Positions 1-64,000 of a stretch of 64,000 bases of DNA are shown one piece after another. This DNA comes from Mortierella sp. BCC40632 (taxonomy: Eukaryota > Mortierellomycota > Mortierellomycetes > Mortierellales > Mortierellaceae): NCBI GenBank assembly GCA_011634665.1, contig WAEK01000008.1, forward strand, positions 365,501 to 429,500, written 5' to 3'. The translations under genes were made by a program, and so were the position numbers. Every line of letters begins with the position of its first letter. Position 1 is the first letter of the stretch. Under the pieces are notes generated by a model. That model searched no databases, had not been told where the DNA came from, and saw only the letters and a program-made list of their open reading frames with translations.

Positions 1-890
1 ATATTGCTGAGCAGAGCTATTCATGGGATCCAGGTCCAATGCCATTTGAAAGTCCAAAAGTGCCGACTTCCACTCTTTCAGTTCAGCAAGGCTAATATTT
101 AACAGGGGAAAGGAAAGGAAAGAAAAGAAAAGAAAAGAAAAGAAAAGAAAAGAAAAGAAAAGAAAAGAGTAAGTCGTTGCAAGAAATGAATAGGTGTCCA
201 TCAGCCATAAAATCGATTCACTTTTGACGAAACTGTATCATTCAAGCCAAAGACTGCTTACACACAACCTCGGGCGACATAGGCCTGGATGTATTTAGAG
301 TCAATCTGAATTGCTTGTGAAAATGCTGCAAGTGCCTCCTCCAGTTGCCCATGGCGTGCACATTGAGTCCCTGCAACATAGCTGAACGAATGAGTTGTGG
401 ATCAATCGGTATCGAATTGACCTTGTTAGAAAGACCGATCTATAATAAGCATACAATTCCTCTGAACGAAGCGTTATTCCCCGACTATTACCTATCCAAT
501 GCCCAACTGTGGTTTTGTTGGCTACGCATATCCAGATAATCCTCTTTTCGATAGAGTGGCAGGACCAAATTGGCACCATTCGAAATTACGCCTGCTTCTG
601 GCCTGATGTAATAGCAAAGAGTCTAATTAGATCAAGTCCATGCACAGTACCATCAAAACCTCAAGAAAACCGTTGTTCACCTCTCGCGCTTGACCCAAGG
701 AATCCTAAGACTATCATCCAACTTTGGTGAAATGCCCAAGGTGCGCATCCAGCGTGAGGCCCTAGAGGGATTCATGGCGGTCAGCTCGTCCTGTGTTTTA
801 ATTTCTTGTGTCGACAAAGAGGTCGTTTTAGGAATTTTGTAGTCTATAATCCATTGATCCAAAGAAAAGGTATATGGTAAGTATGAGGAT
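1..890 (-). CDS. TPR-repeat protein, 3' part, truncated by window edge
   Basis: Minus-strand exons can be joined with consistent phase. An exon near 677-890 is followed by one near 505-625, then about 389..262, then 91 to the left edge. Spliced in order, the last three give two consecutive tetratricopeptide units: one with the pattern Y-V-A-G-T-Q, L-E-E-A-L-A-A-F, A-I-Q-I-D, and one with A-R-G-C-V-L-A-E-L, W-K-S-A-L-L-D-F, A-L-D-L-D-P. TPR units normally act as protein-protein interaction scaffolds. The upstream exon (D-Q-W-I-I-D-Y-K-I-P and onward) is not recognised. The layout loosely recalls TTC14-type proteins, but that is a weak impression. The C-terminus lies outside the window and the start was not fixed. 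An (AAAAG)n repeat fills the intron at 92-261. Confidence 0.6.
106..168. repeat. (AAAAG)n microsatellite in TPR-gene intron
   Basis: About eleven AAAAG/GAAAA units lie within the intron 92-261 of the minus-strand TPR gene; on the sense strand they form a CTTTT pyrimidine tract. Confidence 0.9.
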
Positions 891-1011
891 AGAGATCTCA
901 AGAAAAGAGAAATAAAATATATAAAAGAGAAATGGCAGCAGAAAAGCTCCTGGAGGAGAAGAGGCTGACAATTTTTTCTCCGAGGTTATGACGAGCCACA
1001 CTTGTTTCCTT

Positions 1012-1446
1012 TCATGACCTTCTTAAGAGACAACAACTGTGGTAAAAGTTCACATATTTATCAGGCATGGTGTGGTACATACTCTGGCTCTCTGGAATAG
1101 AGACTGCGCGGACGATATACTTGATCTTTCGAAAACACCTCTCTGGGTCGAGAATGCTCTCGACAGAGTCTTCAAGCGCCGGGTCGATGTTATTGGTCAA
1201 CAGAAGGTGGTCAAAGGTCGTGTATGCTCCATACGGAATAAGTTTGTGTTGCTGGTGTCGTGGAAGTGGAGATCCCTTAGTAGTGATGGTTGGCGAAACT
1301 GTGGTCGCAAGCAGCATTGGACCATGGCCAGAATAAGAGGCAGACGTTTCGTACAGACCAAGGAGTCCTGCATTAGCCTTCATGGCTTCCATGTCAGGTC
1401 CTACCACCATAGGCGCGACTGACATTGTTCCTGTTGGCACTGGCAT
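1012..1446 (-). CDS. Possible upstream coding exon of the TPR gene, unresolved
   Basis: An ATG-initiated frame of 144 codons whose codon use looks coding. It has no motif I recognise. It lies on the same strand, just upstream of the TPR exons, and contains a plausible donor (GTGAAC) near its 3' end, so it may be an earlier exon of the same gene. A further open stretch starting near 1756 (M-D-A-S-M-D-S-T) could be the true N-terminus. Frames there shift around a run of nine G at 1590-1598, so either an intron or a sequence error separates them. It could also be a separate small gene. Confidence 0.3.
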   Translation of the reverse strand: MPVPTGTMSVAPMVVGPDMEAMKANAGLLGLYETSASYSGHGPMLLATTVSPTITTKGSPLPRHQQHKLIPYGAYTTFDHLLLTNNIDPALEDSVESILDPERCFRKIKYIVRAVSIPESQSMYHTMPDKYVNFYHSCCLLRRS

Positions 1447-1997
1447 CGCTGATAGTTACTGGGGATGCTGCTAGTGTCCCAAGGCTGTTCGTGATGGATG
1501 AAGTTTCTTGTGTCCGAAGAAGAGAGTGACGCGGCTGTTTTCACACTGGCGATTATTCTTGGCTGGACTCAAGGAGTTGCTCTTCTCTGGGGGGGGGGAG
1601 GCACAGACGCATCCAGGAGGACCCCTTAATCTGATCCATTCCAAATTTGAGAGTCTGTTTGATGCGAAGATGGACTGATACACTCTTTCTTTGCAAGGAC
1701 CACATTTTCAAAAAAGGTGCGTGAAAAGCTGCTGGTGCTATCCATCGAGGCATCCATGGTCGATATCCATCTATTGCTTTCTATAGCAGGAGGAGTTGTA
1801 GAGCAGATCCCACAGGGTCGTTCTCATTCTCAGTAGCTACATCCTTTCAGCATCGATGACAGTTCATCCTGGGATCAACCTCTCCTTGACAAAAGTTGTT
1901 GAAGTCAAACTTCAAGAACGCCATGACTTGAATCAGCTCGTTGTCCTAACTTTGACATGATCTCATCTGTTTTTTGCTCCCCATGTAGATCTATATA

Positions 1998-2479
1998 ATG
2001 GCCATCACCAAGGGTACCAAGCGTTCGACCATCAATGACGTCGTCACTCGCGAGTGCACCATCCACTTGCACAGACAACTTCATGGAAGGTATGCTACTT
2101 AGGATTAGGTTGTGGCTTTGTCAACTTCAGGAACTGTTCAAGGCCATACCCTTTCTTTGGTCAAAAACTTACAGTTTTTTTTTTTTTTTTACTTCATGGA
2201 TTCTAAAGATCCTTCAAGAAGCGTGCGCCTCATGCTATCAAGAGCGTCAAGTCTTTTGCACAGGCTATGATGGGCACCAGCGATGTCCGTATTGACCCTA
2301 GCCTCAACAAGGCCCTCTGGGCTACGGGTATCAAGTCTGTTCCCCACCGTGTCCGTGTTCGCCTGTCACGCAAGCGCAATGATGACGAGGATGCAAAGGA
2401 GAAGCTCTACACCTACGTTACTTTTGTCCCCTGCACCTCTTTCAAGGGACTTGAGACTGTCACTGTCGATGACGCATAA
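1998..2479 (+). CDS. RPL31: 60S ribosomal protein L31 (eL31)
   Basis: Two exons, 1998..2089 and 2209..2479, give 120 residues, close to the usual 113-125 for eL31. The product is a component of the large ribosomal subunit near the peptide exit tunnel. Diagnostic stretches are visible: I-N-D-V-V-T-R-E near residue 12, [15 protein letters not shown] around the splice junction, M-G-T-S-D-V-R, and [15 protein letters not shown]. The junction is in phase (an arginine codon split as AG|A). The intron (2090-2208) contains a run of T before the acceptor. Translation starts at ATG 1998, within a few bases of a CATGTAG that could be the end of a 5'-UTR intron. The C-terminus V-T-V-D-D-A matches family ends. 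Confidence 0.96.
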
Positions 2480-3214
2480 GCAGGATCTCGCTCCGACCGC
2501 CGACTAATCGATTTTTAGCTTTCGCCAACCAAACAGATACAATAATGGGAATCAGTAGCATGGAGTAGTAGAGGCATCTACAACGGTCCCTTTGTCGCAG
2601 GATCGACTTTGGCTGGACTTTTCAGGCGATAGAGTTCGGGAAAACGCGGTGGCAAACCACAATACCAGCTTGCAAATGCACCTACGAAGAAATTATCTTG
2701 TCAGGAAGTCCTCTGCCGTTGGAGGATGTAATTATAAATAAACTCTTCATCGCTCGATTTGGTTCTGACCCAACCAACGATGTAGACGATCCTATCATGT
2801 AGGGAAGACCGAAGTAACTTGAGTCGAGGTGTCAATCCTCTTCCTCAAGTGAAATGGTTCTCTCGCATGTAAAAAAAAAAAACTACCCCACTGGGTGTAG
2901 AAGTGTTCTTCTGTAAATTGTAAATTAACGAGTGGTCTTGAGGGAGACTGATATAATACCTTTGAGCAGACAGGAGTAGCTCGGAGGAATCGTGTCTTGT
3001 ATCCTGACGATCCATTTTACGTTCTTACATTCTCAGAGAATCTTCTCTCCTGTGGGTATTTTACTTCGTCTACTGCTCGTTCATGTGCTTTGGAATTGTG
3101 TGAATCTCGGCTTGATTTGGGAAAGCGGGCAGATGTGCCTCTGCTTCGTAGTAAGGTGAGTATAGTTCATCAAAATAAACTTTCTTTTACAAAACTTTTT
3201 ATAGTCTATTTTTT
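2480..3214. other. Intergenic region between convergent genes
   Basis: Holds the 3' flanks of RPL31 (+) and PUS9 (-), which converge here. An AATAAA-like motif (aataaac) lies near 2735 on the plus strand, and there is a run of A at 2871-2882. Short open frames such as 2997-3323 have no coding signature. No RNA gene seen. Confidence 0.5.
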
Positions 3215-5109
3215 CTACTCTGGTGATGAAGAGGATAGGGACGCAGGCTCAACAGCATCTTTGGCCCAGTCAGGCAGGTCAGTTTCGTATGCCCAGTCTT
3301 TAGCCTTATATCTCCAAGCATGAAGATACATTATCCTTTTCTCAGGTTCGGGGTCGGCTCTTGAGGGCAGTCCGCAGAAATCACAGAACCCAGCAGCGTT
3401 AGAATCTTCGCCCTTGTCTGCAACTACTGCCGTTCCTGACTCTGCATTTGAGGTTGACTCAGCTGTGGCAGCCTCTGCCAGGGCATGGTCTGCCTCATCG
3501 TCCAGCTCTCCTCGTTCTAGCAATCTTTGGATCAGCGCCTTCTCTGTGTCTTCCGTCACACCACCTTTACCATTGAGTTCTCCCCAAACTTCTTTGTTTT
3601 GGTACAAAGGATCGTTCGTGATCGGATAACCAAGCCATTGGAGATGGACGCGGATTTGATGTGTTCTTCCAGTAACAGGTTTGGCCAGGACAATGGACGT
3701 ATCCGAGTCAGGATCATAGTGTAACCGCTCAAAAATCGTTGAGCAGGCCTTTCCATCTGGGTGGACCGTATTAAGCGTCAATTTGAAGCAGGCCACATGA
3801 ATTGGCTGATGGCATTCCGTGACTCCGCTAGATCAATTAGTTCAGCGAGAAAAATATATAGAGTTGAGAGTTGAGATTGAGAAAAGATAGGTATTGCAGT
3901 AGACACAAAGAGTATGAGTTGTACTGAGAGGTGGCAGTTACCTTGGGAACAGACCCTTGACCTTGCAGACATACTCCTTCTTGATTTCGCACTTTTGCAG
4001 CATCGTTTTAAATTCTCGCGCCTTATGGACGGTCAGCGCAAACAACATAAGTCCAGAAGTCAATCGGTCCAGTCGGTTGATTGCTACGATACAGAGATAA
4101 CCATATTAACAACAAAGATGCAATGCTGAACCCGTACCGCCATGTCAGATACTTCTGAAGGAAGAGGAGTTTGACTTACGAAAGATTTCTTTATATCCAT
4201 GCTCACGCATCAGAATATGGAGGACCGTATTGTGTCTGTAGCGGCCGCTAGGATGCACTGGGATACTGCTTGGTTTATCAACGATAATTACGCCATTGTC
4301 TTCCTTTACGACCTTGATTGGAAGATCTGCGACAGGAGGTTCGTGACGATGGATACTGTGGGCGACAATATCGCTATTCTGAACAATGTAGTCTTTGGAC
4401 ACTGTCTCGCCATTAATAGTCACTCGTCCGTCTTTGATGGCTTTTTCCTAGAACAAAGAAATGGTCACTTGGAATGTTAACACCTGCTGCGAAGAAATCC
4501 GTGGATGTGTTTCTGCGACGACTTAACTTACATAAAAAGCATTATCCCGGTCCCGAAATTCGGTGTTAAAGACTTCAATTAGCTGACGATCGAGCCATCG
4601 ACCTTTTGCAAACGTTTGGTACTTGAAAAAGTATGGCTGGATCTTTCGAAGGCCTTTTGGAAGTTTGAGAGAATAAAATATATTTGAGTGAGGCCGATAT
4701 TTCGATGTCGTGAGGATACGATCAGAAGAAATGGTGAAAGCCAAAACCATATCGACATTGGTCATTTGATTAGCATACCATTCTCGAAAAAGTACTGGGC
4801 GCTCTTGAGGTCTTCCTCAGGGGTGACGATTTCAATGCGCTTCTTTTGTTTCTTTTGCTTCTTTTGAGGCTGTTGTCCCTTTTCGTAATGGGCCTGGCCA
4901 TGCTTGGGCTCTTTATGGTGTCTCTTGGCCCCAGTAGGAGCTGTTGCTGAAGAAGCGGATGAGTGATCAGAGTCTAAGGCGGTAGTCGCTTCCGAAGTAT
5001 CCGTTGGCGGCGTGCTGATATTAGGCGAGGATGTTGCATCTGTGATAGGCGTGGACTCTGTTGAAACAAGAGCCTCTTCTGGCTTGAAGATATATCCAGG
5101 ATCGCTCAT
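3215..5109 (-). CDS. PUS9: RluA-family pseudouridine synthase (PUS9/RIB2/RPUSD2 type)
   Basis: Five exons (5109..4779, 4653..4532, 4447..4180, 4083..3942, 3827..3215) join in phase into 491 residues. Members isomerise uridine to pseudouridine in tRNA; yeast Pus9 and Pus8/Rib2 modify position 32. The catalytic block is R-L-D-R-L-T-S-G at the start of exon 4, with the expected Asp. Also visible are V-D-K-P-S-S-I-P-V-H-P, an S4-like segment (E-K-A-I-K-D-G-R-V-T-I-N-G), and G-R-T-H-Q-I-R-V-H-L-Q-W-L-G-Y-P-I. The C-terminal cysteine-containing tail (C-D-F-C-G-L-P) followed by Y-L-H-A-W-R-Y matches human RPUSD2. The first about 110 residues are low-complexity and Lys-rich. No deaminase domain follows, so this is the Pus9/RPUSD2 form rather than the Rib2 bifunctional form. 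It is divergent from the LAMTOR1-like gene. Confidence 0.92.
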
Positions 5110-5129
5110 GGCCAGAGTATAATTGCAGA

Positions 5130-5335
<206 letters not shown>

Positions 5336-5843
5336 ATTTTGGTTGCGAGAGTGATCCAATGGGTTTTGGAACTGAGGTGATCAATGACGATGTCAGTCGA
5401 GAGTGCAGAGGTCTAGAAGGCAAGGATCGACTAGATCTGAAGAGACACAGCAAAAGAAAAAAGGTCTGTGTAGGCAGGTTGTCTTGGGCATTGGCAAATG
5501 CAAGGAGCAGTCCCATTCACCTCTTAAGACGAGTTCATCCATCTCCATCACCTCTTTGCAGCCGACTGCGACCCTTTTCTCTTTCTTCTTCTCTCATCTA
5601 TCCTGCTGCTAGTCATCCTCGATTCCACCCCTCAATCCCTCTCGTTCGCCCACTCCATCTTCACCCTTCTTCCTCAACGCACATCGCCACTGTTATCATC
5701 TACGTCGTCTATTCGCCTGTCTCCTGCCTGTCCGACCTGATTCCTATTGCAACTTTCATTCGCTCGCGCCTCTGTCCAACCTCTCCTGCACTTATTGTTG
5801 CACCCAATTCAGCGCATCCTCTATCCACCTGTATTAACCAGCA

Positions 5844-7934
5844 ATGGGTTGCTGTGGGAGCAAGCAGACCAGCCATGAGCAGGTACTCCTTCCATCTTTC
5901 AGTTTTAACTCTTTCCTGTCCCTACCTGACCAACGTGTCAACTCGCGATATCCATTGGAATGAAGCCTGTCGTTCTTCAACAGTTTCGCCTTTTCTGGAT
6001 ACCAACAATAACTACCCTTGAGCAAAGCACTCTCAACGCATATCAGATTGTCCAAATGACACCCTCTAAAATCCAATGATACCATACCACTCAACTCTCT
6101 ACCTCTGCAGCTTTTGGGTTCTCTCAACTCACCCCATCCTGCTGCAGTTTATTTTCACTGGCAGGGCGCCCACAACCTGTTTTCCTTGACTGGCCTCGTC
6201 CCCTCGACATTCTCTCACGCAACCTGACAACATCCGTCTTGTTTGAATAAAAAACAAAACGACCAAAACGGATCCCCCTTCACCTTCTTTTTGTCGAGCA
6301 GACAATCGCCCAACAGCTGCAGATCAGATACTCTCCCCCTCTCCTTGTTTTCTCTCTCCCTGACTCCTGCCTGCTTGTCGTGAGATCGAACTCCTTTTGA
6401 AAAGGAGATTCTTTTTGAACGAGACGCTGCTGCTGCTGTTGCTGCTGCAGATGCTGGGCAAGAAGAGGAAGGGGGAAGAGGAAGAGGAAGAGGAAGAGGA
6501 GGTGCTCGGCGTTCCTCTGCTACTCTTCCTGACACCTTGCTTTCGGGTCGGGAAAGATCACTGTCCTTGTTTACATCTCAACCGAGCGTTATAATCTTTA
6601 CTGACCATTGCATACCTGCTGGCTTCTTTGCACATTTTACCCCTAATGCTAGGAGGAGCGATCACGACTTCTGGACGAGCAGCGTGAGGCACACCAGTAT
6701 GGGTAAGTTGTTCACACTTCTCCCACCCCTCTCTTTCTCTTCCTGCAGCAACAAAATGCATGCTGAAGAGGAGTGAGAGACCCTCCCCCCCTCCCTTCCC
6801 CCCTCTTCTCCCCTTTGACAGCCAATGCAAGCCTGGCATTGAACTGGTGGTCGTGTCCGTGGCTTCTTTTGACTAAACACGACATTGGTATGATCTTGTT
6901 GCGTGATATATGTGAGGAATGGGACTCCTGCTCTTTCCGAGCTTCCTTTCCTTCTACAGTGTATCGACACGATTATGCACCTGCATGACATCGGCCATTG
7001 GCCCATTGCTAGACTCTTCTTTTTTTTTTATTTTTTTTTTTTTTTTTTTTTTTTTCGCACACGGGGAGTGAGCGGTCCAAATGGATGACAAAAAAAAGTT
7101 TTGAGAGCAGCATCGACAAACAAAGCGCGGCAGTAGCACTCTCAACGGACTTGGCTGGCATGGCATTACAGACAAGCCAGTACATGGGACATGGTACACG
7201 CACTTTTTTTTTTTTTTTTTTTTTTTGAATGAGAGAGCCCCTCTCTCTCTCCGCTGTCTCCTCTACAACACGGTCCATCTTCTCTTCACTTTGTATTTTT
7301 TTTTATTTTTTTGGCGCAGCAACTGGGTGGAGTGGAAGAATGGAGGAGAGGGGACACTAAAAGACGAATGGCGCCACTACAACACAGAACACACTGAAGA
7401 TGAGAAGAGTGAACACAATGGTGGTGGCGAGTCAAGGGGGTTTATTAATAATTCCTGTAGTGCTTCCATGCATTCCCGTCTGTTTATTACCCAATGCAAA
7501 CCCCCTACCTCCAGTCCCAGTGCTCCACTCTCTGTCTGTGTACAATCGAAGAATGTAATCAAGCCAAGCACTTTGATCACAGTTCGACTCTTTCACTCTC
7601 TCTCTCACTCTCTCTCTCATTCTCACTCTCCAGCGCCTTCTCACTTTGATATCACATCACACACTTAAGAAAAAGTCCGACAGTTGCATTTGGCGGGAAG
7701 CCACCGCCGGGCTTTTTTTTTTTTTTTTTCTTTTTTTTTTTTTTTATTTGGGCCCATCAGCTCTGCGGAGTAGCAGACAACACAGGGGGGATATGGTACA
7801 GCCTCTTTTGATTCCTGCGCAGGGGCCTTTTCAGTCAGACGCGGGGGGAGGTGCTTTGGACTGGAGGCGGGAAAAGAAAAGAACTCCGCGTCAGACTGGA
7901 GTGGTGACCTCTTTAACACAAATGGACTGCCTAG

Positions 7935-7968
<34 letters not shown>

Positions 7969-9662
7969 CTCTCTCTGCCCCCAGAAGGAATAACACGCAC
8001 CTTGCGTCTTATCGTCTGAGAGCACAGGGGAGAGAAAGAAAAGAGATTGCATGATCGGGCAACGCTGGGGAGATTGTTTGTGTTTCTATGTTTTGCAGCC
8101 AAGTAATGTGTGCGTCTCGACCCCCGGCAGTTATGCTCTTTTTTTTTTTTTTTTTTTTTTTTCCTTTTGCATACGCTTGTTCTATCGAGTTGTAATTGGG
8201 TGGGGCAACTGGAGAAGGTCAGGGTCATTCGACAAGGACACAAAATGGCTGTCGTCTGCTTGTCCTGTGCCCCCTTTGTAGCCTTTGGGGTGCAGGAACT
8301 GTCCACCATGGACCACTGCAGGATGGGCTCTGACCACAGAGCACTGACAATACCCAGCAACGCCCATGCCTCGACCATCTTCGGGCCTCCGCACTGGCCT
8401 TGGCAGTGTTCACCCACACTGGGCAACAAGGGGGTATATCTTTGACGAAACATTTTCCTTTGTACCAAGACTAACCACAGAAGTCCTGTACTTGTTCTAT
8501 GAATATCTCCTTATAGTGCCAATAGGATGGTCCCTGCATCATATGGCGAACAGAATCAAGTGCGAGAACTCGAGTCACTGCAAAAGATTGTTGAGCGAAC
8601 AGCAGGGTATGTTATAGTTCTTCTATCCAGGAAACCACTTGTCTTGACAAACCATAAGCTAGTCTCTCCTTTCTATTTTCTGGACATGTCATCAACACAG
8701 CCTATTCGTATCCGAGCACATGCTCAACCTTCCTCCCTTTGCGGCATCCAAAGGCAATGAGAACCATTCATGCAAAAGCAAGCGAGCACACCAATGGTCC
8801 ATGCTGTCTTCTTGAGAGGGGGGGAGGGTACTTTTACTATGTATCTCCCGTGAGCTGCTCCTCTTCTCACTGAATCGGCCTCGCTCATGTCAGCACCATT
8901 GACTCGCTGCGCCCTGACCATCATGCTTGTTCAGCATCTGCCTCTACCTTTCCCCCTTTCACAACCCCTGAGTTTCTGTAAATGCAACCGTTTTCATTTA
9001 TGGATCGGTCACCCCTATTATTTACTGACCACCCTCATTTACTTTGTCCAAATAGAAACCTGATTGACATCCCTTCAACGCTACAGATCGAGCGTCTACA
9101 ACAGCAAGCTGCCCAGAACCGCTCGAGTGAGTACACACACGCGTTGAGTACGGTCAGGCTTCCTCAGAATGCTATCCAGAAATTACACAGCATGACATCT
9201 GTGGTCAGCAGCACAAGTTCAAGCACTACGACCTCCAATACAATCATCGACGCGAATGGGCACTCTTTATCAGGAGGAGAGGTACTCGACTCCAACAGAA
9301 ACGGAACCCCAGGGCTTGGGGTCAATGGAAAAATAAGAACATCAACATCATCTGGAAATTCGACCAAGGCACCCTCAGTGCGTGATGTCCTTATGGAGAA
9401 GACTGTTGATCACAAGACGCTTGGTTGGGTAAGCAGACTCTTGGACTGATAGCTGTTTACGAATGTTATTTGGACCACTTACCAATGCAAAATGTAAGGC
9501 GGAGGAAAATATGGAGCGCAGCATTATAGAGAGCTAACCCAACTCTGGTGACACCGATAGATGGCAAGTGCTGCGGGAGAGCTTCAGATGGCAACAGAGT
9601 CTATCGATGTCGAGGACGTGGGCGACTTGATTGTCAATCTCTCTCCACCTCTGATCCAGTGA
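5844..9662 (+). CDS. Ragulator subunit LAMTOR1-like (Ego1/Meh1-type) lipidated anchor
   Basis: Five short exons (5844..5882, 6653..6702, 8526..8606, 9056..9428, 9561..9662) join in phase to 214 residues. The protein begins M-G-C-C-G-S-K, a textbook N-myristoylation (Gly2) plus palmitoylation (Cys3, Cys4) signal. Exon 2 gives E-E-R-S-R-L-L-D, matching the E-E-R-K-L-L-L-D of LAMTOR1. Exons 3-4 give V-E-R-T-A-G-N-L-I-D-I-P, matching the A-K-T-A-S-N-I-I-D-V helix. The C-terminus (S-I-D-V-E-D-V-G-D-L-I-V-N-L) resembles the family's final helix. In yeast and animals this subunit tethers Rag GTPases to the vacuole or lysosome for TORC1 signalling. Introns 1 and 2 are about 770 and 1,823 nt, far longer than others here, and full of poly-T tracts. 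A central Ser/Thr-rich insert of about 80 residues (exon 4) is not in the animal protein. Confidence 0.8.
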
Positions 9663-10123
9663 GCTGGAGGATCAGAGGCAGCTGTGGTTTGAAAGAAGAG
9701 GAGAACGTCACCTTGACAACAGGATACCACCAATTTTAGTCCTTCTCCTCAATTCGAGGTATCCCACTTTGGTTAACAAGCATCATGCGCCCTCATATGC
9801 TTTACGGCAAAGCATTTTTTTTTCTGTGCTCTCTAGTCTTGGAGAGGACAACCCAACAGGAGATGTTTTTTGAGGCCCCTGCTATCACATTTCTCATTTA
9901 TTGTATATACACGAACTTAACCAAAATTGCAAACACACAATACACACACACACACACGCGCGCGCGCGCGTCTTTGTTCATCCTTCCACGCTCTCCCTTT
10001 CACCTGTTTTCTCGTTCATCCATTCCTTATGCCCGAGACTTGGCCTTTTCGGATACTCAATGCATCTGATATGAATCATCTTCTCGACACGACCGTTTTT
10101 ATCCCTTCTCCTTACCTTCTTTT

Positions 10124-10160
<37 letters not shown>

Positions 10161-10906
10161 CCTCCGCAAACACAACCTGTTTTCACACGAGTCATGACCC
10201 CTATCGTGTTTTCTTTTTTTTTTTTTTTTACTTTTTTACTCGGCTTCAGCAAATGACCAATGGACCTTCCTATGAAGAAAAAAAACAACAACAACAAATA
10301 GCTATGACCTCAAACATCTCGATCAGTCACAATTATGCCCTCTTTTATCTCTCTCTCCTTCTTGGCCATATTTCAAAGGGACACCGATAAATAAACGAGA
10401 TACGCTCTATTCTTGCACGATTCCTGCCAATGAAGAACTCTCTCTCTCTCTCTCTCTTGATCGAATGAAAATAGTCGGACTTGGGTACACTTCTGATTAG
10501 AGGAATTTTAGTAGAGCCAACTTTACACCAGAGAGACCTCTGCAGTTGAGATCAGGTTTATTTCTTTCTACATTCGTTTGTTAGAGAAGGAGATCCCATC
10601 ATCCCACAGAGTCTGCTTTTCACTCTTTTGACGCCTCTTTTTGTCATCCATGTGCGACAGACTCTTGTTTGATTTCAGGATGAGAGACCAGGTCAGGACA
10701 AAAGGGGTGTTTGGACGATATATGACCCTTGGCAAAGACTCTTCTGAACTCTTCAGCTTTCATAAAAAAAATACAAAAAAATATATATTTGTGCTCTCCT
10801 TTCGCTCCATGAAAGTAAAGGATGATGGATGATAATCCACTCAGTCATTACAAGAAAAACATTACAACAAAGATATGGAAAGTATGACTTTGAATTTGAT
10901 TAATTC

Positions 10907-10939
<33 letters not shown>

Positions 10940-11030
10940 GCTATTTTTTTTTGTACAATACAGAGACGCTCTGCGAGATTAATTACATTATACACCAGGA
11001 GGCAAGTCTTTCAAGTCCCTTTCTCCATTG

Positions 11031-11065
<35 letters not shown>
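9663..11065. other. Intergenic region, T-rich, with simple repeats
   Basis: Convergent 3' flanks of the LAMTOR1-like gene (+) and the vWA gene (-). Contains (AC)n/(CG)n at 9941-9970, T runs at 10127-10160 and 11031-11067, (CT)n at 10441-10457 and (ATT)n near 10916-10940. No gene recognised. Confidence 0.5.
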
Positions 11066-11070
<5 letters not shown>

Positions 11071-12844
11071 CATAGAGTCCATATCCCATATCGGGTCGAG
11101 CAGCTTGCTGTTGCTGTTGAAGAGACATCTTTTGAGCAAAACGAGTATTGCCGCTTGTCTGCAGTTGATCGACCAGACGTTGACCCTGATCCTGCATCAC
11201 TCGCGTAAATCCACGTCGATCATTCGAGGCGACTGCACCGAACATGGCGACAACCTTTTTCTTGGCACTCAGTGCCTCCGCAGTTCTGTTATTTGCCAAA
11301 TGATTCATGACTTCTTCATCAATCTTGGCGGCTTCTTTGATGGTCAGATAGGTCACCACATCTGGGTTCTTCTTGTCATCCGCAACCATGGAGGTATCCG
11401 ATGTGTAGTTGACAGACAGGGTTCCACTCAAGTCCTTGCAATCGTCCAAGTTCACAAAGTGATCTCCCTCAAAAGAGAGAGCATACCCGAGAATCTTTTT
11501 CGAATCCTCCACATCCACCATGTCATCCTCTGAAAAATCTGCTGATCCTGGGACGCGAATGTCCAGGTTGACGATCACTTGAATGAGTCCGTTGACTCTC
11601 AGGTTCCGGACTGTGATCTGGCCAGGAGTCTTGTTCATGTCGTATCCCGGAATATCCTTGATGACCGCATCGCCCAGGCCTCGGATTTTCAAGATTGCCT
11701 CGGGTGCGACCATATTGGAGACACCACGGAGACCCTTGGAGACCACATCCTCAATATCCGCCTCGGTCTCGATAAAGAATGATTCGCCATTGGCATGCTG
11801 AGCAATGGCCGTCATGAGTTTTTCATCGTATCCATCTCCAATGCCAAAGGTTGAGATGGAAATATCCGTTCCCTTGAGCCAATTTTGGACGTCGTGCATG
11901 ATTGCATTAGGCGATGTAACACCTTGATTGACCAGTCCATCAGAGAACAAGAACACACGATGAAGTTTCTTGAGTGGTTTCTTGGCTTTTTCCTTTTTCT
12001 TCTCTTCCTCAATCTCTTCTTTTTCGATGCTTCGTTTGAGAGACTCGACACCGACCTTGAGACCACCATGGAGATTGGTCATGCCGTCGATTTGGATCTT
12101 GGCTACCGATTTCAACATGAGTTTCTTGTGGGTATGGTCACAATCGACAAAGATGGTCTGGACACTTGTACTGTAGGTCACCAAACTGAGGGAGTCGTTT
12201 GGTGTGAGTTGATGGATAATAGTGTTGATGGCTTTCTTGCATTGGTCAAGACGTCCTCCATTCATGGATCCAGAGTTATCAAGGACCAAGCAAACATTAA
12301 AGGGTGTCCGGGCCGTGTCTTTGCCCTTGTTGGCATCAGACCTTTGGCCGACCTTGATTTCGAAGAGGACAGGGAGCTCGGTTTGGAGACCTCGGAGGAC
12401 ACTTGAGAAAAGTGGGGTTGCCGTGACTTGAACTCCTTTGAAATTGAATTCGGAGAGATAGGTGGCCTTGAGTGCTTTGAATGTTTCATCATTGCTTTGG
12501 TCGAACCTTGGAGGAGGAGGAGCAGACTGGAAAGAGGGCTGGAATGAACTCGAGAAGCCAGCCATGGAGAAACCGTAATTGCTTTCTGACGGAGAAAAGG
12601 GTCCAGCGGTTCCTGGCATGGTAAAGGGATTAGGAGGAGGATAGGTGGGGTGACCAGAAAGGTAGGGATCAGGAGGAGGATAGGTGGGGTGACCAGAAGT
12701 GTAGGGATTAGGAGGAGGATAGGTGGGGTTACCAGGAGGGCAGGGAGGAGGGTGGGGTTGATTGCTAGGACCATTAGCATTGCTACTAGAGCTTGAACCG
12801 GAGTTCGAATTGCTCTTTGATGAAAAAGGGTTGAAGAAGGACAT
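11066..12844 (-). CDS. von Willebrand factor type A domain protein
   Basis: A single uninterrupted frame of 592 residues from ATG 12844. The vWA domain (about residues 180-390) shows the metal-ion-dependent adhesion site: V-L-D-N-S-G-S-M (DxSxS), a later threonine in G-M-T-N-L-H-G-G, and F-S-D-G-L-V-N-Q-G-V. It resembles cytosolic fungal vWA proteins of the inter-alpha-trypsin-like group and has no signal peptide or membrane segment. The N-terminus (residues about 35-77) carries three tandem copies of a Pro/Tyr/Gly unit (H-P-T-Y-P-P-P-[ND]-P). A Lys/Glu-rich insert (E-E-K-K-K-E-K-A-K-K) sits inside the vWA fold. The C-terminus ends with a short polyQ. Role unknown; such proteins usually act as metal-dependent adaptors in complexes. 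Confidence 0.85.
12612..12740 (-). repeat. Intragenic tandem repeat (PTYPPPxP units)
   Basis: Three near-identical units of about 45 bp inside the vWA gene encode Pro-Thr-Tyr-Pro-Pro-Pro blocks separated by Tyr/Ser/Gly-His. DNA identity between copies is high (aggaggaggataggtgggg recurs), which suggests recent tandem duplication. Confidence 0.85.
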
Positions 12845-14266
12845 GTTGAGACTAGTGAATGAGTGAGAGTTGGGAGATAAAAAAAAAATTAGGGGATGTA
12901 GAAGATGCCTTTTATGCTGGTTTTTCTGGATTTTTGGGGAAAGTGCCGCGCATTCAGACCGGCGCAGTCCCTAAAAAATCAACTTCACTGTGGGAGGCAG
13001 TGCACGAGGTGGCAGTGCAAAGTCCTTGAAATTCAAACGTGGCGAATCTCACTGAGAGAATTGAAACCAATGGAGGAAGAGGGTCCGACCGCGTTGCTGA
13101 AAGATGAGAGTTTGGGCGTAAACTTCATGTGCATGTTCATGTACTACTTGAGATGCTTGAACCAGGTAAGTGAGAAATCCAGCTGAACAACTTGAGAGGA
13201 GAACACTGTGATACAATGGCCGCAAGTGGAATGCAAGTCACTGGGACAATTCCTAAAACATGGGCGCCAACCGATGCATGGACAGAGAGTCGATTTTCCC
13301 AGCTTTGGTGTTTGTAATTTTGAGGGGGGGGGGGAGGCTGAGTATCTAATGCACGCCATGAGAGAAAGTTTTCTTTGACCTCTTGGCTTCCTCCCATCTA
13401 CGCTCGAGACTCTCTGAGATAGCGCGGCTTCGCCTTCCCCCCTCCCATCTCCTCCCAAGAGAAGGTTTGCCACCATCAGAAGTATAGCCACAATTCTTGG
13501 CGCTTACATCAGTTGCTCTGCAGCTACCATCGTTTTCGTCATGAGACAACAGAGCTCAGCATTCAGTCTTTCGTTGGTCTCAGCATCGCCACGATGTCAA
13601 ATCAAACTTTTATAGAAAAGAAAAAAAGAAAAAAGTATAGATGGTGTTGCCAGATGGAATTCTCAACACTCTGCTCATTACTGCCCGGATTCATGTGTGA
13701 CTCTGTCTGCTTATGGTTGACCTCCCTTCTTTGAGAAAAACAGGGTGGTAGTGTTACTGCAGTCTGTCAGAAGAACTACTCTTTGTTGTCGATCGCGCGC
13801 GAGTAGGCGTTTTCGTTAGTGGACATCAAAGTCAGCAAACTGAACTGATTCTAGACCAGTGCGCAAATTCGATACTCTCTTGAGCCACTCTGGCCGAAGC
13901 GTGGCAGTGTTTTGATTGCCTTCACCTGTCTGGTCGATACCTTTCCATATTCTAACGTGCTGAATGCTCTTCAGCTGCTTGACTGTCGGCCCAGGTCCTG
14001 GAGAATTTATTGAGACCCTGATAGTTTCTTCTCTTTTCCCTTTCATGAATGACTCTGGTGTGTTACCAAAAGATGTGATGACAAAGAGGGACGGTGCGAG
14101 CGAGAAAAAAAAAAGTTAGAGGCTAAGGACTTGGTCTATTTAGTCCTATCTTATAGGCTATTTTCTCCGCGCCTTCCATCCCCTCTCTCCGTACATATTC
14201 GAAATGTAGGTAGATGGAACCCTCCACTCCATCCCTAAGGTCAGACCTGTGCCTTTATCTCTCCTC

Positions 14267-14303
<37 letters not shown>

Positions 14304-14878
14304 CAGTCCGGCCCTTTTTCTTCATTCTCTGCTCACTGCTCTCTGATTGGCTTCTTCCTCCTTTTATTTTCTCCTCTCTTCTTTCTTCTAGAAGAATAGT
14401 AGCCAGGAATTATGCTAAATGATGGCCTCGGATAGTTTTGGATAAAGATGAAGTAAACCAAAGAGCCAAGACTTTAAGAAAGGGGGAAAGGAGCAGAGAG
14501 TGTATATGTGAGTGAGAGAGAGATCTCTTGTCCAATGTTTCAGCAGATCACATTGAAGGAGGCCTTGTGGAAAAGAAAAAAGAAAATAAAAATGAGCTCT
14601 TCATTGACTATTTCTTTTATTGGACGATCAAGACAGGTAGATTGAGCAAAGAAGGGGAAGTTTATTACGTGTTGAAGAATCTAATCAAGGAGATTTCACC
14701 TTGTAGTGAGATGAAGAAGCGCGCTTTGTGACCAAAATTATCCCAGTGTAAAAGAAAAAAATAATAATAATAATAAGAGGAGATTGAAGGACAAGAGAGA
14801 GAAAGAGAAAGGTTTAGCGAGAGTGCAGGTCCAACTTAGAATATGAGTGGAAAAATCGAGGTAGAGTGAACCTTTCAT

Positions 14879-14911
<33 letters not shown>

Positions 14912-14995
14912 TTCCTTTCTTTTCTTTTCTTTTTTTTTTGGGATTTCATAGTTTCTTGTTCCGTTGTATTTATATAAATGTGTATGTGTCACTCT
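12845..14995. other. Intergenic region; possible short coding remnant at 13816-14046 (-)
   Basis: Upstream of the vWA gene is a CATAAAAG TATA-like motif near 12910 on the minus strand. A 76-codon minus frame at 13816-14046 (L-R-P-E-W-L-K-R-V, F-A-D-F-D-V-H) has the feel of an F-box/LRR C-terminus but no firm match. T runs occur at 14273-14299 and 14880-14913, and (AAT)n near 14760. Otherwise no gene seen. Confidence 0.35.
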
Positions 14996-16410
14996 TTAAG
15001 AGATTGTACAACATCTCGTAGACTGCTTTGTGAATGGATCCGCAGGAGGAGCGCCCCAGATATTTGGCAGCAGATGGTCCTTTGTCGCCATTACATACTT
15101 GATTAGGCTATGGAAAACGCAGTGAGAAAAAAATACACCAGTTAATATTGTGCTGGTATTAGGGAGCCCTATAGCTCCTTCTTTTCGCGGTCCAAACTGG
15201 TGAATGGTTTTTTTTCCCTTTACCTTTGACTCGCCTCCGATACAGAGATACGACGCATCTCAAGCTGCTCCCTCAGCCGTTGATTGTGCTCCAAGAATCG
15301 TTTCAGCTTGATTTCTGAGACAGTCGTGCCGGTAGTGGTAATGCCTGGGTTCATACCAGTGACCGAAGTCGTTGCTGCTGCATTATTCCCCGTGCTCAAC
15401 AGCGACTTGCCTGTACTGAGACCGCCTCCAGGCCCCAACAACGTTGAAGACGACAAATTGTGATTCGTAGTCATGGCTGTCGTCGCCACAGATGTAGACG
15501 AAGCCGTCGTTGATGAGGCCACAGTGGAGCCTGCACCAATACCATGCGCACTACTATTGCCGCCGCTGCCAGAAGAGGCCGTTCGCATAAGGCCCGTGTT
15601 GCTGCCGGGACCAGCTGGGCCAGGACCAAAAAGTGATGAGGCCTGGGCCATGGCGGGCGCAGAAAGAGGAGAGACCATTGCTGGACTAGACATATTCACT
15701 AGGGTACTGTTGCTGTTACTGTTGCTGAGAGAGTGACTGCCAAGGCTGTCGCTCAGAAGACCAGGACTACTATTATTATTGGACCCAGAAACTGAGGTAC
15801 CGGAAATAATCGCCTCGTCAATTGGGTTGGACAAGGATGAATGCGCTTGGGCGGGTGTTTCGGACACCGAAAGTCGAGGAATAGGCTCTGAGGCTATGAA
15901 AGTCGAGACGTTTGTTTGGGAAGAAAGGATCTTGCTCGAGGCAGAATCTGGAGCGACTGGGGTCAGGCCAAAGGAGAGTTCAGGAAGCGAGGGCGACGAC
16001 GACAAGAGCCCGTGGGGGTCTTTGTATGTGCTCTCTTCACTTTCAAGGTCAGAGGTTGGCGTGGGTAGTAATGGCGAGGTAGGAGTCGAGCCTGTCTGCG
16101 GTCCAGTGCCTGCTTTGGTCGCGCTCGCTGAGTTGGTGGTGGCTGTGCTCACACGAAGTATGGGGGGCTCCAAAAGACTTGCCAACGAATCGCTCTTAGG
16201 GATTAATCTCCCTGCCTGATTGAAATCCAAAGATCTTTTGTTTTTGATATTACTGTGGTTGTTGCTCCCCGTGTCCTTGGTAAGTGCGCCTGTCACTGAA
16301 GAACGTTCGTTTAAGATTGAAGGAAAACTGCTCACAGATCCGTTCCCACCATGGTGAACCACAGCACGCAGAACAGTCGCATCCGTTGGAGACAGCGGTT
16401 CAGTGATCAT
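14996..16410 (-). CDS. Heterotrimeric G-protein gamma subunit with long N-terminal extension
   Basis: Two exons, 16410..15224 and 15107..14996, join in phase to 432 residues. The last about 70 residues are a complete fungal G-gamma domain: S-E-I-K-L-K-R-F-L-E-H-N-Q-R-L-R-E-Q-L, then the I-S-V-S-E-A-S block split by the intron, L-I-K-Y, L-L-P-N-I-W-G, and the C-terminus R-C-C-T-I-S. CTIS is a CaaX prenylation box, with a second cysteine for palmitoylation. G-gamma pairs with G-beta at the plasma membrane in pheromone and nutrient signalling. Typical fungal G-gamma proteins are about 70-110 residues. Here about 360 Ser/Thr/Gly/Pro-rich residues precede the domain in one open frame. An internal ATG at residue M-N-P-G-I-T-T-T would give a conventional short form of about 80 residues, so start choice is open. 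The first in-frame ATG, 16410, is used here. Confidence 0.85.
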
Positions 16411-17349
16411 TTTAGGAGATTCCAGAGATGACGACGGAAGCAAAGACAATGGCAGGATCGTTGTTGTAAGCAAAGGTTGGAGTCGAGTCCGGCAGCAATT
16501 TTAATATTGGGAATGTGAGTGAGAGGGCACGTTTGGCCATGAAAAGAAGGAGATCAAGAAAATGGGAGGCAAGAAAGAGTTCTTCCAGTTAGTTGGTATG
16601 ATTCATAGGGATGGTCTGTGGATGGTGGGAGGTGTAGTAAGGGAGGGTGATGGTTGGCGCCCACGAAAAAAAGGAATCTGAAATTTGAAAAGAGGAGCAG
16701 CTCAGGCAAAGAAAAGGATGTCTGGAGAACGTGTGAACCTCTACCAAATGACATTGAATGGCCACACAGAGAACTAAACATCCATGGGTGCTGGCAGCAC
16801 TTGTCTCTCTTCATGAATTAGCATTACTTCTATTGCTAACACTTTATCGACTGGTGATCAAGGGCCTGCCCAAAATAAAATCACAATAACCAGGAGGGCT
16901 CCTCATTCAAGCGAAATACTGGCCAGAGAGGAAGGGGGGTCCTTCATTCAAGGCTCAATACTCAGGATAGTGTCTTTACTAAGGTTAAGGGTCGTCTAAC
17001 CGAACGACAATATGAAAAGGCACCCTTACCAGACGATCTTGGCACCTTTTCACGATTTTTGGGGTGAGAACGCTATTACCTTTATAAGAGTCAAAGGTTG
17101 AGTATGTGTGGCTGCAGAGTGAAGAGGCGGAAGAGAGAGAACAAAACAGAAAAGGATGAAAACGCAGAGCGGTGCAACGGTCAGTAAATGGAGCAATGTG
17201 GGCATTGCCGTGCCAGCTCCAGTGAGCAACAATGCGCACACAACAAAGCGCGGCCAATGCTCCGGAGACGAACCATGGACACCTCTGCAAAAAAGATTAG
17301 ATGTCGTCCACACATGCTCTGGGGACACACACACACATACACACACACA

Positions 17350-17381
<32 letters not shown>

Positions 17382-19813
17382 CAAATACACACAAAAGCAC
17401 GCAGAGGAAAAAAGGGGGGGTGAGTGGGCGGGGGAGATATCGAGGGGAGAGCGAGAATGGTGCTGTGAGCGGGAAGGGGTGTGTGTGTTCAAAGCAAGAA
17501 GGGACAAGTGCACAAAGTGCACTTGCCAGCCCGCCCCCTTGAGCGATCTTTTTGTTCGCCAGATTGCAAACATGGACTCTCCAGAGCCACCAGGGACGTC
17601 TTCAAGGGCAGGGATGACCAAAGGCGCGGAATGAGGATGAGGCTGTCGGGCTAGAGCAGCCCTCGCCCTGAACCACTTCCGACTGGTCAATGCGAATAGG
17701 CTGGTTCTGCTGGAACCTTTTTTGCTCCACATCGGTCACTTTTTCTTATTCAACCTGGCTGCAGAGAGCTCTACCACCAAGATAGACCCTTGGAGCCGAA
17801 GCGAAAGGTCGCTGCGAATGAGAAATTTCAAGGAGGCTGGGAGGGGGGTGGAAAGGGAGTTTGAGGTGAAGGCTTTGCTGCATGTCGAGAGCTTCCGACG
17901 CGTCTGAGAAAGTGAAAAAAGTAAGGGGGGAAGGGGACACAGGACAGAGAACGAGCAGAAGGAGCAGAGAACGAACAAAAGCGCAAAGACTTCATGGCCG
18001 GGGCACTCTGTGCAGGTCGCGTCCAGGGATGATGAGGAGTGTGGGGAATGGTTATGTCCTTAGAATAGGGATACGGGTACTGAAAAAGTAAGAATGCCAA
18101 AGCTGGCCACTCTGGATTCACATTTGTCGGGTGTCTCCGTCAATTCATTTCCTGCTCCCATCAGTGCCCAATCAGTGCCCAATCAGTGTCAAATGTGTGG
18201 GAGGCGAGGACAGTGGGGGCAAGTATAGTATACATTCAGGCTTGTGGTTGAAACAGTATCAAGGGGGGAGAACTCGTTGCAGTAGACATTTACAGTTTTG
18301 ATTGCTTATAGCTTGCTGAGGAACAGATCATGCAGTGCGGGTGGCCCCTGGACTTTGGCCATTGTCCCACATCTCTGTCTAAAAAGGACGAATCTGGTCG
18401 GCACGCTCACGAGCTCTGTGTGCCAACACACTACTCAATGTCGTCTGTCTGGTATCTGCAGTAACTAGTCCCGTCCTCTGATCTGTTAAGCCATTCTGAT
18501 AGCCTGTGCTGACAGGTCGATTGTAGCGACATTCCCCATGGGATATTCAGCCAGTAACAAGCACAGTCGTAATCATGATCTGGTTGAGGTCCTGGAAGAA
18601 AGCCTCATTGATCTGTCTTCTGTCGGGGAACGGTTGTGAGGAGGAAGTAGAACGTGGTGTAACAAAAACTCACTTGTTGCTACCGGGCCCTTGGGAAAGA
18701 AATATCTGCAGTAGCCGAGTGCGACGGAAGAGGACGAAAAAGAGTGTGTGAGATGAGAAAATGAGGAAGGTGTATGTTTCGAGTTTTTGCCGAGAGAAAT
18801 AAGCACGCACCCTATGGTGAAGGGCAGGCGTGTGGAGTGAGTACTGGACGTGAGTGAGGTGGGAGAGAAGAACTCAGAGTAGTAGACTGAGGAAAGGAAT
18901 GAGGGATTAGAGGAGGATTGAGAGGATTCAATGATGCGTAAGAAAGAGCAGATGAGAAAGATGCAATGGTGGATGATCAGATGAAAAAGAGAGAGAGAGG
19001 GAGAGAGGCGATTCCACCACACCAACACCGCGTGTGCGCGGACCCTTGGGCGGAACCATGCTCTGGCCCATATTACCATACTGCATTTCGCCCGCATACA
19101 GACGATTGTTTGCCCTTTCTAACCCCTTGGCAGCCGATCGCCCACAGCGAGCACATCCGGAATGTCAGTGTGAGGAGGCGGGTATGGGCTGTTGAGACGG
19201 AGCTTGTGAGTGCACCTCCGTCAAGCCAACCTTGGCTACTGCCAGTCATTACTGCATCCGAATCTGGACGGCGGCGGCGGTTGCTACAGCCGTCGATCTT
19301 GCTGTCTTCTATGCGGGCTGAGAACGCGTCTGATACTGCTGCTGCATTTTATCAGCCTCCACACTCGCCACTCCACCAGCGTGAGTAGAGGTTGCATGAT
19401 TCGAGGACAAGAGCTCTACTGCTAAGAAGAGCACGATAGCCCATGGCAGTGCAGAGTCGGCTACATGGCCCACAAAAGTTCCTGGATCTACCTACCACCT
19501 CAGAACAAGGTGTAAGCCTAAAAAAAAAAAAAAAAAAGGCCATCGGCAACCTCAGAAACATCATCTCATCCTGTTGCAGTAACCTCCTTCGTTGCCGTGC
19601 TGCCGGTCCTTGCATCCTTTTCTTTCTTTATCTTTCTCCTTTTTTGCTCTCGTACCCACACAAACACAAGCACTCTCTCCTCCTAGACTGACCCGTTCAT
19701 CCAGCATTTTACATCGTTTGGTTCCCTCAAGCTCAACCTCCAGTAGTAAAAAAAAGAAAAAAGAAATTTTGGGGCCCCACTCTTTCAGCATCAAGCAGAC
19801 TCGCAAAAACACA
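16411..19813. other. Long divergent intergenic region (3.4 kb)
   Basis: Lies between the divergent G-gamma and MFS genes and probably holds both promoters and 5' UTRs. Contains (AC)n/(ACGC)n at 17325-17392, a short duplication of cagtgcccaat near 18161-18180, and a Ct-rich stretch at 19620-19690 before the MFS start. Many open frames are present but none has a recognisable domain or consistent coding character. Confidence 0.4.
17325..17392. repeat. (AC)n / (ACGC)n microsatellite
   Basis: Alternating AC dinucleotides followed by a run of CACG tetranucleotides. A candidate Z-DNA-forming purine/pyrimidine alternation in intergenic DNA. Confidence 0.9.
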
Positions 19814-22800
19814 ATGGATCACTCAGGGACGGACGTCATTGGTAGCGATACCACTGCCAGCAGCTCTGCTCCAGTCTTAAACTCAAAGCAGCGCTCTCCA
19901 CACCCATCTGGTGCTAGTAGAGAAGTTGCCAACGCCGGCCGTCACCAGGAGACCGGTTCCAAGATGAGCCCTTCGAGCTCAGCCTCGAAACGTCAACCCA
20001 CCGGATCTTTTGTCGCCTCTCCGATCCCCACAAAGCAATTAGCTATCTCTGATGACTCTGTTCATCAGCGTCCACAAGGTCAACGATCGAATGAATCCTC
20101 AAAGGTCCAAGACTTGCATATGTCTGAGACATCCCAGAGCGATATCCGACTCCGAGAACACCAGGCAGGAGTTTGCTTAAGCGCCGCAGATCGAGCCATG
20201 GGCTCCGAAGGACTTCCGTCTCAAGCACAAGGGATTCTTGGCAAGGGACAGGATGGAAGTGACTCTTTTGGAGGGAGTGGAGGAGCCGTTACCCAAGACT
20301 ATGTCCTTCACCAGCAAAGCTCGTCTAACTCCTCGCAGTTGCTTCCATCGCAAGGACAGGTTCCTGGTGTCCAGTACATTGAGTCATCACTTCCTGCATC
20401 CACAGCTCCGAGACAATACGACCTAAGCATTTCAAGTCAACCTGTGGCAGCCCTAAGCTTTGCAGCTCCCGAGAATAGCAAAGTCTTTACTTCTGATGAA
20501 AACACACAAAGGGACTACTACCCTATCAGTTGTGGTCTCGAGTCAAGACAAAGGGCTGATTCTGACCAGATGCATAAACGAGGGATGGCTGAAGGAGAAT
20601 ATGCCTCGGAGAGTCAAAGGAATCAGGCACACAATTACCCCAGACAAGAGGCGAGTCCAAAGTCACCTCCTCGGGCACACCGAGAGGACGCCTTGACCCC
20701 ATTCTCGCATGATCCTGACTTGAGGTCTCTATCGAATCCATCAATCCAGTCTCTGAATAGTCCTGAGAAAGAGGACTATGAGAACCAAAAGTATATTCAC
20801 TACGGTGAAAAGCGTCGGCCTTATCCAGAATTTGTTCATGATGATGAGATGGAGCGAAGAGTTGTTCGAAAATTGGACTGGAATTTACTCCCGTTGTTGG
20901 GAGTGCTTTACCTGTTCTCGTTTCTGGACCGGGTCAATATTGGAAACGCACGATTATTCGGACTTGAGGAGGCTGTTCATCTATCAAATGGTCAATACAA
21001 TATGTAAGTGTCAGCCTCTCAACTCTACTTCCCAGAAGATTGGTCCGGGTAATTTACAGCAACTGTTTTGACTGAACCGAGAGATGAACATGACCTTTCT
21101 CTCTCTCTCTTCCTTTCTCTAGAGCACTAGCCTCATTCTTCTTGGCCTATTGTGCCTTTGAAATCCCTTCGAACTGGGTCCTGGTCCGTATTGGTCCCAG
21201 ATTATGGATTCCTATCCTCATGGTGGCATGGTAATTTCGATACAATGCTCTTGGTACACTTGATCGGTCAAAGCAGCCAGTTCTACCTTTCTAAAGCCTC
21301 AATGTTGAAATCTGATTACGTGGAGTATAGGGGTTCAATTAGTCTGGCTCTGGCTTGGGTGATATCTTTCACGGGTCTTCTCATTGCACGTTTCGCTCTA
21401 GGCACTGCCGAAGGTAGATATCATGCCCTCATTGTCTTTCAAGGATCTGAGGGTCTCGATAATCCCAAGGTTCCTTCCACTAATACCTCTGAATTCAAAT
21501 CTTCTCCCTCTCTCTCTCTCTTCGTGGCAGCGGGATTTGTTCCTGGTGTACTATATTACCTTACCCTTTTCTACAAAAGGTCCGAACACTCGCTTCGGAT
21601 TGCTATTTTCCTGTGTTTTAACATCCTCGCTGGTGCTTTCGGAGGACTTCTTGCCGCAGGGATCGCCAGTCTTTCGGGTGTATGGGGTCTTGAAGGCTGG
21701 CAATGGATCTTTATCATAGAGTCGATCCCTACGATCCTCTTGGCAGGCCTTACCTGGATTGTACTCACGCCTTCCCCCGAAACAGCCAAGTTTTTAACAC
21801 GCGAAGAACGAGTCTATGCTGCTAATCGAATTTTGATGGACTGTGAGGTCCGACCGTCGGCGGAAGCTTCTTGGCGACAGAGTCGGTCTGCATTGACTGA
21901 CGTTCATGTGCATCTACTTTGCATTGCAGCATTGTTCATGTACATGCCCAACGCAGGAGTGGTCTTGTTTATGCCTTCGCTTATCGCTGACATGGGCTTC
22001 AAGGCGTAAGTAATATTCTAACCGACAAATACCACGTCAAAGAGAGACCAAAGAAAGAAAAAACGCTGACTTATCGCTATCCTATTAGAACCACGGCTCA
22101 ACTATTGACTGTTCCACCATATACTGTCGCCGCCATTATGTCGTTGATATTCCCATGGTGGTCTGATCGAATTCGAGTCCGAGGTGTATTTGTCATTCTC
22201 TTACCTATCCTTTCCGCGGCAGGGTTCCTTACCTTGGCCCTGGTCGAACACACGTGGGGTAAGTATTCTTCGATTTCTTCATCTTGCTACTTGCCGCATA
22301 CAAGTAGAATCAAAATGTAGACTAAAAAAAAAACTCCCCTTACTCTGCACATACCCCTTTCTTTCAACTAGTCCGGTATACTGCAGTCATCTTTGCCATG
22401 GCAGGCATGGTCCCGTCTTCATCGATCCTAGTGTCCTGGCTAACCAATAACTGTGTTAGTCAATCAAAACGAGCAACAGCCTTGGCAATGCTGGTCTCGT
22501 CTTCAGGACTGGGCGCTTTGGCTGGATCTCAAATTTATCGCTCTTCTGATGCACCTCGCTACCGTAAGTGGATCTCGAAAAATGCCAATTCTCCATACTA
22601 ACACTGACGACTATTTTAATGTCTATTTTGCTCTGACTGACTTTTCTTTCTTTTTTTTTTTTTTTAAAAAAAAATAGAGCATGGCCACCTCATAATGGCG
22701 GGTTCCATTATAGTAGCCATCACAGTATGCATCATAACTCGGATTACCCTTTCACGCGTAAATAAGAAGAGGGACAGAGACGTGACTGGTGGGTTGAATA

Positions 22801-22874
22801 TGCTGCAGTCCATGTCTGAGGCACAAATCAACGAGCTTGGCGAAAAACATCCCAATTATCGATACATACTGTAG
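19814..22874 (+). CDS. MFS permease, allantoate/Dal5-Thi73-Tna1 family
   Basis: Seven exons (19814..21003, 21123..21230, 21331..21413, 21531..22005, 22089..22258, 22372..22563, 22678..22874) join in phase to 804 residues. From about residue 350 the protein is a 12-helix major facilitator of the anion:cation symporter family: W-N-L-L-P-L-L-G-V-L-Y-L-F-S-F-L-D-R-V-N-I-G-N-A-R, then A-Y-C-A-F-E-I-P-S-N, the G-x-A-E-A-G-F-V-P-G-V loop after helix 4, and W-Q-W-I-F-I-I-E. Members import carboxylates or vitamins; yeast Thi73 belongs here and is thiamine-repressed. The first about 350 residues are an unusual Ser/Gln-rich, probably disordered cytosolic region. The ATG at 19814 follows a T-rich leader; an earlier in-frame ATG at 19592 would add a Lys-rich stretch and seems less likely. 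The gene converges on THI5. Confidence 0.88.
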
Positions 22875-23145
22875 ACAAGGGTTTCTTCATCTACACTCAT
22901 TCTCTAGTCACCATAGTCAATCTATTTCATGTATTCCATCTATAGCGATTACTTAACATTTTTTTTTCCGATGAGCTCAATATAAACAATAGCCGTTTTG
23001 ACCGAGCAAATGAGCTAGAAGTCTGATAGATTCCAGGTGTTTTATTGTCGAAATCGTGGATAATAATAGGCTGCTCTTTTGCTGCAGTGAGAAAGAGAGA
23101 TTGAGGATAAAAAAAGGACCGGCATATTCGATAGGAACGATGCTC
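22875..23145. other. 3' flank between MFS gene and TPP riboswitch
   Basis: Contains the plus-strand 3' flank of the permease gene. On the minus strand it holds a pyrimidine-rich 3' splice site ending at 23082 and AATAAA at 23046..23041, both downstream of the TPP riboswitch. No ORF of interest. Confidence 0.55.
23041..23046 (-). terminator. Candidate poly(A) signal of the THI5 transcript
   Basis: AATAAA on the minus strand, about 95 nt beyond the 3' end of the TPP riboswitch and about 525 nt beyond the THI5 stop. It is the first clear AATAAA on this strand after THI5, which fits a transcript that carries the riboswitch in its 3' UTR. Confidence 0.5.
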
Positions 23146-23257
23146 GGTCGACGCTTCCCTTCGCAGAAATTACTCTGATCAGGTAATGAGAGTATAGTCT
23201 CAGCCGTAGAGTCCTACTCTTTTCAAAGTAGAACTCGTGGCACCCCTAGCGCCGACC
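23146..23257 (-). promoter_or_regulatory. TPP riboswitch (THI element)
   Basis: Read on the minus strand, all conserved TPP aptamer blocks occur in order: GGGGUGCC (from 23246), GGCUGAGA, ACCUGAUC, then a UAAU/CUGCG segment and AGGGAA. The P1 helix is GGUCGGCGCU (23257..23248) with AGCGUCGACC (23155..23146): ten pairs, one of them G-U. A P3 arm pairs GAGUUCUACUUU with AGAGUAGGACUC over a GAAA loop, twelve pairs. The element binds thiamine pyrophosphate and controls splicing in known fungal and plant cases. It lies about 315 nt downstream of the THI5 stop on the same strand, and no minus-strand gene follows it before the opposite-strand permease, so it most likely sits in the THI5 3' UTR. A strong 3' splice site (pyrimidine tract then CTGCAG, ending 23082) follows it, and a GTAAAG donor lies at 23555, just after the stop. 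Confidence 0.93.
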
Positions 23258-23571
23258 ATGGCCCGACTCTGTGATTCATTCAAGAGTGGTACAAAGTCGT
23301 GTTGTCATGTTTTTTTTTCCAGGTCAAAAAAGATTGAGGGAGTTCGGCATCGGATTGGTTTCGCACGAAAAGGATCGGATCGAGGGTGGCGAACAATACA
23401 AAAGAAAAAAATTAGTACTCTTTTTCAACAGTCAACCCTCTCCCCCTCCTCTTATCTTGTACCCCCCCCTCCCCCTCCCTCTTCCCCTCCAATATATCAT
23501 CCCCGATAGAGGATTTAACCCATTTCAAAATTGCCCTGAGAAGGACAGTCTTTACCATCATTGCCCTCTAT

Positions 23572-24698
23572 TCATGCCTGGACGGCGATAGGGGCAGCGG
23601 CAACGGAGCTGCAAGGGCACTTGGCCAACACTCCAGTGTCGATCGTGGGGTGGATGAATCCGGGGGCCGACTCAGGATCCAAGGTCCAGGTCAGGAACTC
23701 GTTCGTCTGATTCTGGACAAACTGATCATCCACAATCTCCAGTCGCTTGCTGTACTTGGTGACCTTGTCCCAGTCGCGTTGGACGTTCTTCAGGTCACGC
23801 GACATGTATCGGTAAGAGCGCTGGTAGATCTTGCGGTTCACTTCACTGTGCATGTGGGGCTTCATCTCTACAAAGAGCTCATAGGCAGCAGCAGGTTCGG
23901 CAAACATAAAGTCCGCGCCACGCTTCACGGCCTTCATGAAGGCCTTCACCTTCTCGGGGTTGTTCTGGAGGAAGGTCTCGTTGCCAATGAACAAGATCTG
24001 AACCATGGAGCCGAGCAAGGTTTCTAACGCATTAGTACTCAAAGCAATCTAATATCACACTGAACACATGTTTTTTCTTTCCCTTGCAGATTTACCGAGC
24101 AGAAGCAGCAGCATCCAAGATCTGCAAGCTCATCAATGCGAAGCATCTTGACATCATCGCGCGAACGGCCTTGTTGGACAGACCATTCCTCGAGTTCAAC
24201 CATTTGAACGTTCTCGAGACCAATACCGGCGTCAATCTCGCCACGGATAATGGCATTGGTAACATTCATGCCAACACGGACAGCCGTATAGTCCGCAGGA
24301 GTCATGCCATAGTAGCGAGTCAGCTCGTCCAACTGGATCTTTCCAAACTCGCCCACGTATCCGATACGCTTGCCACGCAGACTCTGGAAATCGGTCGTGA
24401 TCCCGCTCTTGGAAGCCAGATAGACGACACCCGTGAAAGGTTCATCCAGGAGAGTACCAATGGACTTGATCGGGAAGCCCCGAGCCTTGCCGGCAATAGT
24501 GTGGATCATGGCCTTGCAGCCGAGATCCACCTTGCCAGATCCGATGATCTCAGTCACATCCGATGGGTTGTTGGGCTCAAGGATGGCGACCTTGATACCT
24601 TCCTCGACAAAGTAGCCAAGCTTCTCGGCAAGGAAAAGAGGCAGGTGGTAAGGGGTAGCGTGCCAGTTCAAGAGGCAGGTGATCTTGTCGGTCGACAT
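23572..24698 (-). CDS. THI5: HMP-phosphate synthase, thiamine pyrimidine biosynthesis (THI5/NMT1)
   Basis: Two exons, 24698..24096 and 23997..23572, give 342 residues against 340 in yeast Thi5. The enzyme makes the thiamine pyrimidine HMP-P from its own active-site histidine and from pyridoxal phosphate, a single-turnover reaction. The PLP lysine (K62) and the sacrificial His66 are present in C-K-A-M-I-H-T, and the iron-associated C-C-C-F-C motif is at about 196-200. Other matches: [19 protein letters not shown] and Y-V-G-E-F-G-K-I-Q. The acceptor is the TTCAG at 24000..23998, which restores I-L-F-I-G-N after C-C-C-F-C-S; an earlier TTAG puts the frame out. The last about 25 residues diverge from yeast. 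A minus-strand TATAAAG lies about 155 nt upstream of the ATG, and a TPP riboswitch lies downstream of the stop. Confidence 0.97.
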
Positions 24699-24852
24699 TC
24701 TTGGAAAGGTTTGGAGTAGGTAGGGGAGTGAGAGAGGGTGTAGATTGGGAGAAAGGGGTACTTGCTGGCGGGGATCAGAGTGAATGAGAGGAAGAAGGAA
24801 GAGGAAGAAAGAAGAAAGAAGAGTTGGTCACGAACTCGAGGAATCCCCTGGT

Positions 24853-24859
24853 CTTTATA
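24853..24859 (-). promoter_or_regulatory. TATA box of THI5
   Basis: TATAAAG on the minus strand about 155 nt upstream of the THI5 ATG, within a GC-rich flank and followed by a pyrimidine-rich leader. A strong TATA box fits a sharply regulated, thiamine-repressible gene. The leader between it and the ATG is about 125 nt and shows no TPP aptamer blocks. Confidence 0.6.
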
Positions 24860-25636
24860 CCAGCATTCTCCCCTTTTCCTTCCTCTCCTTTCCTCCCTGC
24901 TCATGCTCGGGTTCCCACGATCGATATGCAGAGATGGCTCAAGGACAGGCGGCAGTTACTTCCGATAATCGCCCCCAAAATTTCGGCGTTCAATATATGA
25001 TCCATTTGTGCAGAGGCGTGTGTATGTGTGTGTGTATTTGTAGAGATCCGGGCGGTACGACCATGAAGAACAACGAGGATGAGTGGTTAACGCCCTAGTC
25101 TCGGGTGCGGAGTTTGGTGCCCCTCCAGGATGAGTCAATTGCTGGCAGAACACCTGTTCGCGTGGGAGCCATGCTCGTATCCTGTCCAAAATCCATGCCT
25201 GCCTGTGCCTGCTGCCTTATCTTTGACGCGTTGCGGTAACCCTTTAAGGCGGTAGACAACTAGCTTCCGAGAAGCGGTTCTGCAGGCTCGAAAGAAGAAA
25301 GAATAGCGGGGAAAGCCGCTCTCACTCGGCACTAGGCTGGGCGCAATGCACGAGTGTTGTATTTTTTTTCTTTCCTTCCTCCTTGTGGGCCAAAGAACAA
25401 ACAAAGAGGCAGCGGGTCACAGCCAGGTTCTATTTTGCATAGACACGGAGAAGAACGAATGCAAAGTCGAAATTAGCTTGGCTCGGAAGTCTGATGATGG
25501 AGAGCAAAAAGATCGCACAAACGTGGCTTGGTAAACGGCGAAGGAAGGTTGGGGCAATGGGTTTTGCCGTCCCACTCCCCACTGTCTAGGATAGATCATT
25601 CTCCACACAAAATGGGACAATGAATCCGACGGACCA
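24860..25636. other. Divergent promoter region, THI5 / CENP-B-like gene
   Basis: Separates THI5 (-) from the plus-strand DNA-binding gene. It contains a short GT-rich tract near 25020-25037. A CGGGTGCGG / GGTGCCCC pair near 25104-25125 superficially recalls a THI element but lacks the other blocks. No gene seen. Confidence 0.45.
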
Positions 25637-26863
25637 ATGGCCAAAGCACGACCTAGGACCGTCAAGGGAATCACTCATGAGCAGCGCTACCTTCTATGCC
25701 TCCAAAAGCAGCGGTATCCTGGCATGAAGCAGGCTGAGCTTGCGACCTGGTTCGAGAACAAGTTTGCCATCCCCATCTCTCAACCTACCATCTCTCATTC
25801 ACTCAAACAAAGTGCCACCATCCTTTCGCAGGGATTAGACACCCCAGGTATTGAGTCGAAGCGAGTCCGAAAAAGGCCCGTTCGCCACCCAGAGCTAGAG
25901 CAGCGTATCTTTGAATGGGCAAAGGCTCAGCAACAGGCGATCGAGCAGCATGAAGCATGGTTAAAGTGCGTTCCTGGGAGAGTCTCGTCCAAGGACCAAG
26001 TCGAGCCGATCACTGGGCCGGCACTCATTCGAGAAGCCAGGAGGATCGCCAAGGAAATGAATGCTGTCTCCACAGTGTTCAGCTCGGCTTGGCTTTCACG
26101 CTTCAAGGCCCGATATAGAATTCAGCCTGATCCGACAAGTCAACATCACCCGCAGCATCTCTGTATTGTGCCATTGCCTCAGTCTAATCCTTCAGAGGTT
26201 TCGTTAGAATCAAGCCAAGCATCATATCTATCATTGCAGACGAATACGACCGAGGCTCTTCACAACAACCTTCGCTCCCCGTCACAGGACAATCTTCTTG
26301 GGGCTTTTCCTAATCATCCAGATCACTCATGGATTCAAAGAAAACCCAAACAGCATCCCCAACAACCATCACACGATCTGGGCTTGGTTCAGCAGCAAGA
26401 CATTTTATGCTCTTCGACAGTCGTATCCTTAAAACCGTCTACTTTCCAGATCCCAGTGTCCGCAGAGCGCCTACACTATCACTCCTCAATACCGATTGCC
26501 GCGTTTCCTTTGGAAGACTCGACATTCAAACCGATTGTCGACATTTGTCCATCACCTACACTACCCAGTCAGTTAGTGTGTGGGCAGCCATCTCTAATAT
26601 CACAGCTATCTTCTCAAGGTTCTATTGGAAACGGCAGTAATCCATCCCAAGAGCATTCAGCCGTCCTTATCCCATCAGACTCAATAGACGTGGATAGCAC
26701 GATGCTCGATCAAGACCCGCCACCGCGAGACGTTCAAGAGGCCCACCGACTTGTTTCGCACCTGAGATTGTACGTGGCAACCTATCTTGCAGATCCTTCC
26801 AAGGCAATTCAGAGCTTGGACATTCTGGAGAGAGAAATTGGCCCTCTCCCCCATCATAAGTGA
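25637..26863 (+). CDS. CENP-B/Psq-type DNA-binding protein, transposase-derived
   Basis: Intronless frame of 408 residues from ATG 25637. Residues about 5-60 form a Psq/CENP-B N-terminal helix-turn-helix (I-T-H-E-Q-R-Y-L-L-C-L, Y-P-G-M-K-Q-A-E-L-A-T-W-F, I-S-Q-P-T-I-S-H-S-L). Residues about 75-165 resemble the second, Tc5-type HTH domain (L-E-Q-R-I-F-E-W, G-P-A-L-I-R-E-A-R-R-I-A, S-S-A-W-L-S-R-F-K-A-R-Y). In pogo/Tigger transposases a DDE nuclease would follow. Here the remaining about 230 residues are Ser/Pro/Gln-rich, with a short C-terminal helix (H-L-R-L-Y-V-A-T-Y-L-A-D-P) and no catalytic triad. It is therefore best read as a domesticated DNA-binding protein, possibly a regulator, rather than an active element. 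No terminal inverted repeats were noticed. Confidence 0.8.
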   Translation: MAKARPRTVKGITHEQRYLLCLQKQRYPGMKQAELATWFENKFAIPISQPTISHSLKQSATILSQGLDTPGIESKRVRKRPVRHPELEQRIFEWAKAQQQAIEQHEAWLKCVPGRVSSKDQVEPITGPALIREARRIAKEMNAVSTVFSSAWLSRFKARYRIQPDPTSQHHPQHLCIVPLPQSNPSEVSLESSQASYLSLQTNTTEALHNNLRSPSQDNLLGAFPNHPDHSWIQRKPKQHPQQPSHDLGLVQQQDILCSSTVVSLKPSTFQIPVSAERLHYHSSIPIAAFPLEDSTFKPIVDICPSPTLPSQLVCGQPSLISQLSSQGSIGNGSNPSQEHSAVLIPSDSIDVDSTMLDQDPPPRDVQEAHRLVSHLRLYVATYLADPSKAIQSLDILEREIGPLPHHK

Positions 26864-27681
26864 CTTTAGAGGGACACGAGCATGCATTGTGTGTTGTCTA
26901 TACCCAAACCGGATCATAAAATAATAAAATATAAATGCGTTATAGTTATCTTAAGACATCCAGTTGATAAAGTTCATGGTTACTTTTTGGGAAGAGGGAG
27001 GGGGGGGGGCAAGCATCGGGTCTGGATGTACATGCTCATCCCCCAAATTATTGTTTTTTTTTACGCGTTTACGCGTTTTCGCCAAGTCTTACTGTTGTAT
27101 GATTTTAACTTCTCCTTGCCCTTTTCAATGTCAACCACATCTCTTTGAATCAGAACCAAAAGGAGGCTCATCAAAACTCTCCTTAAATCTAGCGGTCGGG
27201 ATCATGATGCTAGCTGCTCTTAGTCAAAGCTGTAAGACCACATGGACACTTTCTCTTTCTTTTACTCTGCTCAAGATAGATACCTCATTCAATAGCTGGT
27301 ATAATCGCTTGGACAGGAGAGAGGAGAGAAAAACCTCTTGGACTTGGCAGTGAACGACGCTCTACCTTCCCAAAAGTTTGATTTATACAGAGATCTGTGC
27401 TACACCATGCGAGATAGAGTAGTACAAATACTCCCACAATAGTAATAATAATAATAATAAAAAGGGAATGCACACATTAAATGATGCAGCGCCGTCGAGT
27501 CTGCGTTCATACGTGTCCACTGACCGAGTCTCCCAAAAGTATCTTCTACTGTCCTTGATGAGTCAACCATTCCTTCAAGCTGGCGTAGATAATTTGTGAA
27601 GAGATCATGGATGGCTTTAAAAGGATGTGGACCTACTCCCGTATGCACCAGAGCCGTGACAGTCAAGGGCAGGCTGATTCT

Positions 27682-27718
<37 letters not shown>

Positions 27719-28062
27719 CAACCCAGCCTTGACTTCCGGGACAATATCTAAAGTGCTGAGCATCAAAGGGGGAGGGGTGAGAGGATATGTAACAAGAATG
27801 ATCAAACTTCATTCTGCCAACGAATGCCCATCCATCGAAAGATAATGGTCCAAGACTCCAAGAAGGGGGTTTAGATTCTAACCTTTCATGTTCGGATGAC
27901 AACTTGGCCCATGGATCTCCTCCTTGAAGCTAACTACTGTAGCTAGCTACAATCACCTGACAATAAAATGCGGTCACAAAAGGTTTGATGCGTGAAGGAG
28001 TAAAGACAAATCCGTCTTCGGATCTGAGATCCTTCACCTTTTTACCACACGAATCAAACATC
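26864..28062. other. Intergenic, with possible minus-strand exons at 27470-27960
   Basis: Reading the minus strand, three short open pieces near 27950-27905, 27743-27724 and 27673-27470 can be joined in phase through plausible splice signals. They give ...S-F-K-E-E-I-H-G-P..., D-I-V-P-E-V-K and then P-L-T-V-T-A-L-V-H-T-G-V-G-P-H-P-F-K-A-I-H-D-L-F-T-N-Y-L-R-Q. The last piece looks coding but I do not recognise the family. A 39-nt poly-T tract (27685-27718) lies between exons. The start and end are unresolved. AATAATAAT repeats occur at 27440-27460. Confidence 0.3.
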
Positions 28063-28899
28063 ATGTCCGATTTTGGAGGATACAGCGGCGGCTCAATGGT
28101 GCGTCTTTGTTCAAGCGATCTTTAATCTGTCTAGGGAAAAAAAAGAAAGAAAGAAAAGCAAAGCAAAGCAATTGTTCATGATCTAGAAAGTCTATTGCTT
28201 GATGAATCTTCGATGGACAAACTCTCGGGACGAGCTGGCTGTATATGATCTGCAGACTTCTAACTGTTTTCTGTCCCTGTATGGTGTCATTCATTGGCTC
28301 TACCAAAAACAATAAAAAAAAAAAAAAAAATAGGAGGCCAAGAAGCAGCAGGTTATGGACCAGGTCCGCAGCGAACTGGCTCTTGCCAATGCTCAGGAGT
28401 TGATCAACGTATGTACTATTTCGCTCTACCGCGGAATCTTGCTCTCCTTTCCCCCTTCATGGATCGGGTGTTGCTCTGTGACTCTCAGCGAAGGGACGAA
28501 AAGAAGGACAAGGTAGCTGACTAACATCCCTATCTATCCCTGCATTGGATTCGGCTCGTCTATAGAAAATCAACGAGAAGTGCTTCGCAAGATGCGTCCC
28601 CAAGCCCGGTGCCAAGCTTGACAGCGGTGAACAGGCAAGTTTTTTTTTGCACAAATAGGCTCCGACTATCTCTCTGGATCTTTTCTTCGGCTCGTTCAGG
28701 AAACCACCATATCCATTTTATGCTGACTTTTTTTTTTTTATACGTTGCTCTCTTACCTCCTTAACCTAATGCCCATTATTAGGCCTGTCTTTCCAAGTGC
28801 ATGGATCGCTACATGGAGGCGTGGAACATTGTCTCCCGCACTTACATCAACCGCGTCCAGCGCGAGTCTCAGAATATGGGTGGAGCTGGAGGATTCTAA
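28063..28899 (+). CDS. TIM13: Mitochondrial intermembrane-space chaperone TIM13
   Basis: Four exons (28063..28098, 28334..28408, 28566..28634, 28783..28899) give 98 residues, the usual size of a small Tim. The protein has the twin CX3C motif, C-F-A-R-C and C-L-S-K-C, which form the two disulphides. Flanking residues are typical of Tim13: [18 protein letters not shown] before and [12 protein letters not shown] after. With Tim8 it chaperones hydrophobic precursors across the intermembrane space to the TIM22 or SAM complexes. It has no presequence, as expected for Mia40-dependent import. Exon phases are all 0. Intron 3 starts with GC (CAG|GCAAGT) rather than GT, a minor but accepted donor class. 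Confidence 0.96.
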
Positions 28900-29706
28900 G
28901 CCCTATGAAATATGGATTGCCCTCCCTTGCACCACTTTTTGTTATTCTGTTTCCTCGTTTTCCTTGTGCCATTGTCACTTGTCCAATACAATAGACCATT
29001 GTAATTTACTGAATCGTGTATATGGGCCTTGTTTTGTTCTGTCGAGTGTTTAAAAAACAACAACAACAACAAAAAAGCTTGTCCTTTTGGTTTTTTGTTC
29101 TGTGTCCAGTCCTGGCAATGCGAAGGCCATTGTCTCGCTTTGCGGAACTTTCTGCAGGATGACATTACCTGAGCATAAGCATGTTTATTTTAAAAAGAGA
29201 AAAAGAAAGTTGAGAGGCATATGTAGCCCAAGCCGCAGGAGGACGGTATCACCGCACCAACATTGTACTATGCCCGATCATTCCTTTCCCCTTTTCGACA
29301 TCAACCCAGCTGTGAGACGACTGTAACCGGACCAACGTGTAAATGTTTATTATTATTCATCAGGAGACTTTGTGTCCAGACCGATGGTACTGTATTGCTT
29401 CTGATCAGGCAGCACGATCAAATACATAAAATAAGGCAGGCATTTACCTCCAGTAGAAACTTCTCCCTTCGTCTGTTTTGGGAACAAATCTGTCCGACGA
29501 AAGGATAAAAAGGTCTTGTGTTTGGTTGCGCCCTTTGCTTTCTTCGTACTTTTCCGCTCACTTTTAGCTCCGCTCCACATCAACACAGACCTCCAATCTC
29601 AGGCTCTCCTCTCTCTCTCTCCCTTACTTTCTTTTTCTCTTCCCCTGCCTCCCTCGATACCAACGTTTTACCCCAGCACTGGCTGCAAACATTCTTTATT
29701 TCAACA
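28900..29706. other. Intergenic, TIM13 to MpaB-like gene
   Basis: Holds the TIM13 3' flank and the leader of the next plus-strand gene, including a CT-rich stretch at 29606-29660 just before its ATG. No further gene recognised. Confidence 0.5.
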
Positions 29707-31341
29707 ATGTCATGTCCTGCTGGATTTACCTTTGGCTCGATGCCTATCCGAGCTCCCAGTGCTCCATTGACAGAGATAGCTAAGCCAGGCGATAAATTTG
29801 AGTGTATTGGCTATGAAATCACCTGGTCCCAGAATCACTTTCCTGCGAGCAAACTCGAGCCCCTGCGACAAATCGGAGACGACCTTGCGGATCAGGCATT
29901 GGAGGCACTCCAAGTGAAACCGGGTGAAGACGTTTACTCTGCTTTATTGGCTTATACAGCTTGCCCAGAGGACGAGCAAAAGAGTTCAGCGCCTCGGGAG
30001 CTGCTTCAAAAGTTGACTTTTGTGCCTGAATGGCTCGACCTTGATCAAATCCGAAGAGGTCAAGCAGTTTACAGGTAAAAGAAATTTCTCAAGGAACTCC
30101 TTTTTTTTTTTTTTTTTTTTTTTTATAAAAAAGAAATCTTGGAAGCTAGAAAGGCACAAAAAAAAAAAATCTTGCTTTGTAACTCCTGCAGACATCATTG
30201 AAGCCTTGCACAACTCGCCAAGAACTCGAGGTCTATGCCTCGCCCCATAGACGGCCAATTGACAATTGTCTCTGAATGTTTTTTTAGGAAATACTCTCCC
30301 ATAATTATCTGCATTCTCCTACATTCCTCGTTGATTGGAGGGTTGTCTATTCCAGAGATTGGCAAGGTCCTCAACTCTACTGGCTACTTGGTCGGCAAGA
30401 AGACCAGACGACGTCTCTTTGAGACATTTCAGTTCTTGATAGAGACGGTCGATTCAATTGAAAGTCTGCAGCCAATAACCGGCGCAGCCTGGGAGTCCAT
30501 TGTACGAGTAAGACTATTGCACTCTGGAGTTCGGTCTCGTCTTTCCAAGCTCAGCAAGTCCAAGTCCCATTCCAACTTCTATAGCATAGAGAGGGATGGC
30601 GTTCCCATCAACCAGGAAGACCTTATTGGTACCTTGTTTGCCTTTACGACGTCTCTGTGGCGGACCATGGAGACAAAATTGGGTGTTATGATGGAGAAGC
30701 AAGAGCGCGACGATTATATGCATTTATGGCGCTACGTAGGCTACCTGATAGGTGTTGATGATATCCTTGGGGTGACCGTTTCGTCCGCAATGGCAGATGC
30801 GGGTATCGATTCGATCGTCCTTCATATTGCCGCACCTAGCAAAGAAGGCGGACAGATGCTTTCCAAGACACTCTACAATCTATCGACATATCCAGCACCT
30901 CGGAGGAAGATTACACAATGGTTTGGTCTCCCAAATCTATATCCTCTTCATATGGCTATATCTGAGTTGATTCTTGGACCTAAATTCTGGAGGGAAAGTC
31001 ATCTTCCGATGGCTCGATTTCCTTATAGGATCCTACGAAAGCTGATTGTTACTGTTCTCTTACTGGATCTCTGGCTGGCTCAAAGGTCACAATGGTGGCT
31101 CAGGAAACGATATGCTGCGATTGACATAATCTCACGATGGCTCATCAACAAAGTGCTTACCAAGCGAAGTCTGTTTGAGTTGCGGGATTTACCAATGGAA
31201 AGGATCTATCAATTCCAGGCGATGAGCAACGATCTCAGACAAAATAGATACCTTTGGTCCAAGCTCTTTGCTGCTGCGACAGCAAGTGTTGGGGCCGCAT
31301 TGATTTTAAACCACACAAAGTTTAACCTAGTTCGGCAGTAA
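29707..31341 (+). CDS. MpaB / rubber-oxygenase-like (DUF2236) protein
   Basis: Two exons, 29707..30074 and 30288..31341, join in phase (arginine codon AG|G) to 473 residues. The central region matches the ER-bound oxygenase MpaB / latex-clearing-protein domain: R-G-Q-A-V-Y-R-K-Y-S-P, then R-V-R-L-L-H-S-G-V-R-S-R-L (about 195-207) with the Arg/His pair expected near the haem, I-N-Q-E-D-L-I-G-T-L-F-A-F-T, and H-L-W-R-Y-V-G-Y-L-I-G-V. Family members are b-type haem oxygenases that cleave C=C bonds, or proteins of unknown activity. A hydrophobic stretch near the C-terminus (A-A-A-T-A-S-V-G-A-A-L-I-L) could be a membrane anchor. Substrate unknown. The intron contains T and A runs. The gene converges on KAE1 with only about 120 bp between stops. 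Confidence 0.82.
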
Positions 31342-31460
31342 AGTAATAAAGAGCAAGAGCTTTGAGCTCGACCACAACCTGGAGTAAACTGCTGCCGCTC
31401 AAAGCAAACAGTAGTCAGATCGAGGGTAGATTTCTGCCTCAATAGCAAATGTTTCCTTAT

Positions 31461-32004
31461 TTATTCTCTCCAAGCAACAAAAACTTCATCGGTTCTAAAT
31501 CGTTGCGTGCACCATGTCTTCTCCAAAGGGGTTGTATATCCTGTCTGGTATGCTAAGATGCCAGCTTGTGCAATCATGATACCGTTGTCGATGCAGAACC
31601 GCTCATCTGTCGCAAATACCATGCCATCTCGTTGACTTGCCATCTGGCCCATCATCTCCTGTAGTCGCATATTACAGCCAACACCACCAACGATTAGCAC
31701 CTCCTTGGAGCCAATATGAGCCATGGCGCGCTCTGTAGTTTCGACCAACATTGCAAAAAGAGTCTCCTGAAGTGAGAAGCAGAGATCAGCTTCAGTGTAT
31801 TCTCCTGATGCCAATAGCGCCGGTGCGTTCGTTTCGATATAAGAGAGAATACCGCTGAACGACACATCCATGCCTTTGACTGTGTATGGAAGATCTAGGA
31901 GTTTCTTGCCCCTAACCACAGGAGAGAGGATTCAGAGCTGTTGAGTTAACTGTGTGTAGGGTACACATAACCGATTCCGTATTTGAAGAGTTCATCCCTC
32001 TCAT

Positions 32005-32040
<36 letters not shown>

Positions 32041-32810
32041 TCCAAGAAAAAAAAAAAAATAAACAAAGCGCGTACTTTTTTGGCGAGCTGTTCAATGTTA
32101 TATCCGGGGGCTGGATCATTAGGTAAATTGAGAACTCTTGCAAACCGATCGATGCAGTTTCCAACAGCAATGTCAAGAGCCTCTCCAAAAATCCGGTAGC
32201 GCTTCTCCGCATAGGCAATCACTTGAGTATTTCCTCCAGAGACATAAAGCACTACTGGGTTCTCGGCTCCTGTAATCTGACGACCCATCTCAATATCTAT
32301 GTACAGCGGAAACGGCGATTGCGGCGCATTTTTTTCTTCTTTAGTCACTCATCAACTGGTGGATGTAAAACATGCTGGCAACATACTGGGATCAGAACTG
32401 AAAAATAGTTGGTCCTTTCGTGCTGTATCATTTTGGTGGACTCTTGACTTACGTCCAACACAGTGATTAACACCCACGAGCTCCTTGTTCCACATGAGCG
32501 CAAGGGTTCTAGCCACTGTAGCGACGCTTGTGAGGGGTCCGCCCATGCCTGGCCCCTTTGTGAAGCAAATAACACTGATATCCTTTGGTGTGATGTTGGC
32601 TTCGGCCATGGCGTTCTTGATCAGCTCAAGAATGTGGGAGCGATGATGCAAAGCCGTGTCCTTTGGCAAGAAACCTTCGCCTGGTGGTGGGTGGTACGTA
32701 TGTCGTAGGTTGGCGAGGATAGTAACCGTTGGTGGGGTAGTCGACATGTCATGACGAATGAGACCTACGCCCAGCTTGTTGGCGCTTCCTTCCAGTCCTA
32801 ATGCGATCAT
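31461..32810 (-). CDS. KAE1: tRNA t6A threonylcarbamoyltransferase, KEOPS catalytic subunit
   Basis: Clear exons are 32810..32453, 32296..32076 and 31911..31461. Kae1/OSGEP transfers threonylcarbamoyl to A37 of ANN-decoding tRNAs within KEOPS. The metal-binding H-C-V-G-H motif (about 116-120) is present, its second His codon split by intron 1. Other marks: [43 protein letters not shown] and F-C-I-D-N (third metal ligand Asp). No mitochondrial presequence, so this is the cytosolic form. Exons 2 and 3 do not join in phase (0 against 1). A 35-nt microexon at 31999..31965 would restore phase and add about 12 residues between A-K-K and G-K-K, giving 354 residues in all. Otherwise there is an indel next to the poly-A tract. 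Confidence 0.93.
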
Positions 32811-33363
32811 GTTGCCTATTTGGATGCAGAGACTACAGAGTCGAGGCCAAGAGCAACTTGTGCTGCGTAAAAGTTGAACGGCTCCTCTTTGGTGGCCAGG
32901 GTCGGACACCCAAGCCACGAGTCACTCATGCGCATCACATTGATCACCCATCCCTGAGAACAAGCCCATTGAGCTCAAGCCAGCTTCTTCAGGCCCCATG
33001 TGATGGTTACCGGTGTCCGTTCTCCATCCCCATGTGCCCATTGAGCATGGTCAGCCAGCTATAGCCAGTCGATGACGTCACTGCGACCGACCGCGAGAGA
33101 GATGGTTCTGGCCCCTTTCCCTCGATCCCTCGAAACAGCAACTTCTCTCTCGCTCGCTCTCGCTCGCTCTCTCTCTCCTCCCTTGCACTTGTTCTCCACG
33201 TCCTTTTTTTTTTTTTTTCATCATCGACCCCTCCGTGTGCTCTATTAGCCAGCCCTGCCATCCGTCACAGCCACCGCAGTCCTCTCTTTCATCTCGCAGC
33301 CACCTTGTCACCTTGCCACTCTGCCACTCCATCTCCTCTCCATCTCTCGGCCTTCCTGACAGA
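32811..33363. promoter_or_regulatory. Divergent promoter region, KAE1 / SGF73
   Basis: A 553-bp interval between the two start codons of divergent genes. It contains a CTCGCT-rich tract (33148-33178) and a T run at 33204-33218. No obvious TATA box, in line with housekeeping genes. Specific regulator sites were not identified. Confidence 0.5.
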
Positions 33364-33405
33364 ATGAATGGGACTCCTGGTACTGTTTGCGATATCCGAC
33401 CTGCT

Positions 33406-33442
<37 letters not shown>

Positions 33443-35428
33443 TCTTCCATTTTCCAGTTCTGACCCCGCTCTGCTCGCGTGCATGCCTTACCTCCGTCCT
33501 TCCCCATCCTCCACCGTCTGGCCTGTCCCCACAGCTGGTTGGGAGGCCTTAAATGATAGACAGACTGGCCTTCTCCTCGAACAAAAGAAGGACATCGATC
33601 TCACAGAAGCAGGTACGGTCTCTTTACCCCCCCCCCCCCTCCCAAAAAGCGTTTGCGGTACCTCGTGCAACGGCCAAGCAAACTCGCACATTTCTGTAAC
33701 TGTTACCTGTTCTCTCCTTTTGTATGCATCTCTCACGGCTTTTCTTCTCCTGGTGTTCATATAGGTATCCTGAATAATGCACAATCACTTCTCGGCGCCG
33801 AGGCTGCCAGCTCGCTCTCGGGACTTGTCAGCCCTCAAACTCTCTCTGTCTTTCGCGACCAGGACCGTTGGAAGAAACTTTCTCGCTCATCTTCGACTGT
33901 AGTAGCGCCCTTGCACCAGGAAGTCTTCAAATCATCCACCACATGGACGGGTCTCCGATCTCAACTGGATGCAGAAGGTAAGCTCTTACCACATTTCTCC
34001 TCTATACAACTAGAGCTGACATCCACTCGACCATCGATGGCACGCTGATACCTTTTTTTTTTTCCCCCTCGGCATGATAGATCACTGTGACCTCTCTGAC
34101 AAGATTTCTCAGTCGAAATCAAAGACACCAACAGCATCGCGACTAGAATACAAGGAGATGAGGACGTACGGAGGAATGCCGATGACGGACGAAATTGTAG
34201 TCGTAACATGTAATAACTGCGACAAGCCTATGATTCCAAGTGCATTCAAGGAACATAGAAGTAAGACTGGATTCTCTTTTCTTTTTCTATTCCGTTTTTT
34301 TTCCATTACTTTCTCCTTCCTGTGAACCAATTCTAAGCGGTTGTTTGAAAAACGGGATGTAATCAGTTAAATGTAGGGCCGCCTCTGCTGCTGCCGCCGC
34401 TGCCGCCGCCGCTGCTGCCGCTGCCGCTGCTGCTGCAGCAGCACAGGAATCAGCTTCATCTGCCGATGCACCTTTATCAGTCCGAACAGATACAGATAAG
34501 AAAGCTGATGTGTCCAAGACAAAGAAACGAAAGGAATCTGCAGCGCCGGAAGGTAAGGGCGCAAATGCGTCGCTTTCTGTTAATAAGTGTGAATCTGAAA
34601 TCAGTTTCTAGTGCTGAGATGAGCTCAACTTAACACTCTCCATGTTTTTGACCGTGCAACACAAGAACCTGAGACGCCGGTGTCAGCTGTCGAAATGTCT
34701 CCACCCCCTACAGCCGAAAAGAAGGTTGAAAAGAAGCAAAAAGTTACCAAGCCAGCCAAGGCCAAACCCCCTGGCCGTGTCAAAGGTATCGTTGCCAACG
34801 CTGCGTCGGCTCATCTGCCTTTTCCTTCCTATTCTAAATGCAATCAAATACTGACTTGTCATGCAATCTCGAACCATTAACACGCTCTAGGCCCATTGGA
34901 TCTGGATAAGCAATGTGGTGTTATTGCTATCCCAGGTGGCCCACCTTGCGCACGCTCTTTAACATGCAAGAGTCATTCCATGTCGGCTAAAAGATCTGTC
35001 GAGGGTCGTTCTCGGCCTTATGACGTACTTCTTGGAATGTATCAAAAGAAACCGGTGCCTCGTACGTCCCACAACTAATTAGCTCTGACTTTTAGAGATG
35101 TTTGCTGTGTCTATGCTATTGTTATAATTCTGACGTTTTTACGATTTCACTATTAGCTAAAGAGGATAAAACGAGCCGCATGGAAGTGGATGCACCACCA
35201 GCCGAGAAGGAAGATGTGAACCTGGATTCGGACGAGGAGTTTAATGAGTTGTTGGATTCTGTCAAAAGCTATGACCCACAACCTCTTGCTGTTCGTCCAT
35301 TGACCTATGTGCGCCGCCGGAACAATTGTTTGCGGATCCGAGATCTCTTGTTTGATGCCCTCAAAGGACCCTGTCGATCCATCTTGCCCAGCAGCTCGAC
35401 CCATGATCAGTCTTCAATGCACCTCTGA
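33364..35428 (+). CDS. SGF73: SAGA complex subunit SGF73 / ataxin-7 (SCA7 domain)
   Basis: Eight exons (33364..33379, 33535..33612, 33765..33977, 34081..34260, 34367..34552, 34666..34785, 34891..35061, 35157..35428), nearly all phase 1, give 411 residues. Sgf73/ATXN7 anchors the histone H2B deubiquitinase module to SAGA. The N-terminal zinc finger is [11 protein letters not shown] then F-K-E-H-R-I-K-C (about 145-165), completed across an intron. The SCA7 domain (about 265-321) has C-G-V-I and then [16 protein letters not shown], with its Cys/His ligands, and R-P-Y-D-V-L-L. Between the two domains lies a run of about 25 alanines encoded by mixed GCN codons, where human ATXN7 has polyglutamine (at its own N-terminus). 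A Lys/Pro-rich linker follows. The tail includes a conserved [12 protein letters not shown] acidic helix. Confidence 0.93.
34376..34443 (+). repeat. Poly-alanine (GCN)n tract in SGF73
   Basis: GCT/GCC/GCG codons alternate over about 22 positions. The codons are mixed rather than a pure triplet repeat, so the tract is likely stable and selected as protein sequence. Confidence 0.85.
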
Positions 35429-35794
35429 CACTATTTTTCACTTCTTTCTTATGTATTCTTTCGTCAAGTTCTGGTCATTGCTTTCATTTTACTCTTCATT
35501 CAGACTGGGCGTACCAAAACAGCTTGCGTTACTTTTCTCTCATCCATCCTTTTCTAATACCAACTGCGTGTGCTTTCCTCAAACCATTGCGCCTTGTACT
35601 CTCGATCTGTGTCCCACTCCCCACCTCCCCACCTCACCTCCTCTTCTCTCTTTTTTTCCTATGCATTGTTTGTTGTGAGGACACACTCAGAGACACAAAA
35701 AGAAGAAGAAGAAAAAATAGGATAGGCGACGGACCCATACCAAAGGATGAGGCGTTTCGTCTTGTATTCTATAATTGCTTATGTCAAGGAGAAG

Positions 35795-35843
<49 letters not shown>

Positions 35844-36321
35844 AGTTGAAGAGTAGCTTTTGTACTTGTAGCTTTTGATTCACAATAGAAACCTTGCGAT
35901 ATATTTTTTTTTATGCAGAAAAAAAACAAAAAAAAACAAAAAAAAAAAAAAAAAATAGGCGGCACAAGATCTTTCTTTCTCTCTATCAGCTTCGCCCATC
36001 ACAACAAACTATCCATAAAAAAAAAAGAGCAGGATCCCCGCTTTTTTTTTTTTTACCCCCCTCTCTGCCCAACAAAGTCAATATTCTTTTTGTCTTCCAC
36101 CTCAACATTGGCTTCTGAGCAATAGGGGTGGGGGCTGTTGTTGATGCTATTTGCATACTGCTACTTTTGTGCACAAGACTCAGATCTACAGATTTGGACC
36201 AGTTCAACATAAAAATGGTATTAGGTTTTTGAAGGGGGGGGGTAAGGGAGAACTAACCAAGATAGGTAAGAAGAAAGTTAAGTGGAGGAAAAGGAGAGAG
36301 AGATAGAGAGAGTTCCTTCTT
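35429..36321. other. Intergenic between convergent SGF73 and GH8 genes
   Basis: Dominated by homopolymers: a run of about 45 A at 35796-35840, A-rich stretches at 35920-35956 and T at 36043-36053. No coding signal. Confidence 0.5.
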
Positions 36322-37689
36322 TTAATAGCCGCGTGGGCTTCTGGCCTGCAACAGACAAAGCATTTGGATCGAGTCGCCGAAATAGGACCTGTCTGACTCG
36401 AGTTGTTCCATCTCATTCTGAACCCTTCTCTGGGATGGATGGCGCATGGTCCACATAACCATCGATGCAGGTGCCGTGTAGGACATGTCACAATAGCATC
36501 GATCATGAATCCGATGTCCATTCAGATGGTATCCAGCCTGCACCTCGGGAATCGATCCGAAAAAGTCGGCTTGTGCTTTCAATGCTGGGTAGACACGAGC
36601 ATCGTGGGTCATCAAATAATACGTTGAGAGACGCCATCTACAATAAATATTTTTTATATAAAAATAAAAAAAAAAACATGAGTTAGAGAAGAAGAGAAAA
36701 AAAGAAAAAGAGGGCTCTTGTTGATTTGTTCTCACGGACAACTTCAAACAAAACAGCCCTAGAGTCGTGAGCCACTGTCACTTACGGTACGCGACAAGAG
36801 TTCCAGTTGAAGTCCTGTAATAATGAAGAGCGAGAGGAGGAGACAGCGAGATTGTCAGCAAAGGGCTTGCGAATGAATGGAAGAATGAATGATTAACAAA
36901 GCCCAGCCCTCAGCCTTCCATTCGGCTGAGCCCTATCTTACCTTGTCGTTATCACTCTCAAGAAGCTTGTGCTGTGCAGGTTCAAAGAATCCATTGGAAG
37001 AAAGCTTCAAAAAGTCGGCAATCAAGCCCGTCGGGTTCAAGCTCATCTGATGCTGCACATTGGTGATGATCGTATCCATGACGCGCGCCCATTGGGACGA
37101 TCGCTCAACATCTTCATTGTAAAACGTCAGAAATCCCGACAGGATAAAGTCCGAAGGTCGGGTTACGTCGGTGTATTTACTCTCCTCACCATACTGGGCG
37201 CCTCCCGAATACCCCGCCGTCCTGACGTCGGGGACCTTGACCCAGTCGCCCAGAGTAGGCATGAATGTGAAGTGGTTGATTTCGTGATCCCAGATCGCTT
37301 TGCAGAGTGGGATCGCAATCTGACGGTAGTCATACCGCCCGCAAGGGGAGCGGCCCCAGACACGGCTGGCGTAAAAGAGAGATGTTGCAATGTCAATGTC
37401 GCCATCGGTAGCCGAGTTGGAGCCGCCGTCTGGTGCGTTGGAGTAGGTCCGATTGGCCTTATCGTCGATCTGTTGCCAGGCACAAAGTCCGTTTTGATTG
37501 CGAAAGTGAAGGAACCAGCGCAAGAGACCGTCGAAATCCTGCTGGTTGTGCATCAAGACTGAGATAAGCATGCCATAACCAATAGCTGTAACAAATAAAA
37601 GAAAAAAAAATGCAGGAGGAGAGGCAGAGAAGATTAGGACCAGAACGGTTACAACATTGGAACGCTGGACAAGAAGCTCGGGAAAGGAG

Positions 37690-37724
<35 letters not shown>

Positions 37725-37863
37725 AGACGGAACCTTCTGAGCAGGTGATGGCATTCTTTTGCTCGACCTCGCCCTTTTTGTTATAATCGATGTAAAGGAG
37801 ATCGCCCCATGCGCGCACGTAGGCAGCGCGCCATTCTTGATACTTTTGGTCGATGGATGGCAT
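36322..37863 (-). CDS. Glycoside hydrolase family 8 (endoglucanase/chitosanase-like)
   Basis: Four exons (37863..37734, 37585..36942, 36814..36786, 36637..36322) join in phase to 372 residues, the size of a bare GH8 catalytic domain. The general-acid block is T-C-S-E-A-I-G-Y-G-M-L-I-S-V (Glu near 42). The second block, S-A-T-D-G-D-I-D-I-A (about 103-112), carries the conserved Asp. Supporting motifs are F-D-G-L-L-R-W-F-L-H and D-F-N-W-N-S-C-R-V-P-W-R. GH8 enzymes cleave beta-1,4-glucan, chitosan or xylan by inversion. The usual S-E-G is S-E-A here, because the codon is rebuilt across the intron. No signal peptide precedes M-P-S-I-D-Q-K-Y, so the protein may be cytosolic or use an unseen upstream exon. 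GH8 is mainly bacterial. A minus-strand TATAAAA lies at 38427..38421. Confidence 0.85.
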
Positions 37864-38420
37864 GATGATGGAGAAGAGAATGGAAGAGGATAAAAGAGCG
37901 GGCGGTGGTTACTGCGAAATGATGTTGATTTCAAGTGGCAGCCGAGAAGAGAGATGGAGATGGGGTGACAGGAAGAGAAAGCAGGTTGTTGTTGGTCCAA
38001 GCCAAAGGAGACTGCGCCTGTATTTTTATCCGTGCCGGGGAGGAGGAAGAGGAGGAAGAGGAGCTGAGCGGGGTGGGTGGTGGTGGTGGTGGTGGTGGTG
38101 GTGGTGGTGGTGGGCATTCAAAGTCATTTCCCACAGCTGCTGTTGCCAGAGTGGAGGGTTTCAGTCGCAGGCCCTGTCTCCCCCCCTCCTCAGCCATCCG
38201 GCAAACGGGTTCTCCCACTCTTTTTCTCTCCGGTGTCGCAGACTACAGCCCGCTGGTTCTTCTCCTTTTGGTCCTGAGAGACTTGGTGAGATGTGATCTC
38301 CCAGCAGTGGGCTGCTGAAAAAAAAAAAAAAAAAAAAATGCGCGCAATACCAGAACACCCATTCTTGCAAGAAAGAGAGCCATCACGGAAGAACGATATT
38401 CAGTGCACACCTTTGTCTCC

Positions 38421-38427
38421 TTTTATA
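38421..38427 (-). promoter_or_regulatory. TATA box, GH8 gene
   Basis: TATAAAA on the minus strand, about 560 nt upstream of the GH8 start codon. The distance is long, which would imply a long 5' UTR or a leader intron. Confidence 0.4.
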
Positions 38428-39138
38428 CCCAGGGTGCTTTGTCTCCTCAAGACTGAGCCCAGGTCAGCAAAGGCGGCGATCTCTCGCCTGTACTACGGAA
38501 ACGACTAGATGCCATTTGGATGGTGTGGTCGCTCGCTCGTAGAACAGAACAGGCGTGTTGAAGAGCTCTACTAACAAATGAGGAGCAGTCACGAGCGGAT
38601 CGTGGAGAAGCGGCAAAGGAGGAGTTAGAGAGAAGTTCGAGAGAAGTGAGAGAAAGGTGAGAGAGAAAGAAGGTGAGAGAAAAGCAGGAGAGGATGAGAG
38701 AGAAAGAGAGAGAGAGAAAGAGATCCCCCTTTCGCCATGCAATGCAGAAGAAGTCACTCGCGAGCCAGCGCACTGCCACCGCGCCACTCACGCTCTCCTT
38801 TTGGGGTTTTGCAGGCCCAATGGAGTCTACGGCTGAGCCCAGGCTGGCAGCCAAAAGTTATCCTTCCATGAGTCGAGTCATTGGCCAATTCGTTGGCTAT
38901 GCCAATTGGCCATGCCACTGTTGTCCACTATCTACTGTCCACTGTTCACACACTCTCACACCATCGCGCATTCTCGCGCCTTCTCCCTTCTCACATCCCT
39001 TCCCCGCATCCCCTTCTTCCCTTCTTCCCCTTCTCTCCGATCGCAAACATACACAAAGGTTGCGACCGAGGACATCTTTGAAGGAGCAGGCTGGGTGAGC
39101 ATCCACTCTCTTTCTTTCTATCTCTCTCCTTCTCCTTA

Positions 39139-39144
<6 letters not shown>

Positions 39145-39211
<67 letters not shown>
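39145..39211. repeat. (CT)n microsatellite
   Basis: Uninterrupted CT dinucleotide run of about 66 bp in intergenic DNA, ending in TTTCAG. Confidence 0.95.
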
Positions 39212-39214
<3 letters not shown>

Positions 39215-39918
39215 AGCCCCTCCATGGATCTAATTCGTTACCCAAGGTTTTCTTTGGCTTTTGCTGCGCCTAGACTTGCGTTGCACCAGGACCTTTGTCG
39301 TACCAGCCTCCATTGAGTGTGCTGTGTGCGAATCTGCATGTTGCCCAACTTGACAGGTATTCTAGCTGCATGACCTGTGCAGGATCTGCCCGTCTCTTCA
39401 GCCGTCGTCGCGTCAAGGCCAAAAAAAGCGAGGCGTAAACCCATTCGGGCTATAGCTTGCCCTGTTTCCTGAGACTAGCTCTATTCTCCGAGTCAGGGCC
39501 AGGCACAAGCTGATTACGGTCAGGATCGGATCAGGGTCTACACCGCCTCCATCACTCTGCAACCAGGACGAGAAGCCTAGGACTGGTCTGTCAGTCTGTT
39601 CTTACAAGAGAACAGCAAAGGACAGGGTATGGGCTCGGTCAGCTGGACTTTGGGAATGGTCCATAGTCCAGGGGTTAGCCATGCAAAAATAAAAAAAGGG
39701 CCCTTTGTTGTCTCTCCTTCCTTGACAAGGACAACAGCGACAGTGCACCTGCAGATGACTCTTTTGCTACCGTCGCGACCAATACTCTTGCCATCGTGCC
39801 AAAAATAACACCTGTCCGCTGGTGCGACCATCTGGTTGTCTATCCCATTCTTTCCCTCTTCCTTTGGCCAACACCGCACAAACATAGACGAGTCCGAACA
39901 GAAGCAGACAAAGGGAGG

Positions 39919-39951
<33 letters not shown>

Positions 39952-40396
39952 GAGGGCGCATGCGGGCCATGTCTCTTTGTCTCTGGCGGAGGAGAGAAAA
40001 CGACGGATGGGTAGGCAATGTATGTACACATTCGGCATGGTCTCTAAAAATACCACTCCCTATGACCAACGGGGGGCAGTGAAAGAGGGTGGGCACAGGG
40101 CACAGGGCAAGCAACATCTGTGTCTTTGTTGCTGGGTGAGAGATGACGAGAGGCACAAGCGGCGGGCTGAAGACAAGCATCGCCCCGCTATAGACGAATC
40201 TCGACTGCCTAGTGGAACATGCATCTTGGCCTGGCCCGTCAGGTTAGGCGGGACAAGGGTGGTTGGCATGACCTTCGCCGTACTGTAGACGGCGTAGAAG
40301 GGGAGAAAACACACTGGAAACGGCGCGGCCAGACGCGGCGCGGCCCACAGGAATGGCTTACAAGCATGGCCTTTATTTTGGCCCTACGCCCTCTGC

Positions 40397-40407
40397 ATAT
40401 ATATATA
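40397..40407 (+). promoter_or_regulatory. TATA-like element of the single-pass membrane protein gene
   Basis: ATATATATATA followed by GCAGG about 345 nt upstream of the ATG at 40748. A very similar element (ATATATATA, GGCAGG) lies at 44478-44486 inside the first intron of the coiled-coil gene, about 530 nt before its alternative ATG at 45015. Confidence 0.45.
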
Positions 40408-40747
40408 GCAGGCGGTAAAAGCGGTCTCCGCCTCCCTTTCCACCCCCCTCCTCTCTTTGCCATCGTGTTCCTTGTTGGCATTTCAAGTCCCTGCTGCCCT
40501 TCCTGTGCTCCTTATCCTCAGTTCTGTGCCTTGACTTGTTCCTTTCATCCACCATCTTTATCTTTTCTTACTTGGCTGTCTGGTGTGGCCACAGCCTCTC
40601 CTTCTCTCCCCACTCTTTTGCACAACTTGGCATTGTTTTCCCTACTCTATCTTTCATTTTCCAGCCCGCTCGTTTGCTCGCTGTCTTTAGCATCTGTTCA
40701 ACCTCACCAGCCTTCAACGACCTTAATTCTTTGAACCCTGCTCAGAA

Positions 40748-42394
40748 ATGGCTCCGTTCACCTGTTCTTTCGACCCTATGGAGTGCATCCTTGAAAACCG
40801 CCCCATGCCCGTCCTCTACAAACGCGCACCACCAGCACCTGGACCGCCCGACGCCCCTGTCAGTCATCCGGACCCTGTCGGTGAAAGCAACAAACCTAGC
40901 AACACAGTGGTGATTGCTGTCGCTGCGTCGGTGGGCTCTCTTGTTCTCATCCTAGCGCTCGCTGCCTTTTACTATTGTGTTCGGAAGCGTCGTGCGTCGG
41001 GTCGTATCGGTCATATGCAAAAATTCTTGCCCACGTTTATGGACCAAGAAAAGTCGGATCGCTACTTCAAGTCAGTGAACGCCTCGGCCACAACCCTTGT
41101 CGGTGCTAGCAATGGCGGAAGCGGTAATGAAAAGAGTGGCTCGTACTTGACCACGACGGATCCTTCAAAGCCATCGAACGTGCATTCCAGAGTTCGATCC
41201 GCACCGCTTGCGTTGGCCAAGGGCGGCGGAGTGTTTGACCACCGGAACCGGCAGTTGAACCGAGAAGAATCCTTGGGCCAGTTCCAGCAGATCTCGCTCA
41301 TCTCCGAGGCGACCATTGCTGAGAATCCTGAAGAGCTGGCTGCCTCAACGACTGTGACCCCTATAACGGCTATTGGTGCTGCTACGACTGCGATTGCAAC
41401 GCCTCGAAGGGCACCTTCGAATGGATCGGCTCGTGCCCGCGCAGCGACAATTGCATCTCCCGCACCACTGGTCACGACGTCTCTCCATCGGAGCGTCAGT
41501 TTGAACCGACATTCGCCTCGTGGTCCTATCATGGGTAGAACGCCGATTGATGAGGAGCTCCTCGATGATCCTGGCCGATTCCCAGACGGCGAACGCCTAG
41601 CTGTGGCAGCCAACGCACGAAACCGACTTTCTGTCCTGTTGGATCTCGAACTCCGAGATGACGATAGCCTAGGTAACAATATCAACAATAATGACAACGA
41701 TGATACCAACATCAACAACAACCGATTCTCGGCCATGTCTTATGTGGGTAGCGAGGGAGGATACAATCCACTCCGGATCTCGACGTCGTCCATCATGTTT
41801 GATGCAAAGCGAATCTCGCGTCTGTCTATGGACGAATCTTCAGAAGAATCCATGTCAAGCACGTCGTCGCATGATGACTTTAATCAGAGATTGCCTCCGC
41901 ATCAAAAGCACCATTCCTTCCACAGTCACCATAACTCGCCAACACTGCGAAGTCGTGAAGTGAGCACTGAGGTCATCCCAAACTCGGTCCAGTTTTATGG
42001 AGACAAGGAAGAGCTGGATGATGATTTTGAAATCGCATCGTATCCTTCTTATCAGCAACCACAGCAGCCCCAGCAATCACATCAACCCCAACAACAACAG
42101 TTCCAGCAACAACAGCAGTTTCAGCAGCAGCAGCAGCAGCAGCAATTTCAGCAGCAGCAGCAGTTTCAGCAACAACAACAGTTCCAGCAACAACAACAAT
42201 TCCAGCAGCAATTCCAGCAACAACAACAATTCCAGCAACAACAACAGCAGTTCCAGCCAACGCAGCAACAGCAACAGCAACAGCATCAGTATTATCCTTC
42301 CATGTCGGCAGGAATGACCATGACTACCTCTCCCCCTGTCATTCCGGATAGATCCACGAGACCAAAGCCTACATATTCTAGTGTGGACTACTAG
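40748..42394 (+). CDS. Single-pass membrane protein with Ser-rich cytosolic tail and polyQ
   Basis: Intronless frame of 548 residues. One hydrophobic helix (about 53-76: T-V-V-I-A-V-A-A-S-V-G-S-L-V-L-I-L-A-L-A) is followed at once by C-V-R-K-R-R-A, so by the positive-inside rule the long C-terminal part faces the cytosol. The short N-terminal part is Pro-rich and has no cleavable signal peptide; a spliced upstream exon could supply one. The layout resembles fungal Mid2/Wsc-like sensors but no extracellular cysteine domain is present, so function is not assigned. The tail has Ser/Arg phosphorylation-like motifs (R-S-V-S-L, R-I-S-R-L-S-M), an Asn/Asp tract, and a glutamine-rich region at about 440-515 built from Q-F-Q-Q-Q units. 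It ends S-S-V-D-Y. Confidence 0.7.
   Translation: MAPFTCSFDPMECILENRPMPVLYKRAPPAPGPPDAPVSHPDPVGESNKPSNTVVIAVAASVGSLVLILALAAFYYCVRKRRASGRIGHMQKFLPTFMDQEKSDRYFKSVNASATTLVGASNGGSGNEKSGSYLTTTDPSKPSNVHSRVRSAPLALAKGGGVFDHRNRQLNREESLGQFQQISLISEATIAENPEELAASTTVTPITAIGAATTAIATPRRAPSNGSARARAATIASPAPLVTTSLHRSVSLNRHSPRGPIMGRTPIDEELLDDPGRFPDGERLAVAANARNRLSVLLDLELRDDDSLGNNINNNDNDDTNINNNRFSAMSYVGSEGGYNPLRISTSSIMFDAKRISRLSMDESSEESMSSTSSHDDFNQRLPPHQKHHSFHSHHNSPTLRSREVSTEVIPNSVQFYGDKEELDDDFEIASYPSYQQPQQPQQSHQPQQQQFQQQQQFQQQQQQQQFQQQQQFQQQQQFQQQQQFQQQFQQQQQFQQQQQQFQPTQQQQQQQHQYYPSMSAGMTMTTSPPVIPDRSTRPKPTYSSVDY
42098..42286 (+). repeat. CAG/CAA glutamine repeat in coding sequence
   Basis: Mixed CAG and CAA codons broken by TTC/TTT (Phe) at regular intervals give repeated F-Q-Q-Q-Q units. 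Some CAG stretches are pure for six codons and may be length-variable between strains. Confidence 0.9.
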
Positions 42395-42447
42395 AGAGCT
42401 ATTCATTTTATTACTTCTCGATTGCTCCGAAGATGGCAGCTCGTCAG

Positions 42448-42478
<31 letters not shown>

Positions 42479-42822
42479 AGAGATGAGGGAAGCCCTTGAG
42501 GATAGGCGGGCAAAGACAACCAAAAACAGTATTTATTCTATTCTAGCCATAGGCCACCCTGTCAATGACCTTGTATATATCCTTGTATATGGAGCACAAT
42601 AAAACACAAACCCGGCTACCATTGCCGTTAGCACGAACGCAGATCAGACTGAAGGCCAGGTGTTTGCCGAGCGAGTTTGAAGATGTGTCCCTTTCAGTAT
42701 TGAGTGAGGCGAGGGGAAGCCTCAGATCGTTGCTAGACAGCTTATGCTTCTAATGCTAGCCTCATACAGAGCTAGGAGGGGCTATTAAGCTGCGTTGGAT
42801 CACCAAGGCATTTGAGTGGATC

Positions 42823-42859
<37 letters not shown>

Positions 42860-42931
42860 GACAATGCAGTCCTCTCTCACATTTACATTCACACGTTCTC
42901 GCATAAACACACACACCCTGGCCTGGTATGC

Positions 42932-42987
<56 letters not shown>

Positions 42988-43864
42988 ACTTTAGTGGCAT
43001 AAATCTGCACAAGGCACCTTAGGAAACAGGGCAGGTCATTTCTCGATTCCGTCAATGCTGACTGACTGGTTGAGGTCGAGAGTGATGAGGGTGTCCAACT
43101 AACAAATTGTAAAGTCGGTGATGACTGGTTGGGCTAGTGGAGGTAAGACACTGGGCCAGGCGCGACATTCGCGGACACATCGCTTGTGAACACATCACTG
43201 ACACACACCCAGGCACACACACACACGGACAGACACTTCTCCAGGCACAGACACCAGGCACAGACAGACACCAGGCACAGACGTTTGACCAGCTCCAATC
43301 AATGCTCCTCTTGGATCTAATAATGAGCTCTGCATAGCGCTTTTTATTTCTTTGCTTTGCTTGGACGGCATTCTGTTTCTTCTGCTGTCTCTCTCGTTCC
43401 TTCACCTTCTTCCACTTTTCTCTCTCTCCCTCTCCCTTACTCACCTGAACACGCACTCCTCCCACTCTCCTCTGGTTTTTTTTCTCTCTCTCTATCTCTC
43501 TCTCTCTCTCGCTCTTTCTTTCTCTCTCTCTCTATCTCTCTATTTTTTCTCGCTCTTTTCTCTTGCGCGCGCTCTCACGTTCTCCGCGCACTTTTCCGTC
43601 CTCCCATCTCGCTCCAGGCGATCGTTGTTCCTGCGGCCTGCGCTATCCATCCGCGTTTTTTTTATTTCTAAATCCTTGCCGCGAAAAGCCCTGTTGTCGC
43701 CTTGCCAATTTTCCACCGTCTCCCCATCGTCCATCACATCGCCCATCATCCCGCCCATCCGCCCATCATTTTTTCTTTACCGGTTGCCACACACACACGT
43801 GTGCACAGCATCAAACAAATACCCTTTTTTTTTTTTCTGGATCACAGCATCGGCTTCAACAGCC
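42395..43864. other. Intergenic, repeats and pyrimidine-rich leader
   Basis: Contains A runs at 42447-42475 and 42823-42856, (GA)n at 42934-42984, a caggcacagacac minisatellite at 43244-43280, and a CT-rich stretch at 43380-43560 that probably lies in the leader of the coiled-coil gene. No other gene seen. Confidence 0.45.
42934..42984. repeat. (GA)n microsatellite
   Basis: Uninterrupted GA run of about 50 bp between the membrane-protein gene and the coiled-coil gene. Confidence 0.95.
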
Positions 43865-44028
43865 ATGGACGACATCTCCGAAGGCTGTTATTGCATCCAG
43901 GCCCAGTCATGTCCTCACTGGATCGCCATGACAATGGACAAGCGCATCTCGACCGTCCGCGAACACTCTCATCAGAGGACAGCAACCTTTGGTATGTTGT
44001 TTTAAACGCCCTCTCCTTTTCTCTCTGG

Positions 44029-44059
<31 letters not shown>

Positions 44060-47000
44060 CCTTTCTTTATCTCTTTCACTTCCTTCGCCCGCTTCACCCG
44101 CTTCTCCTCGCCTACCGCTGCCCGTCGCTTCCTCCTTGTCCTCAACGGCGGACACTGAACTGGGCTTTCCATTGGCCCTGTCCCCTGTCTCTCCTTCTCT
44201 CCTGGATGGAGGTTGTGTGCTGAGCTTTTGCGGCAACGACAGGGAACAAACTCGCACACGCACACGCACAGAGTTCAAACGTGGAATCTTAAAAAGATAT
44301 CGGCGCCAAACTCATCAACAACTCCCAGAGGTCTCCTCACCTCGAATCGGTCCTCTCCTCTTCATGAGTACAGAGTGCGCCTTTTACCTTTACTTTTTCT
44401 TCCCTTTTCTTTTTTGCTTGGCAAGAAGGAATGACATGGAAGAAAGACATTGAACACACCACCGATATGCCCAGACAATATATATAGGCAGGAGTCATAA
44501 TGCGTGTCACCGTGCGAGGCCAAGCTCATTGGCACTGCGACATTGTTGTGTTGTGCAATCCGTTCGTTGGGCATTGGGCTTCAAAAGAGCTGTTTTTGAG
44601 CAGTGGTGGTAACCTATTGCATAGGGGAGCGAGAGGCAAAAAAAAGAAAAAAAAAAAGAAGAGGAGGTGTGGTATTGTGGGTGACATGAACAGTGTGGAC
44701 ACATGTGTTCTCCTTGTAGATTGGACGCGAGGGTCAAGGACCATTGCGATCCATCGTCTGAGCACCTGAGAGACCATGCCTTCATTGCCGCTATCTCTTT
44801 CTTTCTTTCTTTTCTTTTCTTTTCTTTCGTTCTTTCTCTTTCTCTCTTTTCTCATTCTCATTCTCATATCATTACATGTCATCTCTTCCTCATTCTCTAT
44901 CCCATTATCTTTGTCTTTTCTATCTGCTTCTCTCTCTCTCTCTCACTCTCACACATACACTCTCTAATATACATCTCCTCTTCTCTCTTTCAATCGACGT
45001 CTATCTCAACCGGGATGGATTATTTCTACATCTCAGAGCAAGAGCGACTAGAGGAGGATCAGCGACCGATTGTCAGCGAGCTGCAGCGCGAGGTAAGCAG
45101 GCGACCAATCCTGACCCCACATCCCGGACATTCCCCACACCCCTCTCCCGCCTTCTTTTCCTTCTCTTCTTTCACCTCCTCTCTCCGACTGCGGTTCTGT
45201 TCTTCTTGCAGGTGACGGGATCACTTTCTATCCGCCCGTCCGAGGCCGCACCATGACCGAATGATTTCCATGTGTGTGTGTGTGTGTGTCTGCTTGCTTC
45301 CGTAGGACTAGCAAAGGAGAGCGACCAACAGATACGAAGGACCTCGGCGGAGGGAAAAAGGGGCAGGTGGGGAGGAGCAGGTGGGCAGTGAGCGTGCGAA
45401 TGAGAGAGAGAGTGTGTGGGTGAGTGAGAAAGAAAACGAAGGAAGGAAACGGTGGTCGTTTCGCCCTGGCAAAAGGAGCCTTAACGGTATTGTGTGCCGT
45501 ACACCTGAGGTGCGGGAGGACCATTCCTAGTGCCCGCTGGAAAAAAAAAAAAAGAAAAGCCTTGGGAAAAAGTATACAGGAGGGACTGGACGGCAACGGG
45601 TTGAACGACTCCTATCTACATCCCACAGGACTCGGTACACATGGTGTGTGCGGAGCTTGACATTAATTACCCAGAGCGGTCCTACTTGAGTGTTGTCCCG
45701 GCAATCACCCAAACTACAGTAACCACTGTTCATCCGAGGGCATGGTGCACACCACATATCTTTGAGAGATAACAGAGATCCAGGTCTCTCCTTCATTCAA
45801 TGCTCCTTGGTTTGGAAGATTCCCCACGGGCAGGACCGCCGTGAGGACAGGAACAGGACTGTGGGAGAGAACCTTGAAATGGCTCTCAGGGACACATATA
45901 AGGGCCCAGCGAGGCAAAAGGGATTGATCTGCTGGAGAACAAGACGGGCCCAGAAGAGTCATCGTCATTTCCTCTCCTGCGTCTGTCATACCTGCATGCT
46001 GAGAGCACGGGAAAAAATGTGAGTGTGTGAGAGAGTGAAAAGAGAGAGTGAGAGAGTGAGAAAGAGGGCATGGCGCAGAGGAGCATCTCTCAATGGCGGA
46101 GTGTGCCCAGAAAAAAAAATAAAAAAGAAAAAAAAAGGACGAGCATGCTGTAAGCGCAATGTGATGTGTTGGCACGGTCACCCCCAGCATTGCCATGACT
46201 GAGCATAAGTGCCGCTTGATAGGGGACGACGTGGGGAAACTAGGTAGTGTACCCCGCTTGGCGCATGCTCGAACCACACACCACATGGCCAGGAGAAGAA
46301 AGAGATAGAGATGCACACGCCAGCTGCATGTCCATAGACCGCGCATATCACATATGAACATGCTTAATGCCCCGACGCTCTTCTGGACAGTCTTCTCCAA
46401 CCCCTGCGTCTTGTTATGCATTGGTGCATCCAGTTTTGTGTGTGTAGGGGTTTCCTTGGCTCGACCGTGTTTGTCCATTGAAGACGTGTGTCACGATTCT
46501 CTTTCTACTATTCACGACCATGGACTGATTGTACTCATCAAATGACAACGGTCACGGGTTCTTTCACCCTTTATTAGCTGCGGGCCGCGATGCAGGAGAT
46601 CGAAATGTTGGCCAAGACGAGTCGCGACCTCGCAAAGACAAACCAGGAGCTCGAGGAGGAGCGGATGATTGCCGTGAGCGATCAGGCGAGGACCGCGAAG
46701 AGGCTCTTGGTCATGACCAGCCAGCTTGATTACACTGAACAAAGGCTCTTTAGCCTAACCAAAGAATACGATGATGGCCAGAAAGACGCTGAACTACTTC
46801 GGATCGAGCGACTCCGACGCGAATCGCTCCAAGAACGCGAAGATGCTGGCCGGGTCAAGATCGAAACTCTCCGGGAAGAGCTGGAGGATGCACAGAGTTC
46901 GGAACGGATATTGCAACAAAAGTTCATCATGCTCCAGAGCAAGCATGAGACTTTGGTGAAGCGACATGACAATCTCAAACGACAACAACAAGAGCTGGAG

Positions 47001-50000
47001 CTTGCACGGGAAAGTCGAGAGGCTCTTGCTTGGCTCAAAGAGACAACAGATCGGCTTTGTTCGCCTTCACATACAGGTTCTGGTCAGAGTGGGCCACGAG
47101 AACGGTTCCCAAACGATTCGGGGGCAGACCAGACCTCACCCTCACCGTCTCCGCCCTATCCATCTTCTTTTATCGATCCACCTCTGGCCGCACAGAACCA
47201 ATTGATTTCGTTGATCAAAGAACTTGCAACGACCAACTCGACACTACGTTCTGAACTGAATGAATTCAAGGATCTATTACAGGATTCTCGGAATGAAGTA
47301 TTGGAACTTCGGACACAAGTCGAGGACTACGAACAGGGTCTCGCCTATGAACAGTGCTGTGATACGGGTTCGGAGATTGTCCATACACCACATCACAACT
47401 GGGGCCATCTGGGCATGTCCGCTGGCGGCGGTCTAGATGCAGCTAGTCATATTGGGACGCTAGGCTCGATCCCTGGATCACCTCCCGCTTTTATGACGGC
47501 ACCTCCCAGGTCTTCAAGGCACAACCATCACCTTCACATGTCAGGAGTTCGTGGAAATGTCTTTGGAGAGCTGGAGCGGCTCTATAGCCGGCGTCGTCAC
47601 CGCAGATCTTCATCATCTGCACCTAAACATAAACGACGACCAAGCTCAACTAGAAAGCACATGGATTATTCACATTCGCATTCAAGGGCTCAGTCTGTCT
47701 CGCATTCAACATCTAACCTTGCCATTGATACAAACCAGACCACAGCACTAGGATCCGTACCAGTGCCTATACCCGAAGCGAGGATGAGTCCTGCTCCAAC
47801 AGGAACCCAACCCCAGATCCCTGTCAGCTTGACAAGCGCACATGCAAGCCCTGGATCGATCGCAGGAAGGAGCAGACGGTCAATCTTTACGGATATCAAT
47901 AGTGACTCGAGTGGAGAGACATGGGAAGGGGATGATCATGATGTACTTACATCAGGTGTTACAGACTCTGAAAGCGAGCATGAATCACGGCTTGATACCG
48001 CAATTGAGAATGTAAGTCATTGTAGCGAGGATCTACTTTATAGTCTGAGCAACAGAAAATCGGGCGATTATACAAAGTCAACGACTAACTTGCCTCCCAC
48101 GGAAATCTATTGTAGGTGGAAATTGGAGAACCTGAACAGGGCCCATTGCAGATCAGCACGCCTGTTCTGGACAGACCTTTGTCAACCCCTGTGGATCAAG
48201 CACCTTTAGAAAAGACTGAAAGTGCCTCAATAATTGCTCCGCTTGATCAACCAACCGATATTACCGATCAAGATGCTGCTGACAGTAAACGGATGAGTAT
48301 CTTCTCACACCTGTCTGTGAACCAGCAGCAATCTGTTACCAATGATGGCCATGAACAGAGCAACACTGTCGAGGAACAAGGAGCAGTCGAGCCTAAGAAA
48401 ATATTTGTTGAGTCTATTCCGCCATTCGAGATTGCTGTCACTCATGCTCAGGAAGAGCCTGCCTTGGATGAACCTGATTTTTCGACAACACACCCACCTA
48501 GGAACCGACTTTCGCTCCACGAAAAGTCCATTTCGGATCAAGGACCAGCTAGCGCGCGCCAGCGCCGTCGACTTTCGGAGCCTCTTCATCATTTCCCAAG
48601 TGCCAGCGCAAGTCCTTCAATGATTATGGCCACTACACCTACAAAGAAACAGCGTCCTGGATCCATCTACAGTCTTAGACGAAATCGCCCTGTGATCGGC
48701 TCTCCGGATACACTCTTCTTGCATTCGAGCCATGTGCAAGGAAATAGTATCGGATATCTTGAACTTCAGAGATGCAAGAGTGCAGAATTGATGGAGCAGA
48801 TCCTCGCAGAACATCGCCAGCGTAGGATGGAGGCCTGGAGAGAGGGCGTTGTCGCAGCCTCAGTGAGCCAACAGCCTGCCACTCAAGCCGGAGGACCACG
48901 GATGGACCCAGACAATATCAGTATCCGATCCAAGGCTTCAAGGAGACGTGTGGCACTTGACCAAAGTATTACTGGAGCCAAGGAGACTCGAACTGCCCAG
49001 CCACTAGGCGAACTGAGCCTTCATGACAAGCAGTCAATGACTGGATCCACGGGAGTTGGACCTCTGGAAACACCGCCAGTTGGCGAAAGTAGTGCTCCAC
49101 TACCCATTGTGGTACTTGGATCAGATATCACCGCTGTACCCAATCCCCCAATGCTTGGCTTGGGCATCTCCTCAGTCGAGAGTAAACAAGAGACAGATCT
49201 GGTCCAGGATAGTGAACAAGCCCTCCATGGCAATGATTCGGACAAAGCGAGGACACCGTTGAGTATTAACACAAGTCGAGTGGATGCGGATAGTACGCTG
49301 AATGACAATGACAGTCTAAAGGTCATCGCGGCTGTAGCAAATCTGCCTTCAGCCAGGGCACAGAAACGTTTCAGTCAACGATCAATGAGATCCATCCGGT
49401 CTTCGTACCACATGCGGTCCCCCATTGTACGTTCCCCCATCTTGGGTCGTGACCGACGCTTCCCATCCGAGATGAGCACAGCCTCAGAGGCCTTCTCGTC
49501 TCGTCGCTACGAGTTGGAAGGAAGCCCATATCAGCTCTTGCACACGCTCTCAACGGATCTCTTGGAACGATTGAACCGATCAGACACTCGAGAGATGAAT
49601 CGTCGGTTGAAGCGGACTTTTGATATCCAGGCTCTCTCACAAATGTCCAACTCGGTCATTGAGAATGTCTTGACGGATGTCAACAATCTAGGAGAGCGCT
49701 TCCGATGGTTGGAGGCACAGGTCGGTGATCCAATGGATGAACTGATGGATCGAACAGGAGCCGGCATGGGAGTTGGAGGATTGGCAGGAATTAACACAGG
49801 CGCTGAAGCCACCGTCTCTGCGGCTGCAGCAGCCCTCGCAGAAGCTGGAGCCTCAGAATCGGAGGATGAGCAGGAACCCGAGGATGAGTGGAAGTTCTCT
49901 GTAGAAGAGTTTTTCCCTCTAGCACATGCAGTCCAAGAGATGCTCTCCGAGGTTGGCAAGTTGCGAATGACCATCAACGAACTCCAGTTGAGCTACGTCC

Positions 50001-52837
50001 AAAAAGTGGAACAGGACAGGATCAAGGCGGAAAAAGACTTTTTGCAAGGTGTCGGCTCGGATGAGGAACACTTTGCAAGCGAAGACGAGCTGGGACCCCT
50101 TCCCAAGACGGACCGAATTCTACCATCCCGAACGAAGAGTCTTGGAAAAAGTAAGCCAGAGCGACCGAGACTCTTGGAGACGGCGTCGACAGGAGTGTCA
50201 GGTTTCTTTAGCAAGGTCTTTGGCGTGAACACCCAAGGAACGACTGATGAACAGCAAAAGAGCGCTGCTGCACAAAAAGCTGCTGTCGGCCATGGCCAGT
50301 TCTCCAGGGATGCACCCAAAATCTCAAAGAGTAAATCGGGTCCTGCTATTGCCGAGACGACCAAGATCCAGACGCAGCCTTCCTGGGTTATGCCTTCGAA
50401 CAAGCCAGCGGAGCAAATAATTTCTGCAGCCTCTCCATCAAGGGCAATTCCGGTGAAAGCGGCCCAGCGATCATCGAGAGGTATTGGAATTCCTCCTTCT
50501 GTTGTTGCCACAGTGACAGCCTCCTCTTCCTTGGCAGCGATAAGGTCCATGTCCCCGGCTCGACCAGGTGTCCTCCCTGCTGTGGAATCAACAGCTTCAG
50601 TCATGGCAACAGCAGCGACATCTAGTTCATCCCAGTCGCGACCCCGAGCAATCGATATTCGCCTAGGTTCTGCAGAAAATGTACGTGGTGCTGGTATGGC
50701 ACGATCACCAGCCTCAGGATCTGCCTCGGCCTCTTCCTTGACCAATTCTGTGCAAGGGTTGTTTTCACGATCCTTTCCTCAGAGTCAACACGCTACGAGT
50801 CTACAGATGCCAACCAACCTGACCGCGGGTTCGTTCGCGTCCTCAAGTCTGGTACATGCGGACCGATCTATGGCAGGCCCATCGTCCTCACATGTGGAGG
50901 TACTCCAGGCGACCGAGGATGACCTGGAACAAATTGCAGCTGTAACTACTTCTCCATCTAGAACAAGAGATGCCGGGCTTCTGGCTTCTACAGTAGCTTC
51001 TTCAGAGTTACCCGAGTCTGTCGCCGGAGCGCCATCTTCTTCGACACAAGGTCAGAATCAGAGTCAGTTGCCCTTCCATCCCAACAAGAATCTGCGAACA
51101 ATTGATCTTAACCATCGAGGTAGTGGTCCAGCGCTCAATGTCGTGACAATATACCAAGAACAACATTGGAGTTCATCGTCCCCATCCCTGCCTGTGCCTG
51201 CTGCAGGACCCTCTAAGACCGAGGTAGTGATCGAATCGGCGACAGCGTCTGCGGCAGCTTCGATTACTTCGAGTGTCAGCAATGGGGGTGGAGGCGATCG
51301 ACGAGGAATGGTCGACAGCCCTGTCGAAGAAAGCCACCAGACATCGGCATTCCATCCGATAGGAACAGAGAATGTGGGTGGGGCGACCTCAACTGCTCTT
51401 AGTTCTTTGCATTCTCTAGTAGCCAAGCCAACCTTGATTGCTCGTTCCGGCCTTGCAGTCACCACACCTTCGACTTCAACCGTCTCCTCTCCAGTATCAA
51501 CAACGTCATGGTTTGATGCGCGCCGTACTTCTGGTGGAAATGCACCGACTACTGCTACTACCGCTATCGCAACCGCTACTTCAACGACTGGTACGGCTAC
51601 CACCGTGGACCCTGCACCATCTATTGCCGCTGCGTCTTCAGTAGCTTCCAAGACCATGTCTGAGAGTAGTAGTGGTAGCAAAACATTGGTCTTGGAGCGT
51701 GAGTCTATTTTCAACTTTTTCGGAGGAGGGACCTCTGAGGCTGGATCAAGCGCTGGGAATCATCCAGTAGAGACAGCTACCGGTACTCGGGAAGGGACTG
51801 CACCAATCGAGACCATGACCACACGATTCCAAAAGCTTCGAACACGATCCTCATTCCATAGTTTTGCTTCCGGGTCCTTGTCTACGGGATCTCTGACGCG
51901 AAGTCTGGGTAGGGCTGGAGGTCGAGATTCAGCTATTGCCTTTTTGAGAAGCGAGTCGCAAGCGACATCTGCTCTGGGGGCGTTGTTGCATTCTCAAAGC
52001 CTGGCAGCCTCCACGTCTACCTCTGCTTCAACTTTAGCCTCTGCTCCTGCTTCTGCCTCAATCTCGGCTTCGGCTTCGGCTTCTACTTCGGACTCGATGC
52101 TCTCTTCTTCACCTCAGCAAGAGTTTGTAAGTCATTCAGAGATAATGGCAGATGGCGACCAGAGCCACACCATCCTGACCCATTCAAGCGAACGCAGAGG
52201 CAGTGGCACGATCGACACGAGTACGAGTCAGAACGTCACCTCTATTGAGGCCGCAGATGGCATCAAAAGGGATCCTCGAGCGGAGCAAATGCAAATGCGA
52301 GGTGGAGGTTGGGTAGGTTCAAGTTCGACCACATTGCCGGCTAATCTGTCCCAAAAGGAAACCGTGGCCAGTACAGCTGTCGCCTATGTCGTTGCCCTGC
52401 CGGATTCGCAGGACGACCGGGATGGGCAAGGACAAACGCGACCCAAGGCTAAGCGGGCGGCCGTCTTTAATCGGGAACTGATCCGAGCCTCACAGAAACG
52501 GATCTTGGCCAACGCAACTCATCCACAAGAAACTAATTTCTACTCGCAACAACAACAACATCAACAACATTTTGTGGATCAGTCTACCCCTTCGCATCCG
52601 GTTCCACCTAAACCCTTTGAACCGGATCAGCGTCCACGACGAACACGCGCACTATCTGTGGATAGCTCTCAATCCCTGAATTTAGCTCAGGAGCAAGCGC
52701 AAGCGCAAGCACAGACACAAGCTCAGCAGGGACCATTGCGAGGCAATGAGTTTGCAGATCTTTGGCGTGTTGGTGCAGGTGTCAGTCGAGATCTCTGGCG
52801 TGGGTTAATCCGAAAGGTGGATGGTCGAGACAATTAA
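43865..52837 (+). CDS. Very large Ser-rich coiled-coil protein, function unknown
   Basis: Exons 43865..43991, 45037..45092, 46578..48011 and 48116..52837 join in phase to 2,112 residues. Residues about 45-235 are a long coiled coil (E-Q-E-R-L-E-E-D-Q, M-L-A-K-T-S-R-D-L-A-K-T-N-Q-E-L-E, L-R-R-E-S-L-Q-E-R-E). A second, I-K-E-L-A-T-T-N-S-T-L-R-S-E-L-N-E-F-K-D-L-L, is near 275-320. Two further predicted helical blocks are near 1000-1076 (L-S-T-D-L-L-E-R-L-N-R-S, F-D-I-Q-A-L-S-Q-M-S-N) and 1128-1181 (V-Q-E-M-L-S-E-V-G-K-L-R). The rest is Ser/Ala/Thr-rich and probably disordered. No catalytic domain or membrane segment was seen; a scaffold at the cytoskeleton or cell cortex is a guess. An alternative start exists: ATG 45015 reads straight into exon 2 (M-D-Y-F-Y-I-S-E-Q-E-R) and has its own TATA-like element within intron 1. 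Confidence 0.72.
44478..44486 (+). promoter_or_regulatory. TATA-like element inside intron 1 of the coiled-coil gene
   Basis: ATATATATA followed by GGCAGG, closely similar to the element upstream of the neighbouring membrane-protein gene. It may drive a shorter transcript starting translation at ATG 45015. Confidence 0.35.
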
Positions 52838-52917
52838 AAGAGGAAGAGGGTAACAAGGATGAGAGAATGGGGTCGTTGAACAGAATTATACCTTTTCTTT
52901 TCTTTTCTTTTCTTTTC

Positions 52918-52954
<37 letters not shown>

Positions 52955-53521
52955 TTCTCCTGTCATTATTTTTTTTATCTTTTTTTTTTTATATATTTAT
53001 ATACTCCACCATTCGCATACCATACCTTGTATCATATAACGTACACCTAGTATTCTTTCTTTTCCTTTTTCTTCTTCCTCCACTTCTCCACCCCCTATCC
53101 TACCCCCCCAATCCTCCAGCAGTGTAGATGTAAATTGAGTGTGTAATGAAAATTATGAGAGATGCAATCCCCCTCTCTTTCTTTCTTCCTTCTTTTTCTT
53201 TTCTTTTTCTCGGCACTTATTATCAGCGATGACAACTCATGTGAACTTTACTGGTGGGGGGTTTTGACCAGTGTTTGTTTGTTCAATGATGCAACAATCC
53301 TTCACTGGTTCCTTCTCACTCTACCAGTTCCAGCCACTAAATGTAGAGCATGATAGGTTGCATTGTAGGTAGAGAAGAACACACTACAACTATCTGGAAT
53401 ATCGAACCTGATCATTGTGGGGAAAATTAGCGTGGAATTTACACTATTGTAGAACCTAAACCGAGCCGGTGTTTAATTGGCTAAAACCGAATTCAACCAA
53501 ATTTGACCACCCCAGCGGGGG

Positions 53522-53554
<33 letters not shown>

Positions 53555-54842
53555 GTATGTGAACAGCTGTTTTTTCTCTGTGGTCGCTCAATGACATTAT
53601 CAAGTTCGCTATTCTGCACTGTTGACTCTTGCGTTGTGTCAAACCCATTTCGAATTCACACGTTGAGGTGCTCACGTCTTTCTCTCTTTTATTTTGTAGT
53701 TCTTGCAACGCTCTCTAGCTGTGCCGAGACTGAGCGTTTGAGAATCATCTAGTTGAACAAAAAAAAAGTGGGATTTTCGAGCATAGTCATTCTTTCTCGT
53801 GAGAGAAAAATGAAAGAAAGAAAGAAAGAAAGAAAAACGAAAGGATAAGTAGCACACGATCCTGTCGTTAACTCAGAGAGACAAGAGTCATTCATCTTTT
53901 TGAAGAAGAGGATATCATCATGAAAGAGTCGAGCTTTTTTAATAGCTTTACTTAGTGGGACATGTGTCTGAGAGAAAGGAGAGTTTGTAATGCTACACTC
54001 TCATTAATGGAAGAATCCTGAGCGGCTTACAACAATCACACATAGTCTAGTACCAGTATCCCTTTCTCTTCCCTCCCTCCTTCCCTCTCCTTCCACTGGT
54101 ATGGACCAGGTTCCAAATCTTTATCAAGATAGGCGGAGCTTTTACACTAGGCCCTTTTCCAGCCCTCTCTTCCTATCTCTCTTACTTCCACGCAGGTCTG
54201 TGAAAAAAAAAAATAGCTAGTTTCCATGTTCTTTCATTTGCTTTTGCCAGGTGTATCTGTAAGACGATTGAACTAAAGTTTGAAGGGTAGCATGATATAT
54301 ATGAAAATATGCAAGGTGACCTAGATATATGAAAGAGAGAGAGAGAGAGAGAAAGAAAAGAGAAAAAGAAAAAGAGAAAGGCCTAGCTACTTGGAGCGCA
54401 CACACGTCAATGTGAGGGTAAAAAGGAAAAAATGAATGAAAAGAACATGAAGAGTAGAGAATGCTATGCCACTAGAATTGTATGGAGACTTTTATGTGTT
54501 TTTTTTTTTGTTTTTGTTTTTGCTTTTTTTTTTTTTTTGTTTGTTTGTTTGTCGGGAAGGGTGTGGGATGGGTAGTTGGTCTTGTAAAATGTTTGGAGCC
54601 TTTGTGAACAATGAGTAGATATGCCAATGAGAGAGAAAAGAGATGAGAGAGAAAAAAAGAGAAAAGAGTGGGTAGCAGACAAAAAAGCATAGTGGACTGG
54701 AGTAAGAGAGGGGAAAAATGAAAAAAGACATTAGCTCGACCTGCTGCGCTCCAACAAAAAACAGATCCACTTGAAGGTATTCCGTGAGAAAAAAAGGGAG
54801 AAATTGGTTGCAACAGTGGTCGTCTTCAGGAAGCATTGCCCA
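52838..54842. other. Intergenic between convergent genes
   Basis: Starts with a (TTTTC)n repeat at 52892-52940 right after the coiled-coil stop, then T-rich DNA, a T run at 53521-53548, (AAAG)n near 53811-53835 and GA-rich DNA near 54335-54380. No coding region recognised on either strand. Confidence 0.45.
52892..52940. repeat. (TTTTC)n microsatellite
   Basis: About ten copies of the pentamer TTTTC. It is the complement of the (AAAAG)n repeat at 106-168, so the same motif recurs at both ends of the window. Confidence 0.9.
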
Positions 54843-56744
54843 TTAATAGTGCTGCTCAAACATGGCCGTCATGCTGTCTCTGCGGTCCAAGTAAGGTGGG
54901 ATGCCGCCATGGAGCTGGTTTCCAAGTCCACTCATCTGCTGTTGTTGGCTTGCTTGAGAGTTTCTCACACCCAAAGGATTCTTGGAAAAGCTTAAACGGA
55001 TGCCTCCTTTGACTGAATTGCTTAACATGTTGCCGTACATGTCATTTAGCGCTTGAGTTGCACACTCCACATTCTCAAACTCAACAAAGCACATCGGTCC
55101 ATTGGCCTTTGTGCGGAAGCACAGACGGCGGTATCCAACACAACGTGAGAACATTGCTCGGAGCTCATCTTCTGAAGTGTTCATCGGCAGGTTTCCGACA
55201 TAGAGCGTATTGCAAGGTGGGTTCTGATCACCGGGATTGATAGGTGTACGGTATCCAGGAGAATTAACACTCGGTGATGGCAGCGCTGTAGGAACCCCAA
55301 GACCAGCAGATGTCGCAGTGTTGATTGGAAGCCCCTGGAATCGAGCCAGATTGTTGCTGCTACCATTGGACAGATCGTCATTATTGAAGAGCGCACTGTT
55401 GAATCCACGCTCTGTATGGGCAGGAATGGACTTTGAAAGGAAACTCATGGTCGAAGTGGGGGTCTCTGGATCCATATCAAAGAAACTTTTACTGCTGTTG
55501 TAGCGCTGTGGGACAGGGTGACCATTAGAGATGACATTGTTGTTGGTCGAGAAAGAGCTAGGGACTGGAGTCGTAAAAGAGCTAGAAATCGAGCCAGCCA
55601 GGCCACCAATGTTGTTGCTGAAACTACCCATTGACAAAGGATCGATACTCCTGTTCAGCTCAAAAGCGCTCTGGCGGCCCAAGTAAGAGGACGACAGCTG
55701 TTCCGAGGACTGTTGCTGCTGTGTCTGCTGGAAGCGTCCACCAAACGACTCGGCAAAGCTTGGGTTGGGTGTGTAAATTTCTGCATAAACATCGTAGCTG
55801 CTACCATAGTCATTAGGAGAGAGGAGGTCGCTAGGCAGGGCAGGGCTACACGGGACGGAATGAAAGGCGTCATAGGCGGCAATGCTGACAAGACTGTTGC
55901 GATGCTGTTGCAGAGGATGGACAGATTTTTTGGTGGTATTGATGTTGACTGGGTGAGGACCAATGGGGGTCGGAGGAATGGAGGACGAGAGCGACAATGA
56001 GATGGTCGAGCCATTGGCCGTACTGAAGTTGCTAAAATTGCTAGTAGGTGTGGCGGTGCCAGCAGTGCTGTTCACAGCAGAGGTTGTGCCTGGGCCAGGG
56101 GAGACCACAAGCTCGGTGTTGGACAGGCCACGGCGGGTGTGGAGATTCTTCTTTGCCATCTCGGCCTTGAGCAAAGAGCCCTTCTCTGCATCAACTCTGC
56201 GTCCATTGAGCACATCCCGAGCATGGAGAGCTTCCTGATGGGAGCGGAACTTTGCGAATCCAATCTATAGAATCCAAGTTCAGTGTGGAGACGGAATGTG
56301 TTAGACCAATAAGAGCTTAAAACCAGGAACTAGTGTCTGGGATGGCTCTTGTGCCTTGCCCAACAAAACAATCTGGTAGCAGCTGTTTTTTTTTTTTTTT
56401 TTTTTTTTTTGGCCACAAGGAAAGTAAAAAAGGCATGTCTGCCTTTGTCTCCCGATCAAAAGATCTCACGCTCTCTTTAATCTTCCAGAGTCCCGTCCCC
56501 ACTCCCATCCCCACTCCCAGCATTGGGAATATCAAAAGAAAGTGGAGAAAGAAGCACAGCGGGACCGCGGCCAACAGGATAAAAAGCCGGTGATCGGGGT
56601 CCAGCACAGGTACTCACGAGTGCCCGTGCTCGAGCTTCCAAGGCTGTGTCAGTGTTGGAGTGTTGGTACAGCTTTTGCCCAGAGAGATGAAGGGACCCAC
56701 ACACACACTCTCTCTTTGACACATCACACACACACACACACACA

Positions 56745-56837
<93 letters not shown>

Positions 56838-57702
56838 CACGCACACACACACCACACATTCGCACAGAAACACGGAACACACGCAACGTGCCGCGAGGTG
56901 ACTAGACATGATTCGAGAAGAATAGACTTACAATCTGCTTGCGGGGATTAACTCCATTGACTCCAAGAGTCAGTGCATCGTCCTCTTGTTGGTCCTTGTG
57001 AGGAACTTTGAGTGTCGCAGCTTCAAAGCCTGGGGTGAAGACAAACATGTTTTGGAACTCCCGTTCCTGCATATCATCTGGGAAGCCAACCACAAAGATA
57101 GTCGTTATCTCCTCTTGGACGGTTCCAGGAGCACCATAACCGTAGATGCCCGAGGCAAGACTCGTCGAGGAAGAGCTGTTGCCAAGGTTCTGGGCAGCAA
57201 GACTCAGTCCACTCAAACCACCTGTCAGACTGCCGATGTGGACACTACCACCTCCAAAGGCTTTGATACCAGCGTTGGCAAAGTTCGACTTTGGAACGCT
57301 GGAGCTAAAGTAGTCAGTAAGCTCAAAGGGGTCGGAGATGCCTCCTTCGATGGCAGTCGTGGTGGCGTTGGAAGGATGGAGCCCATTGAGGATGTTGATG
57401 CCCTTGACAGCCGAGACCGAGTCATCGAGAAAGATGCTGTTGCTATTGCTATCAGCAAAGGAGACAATGTCAACCGAGTCAAGCGAGCGGTCAATAGAGT
57501 CGGTGGCGAGCTTTTGGTCCTTGAGACGGTCGGAAATAGAGTCGGGCGACTTTGAGGATGGCGAAAGATGGTGTGACGCTGGGGTGGTGATGGATGTGGA
57601 TGGAGATGAGAGCGTGGGCGAAGACGCAGCAGTAGGCGATGGGGAAGGTGAGGAAGAGCTCGAAGACGAGGCCGAGGCTGCAGCGGACTGAATCGCCATC
57701 AT
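54843..57702 (-). CDS. WHI3: Two-RRM RNA-binding protein, Whi3-like
   Basis: Exons 57702..56932 and 56264..54843 join in phase to 730 residues. RRM1 (about 199-300) has T-T-I-F-V-V-G-F-P and, after the intron, I-G-F-A-K-F. RRM2 (about 608-690) has [18 protein letters not shown], and the Whi3 signature [16 protein letters not shown]. In budding yeast Whi3 binds cyclin CLN3 mRNA, delays Start, and forms condensates through a polyQ region; in filamentous Ashbya it patterns nuclear cycles and polarity. Here the linker is Ser/Asn-rich with Q-Q-T-Q-Q-Q-Q and a second Q-run near the C-terminus. The intron cuts RRM1 between its RNP2 and RNP1 halves and holds the window's longest CA repeat. Intron retention would stop translation within about ten codons and remove RRM2. 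Confidence 0.87.
56722..56851. repeat. (CA)n microsatellite inside the Whi3-like intron
   Basis: About 118 bp of nearly perfect CA, read as (UG)n in the pre-mRNA of the minus-strand gene. It lies between the donor at 56931 and acceptor at 56265, together with a poly-T tract at 56385-56410. Confidence 0.95.
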
Positions 57703-60700
57703 GGAGACGCGCGCAGGGCGAGTGGACGGACGGCGACGCAGCAGCGGTGGTGGTGGCGGAGGAAGGAGGAAGGAGGAAAGAGGAAAGAGGAAGGAGAAGG
57801 AAAGAGGAAAAAGGAAAGAGGAAGGAGGAAGGAGGAAGGAGAGGAGAAAGAGAGAAAGAGAGAAAGAGAGAAAGAGAGAAAGAGAGAAAGAGAGAAAGAG
57901 AGAAAAGAGAAAAGAGAAAGAGAAAGAAAAAAGAGAGATATATAAATTGTTATAAAGAGTGAAGAAAGATAGAAGAAGAGAAAGATAGATGATTGCGGAT
58001 ACGACAAGAGTCGATCATCAAGACCAAAAAGAAAGTTTCAAATGATGGATGAGATGATGAGATGGGATTTGATGATGGGGATGGGGGGGGGGGATGGGGG
58101 AGAGCAGAGAAGGGGCGGGGGGGGCGGGCGAGCGGCGTGCCCGCGCAGACAGGATCCGAGACCGTGGGCGCAAGCAAGGCGGAAAAGGAAAGAGGATGAA
58201 GAAGGCGTGGGAGGAGGGAGATTTGAATAACGAGAGGAGAGAAAGAGAAAAGAAAGAAAGAGATGAGAGACGGCCGCAGATTTATAATGGCCCGGATTGA
58301 GAAGGAAACAAGGAAAAAAGAAAAAAAAAAAAGGTTCGGATGAGAATGAATAGGGCAAGTCCAGCAACAACAACAGTAGCACTAAGAAATGGACCTGTTG
58401 TTGTGTTGTTGTGGAGAGAGTGTAAAGTAAGTGGGCGTGTGCGGACTGCGGCCCAGCAGAAAAGAGCTTCTCTCGTGGAGGAGGACAGATCAGCGATTGA
58501 TTTGCCTAGTGTGGGCGAGAACACCGCTGGTGGGAAAAAAGGGGGGAGGCAAGAGGCAGGCGGCACGGGCCGAGGACAATGTGTGGGGTGGCGGGGTTGT
58601 CTTTGGTTTCTGTGGTACTATGCTGGATGCCTTTCCGTTCTCAGCCCGGGGCGTCGCGTGCCTGTGGGTCAACTAAGAAGTGCGAGCGAGTCGTGGTGTG
58701 CGAAAATGTCCTGGGGGGCCGATCAGTCGGATGCAGTTTAGTTTGACTTGTCGTTTGTGTTTGGATTAAGGATCAATAGGATCAATGCAAAAAGTGCCAG
58801 ATGCTGGATGCAGTGTAATTTAGGGCTGGTTGTCACGTCTAGTCAGAAAAGAGGTGTGGCGTGGATGTTGGCGGCAGTCTACCAGGTACGGGCGACTATG
58901 CAATGACCGAGGAGAGGAATGCGAGGCGCGTGGAGCCTCGAGCACTTTTATAGTCCGGGTGGCTGGGATCAACTCTCATTTGAACGACCTTCACCACACA
59001 CCAAAGATCTCGATCAGGAGTATACGAAGGAGTCGCCTGGGCAAGTAGTTATCGGTGTCTCCATATCACTGAGTGTGTCTCAAATGTTGATGTGAACGAT
59101 GGACAAAGGGTAATAGAGGTGATGTGTGCTAATTGCCAAGGTAGTATCGGAATCCGTCTCCGTTCTCTGGCTCCTCTGGGTTGATCCTCATTCATCCTTA
59201 CAGTGCCTGTCCGGAGACAGACCTGGGAGCGGTGACGGGCTGTCAAGCATCGTCAGGACGACCAGACAAAGGCGGACAAGACAAAAGCATTGACAAGAGA
59301 CGCAATTCTCTCCACCAATGAGCCCAAAGATGGGGCCGTGTTCCTGAAGAAGAGTTTCCAAGAAAGGCAACTGCCTTCCACAGAGTAAGTTCATTTTATT
59401 GCGACAGCGCCCATCGTCCAGGAGACCCAGCAGCTGGAGGACATTGGAACGCCGCGCGGAGGTGCTATCCAAGGCACAGCAGTACGAGTCTGTCCACGGC
59501 CGGGACTAGGACGGATAGTATTATTCTCTTGGGTGTGTCTCTATCCCAACTGTCGCAAGAAGACCACGCGTTCTTGCTCACTCTGCCTTTCTCTATCTCT
59601 GTCTATCTCCACGGCCTTATAACGAAAGAACAAAAAGGAGACAGACGGGCACGGAGACGCACATTCGGGCGCTTCACATACACACAGCACAGGCACAGGT
59701 GCGACCTCCACGAACAAAGGAGCCGGAATCGACACCTTCCATGAGCCCATCATAGCCTCTGACGCACTTGTGATTCCCAATAGCACGCGCACTACACCCA
59801 CTTGCTCTCTTTGTCTTTTTTTCTTTTTCTCCCTCTCTGTTGGAGAGTAGCCTAATTTTGTCTGGTCAATGTCGAGTACATCCAATCTCTACGGAAAGAG
59901 AACGCTTGGACCTGTCCTTGGAGCGTGTGCCTTGTGTCATCTGCACACAGAGTGTGTCCATTCACCAAAAAACAGCCAAGCAGAGAGGTCTAATAATCTA
60001 GCGGTCACACTCTTGCAAGAGCTTGCGACATGCTTGCACTGAACATCTATTGTAATCATCTAATCATCTGCAAGGCAGGGCAAGGGCAGGGTAGAGTAGG
60101 GTAGGGCAGGACAGAGAGGAATTGAAATGGAGAGATGAAGTCCTCGTCTGTTTATACGAGGGCTGCACATCATCTTTCCCCGAGGGAAGACCATGTCCAT
60201 GTAAATGGAGTGAATTCATTTTTTTCCTCGTGTCCAAAGTCGGATGGTTCACCAGCCCACTATGTTTGCCCAAACACCTTCGTGACACCATTTCAGGCGC
60301 GGTTGAAGTTGCGGCAGGTTTTGTAGTCTAGGCTTTGAACTGGCGTCACGATGCCAGATGAACTGGTGGCCTTGGGACCCTGTCCGTGGACAACAGCAAT
60401 AGCGCGGTTTTTTTTTTTTTTTTTTTGACCACCTTCAGTAACCCCTGTAACGGACAGATGAAGTTGGTCCAGCGTGATTACATACTCCTTCCCGCAGGAC
60501 GTGAGCCAGGAAAAGGTGGTTTTCTTTCTTTTATTTCCTTTTCGTTCCCAGCTCGAATTCATTGTGCTTCCCACGTCGTTTTGTGTATCCCTGCAACTCT
60601 TTTTTCTTTTTGTGGTAGAGAGTACATCTGCCATTGGTACCCGGCATGTGTCGCATCAACAAAAAGGGCCGAATGCATGTGCGCCAGCACTACAACAAAT

Positions 60701-61520
60701 CTTTCGGTGAGATGCCCCTGCTAGCTCGGACTCTCGGACTCTGTGCTTGTCCGAACGGTCCGGAATGTCCGAGAAGATGACCGAGAGCAATAAGGGGGAG
60801 ATAACATGGCGGATGGAGGATGGCTGTTGTATTGGAAGAGCGGGTGTCAGGGCAATTGGCGCTGGGAACATGGGTGGTGGCTGTAGCGGCGAGCCCAATG
60901 GTTGTCGGAGGACGAGGAGGTGTCTAGACTACTGGATTTCTGGGCCAGTGATGGCGGAGAGACGCCGGGAGATGCGGGGCACTCGAATGGACCAAGCGCA
61001 AAGGGCAGAGAGAACAAGAAGGGTCGGCGGGAGCACGGCACACACACGCATACACGCGCACACGCACACACACACACACACGCGCGCGCACACACGGTGG
61101 GGAGAGAAAGAGATTGAGAACGGCGGGCAAGTCGGGGCGATGAGCACATGTTCGCGCAAGGAGCAGGAGCAGGAGCAGGAGCAGAAGAACTGGCGCGCTC
61201 AATAGACTCTAAAACCTCCATCAGTAGCAAGTAACAACAGTCTCCACCACCAGTAGCCACGACAGGAGAATAAGCTTGGGAAGAGAAAAAAGAGAGAGAG
61301 AGGGGGGAGACCAGACCCGTCGTTGTTCTGGGTGCTCTCAAAAAAAAAAAAAAAAAAAAAAAAAGCCCGAGGACCAGCCCTCCTCATCTCTTTCTCTTTT
61401 TTTCTCTCTCTTTCTCTCTCTCTCTCTCTTTTCTTTTTCTCTCTCTTTTGCCTCACTACCGCTCTTCGCACCTCTCACCTTTTTTTTTCTCATCTCACTC
61501 CCATTTCACCTACCTCCATC
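57703..61520. other. Long divergent intergenic region (3.8 kb)
   Basis: Next to the Whi3-like start it is GA/GGAAA-rich over 57770-57930, with a minus-strand TATAAAT near 58283. Further right are a G run at 58085-58094, a T run at 60409-60426, CA/CG repeats at 61040-61093, an A run at 61340-61364 and a CT-rich leader at 61380-61450 before the PhoD-like ATG. Several frames of 60-160 codons occur but none has a domain or stable coding pattern. Confidence 0.4.
57770..57930. repeat. Purine-rich (GGAAA/GAGAAA)n region upstream of the Whi3-like gene
   Basis: A 160-bp homopurine strand of GGAGGAAA and GAGAAA units directly upstream of the start codon. In the sense direction this is a pyrimidine-rich leader, so it probably lies in the 5' UTR. 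Confidence 0.8.
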
Positions 61521-64000
61521 ATGGACGCCTTCTCGAACGTGATTCACCGTATCTCGGACTTTATCCAGGGTGAGGACCATGACCAGCACACCCAGCAGCC
61601 AGTTGACGACACTCCCGATGATGGCGTCAACCCTCTCCTCGACGATAACGAGGAGGTCGAGGACGCCGCCATTGAGGCTGCCCGCCAAGAATACGAGAGC
61701 ATCAAGCCTTCGTCGCAGTTCAAGTGCGGTCCCGTTCTCCGTTACCAGGACATCTTGGTCGACCAGCGTCGTTGGGTTGGTTCCGCCCTCATCGTCACTG
61801 ACCGTCCTAACCCTCCTCGCCTTGTCATTCGTGACCCTACCAAGAGCCAGGTCGGATACTCGCGTGGTCGCCACCTCGAGACCTGGCAAGGCAACCACTT
61901 TTACCGCTATGATATCCAGCTCACTCTTTTGTCCCACCGTGAGAAGAACATTACCTACTGGTTCGAGACCGAGCACGGCCAGCACGTCTCGACCCCCCAG
62001 ACTTGGAACTTTTTCGTTCCCGCGCTCGATGAGGCCCACAACTGGGCTTTCTACTCTTGCAACGGTTTTACTTCTGATGTCGAAGACCCTGAGACCAACT
62101 TCCATGGCGCAAACCCTCTCTGGGACGATCTCCTCGCTGCACACGATGGCAAGCCCTTCCACACCATGATCGGTGGTGGAGACCAAATCTACAACGACGA
62201 TGTTCTGGCTGTGCCCGAGATGGTCGAGTGGTTGGGTCTGGATCAGGAGGAGCGCATTGCGACCGAGTTTAACAACGAGAAGAAGTATGCTGTCGAGAAG
62301 TACTACTTTGATCACTATTGCGAGCACTACAATACCGGAACCTACTCCAAGGCCCTGTCGCTCATCCCCTCGGTGAACACCTGGGATGACCACGATATCC
62401 TTGATGGATACGGTTCCTACCCTGAGCACTACCAGCTCTGCAGCGTGATGCAAGGTAAGAAAAGAGATTGCAAGCATCAGCTGCTATTATTATTATTTTA
62501 CCAGAGATTGTTCATGATGGATGAGAGACCCTTTCTTCATCTCGGACACATTTCCCTTTCCATTTAACCAGTCGGTGGAATGAGGATTAGCTGCAGGGGC
62601 GGACCAAAAGTCCGTTCTGTTCGTTTCCTCGAAGGAGCCCACCTTGTGATATTCTCAGCCAGGGATTTGAGCAGAAAGAGATGCGGGCGGTCCCTTTTTT
62701 TCCTCTCCGAACGTGCACTGTTCGACGCGTGGATTTTTTCTCTTTAGCCAGGATTTCGATGCATTGTCTTTGATCATCTGTTTGCTACTGCGCGGGCCGT
62801 GTGAAGAGGGGATGTGATTGTGCTCTTGTGTCTGTCTCTCTGGACCTTTCTTGTCCTCCTCCATGGAAGCCTCATCCATGCTGTCCCGCTTTACTTTTAC
62901 TACAGCCTCGCTATCAGATTTTTTTTTCTTTTTTTCTCTCTCTTTCTCACTTTCTCTCTCCTCGGACAATTTCTAACCGGGAATCTTTGTTTGGTGCCTG
63001 AAATTGGGTATCCCTTTCTCTCTTAAATTTAATATGACCTACGAATAGGAATCGGCGCTGCTGCAACAAAGTTCTATCTTCTCTTCCAGCAGCACTCCAA
63101 CGCTAACCAGCCTGCCAGGGCCGGTCTCATTACCTCGACCTCTGGAAAGGGCTACAACAACATTGTCCATTTCGGCAAGCGTACCCTCGTCGTCCTTCCC
63201 GACACTCGCTCTGAGCGTTCCAAGGAGACCATTCTCTCGAACGAGACCTACGAGTTGATCAATGAGCAGATTCGCGCTCGCCTCCTGCCCACCACCAAGC
63301 ACTTGATCGTCGTCTTGGGTACCCCACTGGTCTACCCTGCTCTGTCGCTCTTTGAGGACACTTTGGAGACTATGGGTGACAGCCTTTCGCGAGGAGGCAT
63401 CGTCGGCAAAATCTTTGGCAAGTGCAAGGCTTTTGACAACGTCCTTGGTCAATTCGGACCTGAATTGCTTGATGACCTGGTAAGTTGAGCCGAGGGAATA
63501 CAGGAAAGTGGGCTGTCGGGAGAGCTGCTCCGACTGAGACCAAAAAAGAAAGAAAGAAAGAAGGAGAAGGAGAGAAAGGGTTGAAGACTGTGGACCATGC
63601 ACATCATCCGTTGAAAAAGAGAGTTTTTGAGAAAAAGAGAGATCTTTGACCAAAAGCGCCTAACGCATCGGGTGCAAGACACAGCCCGCCAAGGTCTGGG
63701 AGGAGGAGGGGAAAGATGGAGTGAAGAGGGGCTCTCAGCGATCAATTCCATGGTGTTTTGGCAGACTGCCTCGCCCCTTCTGGCTGAGTTTCTTTTGTGC
63801 AGTGGGAGCATGACGCTTCTGTCATGAGCTAGCGGGAGAGAGAGAGTGGTACAACAGGATACAATTGAGGGCTGAGTATTCCAGTGTCACATACTCCTCT
63901 CTTTGCAGGGACCCTCCCAGTGATATGAATCCCGGGCCGAACGACCAACCGATTCTATGAGACAGTCGAGAAGATTACGGAGCTAACACTACTTCGGAAC
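61521..64000 (+). CDS. PhoD-like metallophosphatase, 5' part, truncated by window edge
   Basis: Exons 61521..62454 and 63049..63479 join in phase (glycine codon G|GA) to 455 residues, ending at a GTAAGT donor. The rest lies beyond the window, because no exon with an open continuation is seen in 63480-64000. The metal-binding blocks of PhoD-like phosphatases are visible: I-G-G-G-D-Q-I-Y-N-D-D (about 215-225) and N-T-W-D-D-H-D-I-L-D-G-Y-G-S-Y-P (about 285-300). Other family stretches are W-F-E-T-E-H-G and F-Y-S-C-N-G-F. Such fungal proteins are predicted phosphodiesterases or phosphatases with a dinuclear metal site. No signal peptide: the N-terminus (M-D-A-F-S-N-V-I-H-R-I) is followed by an acidic linker, suggesting a cytosolic protein. 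Intron 1 (594 nt) is T-rich. Confidence 0.87.

Follow-up and report, generated by a model that had tools for sequence, protein, structure and literature searches.

A TPP riboswitch aptamer behind the stop codon of THI5 in Mortierella sp. BCC40632, with a proposed link to 3′-UTR splicing

Four types of fungal TPP riboswitch (I–IV) have been described, lying in a 5′-UTR intron, in a coding intron or in the 5′ UTR of a single-exon gene (Mukherjee 2018, PMC5882874). According to the accessible sections of the relevant papers, the fungal switches studied so far work through splicing (PMC5882874, PMC5997356), and riboswitches of DUR31 thiamin transporters are covered in the latter. A 3′-UTR position is that of the plant THIC riboswitch, which is treated in the available portions of PMC10226581, PMC12371167 and PMC5853225. 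In the part of PMC4260697 open to us, 3′-UTR TPP aptamers are also reported on SSUA/THI5-like genes of Aureococcus and Micromonas. The original prediction for the locus described here, which equated a 3′-UTR aptamer with the plant THIC arrangement, is thus correct with respect to plants but not in treating the layout as peculiar to THIC.

Overall, this place for the aptamer is known from plants and some algae and is hardly described for fungi. The conclusions of PMC5882874 name '3′ UTR' once among the places observed and give no case, and Mortierella is absent from its main text. PMC11683625, from whose main text Mortierella is also absent, treats TPP cases of Mucoromycota and a sugar-transporter group with the aptamer in 5′ UTRs. 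PMC4133162 records a TPP riboswitch in all basal fungi compared, its place being unstated in the portion available, and the accessible text of PMC8786325, PMC12335538 and PMC5640933 holds nothing on fungal 3′ UTRs. The open papers, supplements aside, yielded no description of a 3′-UTR TPP layout for fungal THI5; the novelty claimed in the original prediction holds to that extent, but is tempered by the single mention in the conclusions of PMC5882874.

The aptamer and its position behind THI5

The locus lies within a 64,000-nt stretch of DNA from Mortierella sp. BCC40632, the whole of which is referred to here as the window. Its principal features are as follows:

23146–23257, minus strand: TPP aptamer (RF00059), P1 to P1; the Rfam range is 23139–23257
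23572–24698, minus strand: THI5/NMT1 gene, 342 aa, with one intron (24095–23998) and the stop codon TGA at 23574–23572
19814–22874, plus strand: convergent MFS transporter gene, hand-read model

A covariance search with RF00059 (E-value threshold), which had been named in the original prediction as one of its checks, gave 23139–23257 on the minus strand as the top-scoring match in 22000–25500, aligned to model positions 1–105 of 105. The match is full-length, though its score of 50.3 bits lies below the Rfam gathering cut-off of 54.3; the E-value is 3.9e-8 for the 3.5 kb searched and 1.3e-7 genome-wide (49.9-Mb assembly). Run at Rfam gathering thresholds, cmscan gave no report anywhere in the window. 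No second TPP match was present in 22000–25500, a stretch that includes the 5′ side of THI5, and an aptamer on that side of the gene was rejected on this basis. Matches to miRNAs and snoRNAs at 24768–24908 were dismissed as repeat-like and far under their cut-offs.

With respect to structure, the element pairs at 10/10 positions of P1 (23257–23146), 5/5 of P2, 3/4 of P4 and 4/4 of P5, and the three positions checked in core P3 all pair. The conserved blocks follow one another in the order AGGGGTGC, CTGAGA, ACCTGATC, TAAT and GCGAAGGGA, and the set that defines the family, namely P1–P5 together with the CTGAGA, TAAT and GCG..GGGA blocks, is present in its entirety. Folded in isolation, the aptamer reaches −52.8 kcal/mol (z −5.56), a stability equalled by none of 200 shuffled sequences. 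Judged by its sequence, the TPP aptamer at 23139–23257 on the minus strand is real, and the original description of a complete aptamer with its blocks in order and a ten-pair P1 is borne out.

The identity of the upstream gene is supported by PF09084 matches on both exons and by the best structure matches of exon 1, which are the solved THI5 and THI13. A protein search with exon 1 found 1482 proteins at E 0.001 or better, the best 120 of which were considered; among the matches listed, the proteins of Actinomortierella wolfii and Mortierella antarctica are 97% and 96% identical, respectively, and the best listed match likewise reaches 97%. In an alignment with 12 relatives picked from the best 120 of the 1482, the C-termini coincide to within a few residues, which argues that the stop codon at 23574–23572 is the normal end of the gene. 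A second THI5 gene was rejected, as the genome gives a single match to exon 1.

The aptamer lies on the sense strand 314 nt past this normally positioned stop, in agreement with the distance of about 315 nt first given. No minus-strand ORF of at least 100 aa is present between 23572 and 19097, that is, for 4.4 kb behind the stop, and the minus-strand ORF at 18573–19097 has no Pfam match. A role for the aptamer as 5′ leader of some coding gene further along the minus strand was therefore rejected, there being no ORF of this size until 19097. The MFS gene, being convergent, leaves the aptamer with no same-strand neighbour on that side. This MFS gene carries a long N-terminal extension, and its best NCBIfam matches, which are under cut-off, are galactonate and hydroxyphenylacetate transporters.

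The apparent 3′-UTR placement put forward originally is thus supported, both by the lack of a same-strand ORF of at least 100 aa within 4.4 kb to which a leader could belong and by the two SSF genes described below, which show the same aptamer position. Taken together, these observations make it very probable that the 23139–23257 element is a sense-strand 3′-UTR aptamer of THI5, and the aptamer probably regulates. We infer that THI5 mRNA runs through the aptamer and that TPP is bound there; splice-site use and the direction of control, taken up below, are put forward on the same footing.

Aptamers behind two SSF transporter genes

Across the genome, the RF00059 search gave at least three matches at E 0.001 or better, a count that is a lower bound, as 49 of 1719 first-look candidates were scored. 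A core aptamer pattern produced four genome matches versus none for a reversed control, and a looser pattern six versus two. The two extra matches of the looser pattern, both on C10, were rejected, given that the control also produced two and that, on visual inspection, the sequence separating the fixed blocks does not look TPP-like; these places (C10:1019020-1019081 and C10:1110950-1111000) are related non-TPP sequences. One further, diverged copy turned up when the C15 aptamer served as query in a DNA search. The aptamer-like places number five, at THI5 (C8), at the SSF genes SSF-A (C15) and SSF-B (C2), and at two copies on C15 that lack an SSF gene. The four other than THI5 score 45.5, 45.5, 33.1 and 29.7 bits, and all five (29.7–50.3) fall under 54.3 and are therefore missed by annotation at the gathering threshold. 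The core patterns had 0 matches in further collections of genome contigs and viral contigs, among which no THI5 relatives were confirmed.

SSF-A and SSF-B are paralogous (70% identical), and the C2 protein used as a query finds these two only. PF00474 matches the SSF genes over its cut-off and reveals one more such gene, on C3. In a protein search that scored 7998 candidates and gave 65 proteins, the closest named SSF protein belongs to Lunasporangiospora selenospora (90%); the protein ends of SSF-A and SSF-B resemble gene models of this species. Both aptamers are on the sense strand, that of SSF-A (L006:5815-5518) beginning 369 nt past the stop and that of SSF-B (L021:7864-8070) 428 nt past it. 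Each of the three gene-linked aptamers found is thus a sense-strand element located past the stop codon, at distances of 314, 369 and 428 nt. This recurrence is the best evidence against an accidental placement at THI5. There was no TPP match in 8.5 kb at THI4 (E 0.01) or in 9 kb at the third SSF gene (E 0.5).

Measured from P1 to P1, the SSF-A and SSF-B aptamers span 298 and 207 nt, respectively, and have very long P3 arms. The Rfam 5′ boundary of the C15 aptamer (L006:5603) was rejected, since the pairing P1/P2 strand is found ~210 nt further upstream, past the very long P3. In isolation both fold natively, with z −4.93 for SSF-A (0/100 shuffles) and z −6.99 for SSF-B (0/200). The letters of P1 differ among the three aptamers, yet they pair at 10/10 positions in THI5 and at 5/6 and 8/8 checked positions in the SSF aptamers. 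Two-sided changes separate THI5 from the SSF aptamers in P4 (T-A to A-T) and P5 (A-T to G-C), and the changes in P2 are one-sided. All three have G-A as the final pair of P4, and core P3 of both SSF copies has a C-A mismatch (3/4 pairs). This comparison draws on a small sample of three sequences. When the SSF-A and SSF-B 3′ UTRs are compared by blastn, a core block of 55 nt aligns at 96%, the remaining alignments listed are pyrimidine runs, and most of the UTR around the aptamer does not align.

These comparisons bear on whether the aptamers are relics, that is, inherited or copied sequences that have fallen silent and lost their regulation. A precedent is offered by the diatom THIC aptamer (PMC9544697, as far as its accessible text goes), and the two C15 copies without an SSF gene, one of which has lost CTGAGA, point in the same direction. 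The retention of core letters and pairs in the three gene-linked copies, with two-sided changes and in a setting where most of the surrounding SSF UTR is unalignable, argues against such a loss, which we regard as rather unlikely.

The gene-less C15 copies of the SSF-A aptamer region (L005:6209-6955 and L034 about 4481-4892) lie within a larger repeated segment. One is 99% identical to the SSF-A region over 747 bp; the other is about 75% identical and has CTGAGA changed to CTAAGA. In both, similarity to SSF-A starts at L006:5845, 2 nt past the predicted SSF-A 3′-UTR acceptor.

On the same strand behind the SSF-A aptamer (L006) there are ORFs of 112 aa, 285 nt on, and of 98 aa; behind the SSF-B aptamer (L021) there are ORFs of 103 aa, 527 nt on, and of 618 aa, ~1.9 kb on. 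None has a Pfam match. A small-protein ORF of the MiAMP1 family (PF09117), again on the strand of SSF-A, is located at L006:2406-2702 (minus strand), 2.8 kb behind the SSF-A aptamer. The small ORFs (112 aa on L006 and 103 aa on L021) would fit a scheme in which the aptamer belongs to a separate transcript, which at THI5 would start between 23571 and 23257 on the minus strand and would either be non-coding or supply the leader of some distant gene. In keeping with this, the available part of Donovan 2018 (PMC5997356) lists a TPP riboswitch from Brettanomyces bruxellensis that lies in a poorly coding region. The lack of a minus-strand ORF of at least 100 aa from 23572 to 19097, the Pfam-less ORF at 18573–19097 and the occurrence of the same arrangement at three genes all count against a separate transcript, and we consider it highly improbable. 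The case against a leader role for a small ORF is stronger at THI5 than at the SSF genes.

Splice and 3′-end signals around the aptamer

Several candidate processing signals flank the THI5 aptamer, all on the minus strand:

23550–23555: GTAAAG, candidate 5′ splice site, beginning 16 nt past the THI5 stop
23534–23545: TCCTTCTCAGGG, the stretch of upstream UTR that best complements the P4/P5 strand of the aptamer, immediately past the donor
23411–23417: TACTAAT, candidate branch site
23271–23411: AG-free tract of 141 nt
23269–23270: first AG to follow TACTAAT (AATCACAG), a candidate acceptor 11 nt before P1
23082–23087: CTGCAG, second candidate 3′ splice site, preceded by a pyrimidine-rich stretch
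23041–23046: AATAAA, possible poly(A) signal, 35 nt past CTGCAG

As a reference we used seven hand-read introns of 83–137 nt, which start with GTAAGT (4), GTAAAT, GTAAGG and GTATGC; the candidate donor GTAAAG resembles the second and third of these. The heptamer TACTAAT also occurs in the THI5 coding intron (24031–24037). TACTAAY as a whole is not enriched in the window (4 seen versus 5.24 expected), and of its three other occurrences two are in coding introns, one in THI5 and one in the MFS gene. Introns whose branch site is far from the acceptor are known to have an AG-free zone between the two. The tract seen here, which contains 37 A and 19 G, has a chance of 0.002 by composition (20,000 shuffles), and 140 AG-free nucleotides are met at 1.3% of 10,000 random window positions. 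A second branch-like sequence, TTTTGAC, lies 55 nt before the AG at 23270–23269. The candidate 3′-UTR intron, at 287 nt, and its branch-to-AG distance of 143 nt are both beyond the range of the seven hand-read introns.

The order originally proposed, with GTAAAG at 23555–23550, the aptamer, CTGCAG ending at 23082 and AATAAA at 23046–23041, was recovered at just these positions. The GTAAAG donor also stands, but CTGCAG as the lone acceptor does not, given that TACTAAT and the AG-free tract favour the AG ending at 23269. On these sequence marks, the AG at 23270–23269 is the better-marked candidate acceptor of THI5, with CTGCAG at 23082 a second possibility.

The SSF genes show related signals. 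SSF-A has a plausible intron from GTGAGT (+149) to CATCCAG (+339), ending 32 nt before P1, and SSF-B a weaker GTAACC-to-GTCTAG candidate close to P1. Donor-like sites (GTGAGT at +374 in SSF-A, GTAAGG at +438 in SSF-B) also fall within P1/J1-2/P2 of these aptamers. Such a site near P1/P2 can be due to chance, because GTRAG occurs six times in each SSF stretch scanned (1587 and 2569 nt). No donor is present within P1/P2 of the THI5 aptamer, unlike in the SSF aptamers, and no single platform therefore fits all three.

In terms of mechanism, we propose that the aptamer is part of the 3′ UTR of the THI5 mRNA and that TPP, once bound, exerts feedback on THI5 by way of RNA processing in this region. 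A 3′-UTR intron would open at GTAAAG (23555), use the distant branch site TACTAAT (23417–23411), and end either at the AG at 23269, 11 nt before P1, or beyond the aptamer at CTGCAG (23082). P1/P2 stabilized by TPP would alter acceptor choice or intron removal, and the product formed at high TPP would be less stable or less used, possibly because of an exon junction located past the stop, or because the 3′ end retains the folded aptamer. Mago and UPF3 matches are present in the genome, which makes decay via a 3′-UTR exon junction possible. We assign the proposal as a whole, a 3′-UTR aptamer of THI5 with TPP feedback via 3′-UTR splicing, a probability of roughly 45%.

TPP could also act on 3′-end formation or stability directly, without splicing, with the aptamer, 99 nt before AATAAA, altering cleavage, polyadenylation or decay. 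This is consistent with the short distance at which AATAAA follows the aptamer in THI5 (AATAAA at +528, end of the aptamer at +428) and in SSF-A (at +759 and +669, respectively). In SSF-B, however, AATAAA first appears at +1261, 623 nt past the aptamer, and in the accessible account of the diatom THIC 3′-UTR aptamer that was tested, thiamine shifted neither splicing nor 3′ ends (PMC9544697). Direct control of this kind is, in our view, unlikely.

A route of the plant THIC type would work differently. There, as long as TPP is absent, the 5′ splice site is masked by the P4/P5 strand; TPP frees the site, a 3′-UTR intron is removed together with a poly(A) site, and the resulting long mRNA decays. 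In THI5 the best P4/P5 complement (23545–23534) does sit just past the donor, with a local p of 0.073, or 0.042 by duplex energy. Shuffled THI5 UTRs nonetheless reach the pairing score in 51% of cases (45% by duplex energy), SSF-A and SSF-B lend no support (0.99 and 0.84; 0.81 and 0.21 by duplex energy), and neither AATAAA, ATTAAA, AATATA nor TATAAA is present between the THI5 donor and CTGCAG. With a global p of about 0.5, the aptamer–donor pairing was rejected as proof of the plant mechanism, which we judge improbable here.

Folding of the whole UTRs gives no clear direction. The predicted cost of forming the native aptamer is 8.1 kcal/mol in THI5, 15.5 in SSF-A and 3.1 in SSF-B, and with the native fold imposed the donor opens in SSF-A (unpaired 0.42 against 0.07) and closes in SSF-B (0.03 against 0.18). 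Firm claims from these calculations were rejected, the effects being small or opposite in sign between genes, and such modelling neither helps nor settles the splicing model.

Comparison with known TPP riboswitches

The 3′-UTR placement is likely right and extends more widely than the THI5 case first noted, and the splicing model has been partly redrawn. The THI5 aptamer resembles RF00059 in its full-length covariance match, its P1–P5 helices and its CTGAGA core, and departs from it in its sub-gathering score and in P3, an arm that is atypical in the THI5 aptamer and greatly extended in the SSF copies. The aptamers of this genome share with the fungal NMT1/THI4/DUR31-type riboswitches the same aptamer type and the same kinds of gene, NMT1/THI5 and SSF transporters, as described in the available text of PMC5882874 and PMC5997356. 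The position of the THI5 aptamer behind the stop places it outside fungal Types I–IV, whose outputs through uORFs or premature stops (PMC5882874, as accessible) are unworkable there, and another output is therefore needed, such as 3′-UTR splicing, 3′-end choice or decay.

Among algae, the THI5-like genes of Aureococcus and Micromonas offer the same 3′-UTR placement, but they are reported as single-exon in the portion of PMC4260697 available and are not fungal. The diatom THIC aptamer is likewise in the 3′ UTR, but the one tested was unresponsive to thiamine according to the accessible part of PMC9544697, and it too is not fungal. The Mortierella locus would thus test whether 3′-UTR aptamers outside plants work at all, a question that the diatom study answers in the negative for its own case.

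A broader and more doubtful suggestion is that the TPP riboswitch of Mortierellaceae has generally shifted from a position ahead of the gene into the 3′ UTR, at THI5 and SSF genes, where it would act via splice sites in or beside P1/P2 as a fungal 3′-UTR splicing switch that arose independently of that of plants. An output from the 3′ UTR of THI5 would be a counterpart of the plant THIC switch, with another enzyme involved. As in THIC, the aptamer follows the stop of a pyrimidine-branch gene, with a candidate donor between stop and aptamer (PMC10226581, in its accessible portion). The two differ in that the gene is THI5 rather than THIC, that none of the four poly(A) motifs occurs between donor and CTGCAG, and that the candidate acceptor here lies beside P1, with masking of the donor weakly supported.
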